Shown: positions 1 through 40,087 of the stretch, one piece after another | How positions within the stretch are numbered: position 1 is the first letter of the stretch | Layout of the letters: the number at the start of each line of letters is the position of its first letter | Assembly: GCA_024282035.1 (NCBI GenBank) | Contig: JAMWZR010000022.1 | Coordinates: 1 to 40,087, forward strand | Length of the DNA stretch: 40,087 nt | Source: Nitrosomonas sp. | GTDB lineage: Bacteria > Pseudomonadota > Gammaproteobacteria > Burkholderiales > Nitrosomonadaceae | Direction of reading: 5' to 3' | Made by a program: the position numbers and the translations under genes | Notes under the pieces: generated by a model | Database searches by the model: none | What the model was told of the DNA's origin: nothing | What the model saw: only the letters and a program-made list of their open reading frames with translations

Positions 1-68
1 ACGAAAATAGTATCTGTTTTTAACATTCATCTCAGTAAGTTAGCACACTTTTGTAAGTTCTTAACTTC

Positions 69-572
69 CTAAGACCCTTGCAAATTATTCAGAAAATTTC
101 CAGTAATATCTTGAACCGTATGCATCGTTGCGCGTAGCACTTTCAGTTTTTCCTCCTGCATCTCGATTTCGCGCATCGACTCCATGATTCTCAAGCGCTC
201 CTTGTGCAGCAAATTGTTTTTCTCGCGCTGGATCATCGCCAAGATAGCAGTTACCCATATGGCAAGGATACTCAATGCGCGATTAGTATAGATTTGATAA
301 GCAGGGATCTCACTCTTGGGAGAACCATAATATCCAATGACAAGCAATACAGTGCAGATTATAGCCACCACTACCGTATACTGCTTTTGGGGAGATCTTA
401 AGGAGACCAGTACCACAACAATATAGGCAACACCTGTTGCAACTCCGAGCGGGGTCAGGAAGTCTGCAATCAAAACAACCACAGCCAGAAGACCACACGT
501 GATATGCAGTCTGGATTGCGATGAACTTACCCAATCCAGTTTATTTTCATCTTGGTGATCTGAAATAGTCAT
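69..572 (-). CDS. Small membrane protein with C-terminal coiled coil, function unknown
   Basis: This is a 167-residue protein I cannot assign to a named family. The N-terminal ~25 residues are polar. They are followed by about three or four hydrophobic segments (roughly residues 25-115), then a charged helical stretch rich in Glu, Lys and Arg (about 120-150), and an end with the motif ATMHTVQDITGNFLNNLQ. That end resembles the dimerisation-helix region of sensor proteins, but no ATPase or receiver domain follows, so a signalling role is only a guess. The ATG at 572 is preferred over an in-frame GTG at 584 because a GAGGG ribosome-binding sequence sits five bases upstream of the ATG. It lies downstream of cbbR on the same strand, about 85 bases away. 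Confidence 0.6.
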   Translation of the reverse strand: MTISDHQDENKLDWVSSSQSRLHITCGLLAVVVLIADFLTPLGVATGVAYIVVVLVSLRSPQKQYTVVVAIICTVLLVIGYYGSPKSEIPAYQIYTNRALSILAIWVTAILAMIQREKNNLLHKERLRIMESMREIEMQEEKLKVLRATMHTVQDITGNFLNNLQGS

Positions 573-658
573 GTCAACCCTCACATTTGAATTACTCGCT
601 TTTTCGTAGGATTAGTCCGACATTACTATAACAACAATCCTTTAATTTCAGTAAGAAA

Positions 659-1579
659 TCAGGAATTTTTTTTGGATTCAAGCATCAATTTCTCTGCTTC
701 GGTAAGTAGGAATTCCCGGAATGCATTGGCGATGCTCGTTAGCCGCTTATTTTTGCGGTTAACGACATGCCAATACCGGATAATCGGAAATCCCTGAACA
801 TCGAGAATCTGCAATCGCTTGGTTTCCAGTTCCAGTTCGGCCGTGTGCCGTGACATGATCCCCAACCCCATGCCAGCCTGAACGGCTTGTTTGATTGCCT
901 CGGTCGTATCAGTTTCCATACCTTTCTTGACCTTGACCTTATGTTCGGCAAAAAAACGCTCCATGGCGCTTCGCGTTCCCGAGCCTGATTCGCGCACCAG
1001 AAAAATCTCCTTTGCCAGCTGCTTGACGGAAATATTGCGTTCCTGACACAACCGATGATTTGGAGGCGCTATGACGACGAGAGGATTTTCCATAAAGGAT
1101 TCACTGTCGATATCCAGGTTATCCGGGGGTTGCCCCATGATGGCCAGATCGATCAGGTTATCCGCCAGTTGCTTGAGAACCGTCTCCCGATTCGAGACGT
1201 TCAGACTGACCGTCACCCCACTATAACGCTGACAAAATTTTGCCAGCAAATGCGGTGCAAAATAATTGGCCGTAGTTACCACGGAAATATTCAATTTGCC
1301 GCGCTCCATGCCTTTCAGCTCGTCCAGCGCCACTTCCATATCGGCCAATTGTTGCGCAATGGCGCGACTATATTGGTACAACTCCCGCCCGGCTTCGGTC
1401 AGAAAAATCCGTTTCCCCAATTGCTCAAATAACGGTAAACTTATGTTGTCTTCAAGCTGCTTAATCTGCATCGAAACAGCAGGTTGCGTCAGATGAAGCT
1501 CCTCAGCCGCGCGTGAATAACTCAAGTGCCTAGCAACCGATTCAAAAACCTTTAATTGTCTCAGTGTGAGATGCAGCAT
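659..1579 (-). CDS. cbbR: LysR-family transcriptional regulator CbbR of the RubisCO operon
   Basis: A 306-residue LysR-type regulator of normal family length. The N-terminal winged helix-turn-helix (about residues 5-65) contains the typical SYSRAAEELHLTQPAVSMQIKQLE-type recognition region, and a periplasmic-binding-protein-like effector domain follows (about 95-290). It is divergent from cbbL, with 197 bases between the two start codons. This is the standard arrangement for CbbR, which activates Calvin-cycle operons in response to metabolic effectors. The annotation as CbbR rests on this position plus the family; the sequence alone would support only LysR type. Start is the ATG at 1579. LysR regulators usually repress their own transcription from the shared intergenic region. 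Confidence 0.9.
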   Translation of the reverse strand: MLHLTLRQLKVFESVARHLSYSRAAEELHLTQPAVSMQIKQLEDNISLPLFEQLGKRIFLTEAGRELYQYSRAIAQQLADMEVALDELKGMERGKLNISVVTTANYFAPHLLAKFCQRYSGVTVSLNVSNRETVLKQLADNLIDLAIMGQPPDNLDIDSESFMENPLVVIAPPNHRLCQERNISVKQLAKEIFLVRESGSGTRSAMERFFAEHKVKVKKGMETDTTEAIKQAVQAGMGLGIMSRHTAELELETKRLQILDVQGFPIIRYWHVVNRKNKRLTSIANAFREFLLTEAEKLMLESKKNS

Positions 1580-1600
1580 ATATAAGCAAACTGAATTTTC

Positions 1601-1616
1601 ATAAGCACTACCTTAT
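1601..1616. promoter_or_regulatory. Candidate CbbR operator (inverted repeat ATAAG-N6-CTTAT)
   Basis: A perfect 5-base inverted repeat (ATAAG, six-base spacer, CTTAT) lies between cbbR and cbbL, about 23 bases upstream of the predicted cbbL -35 box. Its dyad shape and position upstream of the activated promoter match LysR-type activator sites (TNA-spacer-TNA pattern). Assignment to CbbR is inference from position. Confidence 0.45.
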
Positions 1617-1638
1617 CATAAATATCAGAATTATTGAT

Positions 1639-1667
1639 TTGTTCTTATAGTTATTAGGCGCTATAGT
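1639..1667 (+). promoter_or_regulatory. Predicted sigma70 promoter of the cbbLSQO operon
   Basis: TTGTTC (1639-1644) and TATAGT (1662-1667) are separated by exactly 17 bases, giving a good -35/-10 pair. Transcription would start near 1674, leaving an untranslated leader of about 100 bases before the cbbL ATG at 1777. Confidence 0.5.
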
Positions 1668-1776
1668 GCGCTCCATGGATTTGAGTAGTCATGTTTGTTG
1701 TTTGTAACGCAATATCCTCTCGTTTCTGTCTGTATCGTTGGCTGGAGTTGAGTGGAATTTAACTGGAGAAAATATT

Positions 1777-3195
1777 ATGGCAAAGACATATAACGCAGGT
1801 GTCAAAGAATACCGGCAAACGTACTGGATGCCCGAGTACGCCCCATTGGACACGGATATTCTGGCTTGCTTCAAAATTACCCCTCAACCTGGTGTGGATC
1901 GTGAAGAAGCAGCAGCAGCTGTTGCCGCTGAATCATCCACCGGTACCTGGACAACCGTATGGACAGATCTGTTAACCGATCTGGATTATTACAAAGGCCG
2001 TGCTTATCGCATTGAAGACGTACCTGGCGACGACACCTGTTTCTATGCATTCATTGCTTACCCGATCGATCTGTTCGAAGAAGGATCCGTTGTCAACGTG
2101 TTTACCTCCCTCGTTGGCAACGTATTCGGCTTCAAAGCGATCCGTGGCTTGCGTCTGGAAGACGTGCGCTTCCCGATTGCTTACGTCAAAACCTGTGGCG
2201 GCCCTCCTCACGGCATCCAGGTTGAACGCGATATGCTCAATAAATATGGCCGTGCGCTGCTCGGATGCACGATCAAGCCAAAACTGGGTCTCTCCGCCAA
2301 AAACTATGGCCGTGCCGTATACGAATGTCTGCGTGGCGGTCTGGATTTAACCAAAGACGACGAAAACGTCAACAGCCAACCGTTCATGCGCTGGCGTCAA
2401 CGTTTTGATTTTGTCATGGAAGCGATCCACAAGGCAGAACGCGAAACCGGTGAACGTAAAGGCCACTACCTGAACGTAACCGCACCGACTCCAGAAGAAA
2501 TGTACAAACGCGCTGAATACGCCAAAGAAATCGGCGCACCGATCATTATGCACGACTACATCACCGGCGGTTTCTGCGCTAACACAGGCTTGGCAAACTG
2601 GTGCCGTGACAACGGTATACTGCTGCATATTCACCGTGCAATGCACGCTGTGATCGACCGCAATCCACATCATGGTATTCACTTCCGTGTGCTGGCTAAA
2701 ATTCTACGTCTGTCCGGTGGTGATCACCTGCACTCCGGTACCGTGGTCGGTAAACTGGAAGGCGACCGTGGTGCAACGCTGGGTTGGATCGATCTGATGC
2801 GCGACAGCTTCATCAAAGAAGATCGTAGCCGCGGTATCATGTTCGATCAGGACTGGGGTTCAATGCCTGGTGTATTCCCAGTAGCTTCTGGTGGTATTCA
2901 CGTATGGCACATGCCAGCACTGGTAGCAATTTTCGGTGACGACGCTTGCTTGCAGTTCGGTGGCGGTACCTTAGGTCATCCATGGGGCAACGCAGCGGGT
3001 GCAGCGGCTAACCGTGTGGCACTGGAAGCATGCGTGGAAGCACGTAACCAGGGTATTGAAATCGAGAAGAAAGGTAAAGAGATTCTGACCGCCGCTGCCA
3101 AACACAGTCCGGAACTGAAAATCGCGATGGAAACCTGGAAAGAAATCAAGTTTGAATTCGACACCGTCGACAAACTGGACGTCGCTCACAAGTAA
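1777..3195 (+). CDS. cbbL: RubisCO large subunit, form IA
   Basis: A 472-residue ribulose-1,5-bisphosphate carboxylase/oxygenase large subunit, which fixes CO2 onto RuBP in the Calvin cycle. All catalytic landmarks are visible: TIKPK with catalytic Lys at about residue 167, the carbamylation motif [10 protein letters not shown] with Lys193 and metal ligands Asp195/Glu196, the HIHRAMHA region, and loop 6 with GTVVGKLEG. The chosen start is the ATG at 1777, eight bases after a GGAG ribosome-binding site. An in-frame TTG at 1738 would add 13 residues that do not look like RubisCO. The cbbQ/cbbO genes downstream and the absence of carboxysome genes point to the non-carboxysomal form IA subtype. 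The small subunit gene follows after 66 bases. Confidence 0.98.
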
Positions 3196-3261
3196 AAACA
3201 CATGCTCCGGCACAAAGCATGCTTCTGCGTGCCGGAAATCTAATTGATTAGGAGTATCACA

Positions 3262-3618
3262 ATGTCAGAAATGTTGGATTACAAAAGCCGTCTGAGCGAT
3301 CCTGCCAGCCGCAAATTTGAAACCTTTTCTTATTTGCCATCAATGAACGCTAAGCAGATCAAGCAACAGGTTGAATACATCGTCAAGAAAGGCTGGAACC
3401 CAGCGATTGAACATATTGAACCAGAGTATCTGATGGATAACTACTGGTACATGTGGAAATTGCCAATGTTCGGCGAAACCGATGTAGCCCGTATTCTGGA
3501 AGAAGCGGAAGCTTGTCACAAAGCAAATCCAAACAATCATGTACGTTTGATCGGCTACGACAATTTTGCGCAAAGCCAAGGCGCATCGATGGTTATTTAC
3601 CGCGGCAAGACAGTATAA
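3262..3618 (+). CDS. cbbS: RubisCO small subunit
   Basis: A 118-residue RubisCO small subunit that caps the L8 core to form the L8S8 holoenzyme with CbbL. The N-terminal region (about residues 12-30, [10 protein letters not shown]) and the central [14 protein letters not shown] motif are typical of bacterial form IA small subunits. The ATG at 3262 is chosen because an AGGAG ribosome-binding site lies seven bases upstream; an upstream in-frame start would add six residues. A strong hairpin terminator follows 24 bases after the stop, which should make cbbLS mRNA more abundant than the downstream cbbQO message. Confidence 0.98.
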
Positions 3619-3641
3619 GTTTTAACGGGTTTCGAACCCTG

Positions 3642-3681
3642 AAACCCCCATATCCCTGTAACAGGGCGGGGGTTTTTTTTT
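3642..3681 (+). terminator. Rho-independent terminator/attenuator between cbbS and cbbQ
   Basis: A G+C-rich hairpin: CCCCC (3645-3649) pairs with GGGGG (3668-3672) around an inner CCCTG/CAGGG stem (3654-3658 with 3662-3666) and a three-base loop. It is followed by nine T residues (3673-3681). It sits inside the operon, so it probably acts as a partial terminator, keeping the activase genes at lower expression than RubisCO. Confidence 0.85.
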
Positions 3682-3734
3682 GACCCAAATTTAAACCCTG
3701 CATGTTTGTTGGATAACTATTACAGGAGCTCATC

Positions 3735-4541
3735 ATGAGCGAAATCATCGAACAATATCGTGTCACCAAAGAACCCTATTACCATCCGGTAGCCGATGAA
3801 GTGCAATTGTACGAAGCGGCCTACTCGGTACGCATGCCCATGATGCTGAAAGGCCCGACAGGTTGCGGTAAAACCCGTTTTGTCGAATATATGGCATGGA
3901 AACTGAAAAAACCACTGATTACCGTGGCCTGTAACGAAGACATGACCGCCTCCGATCTGGTTGGACGATTCCTGCTGGATGCCAACGGTACCCGCTGGCA
4001 GGATGGCCCCCTGGCCGTAGCCGCCAGATATGGCGCCATCTGTTATCTGGACGAAGTGGTTGAAGCCCGTCAGGATACCACCGTCGTGATTCACCCCCTG
4101 ACCGATAACCGACGCGTGCTGCCGCTGGAGAAAAAAGGCGAACTGATTCAGGCTCACAAGGATTTCCAGATCGTCATTTCGTACAACCCAGGCTATCAAA
4201 GTCTGATGAAAGACTTGAAACAATCGACCAAACAACGTTTTGGTGCGCTGGATTTCAACTACCCAAATCATGATGTGGAAAGCGAAATCGTCGCCCACGA
4301 GTCCGGCGTATCGACCGAAGTTGCCGAGAAGCTGGTATCGATTGCCGAGCGTGCGCGCAACTTGAAGGGTCATGGCCTGGACGAAGGCATTTCCACCCGT
4401 ATGCTGATTTACGCTGGCAGTTTGATTGCCAAAAAAGTCGATGCGCATGCCGCATGCCGCGTGGCGCTGGTACGCCCCATAACCGACGATCCGGATATGC
4501 GCGATGCGCTGGATGCGGCAGTCAGCACGTTCTTCAACTAG
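3735..4541 (+). CDS. cbbQ: CbbQ, AAA+ ATPase (MoxR family) RubisCO activase subunit
   Basis: A 268-residue MoxR-type AAA+ ATPase. The Walker A motif GPTGCGKT is at residues 40-47, Walker B (ICYLDE) at about 102-107, and sensor/arginine-finger regions follow (STKQRF near 160). CbbQ forms hexamers that, with CbbO bound, use ATP to release inhibitory sugar phosphates from RubisCO active sites. The ATG at 3735 follows a GGAG ribosome-binding site by six bases. The gene is 116 bases after cbbS, with the terminator in between, and 47 bases before cbbO. Length matches the family. Confidence 0.95.
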   Translation: MSEIIEQYRVTKEPYYHPVADEVQLYEAAYSVRMPMMLKGPTGCGKTRFVEYMAWKLKKPLITVACNEDMTASDLVGRFLLDANGTRWQDGPLAVAARYGAICYLDEVVEARQDTTVVIHPLTDNRRVLPLEKKGELIQAHKDFQIVISYNPGYQSLMKDLKQSTKQRFGALDFNYPNHDVESEIVAHESGVSTEVAEKLVSIAERARNLKGHGLDEGISTRMLIYAGSLIAKKVDAHAACRVALVRPITDDPDMRDALDAAVSTFFN

Positions 4542-4588
4542 CCCGGAAATCATCATCCGTTTGTTTTAATCCATTAACAGGTGCTGCC

Positions 4589-6916
4589 ATGAGTATCAAT
4601 CTGGACGATTACAAAGAATTGCTCGAGGATCTAGAACCGGAATCGGTTGAATTGCTAAACCATGCCTGGCCGGAAGCAGTCAAGATCTTTTCGCCGCGCG
4701 GCCTGGATAACTACCTAAAAGGTGCTTCGGCAATCCGCGGTCTGGGACGCGGACGTAGCGTGGTCGATTGCTGGATCGGTGAAATTCCGCTGGTGGCCAA
4801 GGAAATCGGTGAAGACGTTATCGGCGATCTGGCTACCTCGGTGTTGAGTCTGGCTTCGCGCACCTCCGGCGCGGTCATCGAGCTGGTGCTGGCCACCTCA
4901 CCGACCGCTGCCAAACGGCTGGGCGATGCGCAACTGTTCCAGAATTACCTGCAATTCCTCAATAATCTGATCGCGCAGGCACCGCGCGGCATCCGTCCGA
5001 TGCTCGGCAAGCTGGACATCCTGTTCGGACAATTGACATTGGGTGGCCTGCGCCGCTGGGCTATGTGGGGCGCACACGCACACCGCACCAATTACGAAGA
5101 GCAAATCCGCTATTTCGGTCTGGAATCGAAAGAATCGCTTGCGGTCTTGCAGAAAGAGCGCAAAGGCACCCTGTTCGTCGACGTACAGCGCCGTATCAAC
5201 ATGTATCTGCGCGCGCTGTGGGGACGCGACTTTTTCATGAAACCGACGTCCGGCGACTTTGAAACGCGTGAAGGCTACAAACCGTTCATCGAAAACTATT
5301 TCATCCATCTACCCGATGCCTACGATGCCTATGGCGACATATCGGCAACCGAGGTCTATCGCGCTGCAGCAGCGCATGCCGCCGCACATCTGGTTGAAAC
5401 CAAGCAGCCGATTTCTGCGGAAAGTTTGAATCCATTACAGATGGCCGTGATTTCGGTCATTGAAGATGCACGTATCGAGGAACTATCGATCCGCCGTTTC
5501 CCCGGTTTGCGCAAAACCTGGTCGGCATTGCATAGCGCCACCCCAGAAATGAATGCGTCGATGGGCGATTATCTGAATCGCTTGGCACGCGCCCTGCTCG
5601 ACCTGGATTACCAGGACCAAGATCCATGGATCGTGGAAGGTCGAAAACTGTTCAAAGCAGCCAAAGACCAGCTACATAGCCATAAAACGTCGTGGCACAT
5701 CGGCGTACAGCTCGCGCACAGTTTCATGGACAAAAAGATTCCATACAGCCCACGCACCGACATACTCACGGCACCGTATCGCGATGACAATCGCTATTTC
5801 TGGGAATTCGAGGAATTCGACTTCAACAAATCGCTATCGGCTGGCTACGATGCACCCAAACAAGTGCGCAAGTACGTCAATGTCATGGAATTCGCCAATG
5901 AGATCGACGTTGAAACCGCCGGAGACGACGCACAGGAAATCTGGGTAATGGGCACCGAATTCTTCCCATATGAGGACATGGGCGTCTCTTACAACGACAC
6001 GGAAGGCAAGGAACCCGTTTCCGCGCCCTACCACTACTCCGAATGGGATTACCAGATCCAGCTGGAACGTCCGGATTGGGCCACTGTGCAGGAGAAACGC
6101 GCAAAACTGGGCGACATGCAGTGCATCGACGACATTGCCAATCAGTACAAACGCGAAATCGCCCGTATGAAATTCCTGCTCGATGCAATGCAACCGCAAG
6201 GCACGCGCCGTATCCGCAAGCTCGAGGACGGCGATGAAATCGACATCAATGCTGCGATCCGCTCTCTGATCGACATCCGCATGGGCATGCAGCCCGATCC
6301 TCGCATCATGATGCGTTCAGTGCGTAAAGTGCGCGACATTTCCGTGCTGGTGCTGCTTGATCTGTCCGAGTCGACCAACGAAAAAGTCGCCGGACACGAT
6401 TATTCCGTGCTCGATCTGACGCGCCAGGCCACAGTGCTGCTCGCCAATGCCATCAATAAAATTGGTGATCCGTTTGCGATCCATGGCTTTTGTTCCGACG
6501 GAAGACACGATGTCGAGTATTTCCGCTTCAAAGATTTCGATCAGCCGTACGACGAAATTCCCAAAGCAAAACTTGCCGGTATGTCCGGACAACTGTCGAC
6601 CCGCATGGGCGCAGCCATGCGTCATGCCACGCATTACCTGAAACTGCAAAAATCGGCGAAGAAACTCCTGCTGGTCATCACCGATGGCGAACCTGCCGAT
6701 GTGGATGTCCGTGACCCGCAATACCTGCGCCACGACACCAAGAAAGCCGTCGAGGAAGCCGGCCGTTCAGGCATTCTGACCTACTGCATGAGCCTCGACC
6801 CACGTGCTGACCAGTACGTCTCACGCATTTTCGGCGAACGCAATTATCTGGTGGTGGATCATGTGGAGCGGCTACCGGAGAAACTGCCGGTGTTGTATGC
6901 GGGGTTGACGAGGTAG
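4589..6916 (+). CDS. cbbO: CbbO, VWA-domain RubisCO activase adaptor
   Basis: A 775-residue CbbO protein, the adaptor that links the CbbQ hexamer to RubisCO. The C-terminal von Willebrand factor A domain carries the metal-ion-dependent adhesion motif DLSES (about residues 591-595) and a later TDGEPAD segment. The long N-terminal part is the CbbO-specific helical region. The reading frame extends 45 codons upstream into the end of cbbQ, but the ATG at 4589 starts a normal CbbO N-terminus and has an AGGTG sequence a few bases upstream. The codon style matches cbbQ. No cbbN-like gene follows, and the next gene is unrelated. Confidence 0.95.
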   Translation: MSINLDDYKELLEDLEPESVELLNHAWPEAVKIFSPRGLDNYLKGASAIRGLGRGRSVVDCWIGEIPLVAKEIGEDVIGDLATSVLSLASRTSGAVIELVLATSPTAAKRLGDAQLFQNYLQFLNNLIAQAPRGIRPMLGKLDILFGQLTLGGLRRWAMWGAHAHRTNYEEQIRYFGLESKESLAVLQKERKGTLFVDVQRRINMYLRALWGRDFFMKPTSGDFETREGYKPFIENYFIHLPDAYDAYGDISATEVYRAAAAHAAAHLVETKQPISAESLNPLQMAVISVIEDARIEELSIRRFPGLRKTWSALHSATPEMNASMGDYLNRLARALLDLDYQDQDPWIVEGRKLFKAAKDQLHSHKTSWHIGVQLAHSFMDKKIPYSPRTDILTAPYRDDNRYFWEFEEFDFNKSLSAGYDAPKQVRKYVNVMEFANEIDVETAGDDAQEIWVMGTEFFPYEDMGVSYNDTEGKEPVSAPYHYSEWDYQIQLERPDWATVQEKRAKLGDMQCIDDIANQYKREIARMKFLLDAMQPQGTRRIRKLEDGDEIDINAAIRSLIDIRMGMQPDPRIMMRSVRKVRDISVLVLLDLSESTNEKVAGHDYSVLDLTRQATVLLANAINKIGDPFAIHGFCSDGRHDVEYFRFKDFDQPYDEIPKAKLAGMSGQLSTRMGAAMRHATHYLKLQKSAKKLLLVITDGEPADVDVRDPQYLRHDTKKAVEEAGRSGILTYCMSLDPRADQYVSRIFGERNYLVVDHVERLPEKLPVLYAGLTR

Positions 6917-6970
6917 TGAGCTATCAGAAGATAATCCTCTGCTTATAGTATAAAGACTCACTTAATGTTC

Positions 6971-7000
6971 TAGTCACTGGAAAAATGATTAGCGTATACT
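6971..7000 (+). promoter_or_regulatory. Possible promoter of the HsdR-N-like gene
   Basis: TAGTCA (6971-6976) and TATACT (6995-7000), 18 bases apart, form a weak -35/good -10 pair 46 bases upstream of the next start codon. It suggests the following gene is transcribed independently of cbbLSQO. Confidence 0.3.
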
Positions 7001-7045
7001 CACATCCTACGATGATCTGAAATCCAAATAATTCAGAGAGATAAG

Positions 7046-7852
7046 ATGCTAAAAATTTCCAAGAAAGTCATTGACCGTGTTTCTTCAACGCTCAAAACTT
7101 ATCAGAACATTGCGCAATCACACAAAAGCAAGGATGTGTCCGAAGCTGATACTGTCACTCTTGTAAAAGATATTCTAGCGTACTGCTTTGGTTACGATAA
7201 ATATCAGGAACTCACCAGCGAGCAGCAAATTAGAGGTACTTTTTGTGATCTCGCTGTGAAAATTGAAGGAAAAATCAAATATCTTATTGAAGTTAAAGCA
7301 GCCGGCGTCAATCTTAACGATTCGCACCTCAGACAGGCAATTAGTTATGGAGCAAATCAAGGTATCGAATGGGTGGTCCTTACCAATGCAGTCGAGTGGC
7401 GATTATATAGAATCAAATTTGGACAACCAATCGACCATGAAGAAGTATCATCATTCTGCTTCTTAGAAATCAATCCAAAGAAAGAAGATGATTTAAAGAA
7501 GGTATTTCTACTTTGCAGAGAGGGTATCAGCTCAGATGCAATGGATACTTATCATCAACATACTCAAATTCTTAATAAGTTCACTATTGCTCAGATTCTG
7601 CTTACTGATCCGATAGTTTCGGTAATCAAACGAGAAATTCGCAGATTATTTCCAGAGATTAAGGTCGATACTGAACAAATTACTGATATTTTGAACAATG
7701 AGATTCTGAAACGGGAAGTCATAGAAGGCGAGAAGGTCAAAGAAACTCAGCAAAAAATAAAGAAAATTACTACAAAACTTACAAAACAAGCTCAAACAGA
7801 GAAAAAGTATGACAAGCAGGAATTTGAATCAAATTCATCCAATGAAACATAA
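7046..7852 (+). CDS. Orphan HsdR N-terminal-domain (PD-(D/E)XK nuclease-like) protein
   Basis: A 268-residue protein resembling the N-terminal nuclease domain of type I restriction R subunits (HSDR_N family). The core motif is visible: Asp68 in TFCDLAV, then LIEVKA with Glu82 and Lys84, followed by the RQAISYGANQGIEWVVLTN segment common to these domains. There is no helicase/translocase domain, so it is not a complete HsdR. The C-terminal ~60 residues are lysine- and glutamate-rich and probably coiled. The family may bind or cut nucleic acid, but the standalone form has no established role that I know of. The gene is A+T-richer than cbbO and kup on either side, suggesting later acquisition. 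The ATG follows an AGAGAG purine tract. Family call is fairly sure; function is not. Confidence 0.75.
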   Translation: MLKISKKVIDRVSSTLKTYQNIAQSHKSKDVSEADTVTLVKDILAYCFGYDKYQELTSEQQIRGTFCDLAVKIEGKIKYLIEVKAAGVNLNDSHLRQAISYGANQGIEWVVLTNAVEWRLYRIKFGQPIDHEEVSSFCFLEINPKKEDDLKKVFLLCREGISSDAMDTYHQHTQILNKFTIAQILLTDPIVSVIKREIRRLFPEIKVDTEQITDILNNEILKREVIEGEKVKETQQKIKKITTKLTKQAQTEKKYDKQEFESNSSNET

Positions 7853-7888
7853 AGAAGTTCACGTACCATTTGATACTAATTAGGTTAA

Positions 7889-7904
7889 TAGATACAAGTA
7901 TCTA
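7889..7904. repeat. Short perfect inverted repeat between convergent genes
   Basis: TAGATAC and GTATCTA flank a two-base centre in the 93-base gap between the converging HsdR-N-like gene and kup. There is no clear T-run on either side, so it may be a weak terminator or no more than an A+T-rich palindrome. Confidence 0.35.
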
Positions 7905-7945
7905 TAGTTAGAAGAAATATTCTTTTTCACCATACCTGAATGCTC

Positions 7946-9847
7946 TTAAATCTCTATCCGCGTCCCCAACACCAGAACCCGATTGGCCGGTAACTTGAAA
8001 TATTCGACTGCACTACCGGCATTTCTGGCCATGGCTGCAAAAATCCGCTCCTGCCACTGCATCATCCCTCCTCCCGGGGAGGGCACGATGATCTCACGAC
8101 TCAGAAAATAGGAAGTCTTCAGCGGCTCAAACTCCAAACCGTGTTGTTCACATAATTTCAGCGCCCGGGGCAAATCCGGTTCATCCTTGTAACCGTAGCG
8201 GATCGAGATCTGATAGCAATTCCCTTCCAGGGGTTGTATCGATAGACGATCTGTATCCGGCACATGGGGAATTTCCAGATACTCAACGGTCATGAATATC
8301 ACACGTTCATGCAATACCTGATTGTGCGCAAGATTATGCAATAGCGCATGCGGCACGCCGTTCATGTTGGATGTCAGGAATACGGCAGTTCCCGACACCC
8401 GCAATGGCGGATTCAGCAATAACGATTGTAGGAAAGGCTGCAACAGCAGGTCGTCAGACCGTAGATGCTCGAGCAGGATTCTCCGTCCCTGATTCCAGGT
8501 CATCATCAGAAAATACAAACTGACGCCAATGACCAGTGGAAACCAACCACCATGAAAAATCTTCAGGATGGTAGCTGCGAAAAAGGTGGTGTCGATCACC
8601 AGAAAAAATCCCGTCGCCAGCAAAGCCACAAATAAGGGATAACGCCAGGCAAAGTGCAGCACAAAAAAAGTAAGTAGCGTTTCCATGACCATGGTCGTCG
8701 TTACTGCCACACCATAGGCCGATGCCAGATTCGCCGATGAGCCAAATCCCGTAACTGCCAGCACCACTGCGCCGAGCAGTAGCCAATTGACGAAAGGAAT
8801 GTAGATCTGTCCAATTTTTTCATCTGAAGTATGACGAATTTCCATGCGTGGCAGAAAACCCAGCTGTATGGCTTGCCGGGTCACGGAAAACACACCGGAA
8901 ATGACCGCCTGCGACGCAATCACAGTGGCTACTGTTGCCAAAGCAACCGCCGGATACAACGCCCATTCCGGAAACAGCAAGAAGAACGGATTGGCAATCG
9001 CCACCGGATTCGCCAGCAACAATGCACCCTGCCCGAGATAATTCAGTACCAGTGCCGGCAACACGCAGCCATACCAGGCAAACCGAATCGGCTTGATGCC
9101 AAAATGCCCCATATCGGCATACAGTGCCTCGCCCCCGGTTACGGCCAGCACCACGGCACCCAGTGCGATGAAGGCAAACCATCCGTTCTCCAGACAAAAA
9201 GTCACGGCATAGAGAGGATTAAATGCTTGCAGAATCTGTGGTGCAACACTGATATTGATAATGCCGGTAACGCCTAACGTTATGAACCAGATCAGCGTGA
9301 CCGGTCCGAATACCGTACCGATCCCACCCGTACCATGCCGCTGCAGCAGGAACAGCGAAACCAGAACCACCACTGTAATTGGTAAAACATAAGGTTGGAA
9401 CAACGGTGTGGCCACTTCCAGTCCTTCCACTGCACTCAATACGGAAATAGCCGGCGTGATGACGCCATCGCCATAGAAAAGTGCAGCCCCGAAAGCACCA
9501 ATCATGAACAATATGCTTCGTAAACGGGGTCGACTGGACACGGATGCGCTAGCCAGCGACAGTAGCGCCATGATGCCGCCTTCGCCATGATTGTCGGCAC
9601 GCAAAAACAATGTGATGTACTTGAAAGTCACAACCGACATGATGGTCCAGAAAATCAAGGAAATGGCGCCCATCACGTTGGCATCGGACAAAGCCAGCCC
9701 ATGAGCAGGATCAAAAACCGCTTTCATGACATACAGTGGACTGGTGCCAATATCGCCATACACCACACCCAATGCCGCGAGACTGAGCGCAGTCAGCGAT
9801 TGAACCTGCTTCGTGGAATCGTCGGGTGCATCAGTGGGATTCGTCAT
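7946..9847 (-). CDS. kup: Kup-family low-affinity potassium uptake protein
   Basis: A 633-residue integral membrane K+/H+ symporter of the Kup/HAK/KT family. The diagnostic N-terminal signature LGVVYGDIGTSPLYVMK is present, about 12 hydrophobic segments fill the first ~440 residues, and a soluble C-terminal domain of roughly 180 residues follows. Length is normal. The start is uncertain: ATG at 9847 (MTNPTD) gives the usual short lead into the first helix, but in-frame starts exist at 9859 and 9916, and none has a clear ribosome-binding site. The gene is divergent from the Gly/Asp-rich secreted protein and convergent with the HsdR-N-like gene. Confidence 0.95.
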   Translation of the reverse strand: MTNPTDAPDDSTKQVQSLTALSLAALGVVYGDIGTSPLYVMKAVFDPAHGLALSDANVMGAISLIFWTIMSVVTFKYITLFLRADNHGEGGIMALLSLASASVSSRPRLRSILFMIGAFGAALFYGDGVITPAISVLSAVEGLEVATPLFQPYVLPITVVVLVSLFLLQRHGTGGIGTVFGPVTLIWFITLGVTGIINISVAPQILQAFNPLYAVTFCLENGWFAFIALGAVVLAVTGGEALYADMGHFGIKPIRFAWYGCVLPALVLNYLGQGALLLANPVAIANPFFLLFPEWALYPAVALATVATVIASQAVISGVFSVTRQAIQLGFLPRMEIRHTSDEKIGQIYIPFVNWLLLGAVVLAVTGFGSSANLASAYGVAVTTTMVMETLLTFFVLHFAWRYPLFVALLATGFFLVIDTTFFAATILKIFHGGWFPLVIGVSLYFLMMTWNQGRRILLEHLRSDDLLLQPFLQSLLLNPPLRVSGTAVFLTSNMNGVPHALLHNLAHNQVLHERVIFMTVEYLEIPHVPDTDRLSIQPLEGNCYQISIRYGYKDEPDLPRALKLCEQHGLEFEPLKTSYFLSREIIVPSPGGGMMQWQERIFAAMARNAGSAVEYFKLPANRVLVLGTRIEI

Positions 9848-10080
9848 TGCAGAAATCATCCAGTGCAATTCGATCAGGAAACGATTGTAAACCCAAAGCC
9901 GATGTTGCAATCGCATTTTCTCAATCTGTCGGCACCAAACTCTCTGGATGAAGTCATAATAAGCATTAACTATTCAGTCTCTGATTCAGCATCCATTCAG
10001 ACAATCTACGATACGATGCTAATCGTAAAAAACCTGAAATGAACGATCTGATTGCACTATTTACGAATACTGGAATTACC

Positions 10081-11334
10081 ATGAAAAAGTTTAAGTTAAC
10101 GTATGTCACACTTGCCATGATTGCCTTGCTCGCCACTCCGCCTGCGGCAGCCGAAGGCGATGGCGGATTTGATGGAGGCGGTGACTTTGGAGGTGATTTC
10201 GGTGGTGATTTTGGAGGCGACTATGGGGGAGACTATGGTGGCGACTTTGGAGGCGGTTACGATGCCGACGGCTACTATGATGGAGGCGCTGATTTTGGCG
10301 GTGACGCACCCCAGGACTATTATGACCCTGGTCAGATGGATCACTCCAACGGATTCGATCAGCAACCCAGCGACTTCCAGGCAAATACTAATCCAGTCGA
10401 TAGTCACTCCTTCGATCAAGGTAACCCAGCTCATGATCTGAATCAGTCAAACCTGGATCATCCCGCTGGAGCCGGAAGTGCCGATTCACATGCGCCACTG
10501 GATAATTCCCTGTCGCAGGAACCTCAACAGAATCATCTGACCACAGAAAGCCAGAACATCCCAGAAACCAGCCCCGGTCAGGAAACTGGTGTTGCCCAGC
10601 ACACAGCATCACCTGATTCGACCAATCCTCAAGATCAAACCACAACGGATTCAAGTGCTGCAACGACTGATCAGCAGCACAACAGCGGCACACAAACCGC
10701 CGAACAGGGAACAACTCAGGATCAGCAAGTCACCGGTCAGAACGGCGATACGACTGCAGGTAGTACAGCAAGTCAGGATTCGTCACAGAATCAGGGTGAT
10801 AACGTTCAGAATGTCGTTCAGAACAATCAAACTCAAATTGACCAGAATATAGTCAATAATCAAAATATCGATCCCAACTTTCATCACTCAGGCCATCACG
10901 GACATCACCATCTGGATGGCTTCGGTTTGGGATTGGGTGTAGGTTTAGGAATGGGACTGGGTTTCGGACCTTTCAGTCCGTTTGGCCCCTTTGGAGGATT
11001 TGGATATTACGGTTTCTCACCATTTAACAACTTCGGATTCTACAGTGGCTGGGGAGGTTGGGGATTCAGTAATTATTCCGTATTCGGTCCTTATCGCCGT
11101 TTTGAAACCTACTACCCGCTGGGAGGCTATCCTGCCGTTGCTGCTGCACCCGTATTCACCATGCCGATGGCTTCAACACCCACATATATTCAACAAAATT
11201 CAACTGCACGTCCTCCAGTCAACACCCAAAAGCCAAACTACTGGTACTACTGCCGCAGTCCGGAAGGATATTATCCCTATGTCAAACAATGCTCGGGTGA
11301 GTGGATCAAAGTACCGCCACAACCAGCTTCTTGA
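10081..11334 (+). CDS. Secreted low-complexity Gly/Asp- and Gln/Asn-rich protein, function unknown
   Basis: A 417-residue exported protein of strongly biased composition. A signal peptide (Lys-rich start, hydrophobic core, PAAA at about residue 21-24) precedes a run of GGDF/GGDY repeats (about 32-60). A Gln/Asn/Ser/Thr-rich region follows (about 85-265), then a histidine cluster (HHSGHHGHHH, near 267-276), then Gly/Phe/Tyr-rich segments (280-360). The C-terminus has YYCRSPEGYYPYVKQC followed by W-I-K-V-P. I recall similar YYPYV...C endings in envelope proteins of other betaproteobacteria. The preferred start is the ATG at 10081, directly before the signal peptide; an earlier ATG at 10039 would add 14 residues. 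Metal binding by the His cluster or an adhesive, disordered surface role are possibilities only. Confidence 0.75.
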   Translation: MKKFKLTYVTLAMIALLATPPAAAEGDGGFDGGGDFGGDFGGDFGGDYGGDYGGDFGGGYDADGYYDGGADFGGDAPQDYYDPGQMDHSNGFDQQPSDFQANTNPVDSHSFDQGNPAHDLNQSNLDHPAGAGSADSHAPLDNSLSQEPQQNHLTTESQNIPETSPGQETGVAQHTASPDSTNPQDQTTTDSSAATTDQQHNSGTQTAEQGTTQDQQVTGQNGDTTAGSTASQDSSQNQGDNVQNVVQNNQTQIDQNIVNNQNIDPNFHHSGHHGHHHLDGFGLGLGVGLGMGLGFGPFSPFGPFGGFGYYGFSPFNNFGFYSGWGGWGFSNYSVFGPYRRFETYYPLGGYPAVAAAPVFTMPMASTPTYIQQNSTARPPVNTQKPNYWYYCRSPEGYYPYVKQCSGEWIKVPPQPAS

Positions 11335-11360
11335 AAGTACAGGAGTTAATCTTCGTAGAA

Positions 11361-11708
11361 CTATCCCGAAAACTTTGCCATTGCCTCTCGCCCATACATG
11401 ATGATAATCACACCCAACAAACACACAACAACACCAAGCCAATCGGTCATGACAGGCTTTACACCATCTATCAACCACAGCCACATCAGTGCCATGCCGA
11501 TGTAAACACCACCATAAGCAGCATATACCCGGCCCGTCGCCTGCGGATGCAGACTCAGCAACCAAACAAAAATCCCCAGACTCAGTATCGCCGGAATCAG
11601 TAGCCATGCCGGTTTTTCCTGTTTCAACCACAAATAGGGCAAATAGCAACCCAAGATCTCGGCCAAGGCGGTCAAAATATATAAGCCAAATGTTTTCAGA
11701 ATTTCCAT
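11361..11708 (-). CDS. ynfA: YnfA/UPF0060-family small membrane protein
   Basis: A 115-residue inner-membrane protein with four hydrophobic segments, of UPF0060 (YnfA) length. Recognisable features are the N-terminal [13 protein letters not shown] helix, the [12 protein letters not shown] central motif and the [10 protein letters not shown] segment. The family resembles small multidrug-resistance transporters in size and topology, and an efflux role has been proposed for E. coli YnfA, but the substrate here is unknown. It lies convergently 26 bases from the end of the low-complexity secreted protein gene. Confidence 0.9.
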
Positions 11709-11857
11709 GAGTTAACACCAGATCATTTTTTGGGCCATTTTGTCACAATCCACGGATTGATGGATTTTCAAGAATCAGGTTTTATTGGAGTTTAATATCC
11801 GCATATCACTATCGTGTATATTATGCGCATTTAATCCACATTGAGGAATCAAGCATC

Positions 11858-12112
11858 ATGTCACAGGATACAATTTCATGCGAACTTCACGATTACGTGG
11901 AAGTAGTGTGCATGTATGGTTATCAACTCAAACTCACACTCAAGGACGGCCGGATTGTCGAGGGAAAAGCCGTCGACATCATGAATTCCCCAGAAAAGCG
12001 CGAGTACCTGATGATCGACAATGGTACGCGACAACAGGTTGATCTGACCGAACTTGCCAAAATGGAAGTATTGACCCCCAATGCTCGGTTCAATCAAGTC
12101 ATTTTTGATTGA
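11858..12112 (+). CDS. rof: Rof/YaeO-type Rho-binding antiterminator
   Basis: An 84-residue small protein matching the Rho-binding antiterminator (Rof/YaeO) family. It begins with ISCELHDYVEVVCMYGYQL, followed by LTLKDGRIVEGKAVD and REYLMIDNGTRQQVDL, the same strand order as E. coli YaeO. Rof binds the primary RNA-binding site of Rho and reduces Rho-dependent termination. A GAGGAA ribosome-binding sequence lies about ten bases before the ATG. The mutY gene begins at or just after its stop codon, so the two are probably cotranscribed. Confidence 0.85.
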   Translation: MSQDTISCELHDYVEVVCMYGYQLKLTLKDGRIVEGKAVDIMNSPEKREYLMIDNGTRQQVDLTELAKMEVLTPNARFNQVIFD

Positions 12113-12123
12113 ACCAGAGTGTA

Positions 12124-13209
12124 ATGTTTTCCCTGGCTCAACAACTTATCGACTGGCACAAGGTTTCCGGGCGGCACCACCTACCATGGCAACGTAACGC
12201 CGATCCCTATGCGATCTGGTTGTCCGAGATCATGTTGCAGCAAACACAGGTCAGTACAGTGATTCCTTATTACCTGCGGTTCATGCAGGAATTTCCCGGA
12301 ATCGACCAACTCGCACAAGCACCATTGGATTCGGTTCTGGCACTGTGGAGCGGGTTGGGATATTACTCACGGGCACGCAATCTGCACCGCACGGCACAGA
12401 TTCTTCGACAAGATCATTGCAGTCGATTTCCGGATAGCCGGATTGCTCTTGAACAACTACCTGGAATCGGACGCTCGACCGCTGCTGCCATTGCGGTATT
12501 TGCCTTTGGGCACCGCGAGGCCATACTGGACGGTAACGTCAAACGCATTCTCACGCGATATTTCGGGATTACCGGTTATCCTGCAGAAAAATCGACCCAA
12601 AACAAATTATGGCAACTGGCTGAACAATCTTTACCCATCCATACCGATCACGGCCGGATCCAATCCTATACTCAGGCACTGATGGACTTGGGCGCCACAG
12701 TATGCTTGCGACGGAATCCGATCTGTGCCGCATGCCCGTTACAATCGAACTGCACGGCACACAGAAACAACCTGACACACCTCTTACCCGCTCCGAAGCC
12801 ACGTAAACCCATGCCGGAAAAGGAAGCCGTCCTGCTGTTTCTGGTGCAGCAACACAAACTGCTGCTCAGAAAACGACCTGCTCCTGGAATCTGGGGCGGA
12901 CTGTGGTGTCCACCCGAAATAGCAGTCGACACTGATGCCCTGACTTACTGCCAGCAACAATTTGGGATGAGAATCCAGTCCACCCGTGAATTACCTGCGG
13001 TGAATCATCAATTCACGCATTACAAACTACGGATTTACCCGAAAATCCTACACGTTACAGCACCAACCACGGCATCTGATGATCAGTTGGTCTGGCTGGA
13101 ACCATTGATGGCCCTTCACCAGGGCATACCGGCTCCAGTCAAAAAATTGCTGAATCAGAATTTCATTGTCACGGACAGTCACGCAATGCAAATGCACTCA
13201 CATGAATGA
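12124..13209 (+). CDS. mutY: A/G-specific adenine DNA glycosylase
   Basis: A 361-residue MutY, which removes adenine mispaired with 8-oxoguanine. Visible features are the catalytic-Glu region WLSEIMLQQTQV (about residues 33-45), the helix-hairpin-helix LPGIGRSTAAAI with the catalytic Asp in ILDGNVKR, and the iron-sulfur cysteine pattern C-x6-C-x2-C-x5-C. A C-terminal NUDIX-like 8-oxoG recognition domain follows. The start is taken as the ATG at 12124. An in-frame TTG at 12109 overlaps the rof stop codon and is also possible. The gene overlaps fthC by eight bases. Confidence 0.96.
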   Translation: MFSLAQQLIDWHKVSGRHHLPWQRNADPYAIWLSEIMLQQTQVSTVIPYYLRFMQEFPGIDQLAQAPLDSVLALWSGLGYYSRARNLHRTAQILRQDHCSRFPDSRIALEQLPGIGRSTAAAIAVFAFGHREAILDGNVKRILTRYFGITGYPAEKSTQNKLWQLAEQSLPIHTDHGRIQSYTQALMDLGATVCLRRNPICAACPLQSNCTAHRNNLTHLLPAPKPRKPMPEKEAVLLFLVQQHKLLLRKRPAPGIWGGLWCPPEIAVDTDALTYCQQQFGMRIQSTRELPAVNHQFTHYKLRIYPKILHVTAPTTASDDQLVWLEPLMALHQGIPAPVKKLLNQNFIVTDSHAMQMHSHE

Positions 13210-13807
13210 CTCACTGGATTGGCGAAAGCAGCAACGCAAACGTTTGCTTGCAGCACGCGAAGCTCTGCCCGAACTAATGCACCAGCAATGGAGTGAGGCC
13301 ATTTCAAACTTCCTTGTACATCACACTCGAAGCTTTGAAAGAAAAATCATTGGAATATACTGGCCTTTCCGGGGTGAATATGACGTGCGCTCAATAGCAC
13401 GCCATTTTATAGCGCAGGAAGCGACCCTCGCCTTGCCCAAGGTCATCGGTAAGCATCAACCACTGCATTTTTGCACATGGTCACCCGATAGTCCCGTGAA
13501 GGATGGCGCTTACGGTATTCCCATCCCTGAACATACTCAAATCGTCAGGCCTGATGCAGTCATCATTCCAATGGTTGGATTCGATCAACGCGGCTATCGG
13601 TTGGGTTATGGGAGTGGCTACTACGATCGCACTCTGGCGACTTACGATCCGCAACCAATCAAGATCGGAGTTGCTTTTGAGATGCAGCGACTAGGTGACC
13701 TCCATCCACAGCCACATGATATTGCAATGCATTATGTTGTTACCGAAGCAGGTATCTTTAAGATTACCGATGATCAGTTAGCATTGACGACATCGATTGT
13801 GGGTTGA
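13202..13807 (+). CDS. fthC: 5-formyltetrahydrofolate cyclo-ligase
   Basis: A 201-residue enzyme converting 5-formyl-THF to 5,10-methenyl-THF with ATP. The basic N-terminal WRKQQRKRLLAAREAL helix, the IIPMVGFDQRGYRLGYGSGYYDR signature and overall length fit the YgfA/MTHFS family. The ATG at 13202 overlaps the end of mutY (ATGAATGA), implying translational coupling. An upstream in-frame extension would lie inside mutY and is not family-like. It converges with ubiX, leaving a 44-base gap. Confidence 0.95.
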   Translation: MNDSLDWRKQQRKRLLAAREALPELMHQQWSEAISNFLVHHTRSFERKIIGIYWPFRGEYDVRSIARHFIAQEATLALPKVIGKHQPLHFCTWSPDSPVKDGAYGIPIPEHTQIVRPDAVIIPMVGFDQRGYRLGYGSGYYDRTLATYDPQPIKIGVAFEMQRLGDLHPQPHDIAMHYVVTEAGIFKITDDQLALTTSIVG

Positions 13808-13851
13808 ATCCTGCAAGCAACCAACGCATTTTCCAAACTATGCTGACATCG

Positions 13852-14469
13852 TCACCGCTGTTCGGAACCCCATCTTGGCATCAAGGTGTGAGCGATATCC
13901 AGGTGATCCAGAATGCGTGCCACCACAAAATCGGTCAAATCCTGAATGGTTTGCGGATGATGATAAAATGCTGGATTCGCCGGTAAAATGGTGACACCAC
14001 AACGGGAGAGCTTGAGCATGTTCTCCAGATGAATGGTCGAAAAAGGCGTTTCCCGTGGCACCAGGATCAATTGCCGATTCTCCTTGATCATCACATCGGC
14101 GGCGCGCTCGATCAGTTTCTCGCTCATTCCAGCTGCGATGGCAGCCAGCGTTCCCATTGTGCAGGGACAAACCACCATGGCATCGGCCGGATTGGACCCC
14201 GAGGCAACCGGAGCAAACCATTCTTCACGACCGAACACACGTAGCTGCCCTTCTGGGAGCTGGTATAACTGATTGAAATAAGATTCGGTTTCCCTGGCAC
14301 GGGAGGGTAAGGCCAGATTCATTTCTTGTTGTGCCACGATCTGCGCCACCTGCGAATACAACAAATACACTTGCTTACCGGAATGTAGCAATTGTTCCAG
14401 CAGGCGAATCCCATAAGGCATACCTGATGCGCCAGTGAGTGCCAAGGTGATGGTGTGGGGATTTTTCAC
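13852..14469 (-). CDS. ubiX: Flavin prenyltransferase UbiX
   Basis: A 205-residue UbiX, which makes prenylated FMN, the cofactor of the UbiD decarboxylase in ubiquinone synthesis. The N-terminal TLALTGASGMPYGIRLLEQL flavin-binding motif, the PCTMGTLAAIA motif and the ENMLKLSRCGVTILP segment are typical. It starts with GTG at 14469, with no strong ribosome-binding sequence. It lies 53 bases downstream of hprK on the same strand, where many proteobacteria have rapZ instead. Confidence 0.95.
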   Translation of the reverse strand: MKNPHTITLALTGASGMPYGIRLLEQLLHSGKQVYLLYSQVAQIVAQQEMNLALPSRARETESYFNQLYQLPEGQLRVFGREEWFAPVASGSNPADAMVVCPCTMGTLAAIAAGMSEKLIERAADVMIKENRQLILVPRETPFSTIHLENMLKLSRCGVTILPANPAFYHHPQTIQDLTDFVVARILDHLDIAHTLMPRWGSEQR

Positions 14470-14522
14470 GATATGGAAATCGCTTATAGGGCAAGTGCAG
14501 CTAGCACCAGGCGCGAAAAAAG

Positions 14523-15488
14523 CTAGTGTGACTGTCTGTCACTGTCTTCCGATTCGGCATTCATGGCCTGTTCGTGGCGTTCGATAAAATCCTTGATACT
14601 ATCGATACCACGAAGCTGCAACACATAGTTTCTGACCGCCGCCTCGACCAGTACGGCCAGGTTGCGCCCAGCCGCCACAGGAATGATCACCTTGCGGATG
14701 TCGACATTCATGATATTTTCATTCAGATTACTTAGCGGCAAGCGTTCGAGCAGACTGGGATCCGTACCACCACCATTTTGCAAATGCACAATCAGTTTCA
14801 TGTTCTTGTGCCGCCGTACCGCCGTCTCACCAAAAATGGTGCGTATGTTCAGCATTCCTAGACCACGCACCTCCAGATAATCCCTGAGCATGGGCGGACA
14901 ACGCCCTTCCAGTGTCTCCGGTGCAATGCGACGCAATTCGACGACATCGTCGGCTACCAATCCATGCCCACGGCTGATCAATTCCAGAGCCAGTTCACTC
15001 TTACCTACGCCGCTCTCGCCGGTAATCAGCACACCCATTCCCAGCACATCCAACAAAACACCATGCCGGGTGCACGATGGTGCCAGAATTGTGCCAAGAT
15101 AGGTACGAATGACCCAGATAACTTCCAAACCAGGAAATGGCGAAGTCAATAACGGAATATGGCGGGCGCCAGCCATATCAAGAATCGACTCAGGCACTTC
15201 CGCATTATCGGCGACAATGATGCACACCAGATTGCTCTCGGTCAGCTGATTGAGTTTCTTCTCTAGCGAAGCCGGTTCGAGTCTGTTCAGATAATGGATT
15301 TCGTCAATACTGATGACCTGAATCCAGTCGGGATGAATAAAATTCAGATGCCCGATCAAACCTTGACCCGATTGACTGATCTCGGCGTCACTCAATTCCT
15401 TGACACCACCCTCCTGACCTGCAATCCAGTTCAGTTTCAGTTTCTCTTTCTTATCTTCGAATAATTGCGTAATACTAATTCGAGACAT
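14523..15488 (-). CDS. hprK: HPr kinase/phosphorylase
   Basis: A 321-residue bifunctional HPr(Ser) kinase/phosphorylase. The N-terminal regulatory domain is followed by the catalytic domain with Walker A GESGVGKS (residues 157-164), a conserved His just before it (RHGVLLD), and the family signature EVRGLGMLNIRTIFG. It overlaps ptsN by 14 bases, indicating coupled translation. In betaproteobacteria it belongs to a regulatory rather than sugar-transporting PTS. Its substrate HPr (ptsH) and rapZ are not in this window. Confidence 0.96.
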   Translation of the reverse strand: MSRISITQLFEDKKEKLKLNWIAGQEGGVKELSDAEISQSGQGLIGHLNFIHPDWIQVISIDEIHYLNRLEPASLEKKLNQLTESNLVCIIVADNAEVPESILDMAGARHIPLLTSPFPGLEVIWVIRTYLGTILAPSCTRHGVLLDVLGMGVLITGESGVGKSELALELISRGHGLVADDVVELRRIAPETLEGRCPPMLRDYLEVRGLGMLNIRTIFGETAVRRHKNMKLIVHLQNGGGTDPSLLERLPLSNLNENIMNVDIRKVIIPVAAGRNLAVLVEAAVRNYVLQLRGIDSIKDFIERHEQAMNAESEDSDRQSH

Positions 15489-15942
15489 TGGGTTCCCACT
15501 CGGAGATCAGTTTGTGAATATGAGTCGCATCTTTACTATGCAGAATATTTTCGCGAAACTGTTTGTCACTGAACATTTGTGCCAGTTCGCTCAAGATTTG
15601 CAAATGCTTGTCTGTTGCTTTCTCGGGTACAAGTAATATACAGGCGATATTTACCGGCTGCCCATCCGGCGCATCAAATGGGATGCCTTCCTTCATGGTT
15701 ACCAATGCCGCTACGGCTTCACGCAGGCCTTTGATGCGTCCATGTGGGATGGCCACCCCCTGCCCCAGACCAGTTGAACCCAATTTTTCACGCGCAAACA
15801 AACTGTCAAAAACCTGATTTCTAGCAATCTGACTGGTATTTTCAAATAACAATCCTGCTTGTTCAAATACTCGTTTCTTGCTGGCAACATCCAAATCGAC
15901 TATTACATTTGACGGCGGTAATAATTGTGAAATCAAATTCAT
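15475..15942 (-). CDS. ptsN: Nitrogen-regulatory PTS EIIA component
   Basis: A 155-residue EIIA-Ntr protein. The phosphoacceptor His is at residue 67 in GVAIPHGRI, preceded by the LGSTGLGQ loop. It receives phosphate from the NPr/EI-Ntr relay and regulates processes such as potassium uptake and nitrogen metabolism. The position downstream of rpoN and hpf and upstream of hprK is the conserved order. Start is the ATG at 15942. Confidence 0.96.
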   Translation of the reverse strand: MNLISQLLPPSNVIVDLDVASKKRVFEQAGLLFENTSQIARNQVFDSLFAREKLGSTGLGQGVAIPHGRIKGLREAVAALVTMKEGIPFDAPDGQPVNIACILLVPEKATDKHLQILSELAQMFSDKQFRENILHSKDATHIHKLISEWEPNVSN

Positions 15943-16033
15943 AGATGAAATATTCTACTGGTCAAATGTTTATAAAATGCTACATGAATCATGACTTGCC
16001 TTTTTTCAACGTCCCACAACTAGAATATTCACT

Positions 16034-16360
16034 TTATTGTTCGAAATCTTGATCCTTCAATGAACCATGATTACGGCGTTCTAGATTTTTTTCTTTATGT
16101 TTCAGAATCTGCCGGTCCAATTTATCGACCAGGCTGTCGATTGAGGCGTACATATCCTCACTATCAGTTTCGACAAAAATATCTTTTCCACGAATGTGCA
16201 CATTGGCTTCCGCTTTTTGCTTCAGCTTATCCACCGACAGAATGACGCTCACATCGATCACATGATCGAAATGCCGCTTAATCTTGCTTATCTTAGAAAT
16301 CACATATTCACGCATCGGATCGGTTATTTCTACATGATTACCAGTAAGTTTGAGGTTCAT
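16034..16360 (-). CDS. hpf: Short-form ribosome hibernation promoting factor
   Basis: A 108-residue HPF/RaiA (sigma54 modulation) protein that binds the small ribosomal subunit and stabilises inactive ribosomes. It begins with [16 protein letters not shown] and ends with a Lys/Arg-rich tail; it lacks the C-terminal dimerisation domain of long HPF. A strong GGAAGGA ribosome-binding sequence precedes the ATG at 16360. It lies 19 bases after rpoN, as in most proteobacteria. Confidence 0.95.
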
Positions 16361-16379
16361 TATCCTTCCTTTGTTCTAA

Positions 16380-17837
16380 TTAAAATGATTTGCGTAAATT
16401 TGCTGCCGGAATCTGTAAGGACTCCCGGTATTTTGCTACGGTTCGACGAGCAACAACAATACCTTGTTGTTCGAGAATGCCTGCAATATTGTTATCACTC
16501 AGCGGCTTTCTTGAATTTTCTTCACTAATGAGTTGCTTGATGAGCGCTCTTATCGCCGTCGCTGAACAGGCACCTCCGGAATCTGTCGACACGTGGCTAC
16601 CAAAGAAATACTTCAACTCGAAAATACCGCGTGGTGTATGCATAAACTTCTGGGTTGTTACACGGGATATTGTCGATTCGTGCAAATCCAGAGCATCAGC
16701 AATCTCCCGCAATACTAACGGTCGCATCGCAACTTCTCCATGTTCCAGAAACTGCTGTTGCCGGGCAATAATGGCATTAGCCACCGCCAGGATGGTAGTG
16801 GACCGCTGTTGTATATTCTTGATCAGCCACTTGGCTTCATTCAGTTGATGAGTCAACGCCAGTGTCGAAGGATGATGATTTTGCTTCAGGATATCGGCGT
16901 ACTGACGATTGATGCTGATTTTGGGTAATGCATCGATATTGATACTGGCCATCCACACCCCGTTTTTCTTTTTGACGATGATGTCTGGAATAATATAGCG
17001 TGCATTCGGAACATTAAAATCGCTTCCGGGTTTCGGATTCAAATGAGAAATCAATTTCAGGATAGCGCGCAGTTCTATGTCATCACAACCGAGCAATTTT
17101 TTAATCAGCGTAAAATCATGTGCAGCAAGCGGCTTTAAATGCATTTGCACCACTTTCTTGGCACGATCTCGAAACAACATATCATCCGGCAGAGCACTCA
17201 GTTGCAATAGCAGACATTCCTGCAAATCACGCGCTCCTACTCCAGTAGGATCGAATTGCTGCAAATGATCCAGCGCAACCTGCAAATCCTTCAGGTCTAT
17301 GTTCAGTTCCGTTGGCAAGATTGCGGTCAATTCTTCCAAGGATTGCTGTAAATAGCCATCATCATCCAGACTATCAATCAATAGTTCGATGGTTTGACGT
17401 TCACGTGCAGAAATCTGTTGCAGGCAAGCTGCCTGCATATAAAGATAGTCACGCAAACTGACCGGTCTGTCAGGAATCTGCGTAAATTCATTTTCATCTT
17501 GCTCGGCTGAATCATAAAACAGGCCATCCTGCGACCAATCTGTTTCGTTTTCAGTAAGCTGTGCAACATCATGCTGATCTTCGGTAATACCTGGCTCCGT
17601 CATCGGTTCGGAATCATCAATCGATTCGGAAAGCTTTACTTCACCCCTGGCATCGATCGCATCCTGATTGGCAGCACCCCAATTTTCTTCCAGTTCCAAC
17701 AATGGGTTTTCCTGAACGATGCGTTCTATTTCCTGATTTAGTTCCAGCGTTGACAATTGCAACAAACGTATCGACTGCTGTAACTGTGGTGTCAGCCGAA
17801 GTTGTTGCGATAACTTTAATTGAAGTGTCTGCCTCAT
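16380..17837 (-). CDS. rpoN: RNA polymerase sigma-54 factor
   Basis: A 485-residue sigma-54. The Gln-rich N-terminal activator-interaction region (LKLSQQLRLTPQLQQSIRLLQLS) is followed by an acidic linker (about residues 55-120), the core-binding domain and the C-terminal RpoN box ARRTVAKYRE, which recognises the -24 element. It directs enhancer-dependent transcription, including nitrogen genes. Start ATG at 17837. It follows lptB after 52 bases. Confidence 0.97.
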   Translation of the reverse strand: MRQTLQLKLSQQLRLTPQLQQSIRLLQLSTLELNQEIERIVQENPLLELEENWGAANQDAIDARGEVKLSESIDDSEPMTEPGITEDQHDVAQLTENETDWSQDGLFYDSAEQDENEFTQIPDRPVSLRDYLYMQAACLQQISARERQTIELLIDSLDDDGYLQQSLEELTAILPTELNIDLKDLQVALDHLQQFDPTGVGARDLQECLLLQLSALPDDMLFRDRAKKVVQMHLKPLAAHDFTLIKKLLGCDDIELRAILKLISHLNPKPGSDFNVPNARYIIPDIIVKKKNGVWMASINIDALPKISINRQYADILKQNHHPSTLALTHQLNEAKWLIKNIQQRSTTILAVANAIIARQQQFLEHGEVAMRPLVLREIADALDLHESTISRVTTQKFMHTPRGIFELKYFFGSHVSTDSGGACSATAIRALIKQLISEENSRKPLSDNNIAGILEQQGIVVARRTVAKYRESLQIPAANLRKSF

Positions 17838-17889
17838 ATCTTGGTAAGCTGCAAATTGTGCATTGATTCAGCTCGATTCGTTCATTTTG

Positions 17890-18612
17890 TTACAAGCGGA
17901 AATGCTCACCCAAATAAACTTCCCTGACTCGCTCGTTATCAATGATTGCTTCGGGCTCGCCTTTAGCCAGCACTTGCCCCTCACTAATGATATAGGCCCG
18001 ATCGCAGATTCCAAGTGTTTCACGCACATTATGATCCGTAATCAGCACACCAATCTGACGTTCACTCAAAAAAGCAATCACCTTCTGAATATCGATAACG
18101 GCAATCGGGTCGACACCCGCAAATGGTTCATCTAGCAAAATAAAGCGGGGTTGCGATGCCAATGCTCGCGCTATCTCAACGCGGCGACGCTCACCACCCG
18201 ACAAACTGATTGCTGAATTATTGCGCAAATGACTGATATGCAAATCATGTAACAAACCATCCAAATGCCGCTGTTTTGTATCTTCATCCCAATTTTGCAG
18301 TTCCAGCACAGCCGAAATATTTTCTTCCACAGTCAAACGTCGAAAAATTGATGCTTCTTGTGGCAGGTAGCTTAATCCAAGCCTAGCACGTGCATGAATG
18401 GGCATCTGGCTCAAGTTGTTCTCATCGAGATAGATTCCACCACCATCCAGGGATACCAAACCCACAATCATATAAAAGCAGGTCGTCTTCCCTGCTCCGT
18501 TGGGCCCCAGTAATCCAACCACTTCACCACTATTCAGTGAAAAGGAAACGTCTTGCACCACGGTACGTGATTTGTAGCGCTTCCTCAAATTGACCGCGTT
18601 CAGCTCACTCAT
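17890..18612 (-). CDS. lptB: LPS export ABC transporter ATP-binding protein LptB
   Basis: A 240-residue ABC ATPase with Walker A GPNGAGKT (residues 36-43), signature LSGGERRR and Walker B FILLDEP, plus the late H-loop [10 protein letters not shown]. It powers LptFG-dependent extraction of lipopolysaccharide from the inner membrane, working with LptC and LptA encoded just upstream. It is 41 bases after lptA. lptF and lptG are not in the window. Confidence 0.97.
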
Positions 18613-18653
18613 TGTCGAAAAACACCATGGACAGATTACACAGTTGCAATGAA

Positions 18654-19184
18654 CTATTCCGATTTGTTTTTAGGTTGAATAGTTATCCGAACCCGCTTGT
18701 CAGCGCCGGTTTCATCGCCGCGCTCCTTGCTACCCATGACTTTAAAAAACTCGCTGGTCATGTCATACGAAATATAATCGCCTTTCACTTCATCCGTTCC
18801 ACGCTTGAGTCTAGCCTGACGAAACAATTCGATCTTATCGGTTTTACTATCGTACTCGACACGCTGACTCCAACCTTCCACATATTCGTCAAGACCATCA
18901 CGTTTTTGTCGGAATGTAACCAGATCACCCAGTCCCGTAGCATGTTTAAAACCGTTTAAATCCTCTTTCATGATTACTTTATCGGCTGTAATGCGCATAG
19001 TACCTTGCGTGATGACGACATTACCGGTAAAGACGGTAATCCGGCTGGATTCTTTACGATTGACATCTTCGACAGTTGCACGGTCGGCTTCGAGGTGCAT
19101 CGGTTTTTTTCTGTCGGCCCGTTCTGCCATGGCAGGTTGTGCCAAGCATAAAACCAATAGCCCTATCGCATATAAAAACTTCAT
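18654..19184 (-). CDS. lptA: LPS transport periplasmic protein LptA
   Basis: A 176-residue periplasmic LptA with an N-terminal signal peptide (cleavage probably after AMA, about residue 20) and an OstA-type beta-jellyroll (about 28-150; motifs [19 protein letters not shown] and [12 protein letters not shown]). It forms the bridge carrying LPS across the periplasm. The start ATG overlaps the lptC stop codon by four bases (ATGA). The C-terminus is lysine-rich. Confidence 0.95.
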
Positions 19185-19762
19185 TGCTTATTTAAATACC
19201 GCATATCGACCACTTTCACCTGGTTCAATAACTCAATTTTTCCAGAGCGATTATCCAGTTCCATACCTTGAGCATTTATCGTGGTTAGTAATCGTGTGAT
19301 TGTGACTTGCTGGTCTGTTTTCGCCAGGCTTTCCTTTGGCAGGAGATTCAGGAAGTGAGTCATCAGTGTAATTTTACCTTTTTCCTGGTCCTCGCCCCGG
19401 ATAGCAGTAACGTTATCCATCAAAAAAATGTTATCTCCCTTGTTTCTTATCTCAGCTCGATCTGCTTGTAATCGCAGTAACGGGTTGTGCGGATCTACAT
19501 TGACAAATCCGATTTGTTCCAGCTGGGTTACTTCGTCTCGAACATAATGCAACAACTTGCGAGCAGTAAATTTTCTCTGGATGCCATGCTCATGATCCGA
19601 CCGACTTCCGGATAAATCCTCAACGATATAATCGGGAGTATGCAATGCTCCGTTATCCTTGTTTTGCTCGGAAGGGCGCGTGACTTGATCCAGCCAGACT
19701 GTCAAAGCGATCAGAACGATTAATAAAATCAAGGAAAAGCTGAAATGTAGGCGATTGACCAT
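19181..19762 (-). CDS. lptC: LPS export protein LptC
   Basis: A 193-residue bitopic LptC: one N-terminal transmembrane helix (about residues 8-25) and a periplasmic OstA-like domain. It hands LPS from LptBFG to LptA. The stop overlaps lptA, so lptC-lptA-lptB form one operon. Unlike many proteobacteria, no kdsC or kdsD lies upstream; the next gene, nadA, points the other way after 232 bases. Confidence 0.9.
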   Translation of the reverse strand: MVNRLHFSFSLILLIVLIALTVWLDQVTRPSEQNKDNGALHTPDYIVEDLSGSRSDHEHGIQRKFTARKLLHYVRDEVTQLEQIGFVNVDPHNPLLRLQADRAEIRNKGDNIFLMDNVTAIRGEDQEKGKITLMTHFLNLLPKESLAKTDQQVTITRLLTTINAQGMELDNRSGKIELLNQVKVVDMRYLNKQ

Positions 19763-19994
19763 TTGAAATAGTAGTTGTTCCCAATTTTCCTGCTACGTCT
19801 GCGCTATGCTATGTGGATTCGACTTTATTGATAAATTTCCTTTATTGCATTATAACAGAACTCAAAATATGATTTAATCGATAGATTCTTACATGCCGCC
19901 GTGAACCTCGCACGGTATATGACAATCACATATCACATTAAGCAATACCGTGTGTATCGAACAACTTTCACTTATCGGGTAACACAATCAGCAA

Positions 19995-21092
19995 ATGCAA
20001 GCAGAAGCCATCGAATTTCAGTCTTATGATCAACTTCAGGATGACGCATGTACACAACGCATCATTTCCGCCAAGCAGGCACTCGGCAAACATGCCGTCA
20101 TTCTGGCTCACCACTATCAGCGAGCCGATGTGTATCGGCATGCGGACTTGACTGGTGACTCGCTTAAATTATCATTCCTGGCCGCCCAGACAGATGCAGA
20201 CTATCTGGTTTTTTGTGGTGTGCACTTCATGGCTGAGGTCGCAGACATGCTTTCCAGTCCACGGCAAATCGCCATTTTGCCAGACTTGGCAGCGGGTTGC
20301 TCCATGGCCGACATGGCCAGTCTCTCCAACGTTGAACGCGCCTGGCGCGAGTTGATGGAAATACTGGATCCCGACGAAAAGATCACGCCCGTCACGTATA
20401 TCAACTCATCAGCCGATCTGAAAGCCTTTTGCGGAGAACATGGTGGCATTGTTTGCACTTCGAGCAACGCTGCCAAAGTCATGGAATGGTCCTTCCAACA
20501 GCGCGAAAAGATTCTGTTTTTTCCCGATCAGCATTTGGGCCGCTGGAGTGGGCACAAGTTAGGCATTCCCCTGGAAACAATGCCAGTATGGAATTTCGAC
20601 GAACCCATGGGTGGGCTGACAGAGGAACAGATCAAGACTGCCAAAGTAATACTATGGAAAGGACATTGCTCGGTTCATCAAATGTTCCAACCTCATCATA
20701 TCATCCGCTTCCGGAACCAGTATCCAGATGGCATCGTCATTTCTCATCCCGAGTGCAGTTACGAAGTATGCAAGGCATCAGACTTTGTCGGTTCCACGGA
20801 ATACATCATCAAAACCATTGCCGCCGCCAAAAGTGGAACACGGTGGCTAGTCGGTACGGAATTGAATCTGGTCAGCCGAATCACCGAAGAATTCAAGGAA
20901 CAGGGAAAAATCGTGCAATTCATGTCACCCATGGTTTGCATGTGCTCCACCATGGCCCGTATCGACCCACAACACCTGGCTTGGGCACTGGAAAATCTGG
21001 TGAATGGTGTCGTGGTCAATCAGATCAAGGTTCCCGAAGCCGAAGCGGGACTGGCCAGAATTGCCTTGGACCGCATGTTGAGTATCTCCTAG
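19995..21092 (+). CDS. nadA: Quinolinate synthase NadA
   Basis: A 365-residue iron-sulfur enzyme that condenses iminoaspartate and dihydroxyacetone phosphate to quinolinate in NAD synthesis. The YQRADVYRHADLTGDSL N-terminal motif and the three cysteine regions for the 4Fe-4S cluster (near FCGVHFM, HPECSYEVC and MVCMCSTM) are visible. nadB and nadC are not adjacent. Start ATG at 19995; a weak GGGTAA sequence lies upstream. The gene is divergent from lptC. Confidence 0.96.
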   Translation: MQAEAIEFQSYDQLQDDACTQRIISAKQALGKHAVILAHHYQRADVYRHADLTGDSLKLSFLAAQTDADYLVFCGVHFMAEVADMLSSPRQIAILPDLAAGCSMADMASLSNVERAWRELMEILDPDEKITPVTYINSSADLKAFCGEHGGIVCTSSNAAKVMEWSFQQREKILFFPDQHLGRWSGHKLGIPLETMPVWNFDEPMGGLTEEQIKTAKVILWKGHCSVHQMFQPHHIIRFRNQYPDGIVISHPECSYEVCKASDFVGSTEYIIKTIAAAKSGTRWLVGTELNLVSRITEEFKEQGKIVQFMSPMVCMCSTMARIDPQHLAWALENLVNGVVVNQIKVPEAEAGLARIALDRMLSIS

Positions 21093-21144
21093 TCATTGCA
21101 GCCTTTCAGGTGCCAACTGGCACCATTCCTCCAATCGCAGCAGC

Positions 21145-22314
21145 ATGAGCAATCCGGATTTTATTGAAAACAATCGAATCACGCTGCTGCGTAACGGCGA
21201 TGAGTACTTTCCCCGGCTGGAAGCAGCAATCGAGAGTGCGCACAGTGAAATTTATCTGGAAACTTATATCTTTGCAGCCGATACCACAGGTCACAGGATT
21301 GCCGTGGCATTGCAGCGTGCAGCATTACGCGGCGTATCGGTGCATGTTCTGCTCGATGGCTTTGGCTCACAGCATCTTCCGCAGCAAATCTTGCGGAACC
21401 TGTTACAAGCCGGGGTCAAGGTACTGATATTCAGGCCAGAGATTGCTTTTACGAAATTCCGTCGTTACCGCCTGCGTCGCATGCACCGCAAATTGACTAT
21501 TATCGACGCTTCTATCGCTTTCGTGGGCGGCATCAATATCATCGACGACCAGCACAATCCCGAGAATCTGTTACCTCGACTGGATTACGCAGTCGCCATT
21601 CAGGGCCCGTTACTTGCCCAGGTGCACAAAGCGGCCAGACATTTATGGATGATCGTGGCTTGGGTACACTTCAAAAGACGCTGGATTGCTCCCATTGCGA
21701 TAATCCCTTCCAATGATCCCTGCGGTACGCAGAAAGCCGCTTTCATCATCCGTGACAACTGGCGGCACCGGCACGATATCGAACACGCCTATCTACAAGC
21801 CATTCAGTACGCACATACGGAAATCATCATCGCCAATGCCTATTTCCTCCCTGGAAAGAAATTCGCCACAGCCTTGAAAAGCGCCGTGAAGCGTGGTGTT
21901 CGCGTGATTCTTCTGTTACAAGGCAAAGTCGAATACCGGTTGCAATATCATGCAACCCAGGCCATGTACAAAAATCTGTTACAGGCAGGAATACACATTT
22001 TTGAATACAATCGCAGCTATCTGCATGCCAAAGTTGCAGTCATTGATCAAAACTGGTCAACCGTTGGTTCTTCGAATATCGATCCTTTCAGTCTGCTACT
22101 GGCCAGGGAAGCCAACGTCGTGATAGCAGATCCCGACTTTGCACAGGAGCTCAGAAGAAGCCTGCACACCACCATAGCAGATGAATCCGAAGCTGTGACG
22201 ATCAACAGCCAGCATATCTTTTCATGGCATAGAAACATGCTCAATACATTCTGTTTTTATATTGTACGTTTGCTGCAAGGCATTCTCGGTTATGATTGGC
22301 ACGATAACAACTGA
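21145..22314 (+). CDS. clsB: Cardiolipin synthase B-type phospholipase D-family protein
   Basis: A 389-residue protein with two HKD motifs: HRKLTIIDASIAFVGG (about residues 113-128) and HAKVAVIDQNWSTVGSSN (near 293-310). It lacks the N-terminal transmembrane helices of ClsA, which fits the ClsB (YbhO) subgroup that makes cardiolipin from phosphatidylglycerol and phosphatidylethanolamine. It lies 52 bases after nadA and 28 bases before the chosen sua5 start. The exact substrate cannot be read from sequence. Confidence 0.9.
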   Translation: MSNPDFIENNRITLLRNGDEYFPRLEAAIESAHSEIYLETYIFAADTTGHRIAVALQRAALRGVSVHVLLDGFGSQHLPQQILRNLLQAGVKVLIFRPEIAFTKFRRYRLRRMHRKLTIIDASIAFVGGINIIDDQHNPENLLPRLDYAVAIQGPLLAQVHKAARHLWMIVAWVHFKRRWIAPIAIIPSNDPCGTQKAAFIIRDNWRHRHDIEHAYLQAIQYAHTEIIIANAYFLPGKKFATALKSAVKRGVRVILLLQGKVEYRLQYHATQAMYKNLLQAGIHIFEYNRSYLHAKVAVIDQNWSTVGSSNIDPFSLLLAREANVVIADPDFAQELRRSLHTTIADESEAVTINSQHIFSWHRNMLNTFCFYIVRLLQGILGYDWHDNN

Positions 22315-22342
22315 AAAATCACTCTTTAAGCTTCGTAGCACC

Positions 22343-23386
22343 ATGAAAAACCCAATTTCTCCCGAGAACGAGAGCAAATTATCGTCCGAGCAACAAGTCA
22401 GAGTTGACCAAGCTGCGCAGATCATCACTGCGGGAGGTACAGTCGCTTTTCCGACTGAGACTGTCTATGGGCTAGGTGCCGATGCAACCAATCCCGATGC
22501 TGTGCAAAAAATCTTCCGGATAAAGCAACGCCCGACCCATCACCCCCTGATCGTGCACATCGGCGCGCATTCCGAACTGGATTTCTGGGCACAGGAAATC
22601 CCTGAACCGGCACGACAGCTAGCTCAGCATTGCTGGCCGGGGCCCTTGACACTGATCCTGCAGCGCAGCCGCCATGTTCCCGATGCCGTTACAGGAGGCC
22701 AGAATACCGTGGGTTTACGGATGCCCATTCATCCGGTTGCGCAAGCATTGCTTTCCGCCATTGGTCCGCACAGAGCCTTGGCTGCACCGTCAGCCAACCG
22801 CTTCGGGCGCATCAGTCCAACCACGGCGGCACATGTTCAGCAGGAACTGGGGACCGAGGTTGACTACATTCTTGACGGTGGTCCATGTGAAATAGGTCTT
22901 GAAAGCACCATCGTCAGCTTTCAGGATCGAATTCCGCATATCCACCGACCCGGCGGAGTCAGTATCGCGACGATTGAATCCGTGCTCGGCACAACGGTCG
23001 TGCATACTCAGGATCATGCTCCAGTCATCCGCACTCCAGGTTCGTTGCCAGCACACTATGCGCCACAAACACCGCTGAGCATTTTTCCAACGCCACAAAT
23101 CTGGCAACAGGCTTCCCTTCTGGCTGAGCAGAATCAGCGCATCCTGGTATTGACCTGGTCGGAATCAGCAAAACCAGTTATCCGGAATCCGCTGATCGAA
23201 CATTTTGCCATGCCCATGGAACCCAAACTTTACGGCAAGCAACTCTATGCCAGGCTACATCAATTCGATCAGGCCGGCTTTGATTGCCTGTTACTCGAAT
23301 CCCCGCCGGATCATCCGCACTGGCTCGCCATCAAGGATCGTTTGCAACGCGCCAGTTATCGGGCTGCGGATAATCCTCAATCCTGA
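22343..23386 (+). CDS. sua5: L-threonylcarbamoyladenylate synthase, Sua5 type
   Basis: A 347-residue Sua5/YrdC protein that makes threonylcarbamoyl-AMP for the tRNA t6A37 modification. The YrdC domain comes first (AAQIITAGGTVAFPTETVYGLGADA, KQRPTHHPL, ALAAPSANRFGRISPT). A linker (RTPGSLPAHYAP) and a C-terminal Sua5 domain make it the long form rather than the short TsaC. The ATG at 22343 is chosen because it is the first start after the clsB stop; longer in-frame starts overlap clsB. Confidence 0.93.
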   Translation: MKNPISPENESKLSSEQQVRVDQAAQIITAGGTVAFPTETVYGLGADATNPDAVQKIFRIKQRPTHHPLIVHIGAHSELDFWAQEIPEPARQLAQHCWPGPLTLILQRSRHVPDAVTGGQNTVGLRMPIHPVAQALLSAIGPHRALAAPSANRFGRISPTTAAHVQQELGTEVDYILDGGPCEIGLESTIVSFQDRIPHIHRPGGVSIATIESVLGTTVVHTQDHAPVIRTPGSLPAHYAPQTPLSIFPTPQIWQQASLLAEQNQRILVLTWSESAKPVIRNPLIEHFAMPMEPKLYGKQLYARLHQFDQAGFDCLLLESPPDHPHWLAIKDRLQRASYRAADNPQS

Positions 23387-23419
23387 TTTATACTCGTACA
23401 TTTTTGATCAATACGACTC

Positions 23420-24202
23420 ATGAATACCCATAACAATAAATTACAAGCAGTTCTATTCGACGTCGATGGCACACTGGCTGACACCGAACAAGATGGTCAT
23501 CGCGTTGCCTTCAATGCAGCATTCAGGCAATACGGCCTCGACTGGAACTGGGATATCGAACTTTATGGCGATTTGCTGCAAATCACAGGTGGTAAAGAAC
23601 GTATTCGCCACTTTATCGAACGATTCGATCCTCCCAGATTAAATCAGAACGATCTCGTTGACTGGATTGCCGGTCTGCACAAAACAAAAACGAAATATTT
23701 CGAAGCACTGATGGAAAGCGGAAGCATCCCGCTACGACCCGGTGTAGCTCGACTGATTCAGGAACTTCGCCAGCAAAACATAAAAATCGCCATCGCCACC
23801 ACAACCACCATGGAGAATGTCGTGGCATTGCTTAAATCCACACTGGGTGAAGCGTCCCTGGATTGGTTTGCAGTCATCGGCGCCGGCGATATCGTTCCAG
23901 CCAAAAAACCAGCCCCTGATATTTATCTCTGGGTTCTCGATCAATTACAATTGCCCGCGCAACAGTGCATCGCCATCGAAGATTCGGAAAACGGCCTGCA
24001 ATCGGCAGTATCGGCCAATCTGCAAACCTTGATCACGGTTAGTGGTTACACCCTTTCCCAGAATTTTGATGGCGCAGCGGTAGTGCTGTCCGACTTAGGT
24101 GAACCCGATAAGCCTTTCACACAGATTTTAGGCAAACCGATGGCTGAAAAATGGGTCAATCACACCATGCTGTCGCAACTCTTATCCGTTCAGTCTCGAT
24201 AA
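23420..24202 (+). CDS. cbbY: CbbY-type HAD phosphatase (Calvin-cycle side-product repair)
   Basis: A 260-residue HAD-superfamily phosphatase. Motif I DVDGT is at residues 14-18 and is followed by the cap domain with TGGKERIRHFIERFDPP; motif II (TTTTMENV) and the KKPAPDIY and EDSENGL motifs follow. The overall pattern matches CbbY of Rhodobacter, which dephosphorylates xylulose-1,5-bisphosphate, a RubisCO inhibitor. Its job here would complement CbbQ/CbbO: they release bound inhibitor and CbbY destroys it. It is 16 kb from the cbb operon, next to smbP. Confidence 0.88.
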   Translation: MNTHNNKLQAVLFDVDGTLADTEQDGHRVAFNAAFRQYGLDWNWDIELYGDLLQITGGKERIRHFIERFDPPRLNQNDLVDWIAGLHKTKTKYFEALMESGSIPLRPGVARLIQELRQQNIKIAIATTTTMENVVALLKSTLGEASLDWFAVIGAGDIVPAKKPAPDIYLWVLDQLQLPAQQCIAIEDSENGLQSAVSANLQTLITVSGYTLSQNFDGAAVVLSDLGEPDKPFTQILGKPMAEKWVNHTMLSQLLSVQSR

Positions 24203-24218
24203 AAAAGGAGTTAATACA

Positions 24219-24569
24219 ATGAAATGCTTATACAAAATCACACTATTCGGTATGGCTGCATTGAGTCTCAGTGCACAGTCCATGGCAGCGGAAAACCAGC
24301 ATGTCGCCGATGCCATCAGACACGCGGAAACGGCGCAGATCCACGGTAAAGCCGGTCATTCCACGGCTTTGCTGGAACATGCACAGGAAAGTCTGATACA
24401 AGTCCAGGCAGCAGCAAAGGCAATGTCTGCACCCAGTCAACCGATTGCGACATCAATCAAACATCTGGAAGAAGCCATTGCCCATGCCAAACAAGATCAT
24501 GCCGAAGTGGCCACACAACACACCGTGGAAGCCCTGAAGCACCTGCATGAAGCCTCAACGATACAGTAA
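24219..24569 (+). CDS. smbP: SmbP-like small periplasmic metal-binding protein
   Basis: A 116-residue exported protein with a signal peptide (cleavage probably after SMA, about residue 23) and a mature part of amphipathic helices with regularly spaced histidines (IRHAETAQIHGKAGHS, LLEHAQESL, IKHLEEAIAHAKQDH, ALKHLHEA). This pattern matches SmbP, the copper- and other-metal-binding four-helix protein known from Nitrosomonas europaea. The strong AAGGAG site lies eight bases before the ATG. It follows cbbY by 16 bases and may be cotranscribed with it. Nitrosomonas depends on copper enzymes such as ammonia monooxygenase, so a metal buffering role is plausible. Confidence 0.88.
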   Translation: MKCLYKITLFGMAALSLSAQSMAAENQHVADAIRHAETAQIHGKAGHSTALLEHAQESLIQVQAAAKAMSAPSQPIATSIKHLEEAIAHAKQDHAEVATQHTVEALKHLHEASTIQ

Positions 24570-24590
24570 CAATCTGACTTAAGAATCAGA

Positions 24591-24616
24591 AACATGGCCA
24601 CATACAAGGCCATGTT
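24591..24616. terminator. Hairpin between convergent smbP and nlpD
   Basis: A nine-base perfect stem, AACATGGCC (24591-24599) and GGCCATGTT (24608-24616), with an eight-base loop. It lies between two converging genes. The minus-strand side continues into T-rich sequence, the plus side does not, so it most probably ends the surE-pcm-nlpD transcript and may act in both directions. Confidence 0.55.
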
Positions 24617-24633
24617 GCATGAGAGTCGGTGAA

Positions 24634-25680
24634 TCAGGAAGGATTGGGTAAATATTCCATGGGATCGACAGGTTTGCCATGTTTACGGATTTCAAAGTGT
24701 AATTGCGTGGCATCGGTATCGGAATTTCCCATTTCAGCGATTTTCTGACCTTTGGTAACGGAATCGCCTTCCTTGACCAAAATTTTACTGTTGTGTGCGT
24801 AAGCACTAAGAAAAGTGTTATTGTGCTTAATGATGATCAAATTGCCGTAGCCTCGCAAACCGTGCCCGCTATAAACCACTTCACCCGCAGCTGATGCCAA
24901 AACGGGCTGTCCGTTTTGCCCCGAAATCTTCACACCTTTGGAATTTTTTGAGAAAGATGACAACACCTTCCCGGTTGCTGGCCACATCCAATCGATATCG
25001 GATTGACTTGGGGATGCAGTGGTTTTTTGCTGCTCCGGTTGAACTGCCGGCTCAATTTTTGTATTTTTCTGCTCAGCTGGACTAACCGACTGCGGCTGAG
25101 CTGCTGCCACATTTACATTGTCAGGATTCTTCAAGCGTGCTGCATTTTGTTCAGAATATGGCAACTTGATAGCTTTTGGTCCCGTTTCGACATTTCCGAT
25201 TACATTCCGCGGTGGAGGCGGTGTATCCGGTTCGAGTGTTGTCTCAATAGGTTTTTGTTGCACCGCGAACAGCGTCGGTTTCGATTCCTCTGCCGGCGCT
25301 GGTGCAGAAGGCGCAGCCAGCATGATCTTCTGTCCTGGTCTCAGGGACTTGGGATCGGTGATATTGTTCAACTCGGCCAGCTTCCGGGCATCGACACCCT
25401 TTGCCAAGGCAATACTGTAGAGCGAATCCCCTCTTTGCACAGTGTACAACGAGTCATTCGGTTGGGCAGCTTTGGCTGGACCAGGTGGATCGGTCTTGAC
25501 TCGATCGATGACTGGAACCGGTGGCTGCGTCGTGCTACAGCCCAGCATGATCGAACAAACAAGTAAGGCAACACTGTATCGATGATCGAAGCTTTTATTC
25601 GATAACCCTGAAATTCCCGATCTACTCTTACTGAAACCCAGTTGGTTGAAATTGGTTGAATTGAATGAAAAATTTGTCAT
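24634..25680 (-). CDS. nlpD: NlpD-like LysM/degenerate LytM lipoprotein
   Basis: A 348-residue outer-membrane lipoprotein. A long polar lead is followed by a hydrophobic segment and lipobox IMLGC with acylated Cys at about residue 48. A LysM peptidoglycan-binding domain (about 78-122) follows, then a Pro/Gln-rich linker and a C-terminal M23/LytM domain (about 240-345; YGNLIIIKHN, SAYAHN, LHFEIRKHGKPVDP). The metal-ligand aspartate usually found after the first strand is not seen (KGVKISG), as in E. coli NlpD, which activates amidase AmiC instead of cutting peptidoglycan itself. It is last in surE-pcm-nlpD, the conserved order; rpoS does not follow here. Confidence 0.92.
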   Translation of the reverse strand: MTNFSFNSTNFNQLGFSKSRSGISGLSNKSFDHRYSVALLVCSIMLGCSTTQPPVPVIDRVKTDPPGPAKAAQPNDSLYTVQRGDSLYSIALAKGVDARKLAELNNITDPKSLRPGQKIMLAAPSAPAPAEESKPTLFAVQQKPIETTLEPDTPPPPRNVIGNVETGPKAIKLPYSEQNAARLKNPDNVNVAAAQPQSVSPAEQKNTKIEPAVQPEQQKTTASPSQSDIDWMWPATGKVLSSFSKNSKGVKISGQNGQPVLASAAGEVVYSGHGLRGYGNLIIIKHNNTFLSAYAHNSKILVKEGDSVTKGQKIAEMGNSDTDATQLHFEIRKHGKPVDPMEYLPNPS

Positions 25681-25699
25681 GATAAAACTTCCTGAATCA

Positions 25700-26362
25700 T
25701 TATTTCTTTATGACGCCCGGCAGCATGGGTACAAAATTCACCTCTTCGAGTACCGTTTCCGTATAACCTTGGGAGTTTCGTTCAATAACACAAAGATTTT
25801 GTTTTTGACTGCCTTTGGGAAAAACCATTCTACCTCCCATTGCCAATTGCTCCAGCAAGGCGGGGGGAACATGTGTCGTCACGGCTGTCATGATAATACC
25901 ATCAAATGGAGCAGCTTCAGCAAATCCTCGCAAACCATCTGCATGCCTCAAATGCACATTTCTAATCTGTAATTCCTGCAAACGGATTCGCGTGCGGGTC
26001 AACAGCGGCCCGATACGCTCAATGGAATAAACTTTCTGGGCAATCTGTGCCAGTACTGCAGTCTGGTAACCACATCCCGTTCCAATTTCCAGTACCTTAC
26101 CCAGTTCTGAATTAGCGCGTAGCAGCTCTGTCATGCGCGCCACAATCCAGGGACTCGAGATGGTTTGACCGTAATTGATTGGCAGGGCAACATCTTCATA
26201 AGCCCTGCTAGCCAGCGCTTCTTCAACAAAAAGGTGACGCGGAATCGATCCCATCACCGACAAGACAACCTCATCGTCAATGCCTTGCGTCCGCAAACGC
26301 TCGACCATACGCAAGCGGGTACGCTGCGAGGTCATGCCGATTCCTGTATGGCGAACACTCAC
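25700..26362 (-). CDS. pcm: Protein-L-isoaspartate O-methyltransferase
   Basis: A 220-residue SAM-dependent methyltransferase repairing isoaspartyl residues in aged proteins. The [19 protein letters not shown] motif, motif [18 protein letters not shown] and the C-terminal VNFVPMLPG are diagnostic. The start is taken as GTG at 26362; a TTG one codon earlier and an ATG at 26335 ([10 protein letters not shown]) are alternatives. It lies between surE and nlpD. Confidence 0.93.
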
Positions 26363-26408
26363 CAATCTAGGTCCAAGATATATAAATCACCGATACCTAG
26401 TCGCATGT

Positions 26409-27152
26409 CTAATCCTGCAACCAGTTTTTGATCAGATCCAGTTGACCATAATGTGTCAAATCGATCTGCAGGGATGTAATGGATACACGATGCCGCTGAA
26501 TGGCATGAAAGTCCGTGCCCTCCCCTGCATCCTGCGCAGGTCCGGCTGCCCCAACCCAGTACACCGTCTCACCACGAGGACTACGGGATTTGATCACAGG
26601 TTCGGCCTTGTGCCGCCGTCCCAGCCGGGTAACTTCAATGCCCTGCAATTGTTCATATTGCACATTGGGCACATTGATATTCAACAAGACAGGTGCTTCG
26701 ATACCCTGTTTCTGAAAACGCTGTACCATATTGACGGCCACTTTGGCCGCCGTCACATAATTCTCTCCCGATGCATCGACCAAGGAAATCGCCAGCGATG
26801 GAATACCCAGCAAAAAACCTTCAGTGGCTGCGGCAACGGTGCCGGAATAAATCGTATCATCTCCCATGTTAGCGCCGCTATTGATGCCTGAAATCACCAT
26901 ATCGGGCAGAACATCGAGCATTCCAGTCACAGCCAGATGCACGCAATCTGTCGGCGTGCCGTTCACATAATAAAAACCATTATGGGATTGACGCAAGCTC
27001 AGTGGCCGATCCAATGTCAGCGAATTACTGGAACCACTGCGATCTCTCTCCGGTGCCACCACAATGATTTCTGCAATCGTGGAAAGTGCTTCAGCAAGAC
27101 AGGCAAGGCCGGGAGCAAAATAACCATCGTCATTACTCAGTAAGATGCGCAT
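26409..27152 (-). CDS. surE: 5'/3'-nucleotidase SurE
   Basis: A 247-residue SurE metal-dependent nucleotidase. The N-terminal [15 protein letters not shown] carries the metal-binding Asp pair, followed by [16 protein letters not shown] and [19 protein letters not shown]. The reading frame is open 20 codons further upstream, but the ATG at 27152 starts exactly at the conserved [10 protein letters not shown]. No good ribosome-binding sequence is seen. It begins the surE-pcm-nlpD operon. Confidence 0.95.
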
Positions 27153-27709
27153 ATTAAAAGGTAACGATAAAGGTTGGGAAAAGGTAATTAAACATGTCAA
27201 TTTGCCAATCACGTTTCAGATTGGTCCATCATTTCCGAATCCAAAATAAACTTGTAATACAAAACCTCCGCCTAACCCCATACCAGGAAATATCAATCAC
27301 ATTAGGGGAAAATTCTGCAGAAAAAAGCACCTTTGCATACAAAGGTCAAATTATACTGTCACTTATTGCACCGATGAGATGATAGTGAAAAAAAATACAA
27401 TCACCCTAAACCCTAAAAAACCTGAATGTGCGAATTCTATGCTGAAAGAATGATTCACTTCATCAAAAGCCCCCTTCTCATGAGAACCACTTCATAAACA
27501 TATACCAATGAATTAAAAATGAAAAATATCCAGTAGCAGTTTCTTAATGACCAATCAGGCGTATTCGCTAACCAACACGATCGCTAATAGTATCCAGATA
27601 CCGCGACTACACATCGATTAGCAAGCTGTACCATAAATACAACAAAACTATTCGATGAATCGACCCTCCTTTATCAGATCATAAAAAACAGCCTGAAAAA
27701 AATTCGACT
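27153..27709. other. Gene-poor A+T-rich stretch upstream of surE
   Basis: I find no credible gene here: all frames are broken by frequent stops and there is no conserved motif. The only clear structures are a terminator-like hairpin at 27321-27346 and, at the right end, the start of an hsdM relic. The surE promoter presumably lies in its left part, but I cannot pick a box with confidence. Confidence 0.6.
27321..27346 (-). terminator. Rho-independent terminator (minus strand)
   Basis: Read on the minus strand, ACCTTTG-TATG-CAAAGGT (seven-base stem, four-base loop, 27329-27346) is followed by GC and six T residues (27321-27326). It would stop minus-strand transcripts coming from the NYN-domain gene about 660 bases upstream, insulating surE. 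Confidence 0.6.
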
Positions 27710-27966
27710 TTGGCCAAAGTGAAAAGAGTCAAACAAAAACCGCTGGAAAATCAATTGTAGGAAGCCGATGACAGTCTATACAAAAATATCGATGCGGCTA
27801 ATTTCAAGCATACCGAACTAGGACGTATATGCCTCTCAAATACATTGCCGGTGTGTATTAGGCATGGCGTGACCGCTCTGAAACCAATATGGATAAAATT
27901 ACCCGAGCCTAGCGCCCAGAATGACTTGAACAAATGGTTAATGAAAATGATCGGTGACGAAATCAC
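27710..27966 (+). pseudogene. Decayed 5' end of a type I restriction-modification methylase (hsdM)
   Basis: Translating from the TTG at 27710 gives AKVKRVKQKPLENQL, a stop where Trp is expected (TAG at 27758-27760), then EADDSLYKNIDAANFKHTEL. This is the typical N-terminal region of HsdM (leader, Leu-Trp-Glu-Ala, then a D-A-A-x-x-K-H motif). After a two-base shift at a CTCTC run (27833-27837) the next frame reads LKYIAGVY, a stop, then AWRDRSETNMDK, matching the following HsdM Leu-Lys-Tyr-Ile region. Further stops follow and the similarity fades near 27960. No catalytic methylase motifs and no hsdS remain. It is a relic, recognised by motif reading alone. Confidence 0.65.
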
Positions 27967-28005
27967 CGCATAATAAAAAGACCCTCTGTTTTCTGAGCAG
28001 ACAAT

Positions 28006-28815
28006 TCAATTCTTGGCACGAAGATATAAAATTTTCCGGTTTGATCCTGATGTTTGCCTTTCTTCGACTTCAAAAAGATCTTGCTTGGCTTTCACCAAAT
28101 CGGACAGCTTTTTGTAGCCGTATAGCCGCGAATCAAAATCCGGCTGCAATTTGGTCAAGTAGCTACCGAAAACACCGAGACTCGTCCATCCATTATCATC
28201 AATCGATTGTTCGAGTGCAGTTAACACGAAGGCTTCCGGAAACTCGGGTTTTTGTTCGACCGACTTGGTTGCAGTCTTGGTTTTGGTGGTTTTTTTCTTG
28301 GCTTTCCCTTTTGCTGCCGATTCCGCTGATTCAGTTGCCGGTGTTGAGCGCAGAATTTCAGTGAAAACAAATTTGTGGCAAGCATTGCGAAACGCATCGG
28401 GCGTTTTCTTTTCGCCAAACCCGTAAACTGTCAACCCTTCCTCGCGTAATCGCATAGCTAGGCCGGTAAAATCACTATCGCTGGTAATCAGACAAAATCC
28501 ATCAAATTTACGTGTATACAGTAAATCCATTGCATCGATGATCAATGCACTGTCCGTAGCATTTTTTCCGGTTGTATAAGCAAACTGCTGCACCGGTTTG
28601 ATAGCATATTTTTGCAAAACTTTTTTCCACGACGAGCTGGAAGTAACCGTAAAGTCGCCATAGATACGCTTAACAGTTGCTTCACCAAACCGTGCGATCT
28701 CTGCAAGAAGCCCTTCGATGACAGCGGCTTGTGCATTGTCCGCATCAATCAAAACCGCAAGCCGAAGCGATGATTCTTCAGATTCATTTTTTACCACTTG
28801 TCGTGTAGATACCAA
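28006..28815 (-). CDS. NYN-domain protein with C-terminal OST-HTH/LOTUS-like domain
   Basis: A 269-residue protein. The N-terminal NYN (PIN-like, LabA/DUF88) domain spans about residues 15-160 with acidic motifs LAVLIDADNAQ, TDSALIIDAMDLL and LITSDSDFTGLAMRLRE, consistent with a metal-dependent ribonuclease fold. A Lys/Thr-rich linker (KKKTTKTKTATK) leads to a winged OST-HTH-like domain (about 195-260). Proteins of this architecture are presumed RNA-acting, but the targets are unknown. It appears to start with TTG at 28815, five bases after a GAGG ribosome-binding sequence. It stands alone between the hsdM relic and the large surface protein. Confidence 0.85.
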   Translation of the reverse strand: MVSTRQVVKNESEESSLRLAVLIDADNAQAAVIEGLLAEIARFGEATVKRIYGDFTVTSSSSWKKVLQKYAIKPVQQFAYTTGKNATDSALIIDAMDLLYTRKFDGFCLITSDSDFTGLAMRLREEGLTVYGFGEKKTPDAFRNACHKFVFTEILRSTPATESAESAAKGKAKKKTTKTKTATKSVEQKPEFPEAFVLTALEQSIDDNGWTSLGVFGSYLTKLQPDFDSRLYGYKKLSDLVKAKQDLFEVEERQTSGSNRKILYLRAKN

Positions 28816-29054
28816 AATAACCTCAAAATGTGATAGTTAGCCATATATCCACTAGCTTAACATACTTGTGCAAAATCAAACCGCGACGCCTTACCAGAAC
28901 AAGTTCACACCGCTTATTGGTGTTTGGTCCACTGCACTTTGACACTTTCGTTACAGTTTTGTATTTTTTCTTACTCACAAAGGATAATCTCTAAAACTTC
29001 TGTGACTCGTGCTTCGAAATCATCTAAAAACTCTTTCATAATGGAAATGCTTAT

Positions 29055-31889
29055 ATGACACTGACTCCTCAGCAGCAAACTGCGATTCTCCAACTCAGCC
29101 AGGTCATGTTTAAAACTACGCCCGGTGTTCTTTTCCTAGATGTTCTTGGTGCACAGATCGCCAATGGAAAATCAATTGCCGAGCTGGCGCAATTGTTATC
29201 CGGGACGAATTTATTCTTAAATAAAATTTATATCGATGAATTTCCTAGTACGTTTCCACAGCACTTCGTGGAAGATTTCTTGGGTGATTCGGTATCGGCA
29301 GAAAATAAAACTTGGGCAGTCAATTACATCAAAGACAAAATATCGGCGGGCGCCACGCAAGCCGAAGTAATCGCAGAATTAACCCAAAGGCTATCAGCCA
29401 TCCCTGCTTCAGATCCTGACTGGGGCCAGGCCTCAGTTCATCTCAACACCCGTAATACTATTAGCATCGTCTTCGGGCTTGCTGGCAACACCATAAACTC
29501 AGACACAGCAAAACCGGTGATTGACTATATTTTGGTTCAACTAGCGGCAGGGCAAACGATAGGCGCAGTAATCGAATGGGCGATCAGTGCATTGGATAGG
29601 GTAGATCATGACGATCCAGAATGGGGCGATGCGGCAGCTTTATTTGATAACCGCATCGAAGTTTCGCGCTATTACTCGATTGACAAGGCAGGTACCGCAT
29701 CGAGCTGGCTGATGCTGCAGTACCTGTTAACCACGATGCAACCTGGGGGGACACTGAGCGATTTACTGAAATACATCATCACGTTCCTGAGCACCGAACC
29801 GGGCGCCTCATCGGATGCTTACGCAAGTTCAAATAGGCTGGGATCGATCCTGGCAGGTGTTTCTGCAGACACGAGCTCGGTTACGAGCGCCAAGGCTGCA
29901 ATCGATGATTTCCTCAAAGGTAATATCAACCTTCATAGCCTCGATGGCCGCAACGGTTTCCGTTTGGATGAAAACATTCCGGCTGAATTTTCGAGATATA
30001 AAGTAGGCAGTGCTGGGGATTTCAATGGCGATGGCTATGACGATCTGATTATTGGTGCGGATCATCATAATTCGAACACCGTTATCAATGACGACACTGG
30101 CTACATCATATTTGGCAAACCTACTGGATTCGGGGCTTCATTCAATTTATCGGATCTGACTAGCGACGATGGTTTTCGCATTCAAGGCATTTCTGACATA
30201 AATACCGCTGAATTCTTAATTGATCGAGCTGGAGACGTCAATGCAGACGGCTTCGCTGACTTAATCGTTGGAAGTAATGCCAATAACAGCGGAGATGGTC
30301 AATCAAGTTCAGTTTATGTGATATTTGGCAGAGCTGGGACTTTTGTTGCGCCTCTGGATTTGCCCAGCCTCAGCAACAACGACGGTTTTCGTATAAAAGG
30401 ATTGAATCCGGGAGAAGATTTACGACATTTTATGAGTACGGCAGGCGACTTTAACGGCGATGGCCGCAGTGACATCATCATCGGCTCTTCTTTAGATGAT
30501 GCGAACTATCTGGTGTTTGGCAGAAATACCGGTTCTGATACCGTACTGGATTTGCAAAATCTCTCTGCCGATCAAGGCTTCCGACTGGACGGAGCTGGAT
30601 TGGGTAATGCCGCCGATACTGCTGGTGATATCAATGGCGATGGTTTGGATGATCTCATCATGGGTGCCGATGAAGTGAATTTGAATGGCAGCGACCCTGA
30701 TTCCAGCTATGTAGTATTCGGAACCCAACAGCAATTCAACGCACCGCTGAATTTGGCAAATCTAGATGGGAGTAACGGTTTCCGAATAGACAGCGCTTCG
30801 AGTCTTGATGGTGCTGGGTATTCAGTAAGTAGTGCCGGCGATGTCAATGGCGATGGACTTGACGATCTGATAATCGGCGCACCCGGTGCAAGCACAGACA
30901 AGGGCAACTCCGGTGCGAGTTTCGTCATATTTGGCCAAACTTCCGGTTTCGATAGCGTACTGGACTTATCCAGTCTGGATGGTCATAACGGTTTTCGATT
31001 AGATGGTGGAAGAGAAAGATATAGCTCTGGATTTGCAGTCAGCGGAATTGGCGATGTCAATGGCGATGGATTGGATGACCTGATCATGGGAGCCCCCACA
31101 GCCGATCCGGACGGATTTAGAGTTGGCGTAAGTTACATCTTGTTTGGTAAAACTACCGATTTCGGTGCCACAGTAACGTTATCTAGCGTGGATGGCAAGA
31201 ATGGCCTGATCTTGAAAGGGCTAGAGCCTTATGACCGGTTTGGGGAGTTCGTCAGCAGTGCCGGAGATGTCAATGGCGATGGGTTTGATGATTTGATCAC
31301 GGGCGTTAGCACAGGATACTTGCATGATCCGAGCCTATTGGATCCCGGTACCGGATATGTGATATTCGGTGGAAACGTTTCGGGTACAGTAACATTTCCA
31401 GGAACACAAACTGCAGATGTTATCAATACAGGTACATCGGCATCGGAACGTTTTGTAGCCGGCGATGGCAATGATCTGATGTCCGGAGGCGGGGGCCTGG
31501 ATGTATTTCATGGAGGTGCGGGTAATGATCTGATCGTGATACCGAATCTGGACTTCCGGTTAGCCGATGGAGGTACTGGCATCGACACACTGGTTCTGGA
31601 TGGTAGCGACTTAAAAATGAACTTGACTGATGCGCGTGACAGAATGGAAAACATTGAGGCCATCGACTTAACAGGTCATGGAAATAATACGTTAGATGTC
31701 AATTTTCTGGATATATTGAATTTATCTGATAGCGGCAATGCCCTGAGAATAGACGGTAACACGGGTGATTCAATCACGGGATTGGAAAAAGGCTGGATCG
31801 ATGATGGGGTTCACGGACGTTATCATGTATACATACAAGATACGGCTATATTAATTGTTGGAATTGAAGTGACAACGGATTTTGTGTAA
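29055..31889 (+). CDS. Large FG-GAP/RTX-like extracellular protein, probable type I secretion substrate
   Basis: A 944-residue acidic protein without an N-terminal signal peptide. Residues about 1-300 form alpha-helical repeats with Asp-Pro-Asp/Glu-Trp-Gly motifs (SDPDWGQAS, DDPEWGDAA) and a RYYSIDKAG segment, resembling N-terminal modules of bacterial surface-layer-like proteins. Seven FG-GAP repeats follow (about 318-750), each with a calcium-binding GDxNGDGxxD core, enough for one integrin-alpha-type seven-bladed propeller. RTX-like glycine/aspartate motifs (GGGGLDVFHGGAGNDLIV, about 810-830) and a hydrophobic C-terminus ending VTTDFV fit type I secretion. No ABC exporter, membrane-fusion or outer-membrane gene lies nearby. 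Function may be adhesion or surface coating; this is inference. Confidence 0.8.
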   Translation: MTLTPQQQTAILQLSQVMFKTTPGVLFLDVLGAQIANGKSIAELAQLLSGTNLFLNKIYIDEFPSTFPQHFVEDFLGDSVSAENKTWAVNYIKDKISAGATQAEVIAELTQRLSAIPASDPDWGQASVHLNTRNTISIVFGLAGNTINSDTAKPVIDYILVQLAAGQTIGAVIEWAISALDRVDHDDPEWGDAAALFDNRIEVSRYYSIDKAGTASSWLMLQYLLTTMQPGGTLSDLLKYIITFLSTEPGASSDAYASSNRLGSILAGVSADTSSVTSAKAAIDDFLKGNINLHSLDGRNGFRLDENIPAEFSRYKVGSAGDFNGDGYDDLIIGADHHNSNTVINDDTGYIIFGKPTGFGASFNLSDLTSDDGFRIQGISDINTAEFLIDRAGDVNADGFADLIVGSNANNSGDGQSSSVYVIFGRAGTFVAPLDLPSLSNNDGFRIKGLNPGEDLRHFMSTAGDFNGDGRSDIIIGSSLDDANYLVFGRNTGSDTVLDLQNLSADQGFRLDGAGLGNAADTAGDINGDGLDDLIMGADEVNLNGSDPDSSYVVFGTQQQFNAPLNLANLDGSNGFRIDSASSLDGAGYSVSSAGDVNGDGLDDLIIGAPGASTDKGNSGASFVIFGQTSGFDSVLDLSSLDGHNGFRLDGGRERYSSGFAVSGIGDVNGDGLDDLIMGAPTADPDGFRVGVSYILFGKTTDFGATVTLSSVDGKNGLILKGLEPYDRFGEFVSSAGDVNGDGFDDLITGVSTGYLHDPSLLDPGTGYVIFGGNVSGTVTFPGTQTADVINTGTSASERFVAGDGNDLMSGGGGLDVFHGGAGNDLIVIPNLDFRLADGGTGIDTLVLDGSDLKMNLTDARDRMENIEAIDLTGHGNNTLDVNFLDILNLSDSGNALRIDGNTGDSITGLEKGWIDDGVHGRYHVYIQDTAILIVGIEVTTDFV

Positions 31890-32148
31890 TCGATACAAAG
31901 ATTTCCCGACAAATCTTAATTAGCAGATATCAATCACGCATGTAATCCTAATCTCTATGCTGCATTCGTACTGATACAGAACACATGAGAATAAGAAAAG
32001 GCAATGTTGAGGATTGTAGATTTAATGAACTACTGAAGAGCTATACCTATCGCTAGTGTATATACCAAGTGAAGAGAGCGGCTGTCAGAAACGGTATTTA
32101 CCTTGACGGATCTCCTTGAAAACGCGTTCCCAACTTCATGGCTATAAA

Positions 32149-32227
<79 letters not shown>

Positions 32228-32285
32228 AACAGAAAATTATAGCAAACTATGATTTATTCAGTCACTGAGAAATAACCTGAACTGC

Positions 32286-32657
32286 TCAATTTCCGGAAAG
32301 TAGGAATGTCATTACACTCTTAATTTCCTGCCTAACATAATTCAAGTTATGGATCGAATCCGGCAGTTTATCCTTTTCGGGTTTATCGTCATGAAAATCT
32401 AACCGGTTTCGAGCGCCGCTAATCGTAAAACCCTGATCATAGAGTAGTTCTCTAATTCGGCGAATCAACAATACTTCCTGATGCTGATAATAACGACGAT
32501 TCCCACGGCGCTTTACTGGTTTCAACTGTGTAAACTCTTGTTCCCAATAGCGCAGTACATGTGGCTTTACACCACATAGTGTCCCAACTTCCCCAATCGT
32601 AAAATATCTTTTTGCTGGAATCGGAGCTAAAGCACTACTTGGCTTTTTGTTTTCCAT
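32286..32657 (-). CDS. MerR-family transcriptional regulator
   Basis: A 123-residue MerR-type protein with the N-terminal winged helix (about residues 17-85: [26 protein letters not shown], then [19 protein letters not shown]) and a short C-terminal helix without an effector-binding domain. This small MerR regularly follows ihfA in proteobacteria; its targets are unknown. The start is the ATG at 32657, which overlaps the end of ihfA by 23 bases; a longer open frame would run backwards through ihfA and is not credible. Confidence 0.9.
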
Positions 32658-32943
32658 GATAGTTTTTCTCAACCAAGGTTTTGAGTTTCTGACTGGCATG
32701 AAACGTAACCACACGGCGTGCAGTGATTGGAATCTCTTCACCTGTTTTGGGATTTCTACCGGGTCGCTGAGGCTTCTCACGTAATTGAAAATTGCCAAAA
32801 CCCGAAAGTTTCACACCCTCATTATTCTGCAACGCAATGCGCACTTCTTCATAAAAGGATTCGACCATGTCTTTGGCTTCGCGCTTATTGAGGCCCACAT
32901 GCTCAAACAGTAAATCTGCCAATTCAGCTTTTGTTAATGCCAT
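32635..32943 (-). CDS. ihfA: Integration host factor subunit alpha
   Basis: A 102-residue IHF-alpha, the DNA-bending protein that works as a dimer with IHF-beta. [24 protein letters not shown] and the DNA-binding arm with [20 protein letters not shown] are typical, including the conserved intercalating Pro of the arm. It sits 130 bases after pheT, as in E. coli, and overlaps the following merR. Confidence 0.97.
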
Positions 32944-33073
32944 ACTTCACTCCACTTAAATATTGATTCCTGGCTTGTTTTCATAAAGTAACAAGCCGTT
33001 GCCCTATGCCGTCGCTTTGATCCTAATTAGAATCAAGAAAATCTTAAAGAAACAGATTCATCCTATTTCATCA

Positions 33074-35440
33074 TTACTTACGCAGCACAGCCCCAAATCT
33101 TTTTTCTAGTATCTCAATCAGGATAGCCATTGCACCATCAGCTTCCTCATCCGTAAGGGTTTTCTCAGTATCTTGTAACAATACTCGGAATGCAAGGCTT
33201 TTTTTGTTATTTTCCATACCCTTGCCACGATAAATATCGAATAATGAAATGTCTGTAACAATGGCTGGTTTATCTGCCAGCATGCCGGACAAAAGAGAAT
33301 GCACACTCACGTCATTATCAATGATAATCGCCATGTCACGCCGCACCGGAGGAAATTTTGCAATCTCTTTAACCACCGGCATGGATTTATTGATCAAAGC
33401 CTGCAGATCAATTTCAAATAACACTGTATTTTTCTGAAATTCATATTTTTTTTGCCAGCGCGGATGCAATTCACCCAACCACCCCACAATCTGATTATTC
33501 AGGCTAATTTGTGCCGATTTTCCGGGATGTAATGCTGGGTGCACAAATTTCTCAAAATGAATGTTCCTGGATCCAAACAACATCTCGATATCTGCCTTGA
33601 CATCAAAGTAATCAACAGTTCGTGTTGCAACTCCCCATTGCTCGGAAACAGCATCGCCATAACATAGTCCCGCAAGTTTTTCAGCTTGTTGACAATCGGT
33701 AGCTTCATTTCTGACAAAGCAACAACCCATTTCAAACAAACGTATGCGCGACTGCTTGCGATTCAAATTAAACTGTAAATTTGCAATCAGTCCACCTATC
33801 AGAGTACTACGCATTACACTCATGTGACTGGCTATGGGATTCTGTAATGTGATAGGGCTGTCATTACCTACCAAGTCACGTTCCCATACCGCATCGACAA
33901 ACGCATAATTGACAACTTCTTGATAATCAAGTGAAACCAAAGATTGCTTCAATTCGATGGGTAATCGCTTAGTTTCCGGAGCAGGCAACATGTTGATCGG
34001 TGCTCGAGGAGCAAGTCTGGGTATATGATCATATCCATGGATTCGGGCCAATTCTTCAATGAAATCTTCCTCAATTGATAAATCGAATCGATAACTAGGT
34101 GGCGTCACAGTAAATGTATCGTCATGATCTATAAATTGAAATCCTAGACGCTTGAAATAGTCGCCGATTTGCTGCTGATTCATATCGATTCCCAGCACTC
34201 GTCGCACCCGACCAGCACGCACATCCACTGCAGATCGAGGTGGCAATGTATGTTTTATTTCGACGACAGGACCAGCTTTACCTCCACAAATCTTCAAGAT
34301 CAAATCGGTGGCATAGTGCAGTACATTATATGTTGCAGCAAAATCAACACCTCTTTCAAAACGGTAAGCCGAGTCCGAGTTGAATCCTAGGCGAAAGGAT
34401 TTGCCACTGATAATTTCCGGTTTGAAGAATGCGCATTCAAGAAAGAGACTCGTTGTCGATTCGATGACACTGCTATCCATGCCTCCCATAATGCCTGCCA
34501 GCGCCAAGGGTTTTTGTTCATCGGCGATCAGTAACATATCCGGCTCCAACTCGACTTCGTTACCGTTCAGCAGTTGTATACGCTCGCCGGGCTTAGCATA
34601 TCGCACCTGAATGGCCCCAGAAAGTCGGGTTAGATCGAATGCATGCATAGGTTGCCCGGTTTCCAACAAAACATAGTTAGTGATATCAACGACCGGATTG
34701 ATCGGTCGCAAACCACTTCGCTCCAGGCGCTTTATCATCCACGACGGTGTAACGGCATCAGGACGAATGTCACGAATAACCCTGCCACAATACAATGGAC
34801 ATGCTTGCGAATCCAGGATCTGTACATTCACACCATCAGCAATTTCAGCAGTCACAGCTTTGTTCTCAAACGGCAATATCGAAGTTGCAGTTATGGCCGC
34901 CACTTCCCTTGCAATGCCATATACACCCAGGCAGTCCGCTCGATTGGGTGTCAGGCTCAGGGTAAAGATTTGGTCGTCAAGCTCATAAAACTGGCGAAAA
35001 TCCATTCCAATCTCAGCATCATCGGGAAGGATCAATAACCCCTCTGCTGCTTCACTGATACCCAGCTCTTTCGCAGAACACAGCATGCCAGACGACTCGA
35101 CGCCACGCAACTTGGCCTTTTTGATAGTGAATCCTGGAAGATTGGCACCCACTAGAGCACATGGTACTTTGATTCCGACACGGACATTCGGGGCACCACA
35201 AACTATTTGCAGTCGACTCTCCTCAGTCTTTCCTGCGTTGACGACACAAACAGACAAACGATCGGCAGCAGGGTGTTTATCCACTGAAATGACTTCAGCG
35301 ACAACAACTCGATCAAAGACTGCAGCAACAGGTTGAATGTTTTCGACTTCAATACCGGCCATCGTCAAGGCATGGGCCAGTTCATCACTCGAGCATGATG
35401 GATTGACTAGGGAACGCAACCAATTTTCTGAGAATTTCAT
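33074..35440 (-). CDS. pheT: Phenylalanyl-tRNA synthetase beta chain
   Basis: A 788-residue PheT, full length. It has the N-terminal EMAP-like tRNA-binding domain (about residues 40-150; CGAPNVRVG), the B3/B4 editing domain, the B5 domain (RRVLGIDMNQQQIGDYFKRLGF), the core synthetase-like region and the C-terminal anticodon-binding FDX-ACB domain (PPVRRDMAIII). It forms an alpha2beta2 enzyme with PheS, encoded 43 bases upstream. Confidence 0.97.
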   Translation of the reverse strand: MKFSENWLRSLVNPSCSSDELAHALTMAGIEVENIQPVAAVFDRVVVAEVISVDKHPAADRLSVCVVNAGKTEESRLQIVCGAPNVRVGIKVPCALVGANLPGFTIKKAKLRGVESSGMLCSAKELGISEAAEGLLILPDDAEIGMDFRQFYELDDQIFTLSLTPNRADCLGVYGIAREVAAITATSILPFENKAVTAEIADGVNVQILDSQACPLYCGRVIRDIRPDAVTPSWMIKRLERSGLRPINPVVDITNYVLLETGQPMHAFDLTRLSGAIQVRYAKPGERIQLLNGNEVELEPDMLLIADEQKPLALAGIMGGMDSSVIESTTSLFLECAFFKPEIISGKSFRLGFNSDSAYRFERGVDFAATYNVLHYATDLILKICGGKAGPVVEIKHTLPPRSAVDVRAGRVRRVLGIDMNQQQIGDYFKRLGFQFIDHDDTFTVTPPSYRFDLSIEEDFIEELARIHGYDHIPRLAPRAPINMLPAPETKRLPIELKQSLVSLDYQEVVNYAFVDAVWERDLVGNDSPITLQNPIASHMSVMRSTLIGGLIANLQFNLNRKQSRIRLFEMGCCFVRNEATDCQQAEKLAGLCYGDAVSEQWGVATRTVDYFDVKADIEMLFGSRNIHFEKFVHPALHPGKSAQISLNNQIVGWLGELHPRWQKKYEFQKNTVLFEIDLQALINKSMPVVKEIAKFPPVRRDMAIIIDNDVSVHSLLSGMLADKPAIVTDISLFDIYRGKGMENNKKSLAFRVLLQDTEKTLTDEEADGAMAILIEILEKRFGAVLRK

Positions 35441-35483
35441 AGGAATGTGTCAGTGAAACATGAATGTACAGTCAGCATAAAAA

Positions 35484-36506
<1,023 letters not shown>

Positions 36507-36562
36507 CTATTTCTATTTGAATAAATGGATTGAATTACTATCGCGAAACATGCACAACAAAA

Positions 36563-36591
36563 CGGGAGGTCCGGTTGAACCAGACCTCCCG
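36563..36591 (-). terminator. Rho-independent terminator/attenuator between rplT and pheS
   Basis: A nine-base perfect stem CGGGAGGTC/GACCTCCCG with an additional inner GGTT/AACC pairing (36573-36576 with 36578-36581). On the minus strand it is followed by TTTTGTTG. It would end most of the thrS-infC-rpmI-rplT message. A short frame overlapping it is not notably Phe-rich, so I see no convincing pheM-like leader. Confidence 0.75.
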
Positions 36592-36612
36592 CTTTCATAT
36601 GCAAAAAATCAA

Positions 36613-36972
36613 TTATGAAGCAAGACTGGCTTTCGCTTGTTCAACAATTTTTCCAAATGCCTGTTTGTCAAATACTGCCAAATCAGCCAATACCTTGCGA
36701 TCCACTTCAATACTTGCTTTCTTTAAGCCATTCATGAATACACTGTAAGACATTCCTAATTCACGCGCTGCGGCATTTATCCTAGCTATCCACAAGGCAC
36801 GGAATACTCTTTTCCGCTGACGACGATCCCGATAAGCATATTGACCAGCCTTCATCACGGCCTGTTTGGCAATACGATAAACGTTCTTACGACGACCTCG
36901 ATAGCCCTTCGCCAGATTCAGAATTTTTTTATGTCGCGCATGTGCTGTTACACCACGTTTTACTCTTGGCAT
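36613..36972 (-). CDS. rplT: 50S ribosomal protein L20
   Basis: A 119-residue basic L20 with the conserved [20 protein letters not shown] start and [20 protein letters not shown]. In E. coli L20 also represses its own operon by binding the rpmI leader. It lies 10 bases after rpmI. Confidence 0.98.
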
Positions 36973-36982
36973 GATTTCCCCT

Positions 36983-37180
36983 TTAAGCGTATGGCATCAT
37001 TGTGCGCACAGACAAAACATTAGTAGCATGAACATCCGCAATGCCACGCAACTGACGTTTATTTTTAGTGGTTTTCTTAGTTAATATGTGTCGTTTAAAA
37101 GCTTGGGACCGTTTGATACTTCCATTAGCTCTAAACTTAAAGCGCTTGGCAGCGCCACTTTTGGTTTTCATTTTTGGCAT
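36983..37180 (-). CDS. rpmI: 50S ribosomal protein L35
   Basis: A 65-residue, strongly basic L35 beginning [20 protein letters not shown]. It lies between infC and rplT, the conserved order. Confidence 0.98.
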
Positions 37181-37212
37181 AAAAATGCTCCTTTATAATG
37201 TGAAACTAGGTG

Positions 37213-37227
37213 TTTCCATCATGGAAA
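37213..37227. repeat. Short palindrome in the infC-rpmI gap
   Basis: TTTCCAT and ATGGAAA around a single centre base form a perfect 15-base palindrome within the 94-base infC-rpmI gap. In E. coli the equivalent region folds into the L20 operator; whether this element contributes to such a structure is a guess. Confidence 0.3.
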
Positions 37228-37274
37228 ACTTTCCAACCCAGAATCACTTCTCATTTCCACAATCCAATGTAAGA

Positions 37275-37847
37275 TTAGGAAATTTCAGTAGAACTATCTG
37301 TCTTTAATTTTGTTTTTTCAGGTTTAGTCTCTTTCTTCTTGGGTGATAATACCATAACCATCTGCCGCCCTTCCATTTTTGGAAATTGCTCCACGATTGC
37401 ATGGGTATCCAAATCAGCTTTAACACGCTCCAACAGGCGCAACCCGAACTCCTGATGTGCCATTTCGCGCCCTCTAAAGCGTAAGGTCACTTTGACTTTG
37501 TCTCCCTCATGCAAAAAACTTATCAAGTTTTTGAGCTTGATATTGTAATCCCCTTCGTCCGTATTGGGTCTAAACTTGATTTCCTTGATCTGAACTTGTT
37601 TCTGTTTTAATTTCGCATCGTGCTTTTTTTTACTTTCTTGATAACGAAATTTTCCATAATCCATCAGTCGGCACACTGGGGGACTCGCTGTGGGTGCAAT
37701 CTCAACCAGATCAACCCCGGCTTCTTCAGCCAGTATATTGGCTTCCGCAAGCAGCAATATCCCTAACTGCTCTCCATCCACACCGATCACTCGTACTTCT
37801 GGCACATCAATTTCTTCATTTATTCTTGCAATTTTTTCCTGGACTAT
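37275..37847 (-). CDS. infC: Translation initiation factor IF-3 (AUA start)
   Basis: A 190-residue IF-3. The frame with a GTG at 37805 begins only at VPEVRVIG and would lack the conserved N-terminus. Extending upstream in the same frame gives [20 protein letters not shown], the usual IF-3 beginning, preceded by a stop codon at 37863-37865. No ATG, GTG or TTG exists in that extension before the conserved part. The best start is ATA at 37847, eight bases after a GGAG site (37856-37859). Known infC genes use rare AUU-type starts because IF-3 discriminates against them, giving autoregulation. The C-terminal domain ([20 protein letters not shown]) is complete. Confidence 0.93.
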
Positions 37848-37855
37848 GGCAAATT

Positions 37856-37859
37856 CTCC
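37856..37859 (-). promoter_or_regulatory. Ribosome-binding site that fixes the infC AUA start
   Basis: GGAG on the minus strand, eight bases before ATA at 37847. It supports initiation at the noncanonical codon rather than at the downstream GTG at 37805, before which I see no comparable site. Confidence 0.6.
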
Positions 37860-37878
37860 GAACTAGGTAATTAACAAA

Positions 37879-39791
37879 TCAATTTTTTGAAATAATTTCA
37901 CTATTCAGGCGTTCTATAAATGCTTGTAACGACATTTTCCCCTGATCCTCTCCTGCTCGATTCCTAACTGCAACCTCATTGGTCTTGATTTCTTCATCAC
38001 CAACAATGATTTGATAAGGTATTTTCTGCAAACTATGCTCGCGAATTTTATAGGTTATTTTTTCATTTCTCAAGTCCGCACTTGCTCTAATTCCCGATTC
38101 TCTTAACTGACTTTCGATTTTCTGTGCATATTCAGCTTGTCCTCGCGAAATATTGAGGATGACTACCTGTATAGGCGATAACCATAAAGGCAATGCTCCA
38201 GCATAATTTTCAATCAAAATACCGATAAACCTTTCCAAGGATCCCAGAATAGCTCTATGCAGCATAACCGGTATCTGACGGGAATTATCTTCTGCAACAT
38301 ATTCCACCCCTAAGCGATCTGGCATTGAAAAATCAAGCTGCAAAGTACCGCATTGCCAAACTCGTCCAATACAATCCTTTAATGAAAATTCAATTTTGGG
38401 TCCATAAAATGCACCTTCCCCGGGTTGTAATTGCCACTCGAGTTTCGCTTCACTTAAAGCAGCTTTTAGTGCTGACTCGGATTTGTCCCATTGCGCTTCT
38501 GTCCCCACACGTTTCTGTGGTCGGGTCGAAAGCTTGACTTGACTTGCAAATCCTTGAATCCAAAATCGGCATAAACAAGCTTCAATAAATCGATAAACGT
38601 CACCACTTCAGTCTGAATCTGATCTTCAGTGCAGAAAATATGTGCATCATCCTGGGTAAATGCACGAACACGCATAATGCCATGCAACGCACCGGATGCT
38701 TCATTGCGATGACAAGAGCCGAATTCTGCAAGACGAATGGGTAGTTCCCGATAACTTCTCAAGCCTTGATTGAAAACTTGAATATGTCCAGGACAATTCA
38801 TCGGCTTGATCGCAAAGTCACGCTCATCGGATTGAGTGGAAAACATGTTTTCCCTAAAATTTTCCCAATGACCAGAGCGTATCCATAGGTTTCTATCCAA
38901 AATAGCCGGGGTACGTATTTCCTGATAACCATTATTATTCAGAATATTACGCATGTACTGCTCAATCTGCTGCCATAACATCCATCCTTTGGGATGCCAA
39001 AAAACCATACCCGGCGCTTCATCCTGTAAATGAAACAAATCTAGCAGTTTTCCAAGCTTTCGGTGATCCCTCTTCTCCGCCTCTTCCAAACGATGGAGAT
39101 AATTCTTTTGATCTTCTTTATTAATCCAAGCCGTGCCATAAATACGCTGCAGCATCTCATTATTAGAATCACCACGCCAATAGGCCCCAGCAACTTTCAT
39201 CAGCTTGAAAACCTTCAGTCGTGATGTGGCAGGAACATGAGGACCTCGGCACAAATCTGTAAAATTACCCTGAGAATACAAAGATAAGTCTTCATTACCG
39301 GGTATGGATTCAATGATTTGTGCTTTATAGAGCTCGCCTTGCTGCTTAAAGAAATCGACAGCTTCTGTTCGTTCCAGAATTCTTCTCTCAATTTTCAAAT
39401 CACGCTTGCTAATTTCAAGCATGCGCTTTTCTATTGCAGCCAGATCTTCCGGTGTGAAAGGTCTTTTATAGGAAAAATCATAATAAAACCCATCTTCAAT
39501 AACAGGACCAATCGTCACTTGCGCTTCGGGAAATAGTTCCTTAACCGCATGCGCAAGCAAATGTGCGCACGAATGACGAATTATTTCCAATCCTTCATTC
39601 TCTTTTTCAGTAATAATGGCCAGATCGCAGTCTGCATCGATTGAGCTATAAACATCCACCAGTTTTCCATTGATCTTGCCCGCAATGGCCGCTCGTGCCA
39701 ACCCTGGACCAATTGCAGAAGCCACATCAAGAACGCTTACAGGCTGATCAAAAATGCGTTCCGAACCATCTGGTAAACGAACAACAGTCAC
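37879..39791 (-). pseudogene. thrS: Threonyl-tRNA synthetase interrupted by a frameshift
   Basis: The gene starts with GTG at 39791 after an AAGGA site and encodes the TGS domain (about residues 1-62), the editing domain with zinc motif [10 protein letters not shown], and the class II core through [16 protein letters not shown]. At about residue 415 the frame breaks: the first frame runs on to a stop at 38466-38468, and the remainder ([15 protein letters not shown] through motif 3 and the anticodon-binding domain) is in another frame ending at 37879. A five-base unit is tandemly duplicated at 38533-38546; deleting one unit restores [18 protein letters not shown] and leaves 1908 bases, exactly 636 codons with stop. 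Because thrS is normally essential, this is either a sequence error, a recent mutation backed by another copy, or something unusual. Confidence 0.92.
38533..38546. repeat. CTTGA tandem repeat causing the thrS frameshift
   Basis: Almost three copies of CTTGA (CTTGA CTTGA CTTG) on the plus strand. Normal ThrRS sequence is recovered with one copy fewer, so this is the site of a +5 slippage-type insertion. Confidence 0.9.
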
Positions 39792-39862
39792 GAGTATTCC
39801 TTCCGATTTTATGGTTAATCAACAAATATAGATTTAAAAAACTCTTTTGCTAATTTCGGTAT

Positions 39863-40087
39863 TTAATGAGCACTTGCCTTGTACCAACTATTCATCTTTT
39901 GCAAACCATACAGAATTTTAGGCGAGAATCCTATCGCTACAGCATCAACCAAACAATACCAAGCGGCCACACCACTCGGTGGATTGCCTTGGGTCCAGTC
40001 AAAAACCGGTTCTATCGCTGCCCACTTCCAAGTCCCTGCAGCCGTACCAACGATTTCCAGCCAGGTACAAATAAAAAATGCTCCCAG
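39863..40087 (-). CDS. C-terminal fragment of an unrecognised membrane protein, cut by the window edge
   Basis: The minus-strand frame is open from the window end to a TAA at 39863-39865, giving 74 residues. It begins in a hydrophobic segment (LGAFFICTWLEIVGTAAGTW), continues with KWAAIEPVFDW and a GNPPSG turn, then another hydrophobic segment (WYCLVDAVAIGF) and a polar end (MNSWYKASAH). At least two membrane segments are likely. The start lies outside the window. I do not recognise the family. The stop is about 70 bases upstream of thrS on the same strand. Confidence 0.65.
   Translation of the reverse strand: MGAFFICTWLEIVGTAAGTWKWAAIEPVFDWTQGNPPSGVAAWYCLVDAVAIGFSPKILYGLQKMNSWYKASAH

Follow-up and report, generated by a model that had tools for sequence, protein, structure and literature searches.

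Threonyl-tRNA synthetase (ThrRS) is an essential enzyme, and its gene (thrS) is recorded as two adjacent frames in the stretch of DNA analyzed here (the window), which is one whole contig (C95) of 40,087 bases from a draft genome of Nitrosomonas, an ammonia oxidizer. The locus raises the question of whether the break is carried by living cells or belongs to the sequence record. The coordinates of the relevant features are given in Table 1.

Table 1. Features at and around the split thrS gene.
Feature	Positions	Strand	Details
Upstream gene, 3' end	39866..40087	minus	Truncated at contig end; 74 aa left
thrS, whole split gene	37879-39791	minus	1913 bases
thrS first frame	38466..39791	minus	441 aa, GTG start; TGS, SAD, first part of class II core, then out-of-frame tail
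thrS second frame	37879..38508	minus	209 aa from GTG; rest of core and anticodon-binding domain
Stretch open in both thrS frames	38466..38607	minus	142 bases
CTTGACTTGACTTG	38533-38546	minus (thrS)	2.8 copies of CTTGA on the plus strand; coding strand CAAGTCAAGTCAAG; one unit more than in the sister genome G028
infC, translation initiation factor IF-3, downstream of thrS	37275..37805	minus	

The sequence-only reading held that the two minus-strand frames make up one ThrRS, and the ORFs, the TIGR00418 match, and the order of the Pfam domains agree with it. The first frame scored 447 bits against TIGR00418 (bacterial threonyl-tRNA synthetase; cut-off 383.65) over model positions 1–362, and the second frame scored 283 bits, below the cut-off, over the remaining model positions 362–564. 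Pfam searches placed TGS, SAD, and positions 4–104 of the 179 positions of the class II core in the first frame, with core positions 108–179 and the anticodon-binding domain in the second, the stop-to-stop opening of which begins at 38607. Taken jointly, the frames carry the TGS, SAD, class II core, and anticodon-binding domains in the TIGR00418-type order, and both matched solved ThrRS chains, again in order. One uninterrupted ThrRS reading frame was not found at the locus; there are two frames instead. The gene for ribosomal protein L20 lies beyond infC, further downstream, and the 74 residues left of the upstream gene are identical over that length to a 250-aa frame of G028. Of the losses earlier ascribed to the first frame, that of the anticodon-binding domain was confirmed by Pfam, which added the second part of the core, and motif 3 is expected to lie in the second part of the split ThrRS. 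Judged by its domain content, the first frame by itself should be a non-working synthetase.

The break had been placed at almost three copies of CTTGA, and a run of 2.8 copies was indeed located at 38533–38546. The sequence CTTGACTTGACTTG was present a single time in the window and in none of 100 shuffles. Across 518,593 bases sampled from the genome, two perfect period-5 runs of 14 bases or longer were present, one of them the thrS run. The thrS gene of G028 is 92% identical and has five bases fewer at the break, the sole gap over 1913 bases, its coding strand reading CAAGTCAAACTG at this site. The intact G028 gene is 1908 bases long, the length that had been predicted for thrS after removal of one unit. 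A single A/G difference from G028 gives rise to a short direct repeat, CAAG-T-CAAG, in the lineage of the present genome (G000; coding strand, extra unit removed), and such a repeat could yield the extra unit via slippage or a wrong join. A long repeat tract of the phase-variable type was not found in the comparison with G028, as there are only 2.8 copies here and no perfect repeat at the corresponding G028 site.

The genus search covered G000 and 84 relatives, and full-length, stop-free thrS was present in 76 of the 84. Two others (G009 and G053) hold a fragment, the pieces stopping at or within 7 bases of a contig end, and thrS above the cut-off was absent in the remaining six (G020, G029, G041, G044, G050, and G084). 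The break is not conserved among these relatives: the 76 full-length genes are unsplit, and the other eight have either no gene or a contig-end piece. Comparison of G000 with G028, leaving out a few codons at the junction, gave dN 0.020 and dS 0.36 for the first part (415 codons) and dN 0.020 and dS 0.33 for the second (215 codons), that is, dN/dS of about 0.06 in either half, indicating strong purifying selection. The second part is also free of stops in its own frame. With both halves looking constrained and the second half stop-free, the break is either very young or absent from the cells.

A very young break could be a real slippage duplication in thrS without any bridging of the frames, and this is the main rival to an error in the record, although it is clearly the less probable of the two. 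The direct repeat at the site fits slipped-strand copying, and a genuine five-base repeat expansion has been described in umuC of Vibrio fischeri ES114, where umuC was still annotated as a pseudogene after the genome had been corrected (PMC2330054). The two cases are alike in that a five-base repeat expansion breaks a gene in one strain; umuC, however, is described as a pseudogene that also has a nonsense codon (PMC2330054), whereas thrS is essential and shows no second defect. Under a real duplication, the cells would survive on a further intact thrS, be it an unassembled copy, part of a merodiploid stretch, or an accessory ThrRS; alternatively, the assembly would have caught a minority or doomed variant. 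Loss of one unit would revert thrS. A lone break in an essential gene would be hard to maintain as the majority allele, and none of the relatives searched has a stop within a full-length thrS.

A second full-length thrS elsewhere in the genome, which the sequence-only reading had named as one way out, did not emerge from family or DNA searches of the gapped G000 assembly, a result that speaks against a real duplication; only the two pieces matched. A third family match (C79:57379) reached 19 bits in an 883-aa frame, far below the cut-off, and was rejected. The absence carries little weight, since the assembly also lacks prolyl-tRNA synthetase (ProRS) and its 12-kb neighborhood, and gaps in G000 could hide a second copy. 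An extra, divergent ThrRS was found in four relatives: G010 (G010:C142), G011 (G011:C42), G024 (L193 3970-5991), and G034 (L191 3882-5903). A second enzyme is thus possible in the genus, in favor of a real duplication. The divergent enzyme is 54% identical to the G000 ThrRS over the first part, and the two copies compared with each other are 74% identical. Two matches of the ordinary ThrRS kind were present in G040, a genome given as 3% contaminated. In G024, the divergent ThrRS gene lies near genes for a CysRS-like protein, an amidohydrolase, and an ABC ATPase, a neighborhood that by analogy recalls the zinc-shortage (Zur) paralogue clusters described in beta- and gammaproteobacteria (PMC2770081).

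Translation across the break was also considered, as a fixed break bridged by a low-level -1 frame change within the 142-base overlap would give full-length ThrRS. A -1 shift would restore the thrS frame and both frames are open over this stretch, but the break is not conserved among relatives. A strict X_XXY_YYZ -1 slippery heptamer in frame was absent from the overlap, which held only 12 half matches, and so was any homopolymer of at least five bases. The suggestion of rescue by slippage during translation consequently finds no support. An indel within an essential gene is known from rpoB of Escherichia coli, where the frameshift is tolerated through high-level intrinsic suppression (PMC7022156). 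That case involves +1 nt, with suppression by a +1 shift at CCC-AGG-C (PMC7022156); the five extra bases of thrS need a shift the other way, by -1, and such a site was not found. This explanation is very unlikely.

Still less probable is the assembly of two separate polypeptides into a split ThrRS. The cut does fall between two parts of the core domain, and split class II synthetases exist, the alanyl-tRNA synthetase of Nanoarchaeum equitans being listed as two genes (PMC3655853). Both are class II synthetases in two coding pieces, but the N. equitans enzyme comes from two separate genes in a reduced genome (PMC3655853), whereas the thrS frames overlap, contain an extra repeat unit, and have an intact counterpart in the sister genome. 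None of the five Shine-Dalgarno-like tetramers tested occurred in the 25 bases preceding the GTG at 38508, and a start at this codon loses the residues between the break and 38508. The first frame, moreover, has an out-of-frame tail, and 0 of the 76 relatives with full-length thrS has a split gene. Even together, a bridged or a split enzyme has a low probability, and it is highly improbable that the break is the majority allele of a living Nitrosomonas strain in which ThrRS arises through an unrecognized frame change or from two polypeptides.

The condition of the assembly bears in both directions on the choice between an error and a real duplication: missing sequence and a nearby contig end point to gaps, and clean frames in the sampled genes point away from frequent base errors. 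The draft genome comprises 2,930,771 bases in 97 contigs, is given as 98.16% complete and 2.72% contaminated, and its nearest named loci belong to Nitrosomonas metagenome assemblies. ProRS was not found in family searches of the G000 assembly, whereas G028 has a full ProRS, and the 12 kb around G028 proS (L184 5137-6858, G028:C75) gave just two short weak matches in G000; the assembly is missing a sizeable part of the genome. Upstream of thrS, 296 bases remain before the contig end, and the break lies 1.5 kb from that end. No N and no shared contig end were seen, which counts against an error; a shared contig end was dismissed as an explanation, the last 208 bases of the contig having no other occurrence in G000.

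Generally poor sequence quality was likewise rejected for the sampled part, in which the ORF and DNA comparisons with G028 were mostly clean. In a comparison of 151 G028 ORFs of at least 100 aa with the G000 sample, matches at 75% or better were obtained for 130, of which 115 had stop-free cover over at least 95% of their length. Among the 15 that fell short of full stop-free cover, one was thrS and one a CstA gene whose G028 copy is broken. Five others were inspected: in three, every stop lay upstream of the probable start, one was an antisense frame, and the fifth was a short 112-aa frame with a stop close to its end. The further eight were classed by coordinates alone as antisense frames, contig ends, or N-terminal extensions, including two ORFs of 123 and 126 aa at contig ends. 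The reverse test started from 434 G000 ORFs, of which 132 matched and 120 were intact; the CstA and potassium-transporter genes were those inspected individually among the 12 non-intact ORFs. Over 137,277 aligned bases, 47 indels fell within ORFs and 20 were not a multiple of three. Apart from thrS, the non-triplet indels were compensated by a neighbor, lay near gene starts or in ORFs of 106–109 aa, or belonged to the CstA event. Among the parts compared with G028, thrS was the sole conserved G000 gene with a clear internal break. This accuracy of the sampled remainder favors a real duplication and is a point against an error.

Two of the differences deserve separate description. In the CstA-family gene of G028 (L183, G028:C69, near 10220), a five-base deletion breaks the frame about 280 bases from a contig end, and the G000 counterpart (L171 12831-14903) is intact. 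The potassium-transporter gene (window 7946-9916) shows a net 20-base difference from G028 near its 3' end, and the last stretch of the G028 frame is shifted; the domains of the G000 copy are complete, and hence it is not the broken copy.

The contig end itself follows a pattern in the genus. Thirty loci had a listed contig, five of them on chromosome-length contigs, and the other 25 were measured; in 23 of these 25, the contig end lies no more than 1.7 kb from where the thrS match starts. Upstream of thrS in G027, a relative with a complete genome (L185 3303-7567), are genes for a multi-haem cytochrome, a protein lacking any Pfam match, the Nitrosomonas c-554 cytochrome CycA, and a NapC/NirT-type cytochrome, a cluster that we take to be the hao-cycAB arrangement. 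The hao-like gene is present in G027 in three identical copies, and RNA genes, considered as the cause of the upstream breaks, were not found in four relatives. Identical hao copies thus explain better than RNA genes why assemblies tend to break upstream of thrS. The G000 contig stops earlier than most of those measured.

Taken together, these observations favor an assembly or sequence-level error as the origin of the extra unit, the outcome that the sequence-only reading had named as its own refutation and one that we consider probable though well short of certain. The organism would have an ordinary single-copy bacterial thrS, to which the assembled sequence adds one five-base unit, possibly through the joining of overlapping ends, gap filling, or slipped copying at CAAG-T-CAAG. 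The likeliest source would be the assembly or the sequence record, a 97-contig draft with missing pieces, and the living cells would carry intact thrS; we infer that the extra unit is absent from their DNA. The points counted in favor are the intact gene in 76 of 84 relatives, the G028 gene with neither the unit nor any other indel, the dN/dS ratio, the stop-free second part, the missing ProRS and 12 kb, the nearby contig end, and a precedent in V. fischeri. Two points count against an error: a five-base tandem unit is atypical of single-base read error, and an assembler that applies long k-mers to short reads does not normally produce such a unit unless reads contain it.

The precedent is version 1.0 of the V. 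fischeri ES114 genome, in which thrS was among the split essential genes, recorded like the present gene as two adjacent ORFs, and appears in the table of corrected loci, a frameshift change having fused the two (PMC2330054). There, resequencing revealed the error (PMC2330054); here the indel is a five-base tandem unit in the assembled sequence. The authors of that report suggest that assembly quality could be gauged by interrupted essential genes (PMC2330054). A literature search for Nitrosomonas and ThrRS returned no paper on a split thrS by title. Treating the split as an artifact accords with the more probable reading without proving it. Fixation of the split in living cells would mean that an essential synthetase tolerates a frameshift midway through its catalytic core. 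As recorded, the broken essential gene close to a contig end, together with the lack of ProRS from the assembly, is a flag that the record should be checked before claims of gene loss are made.
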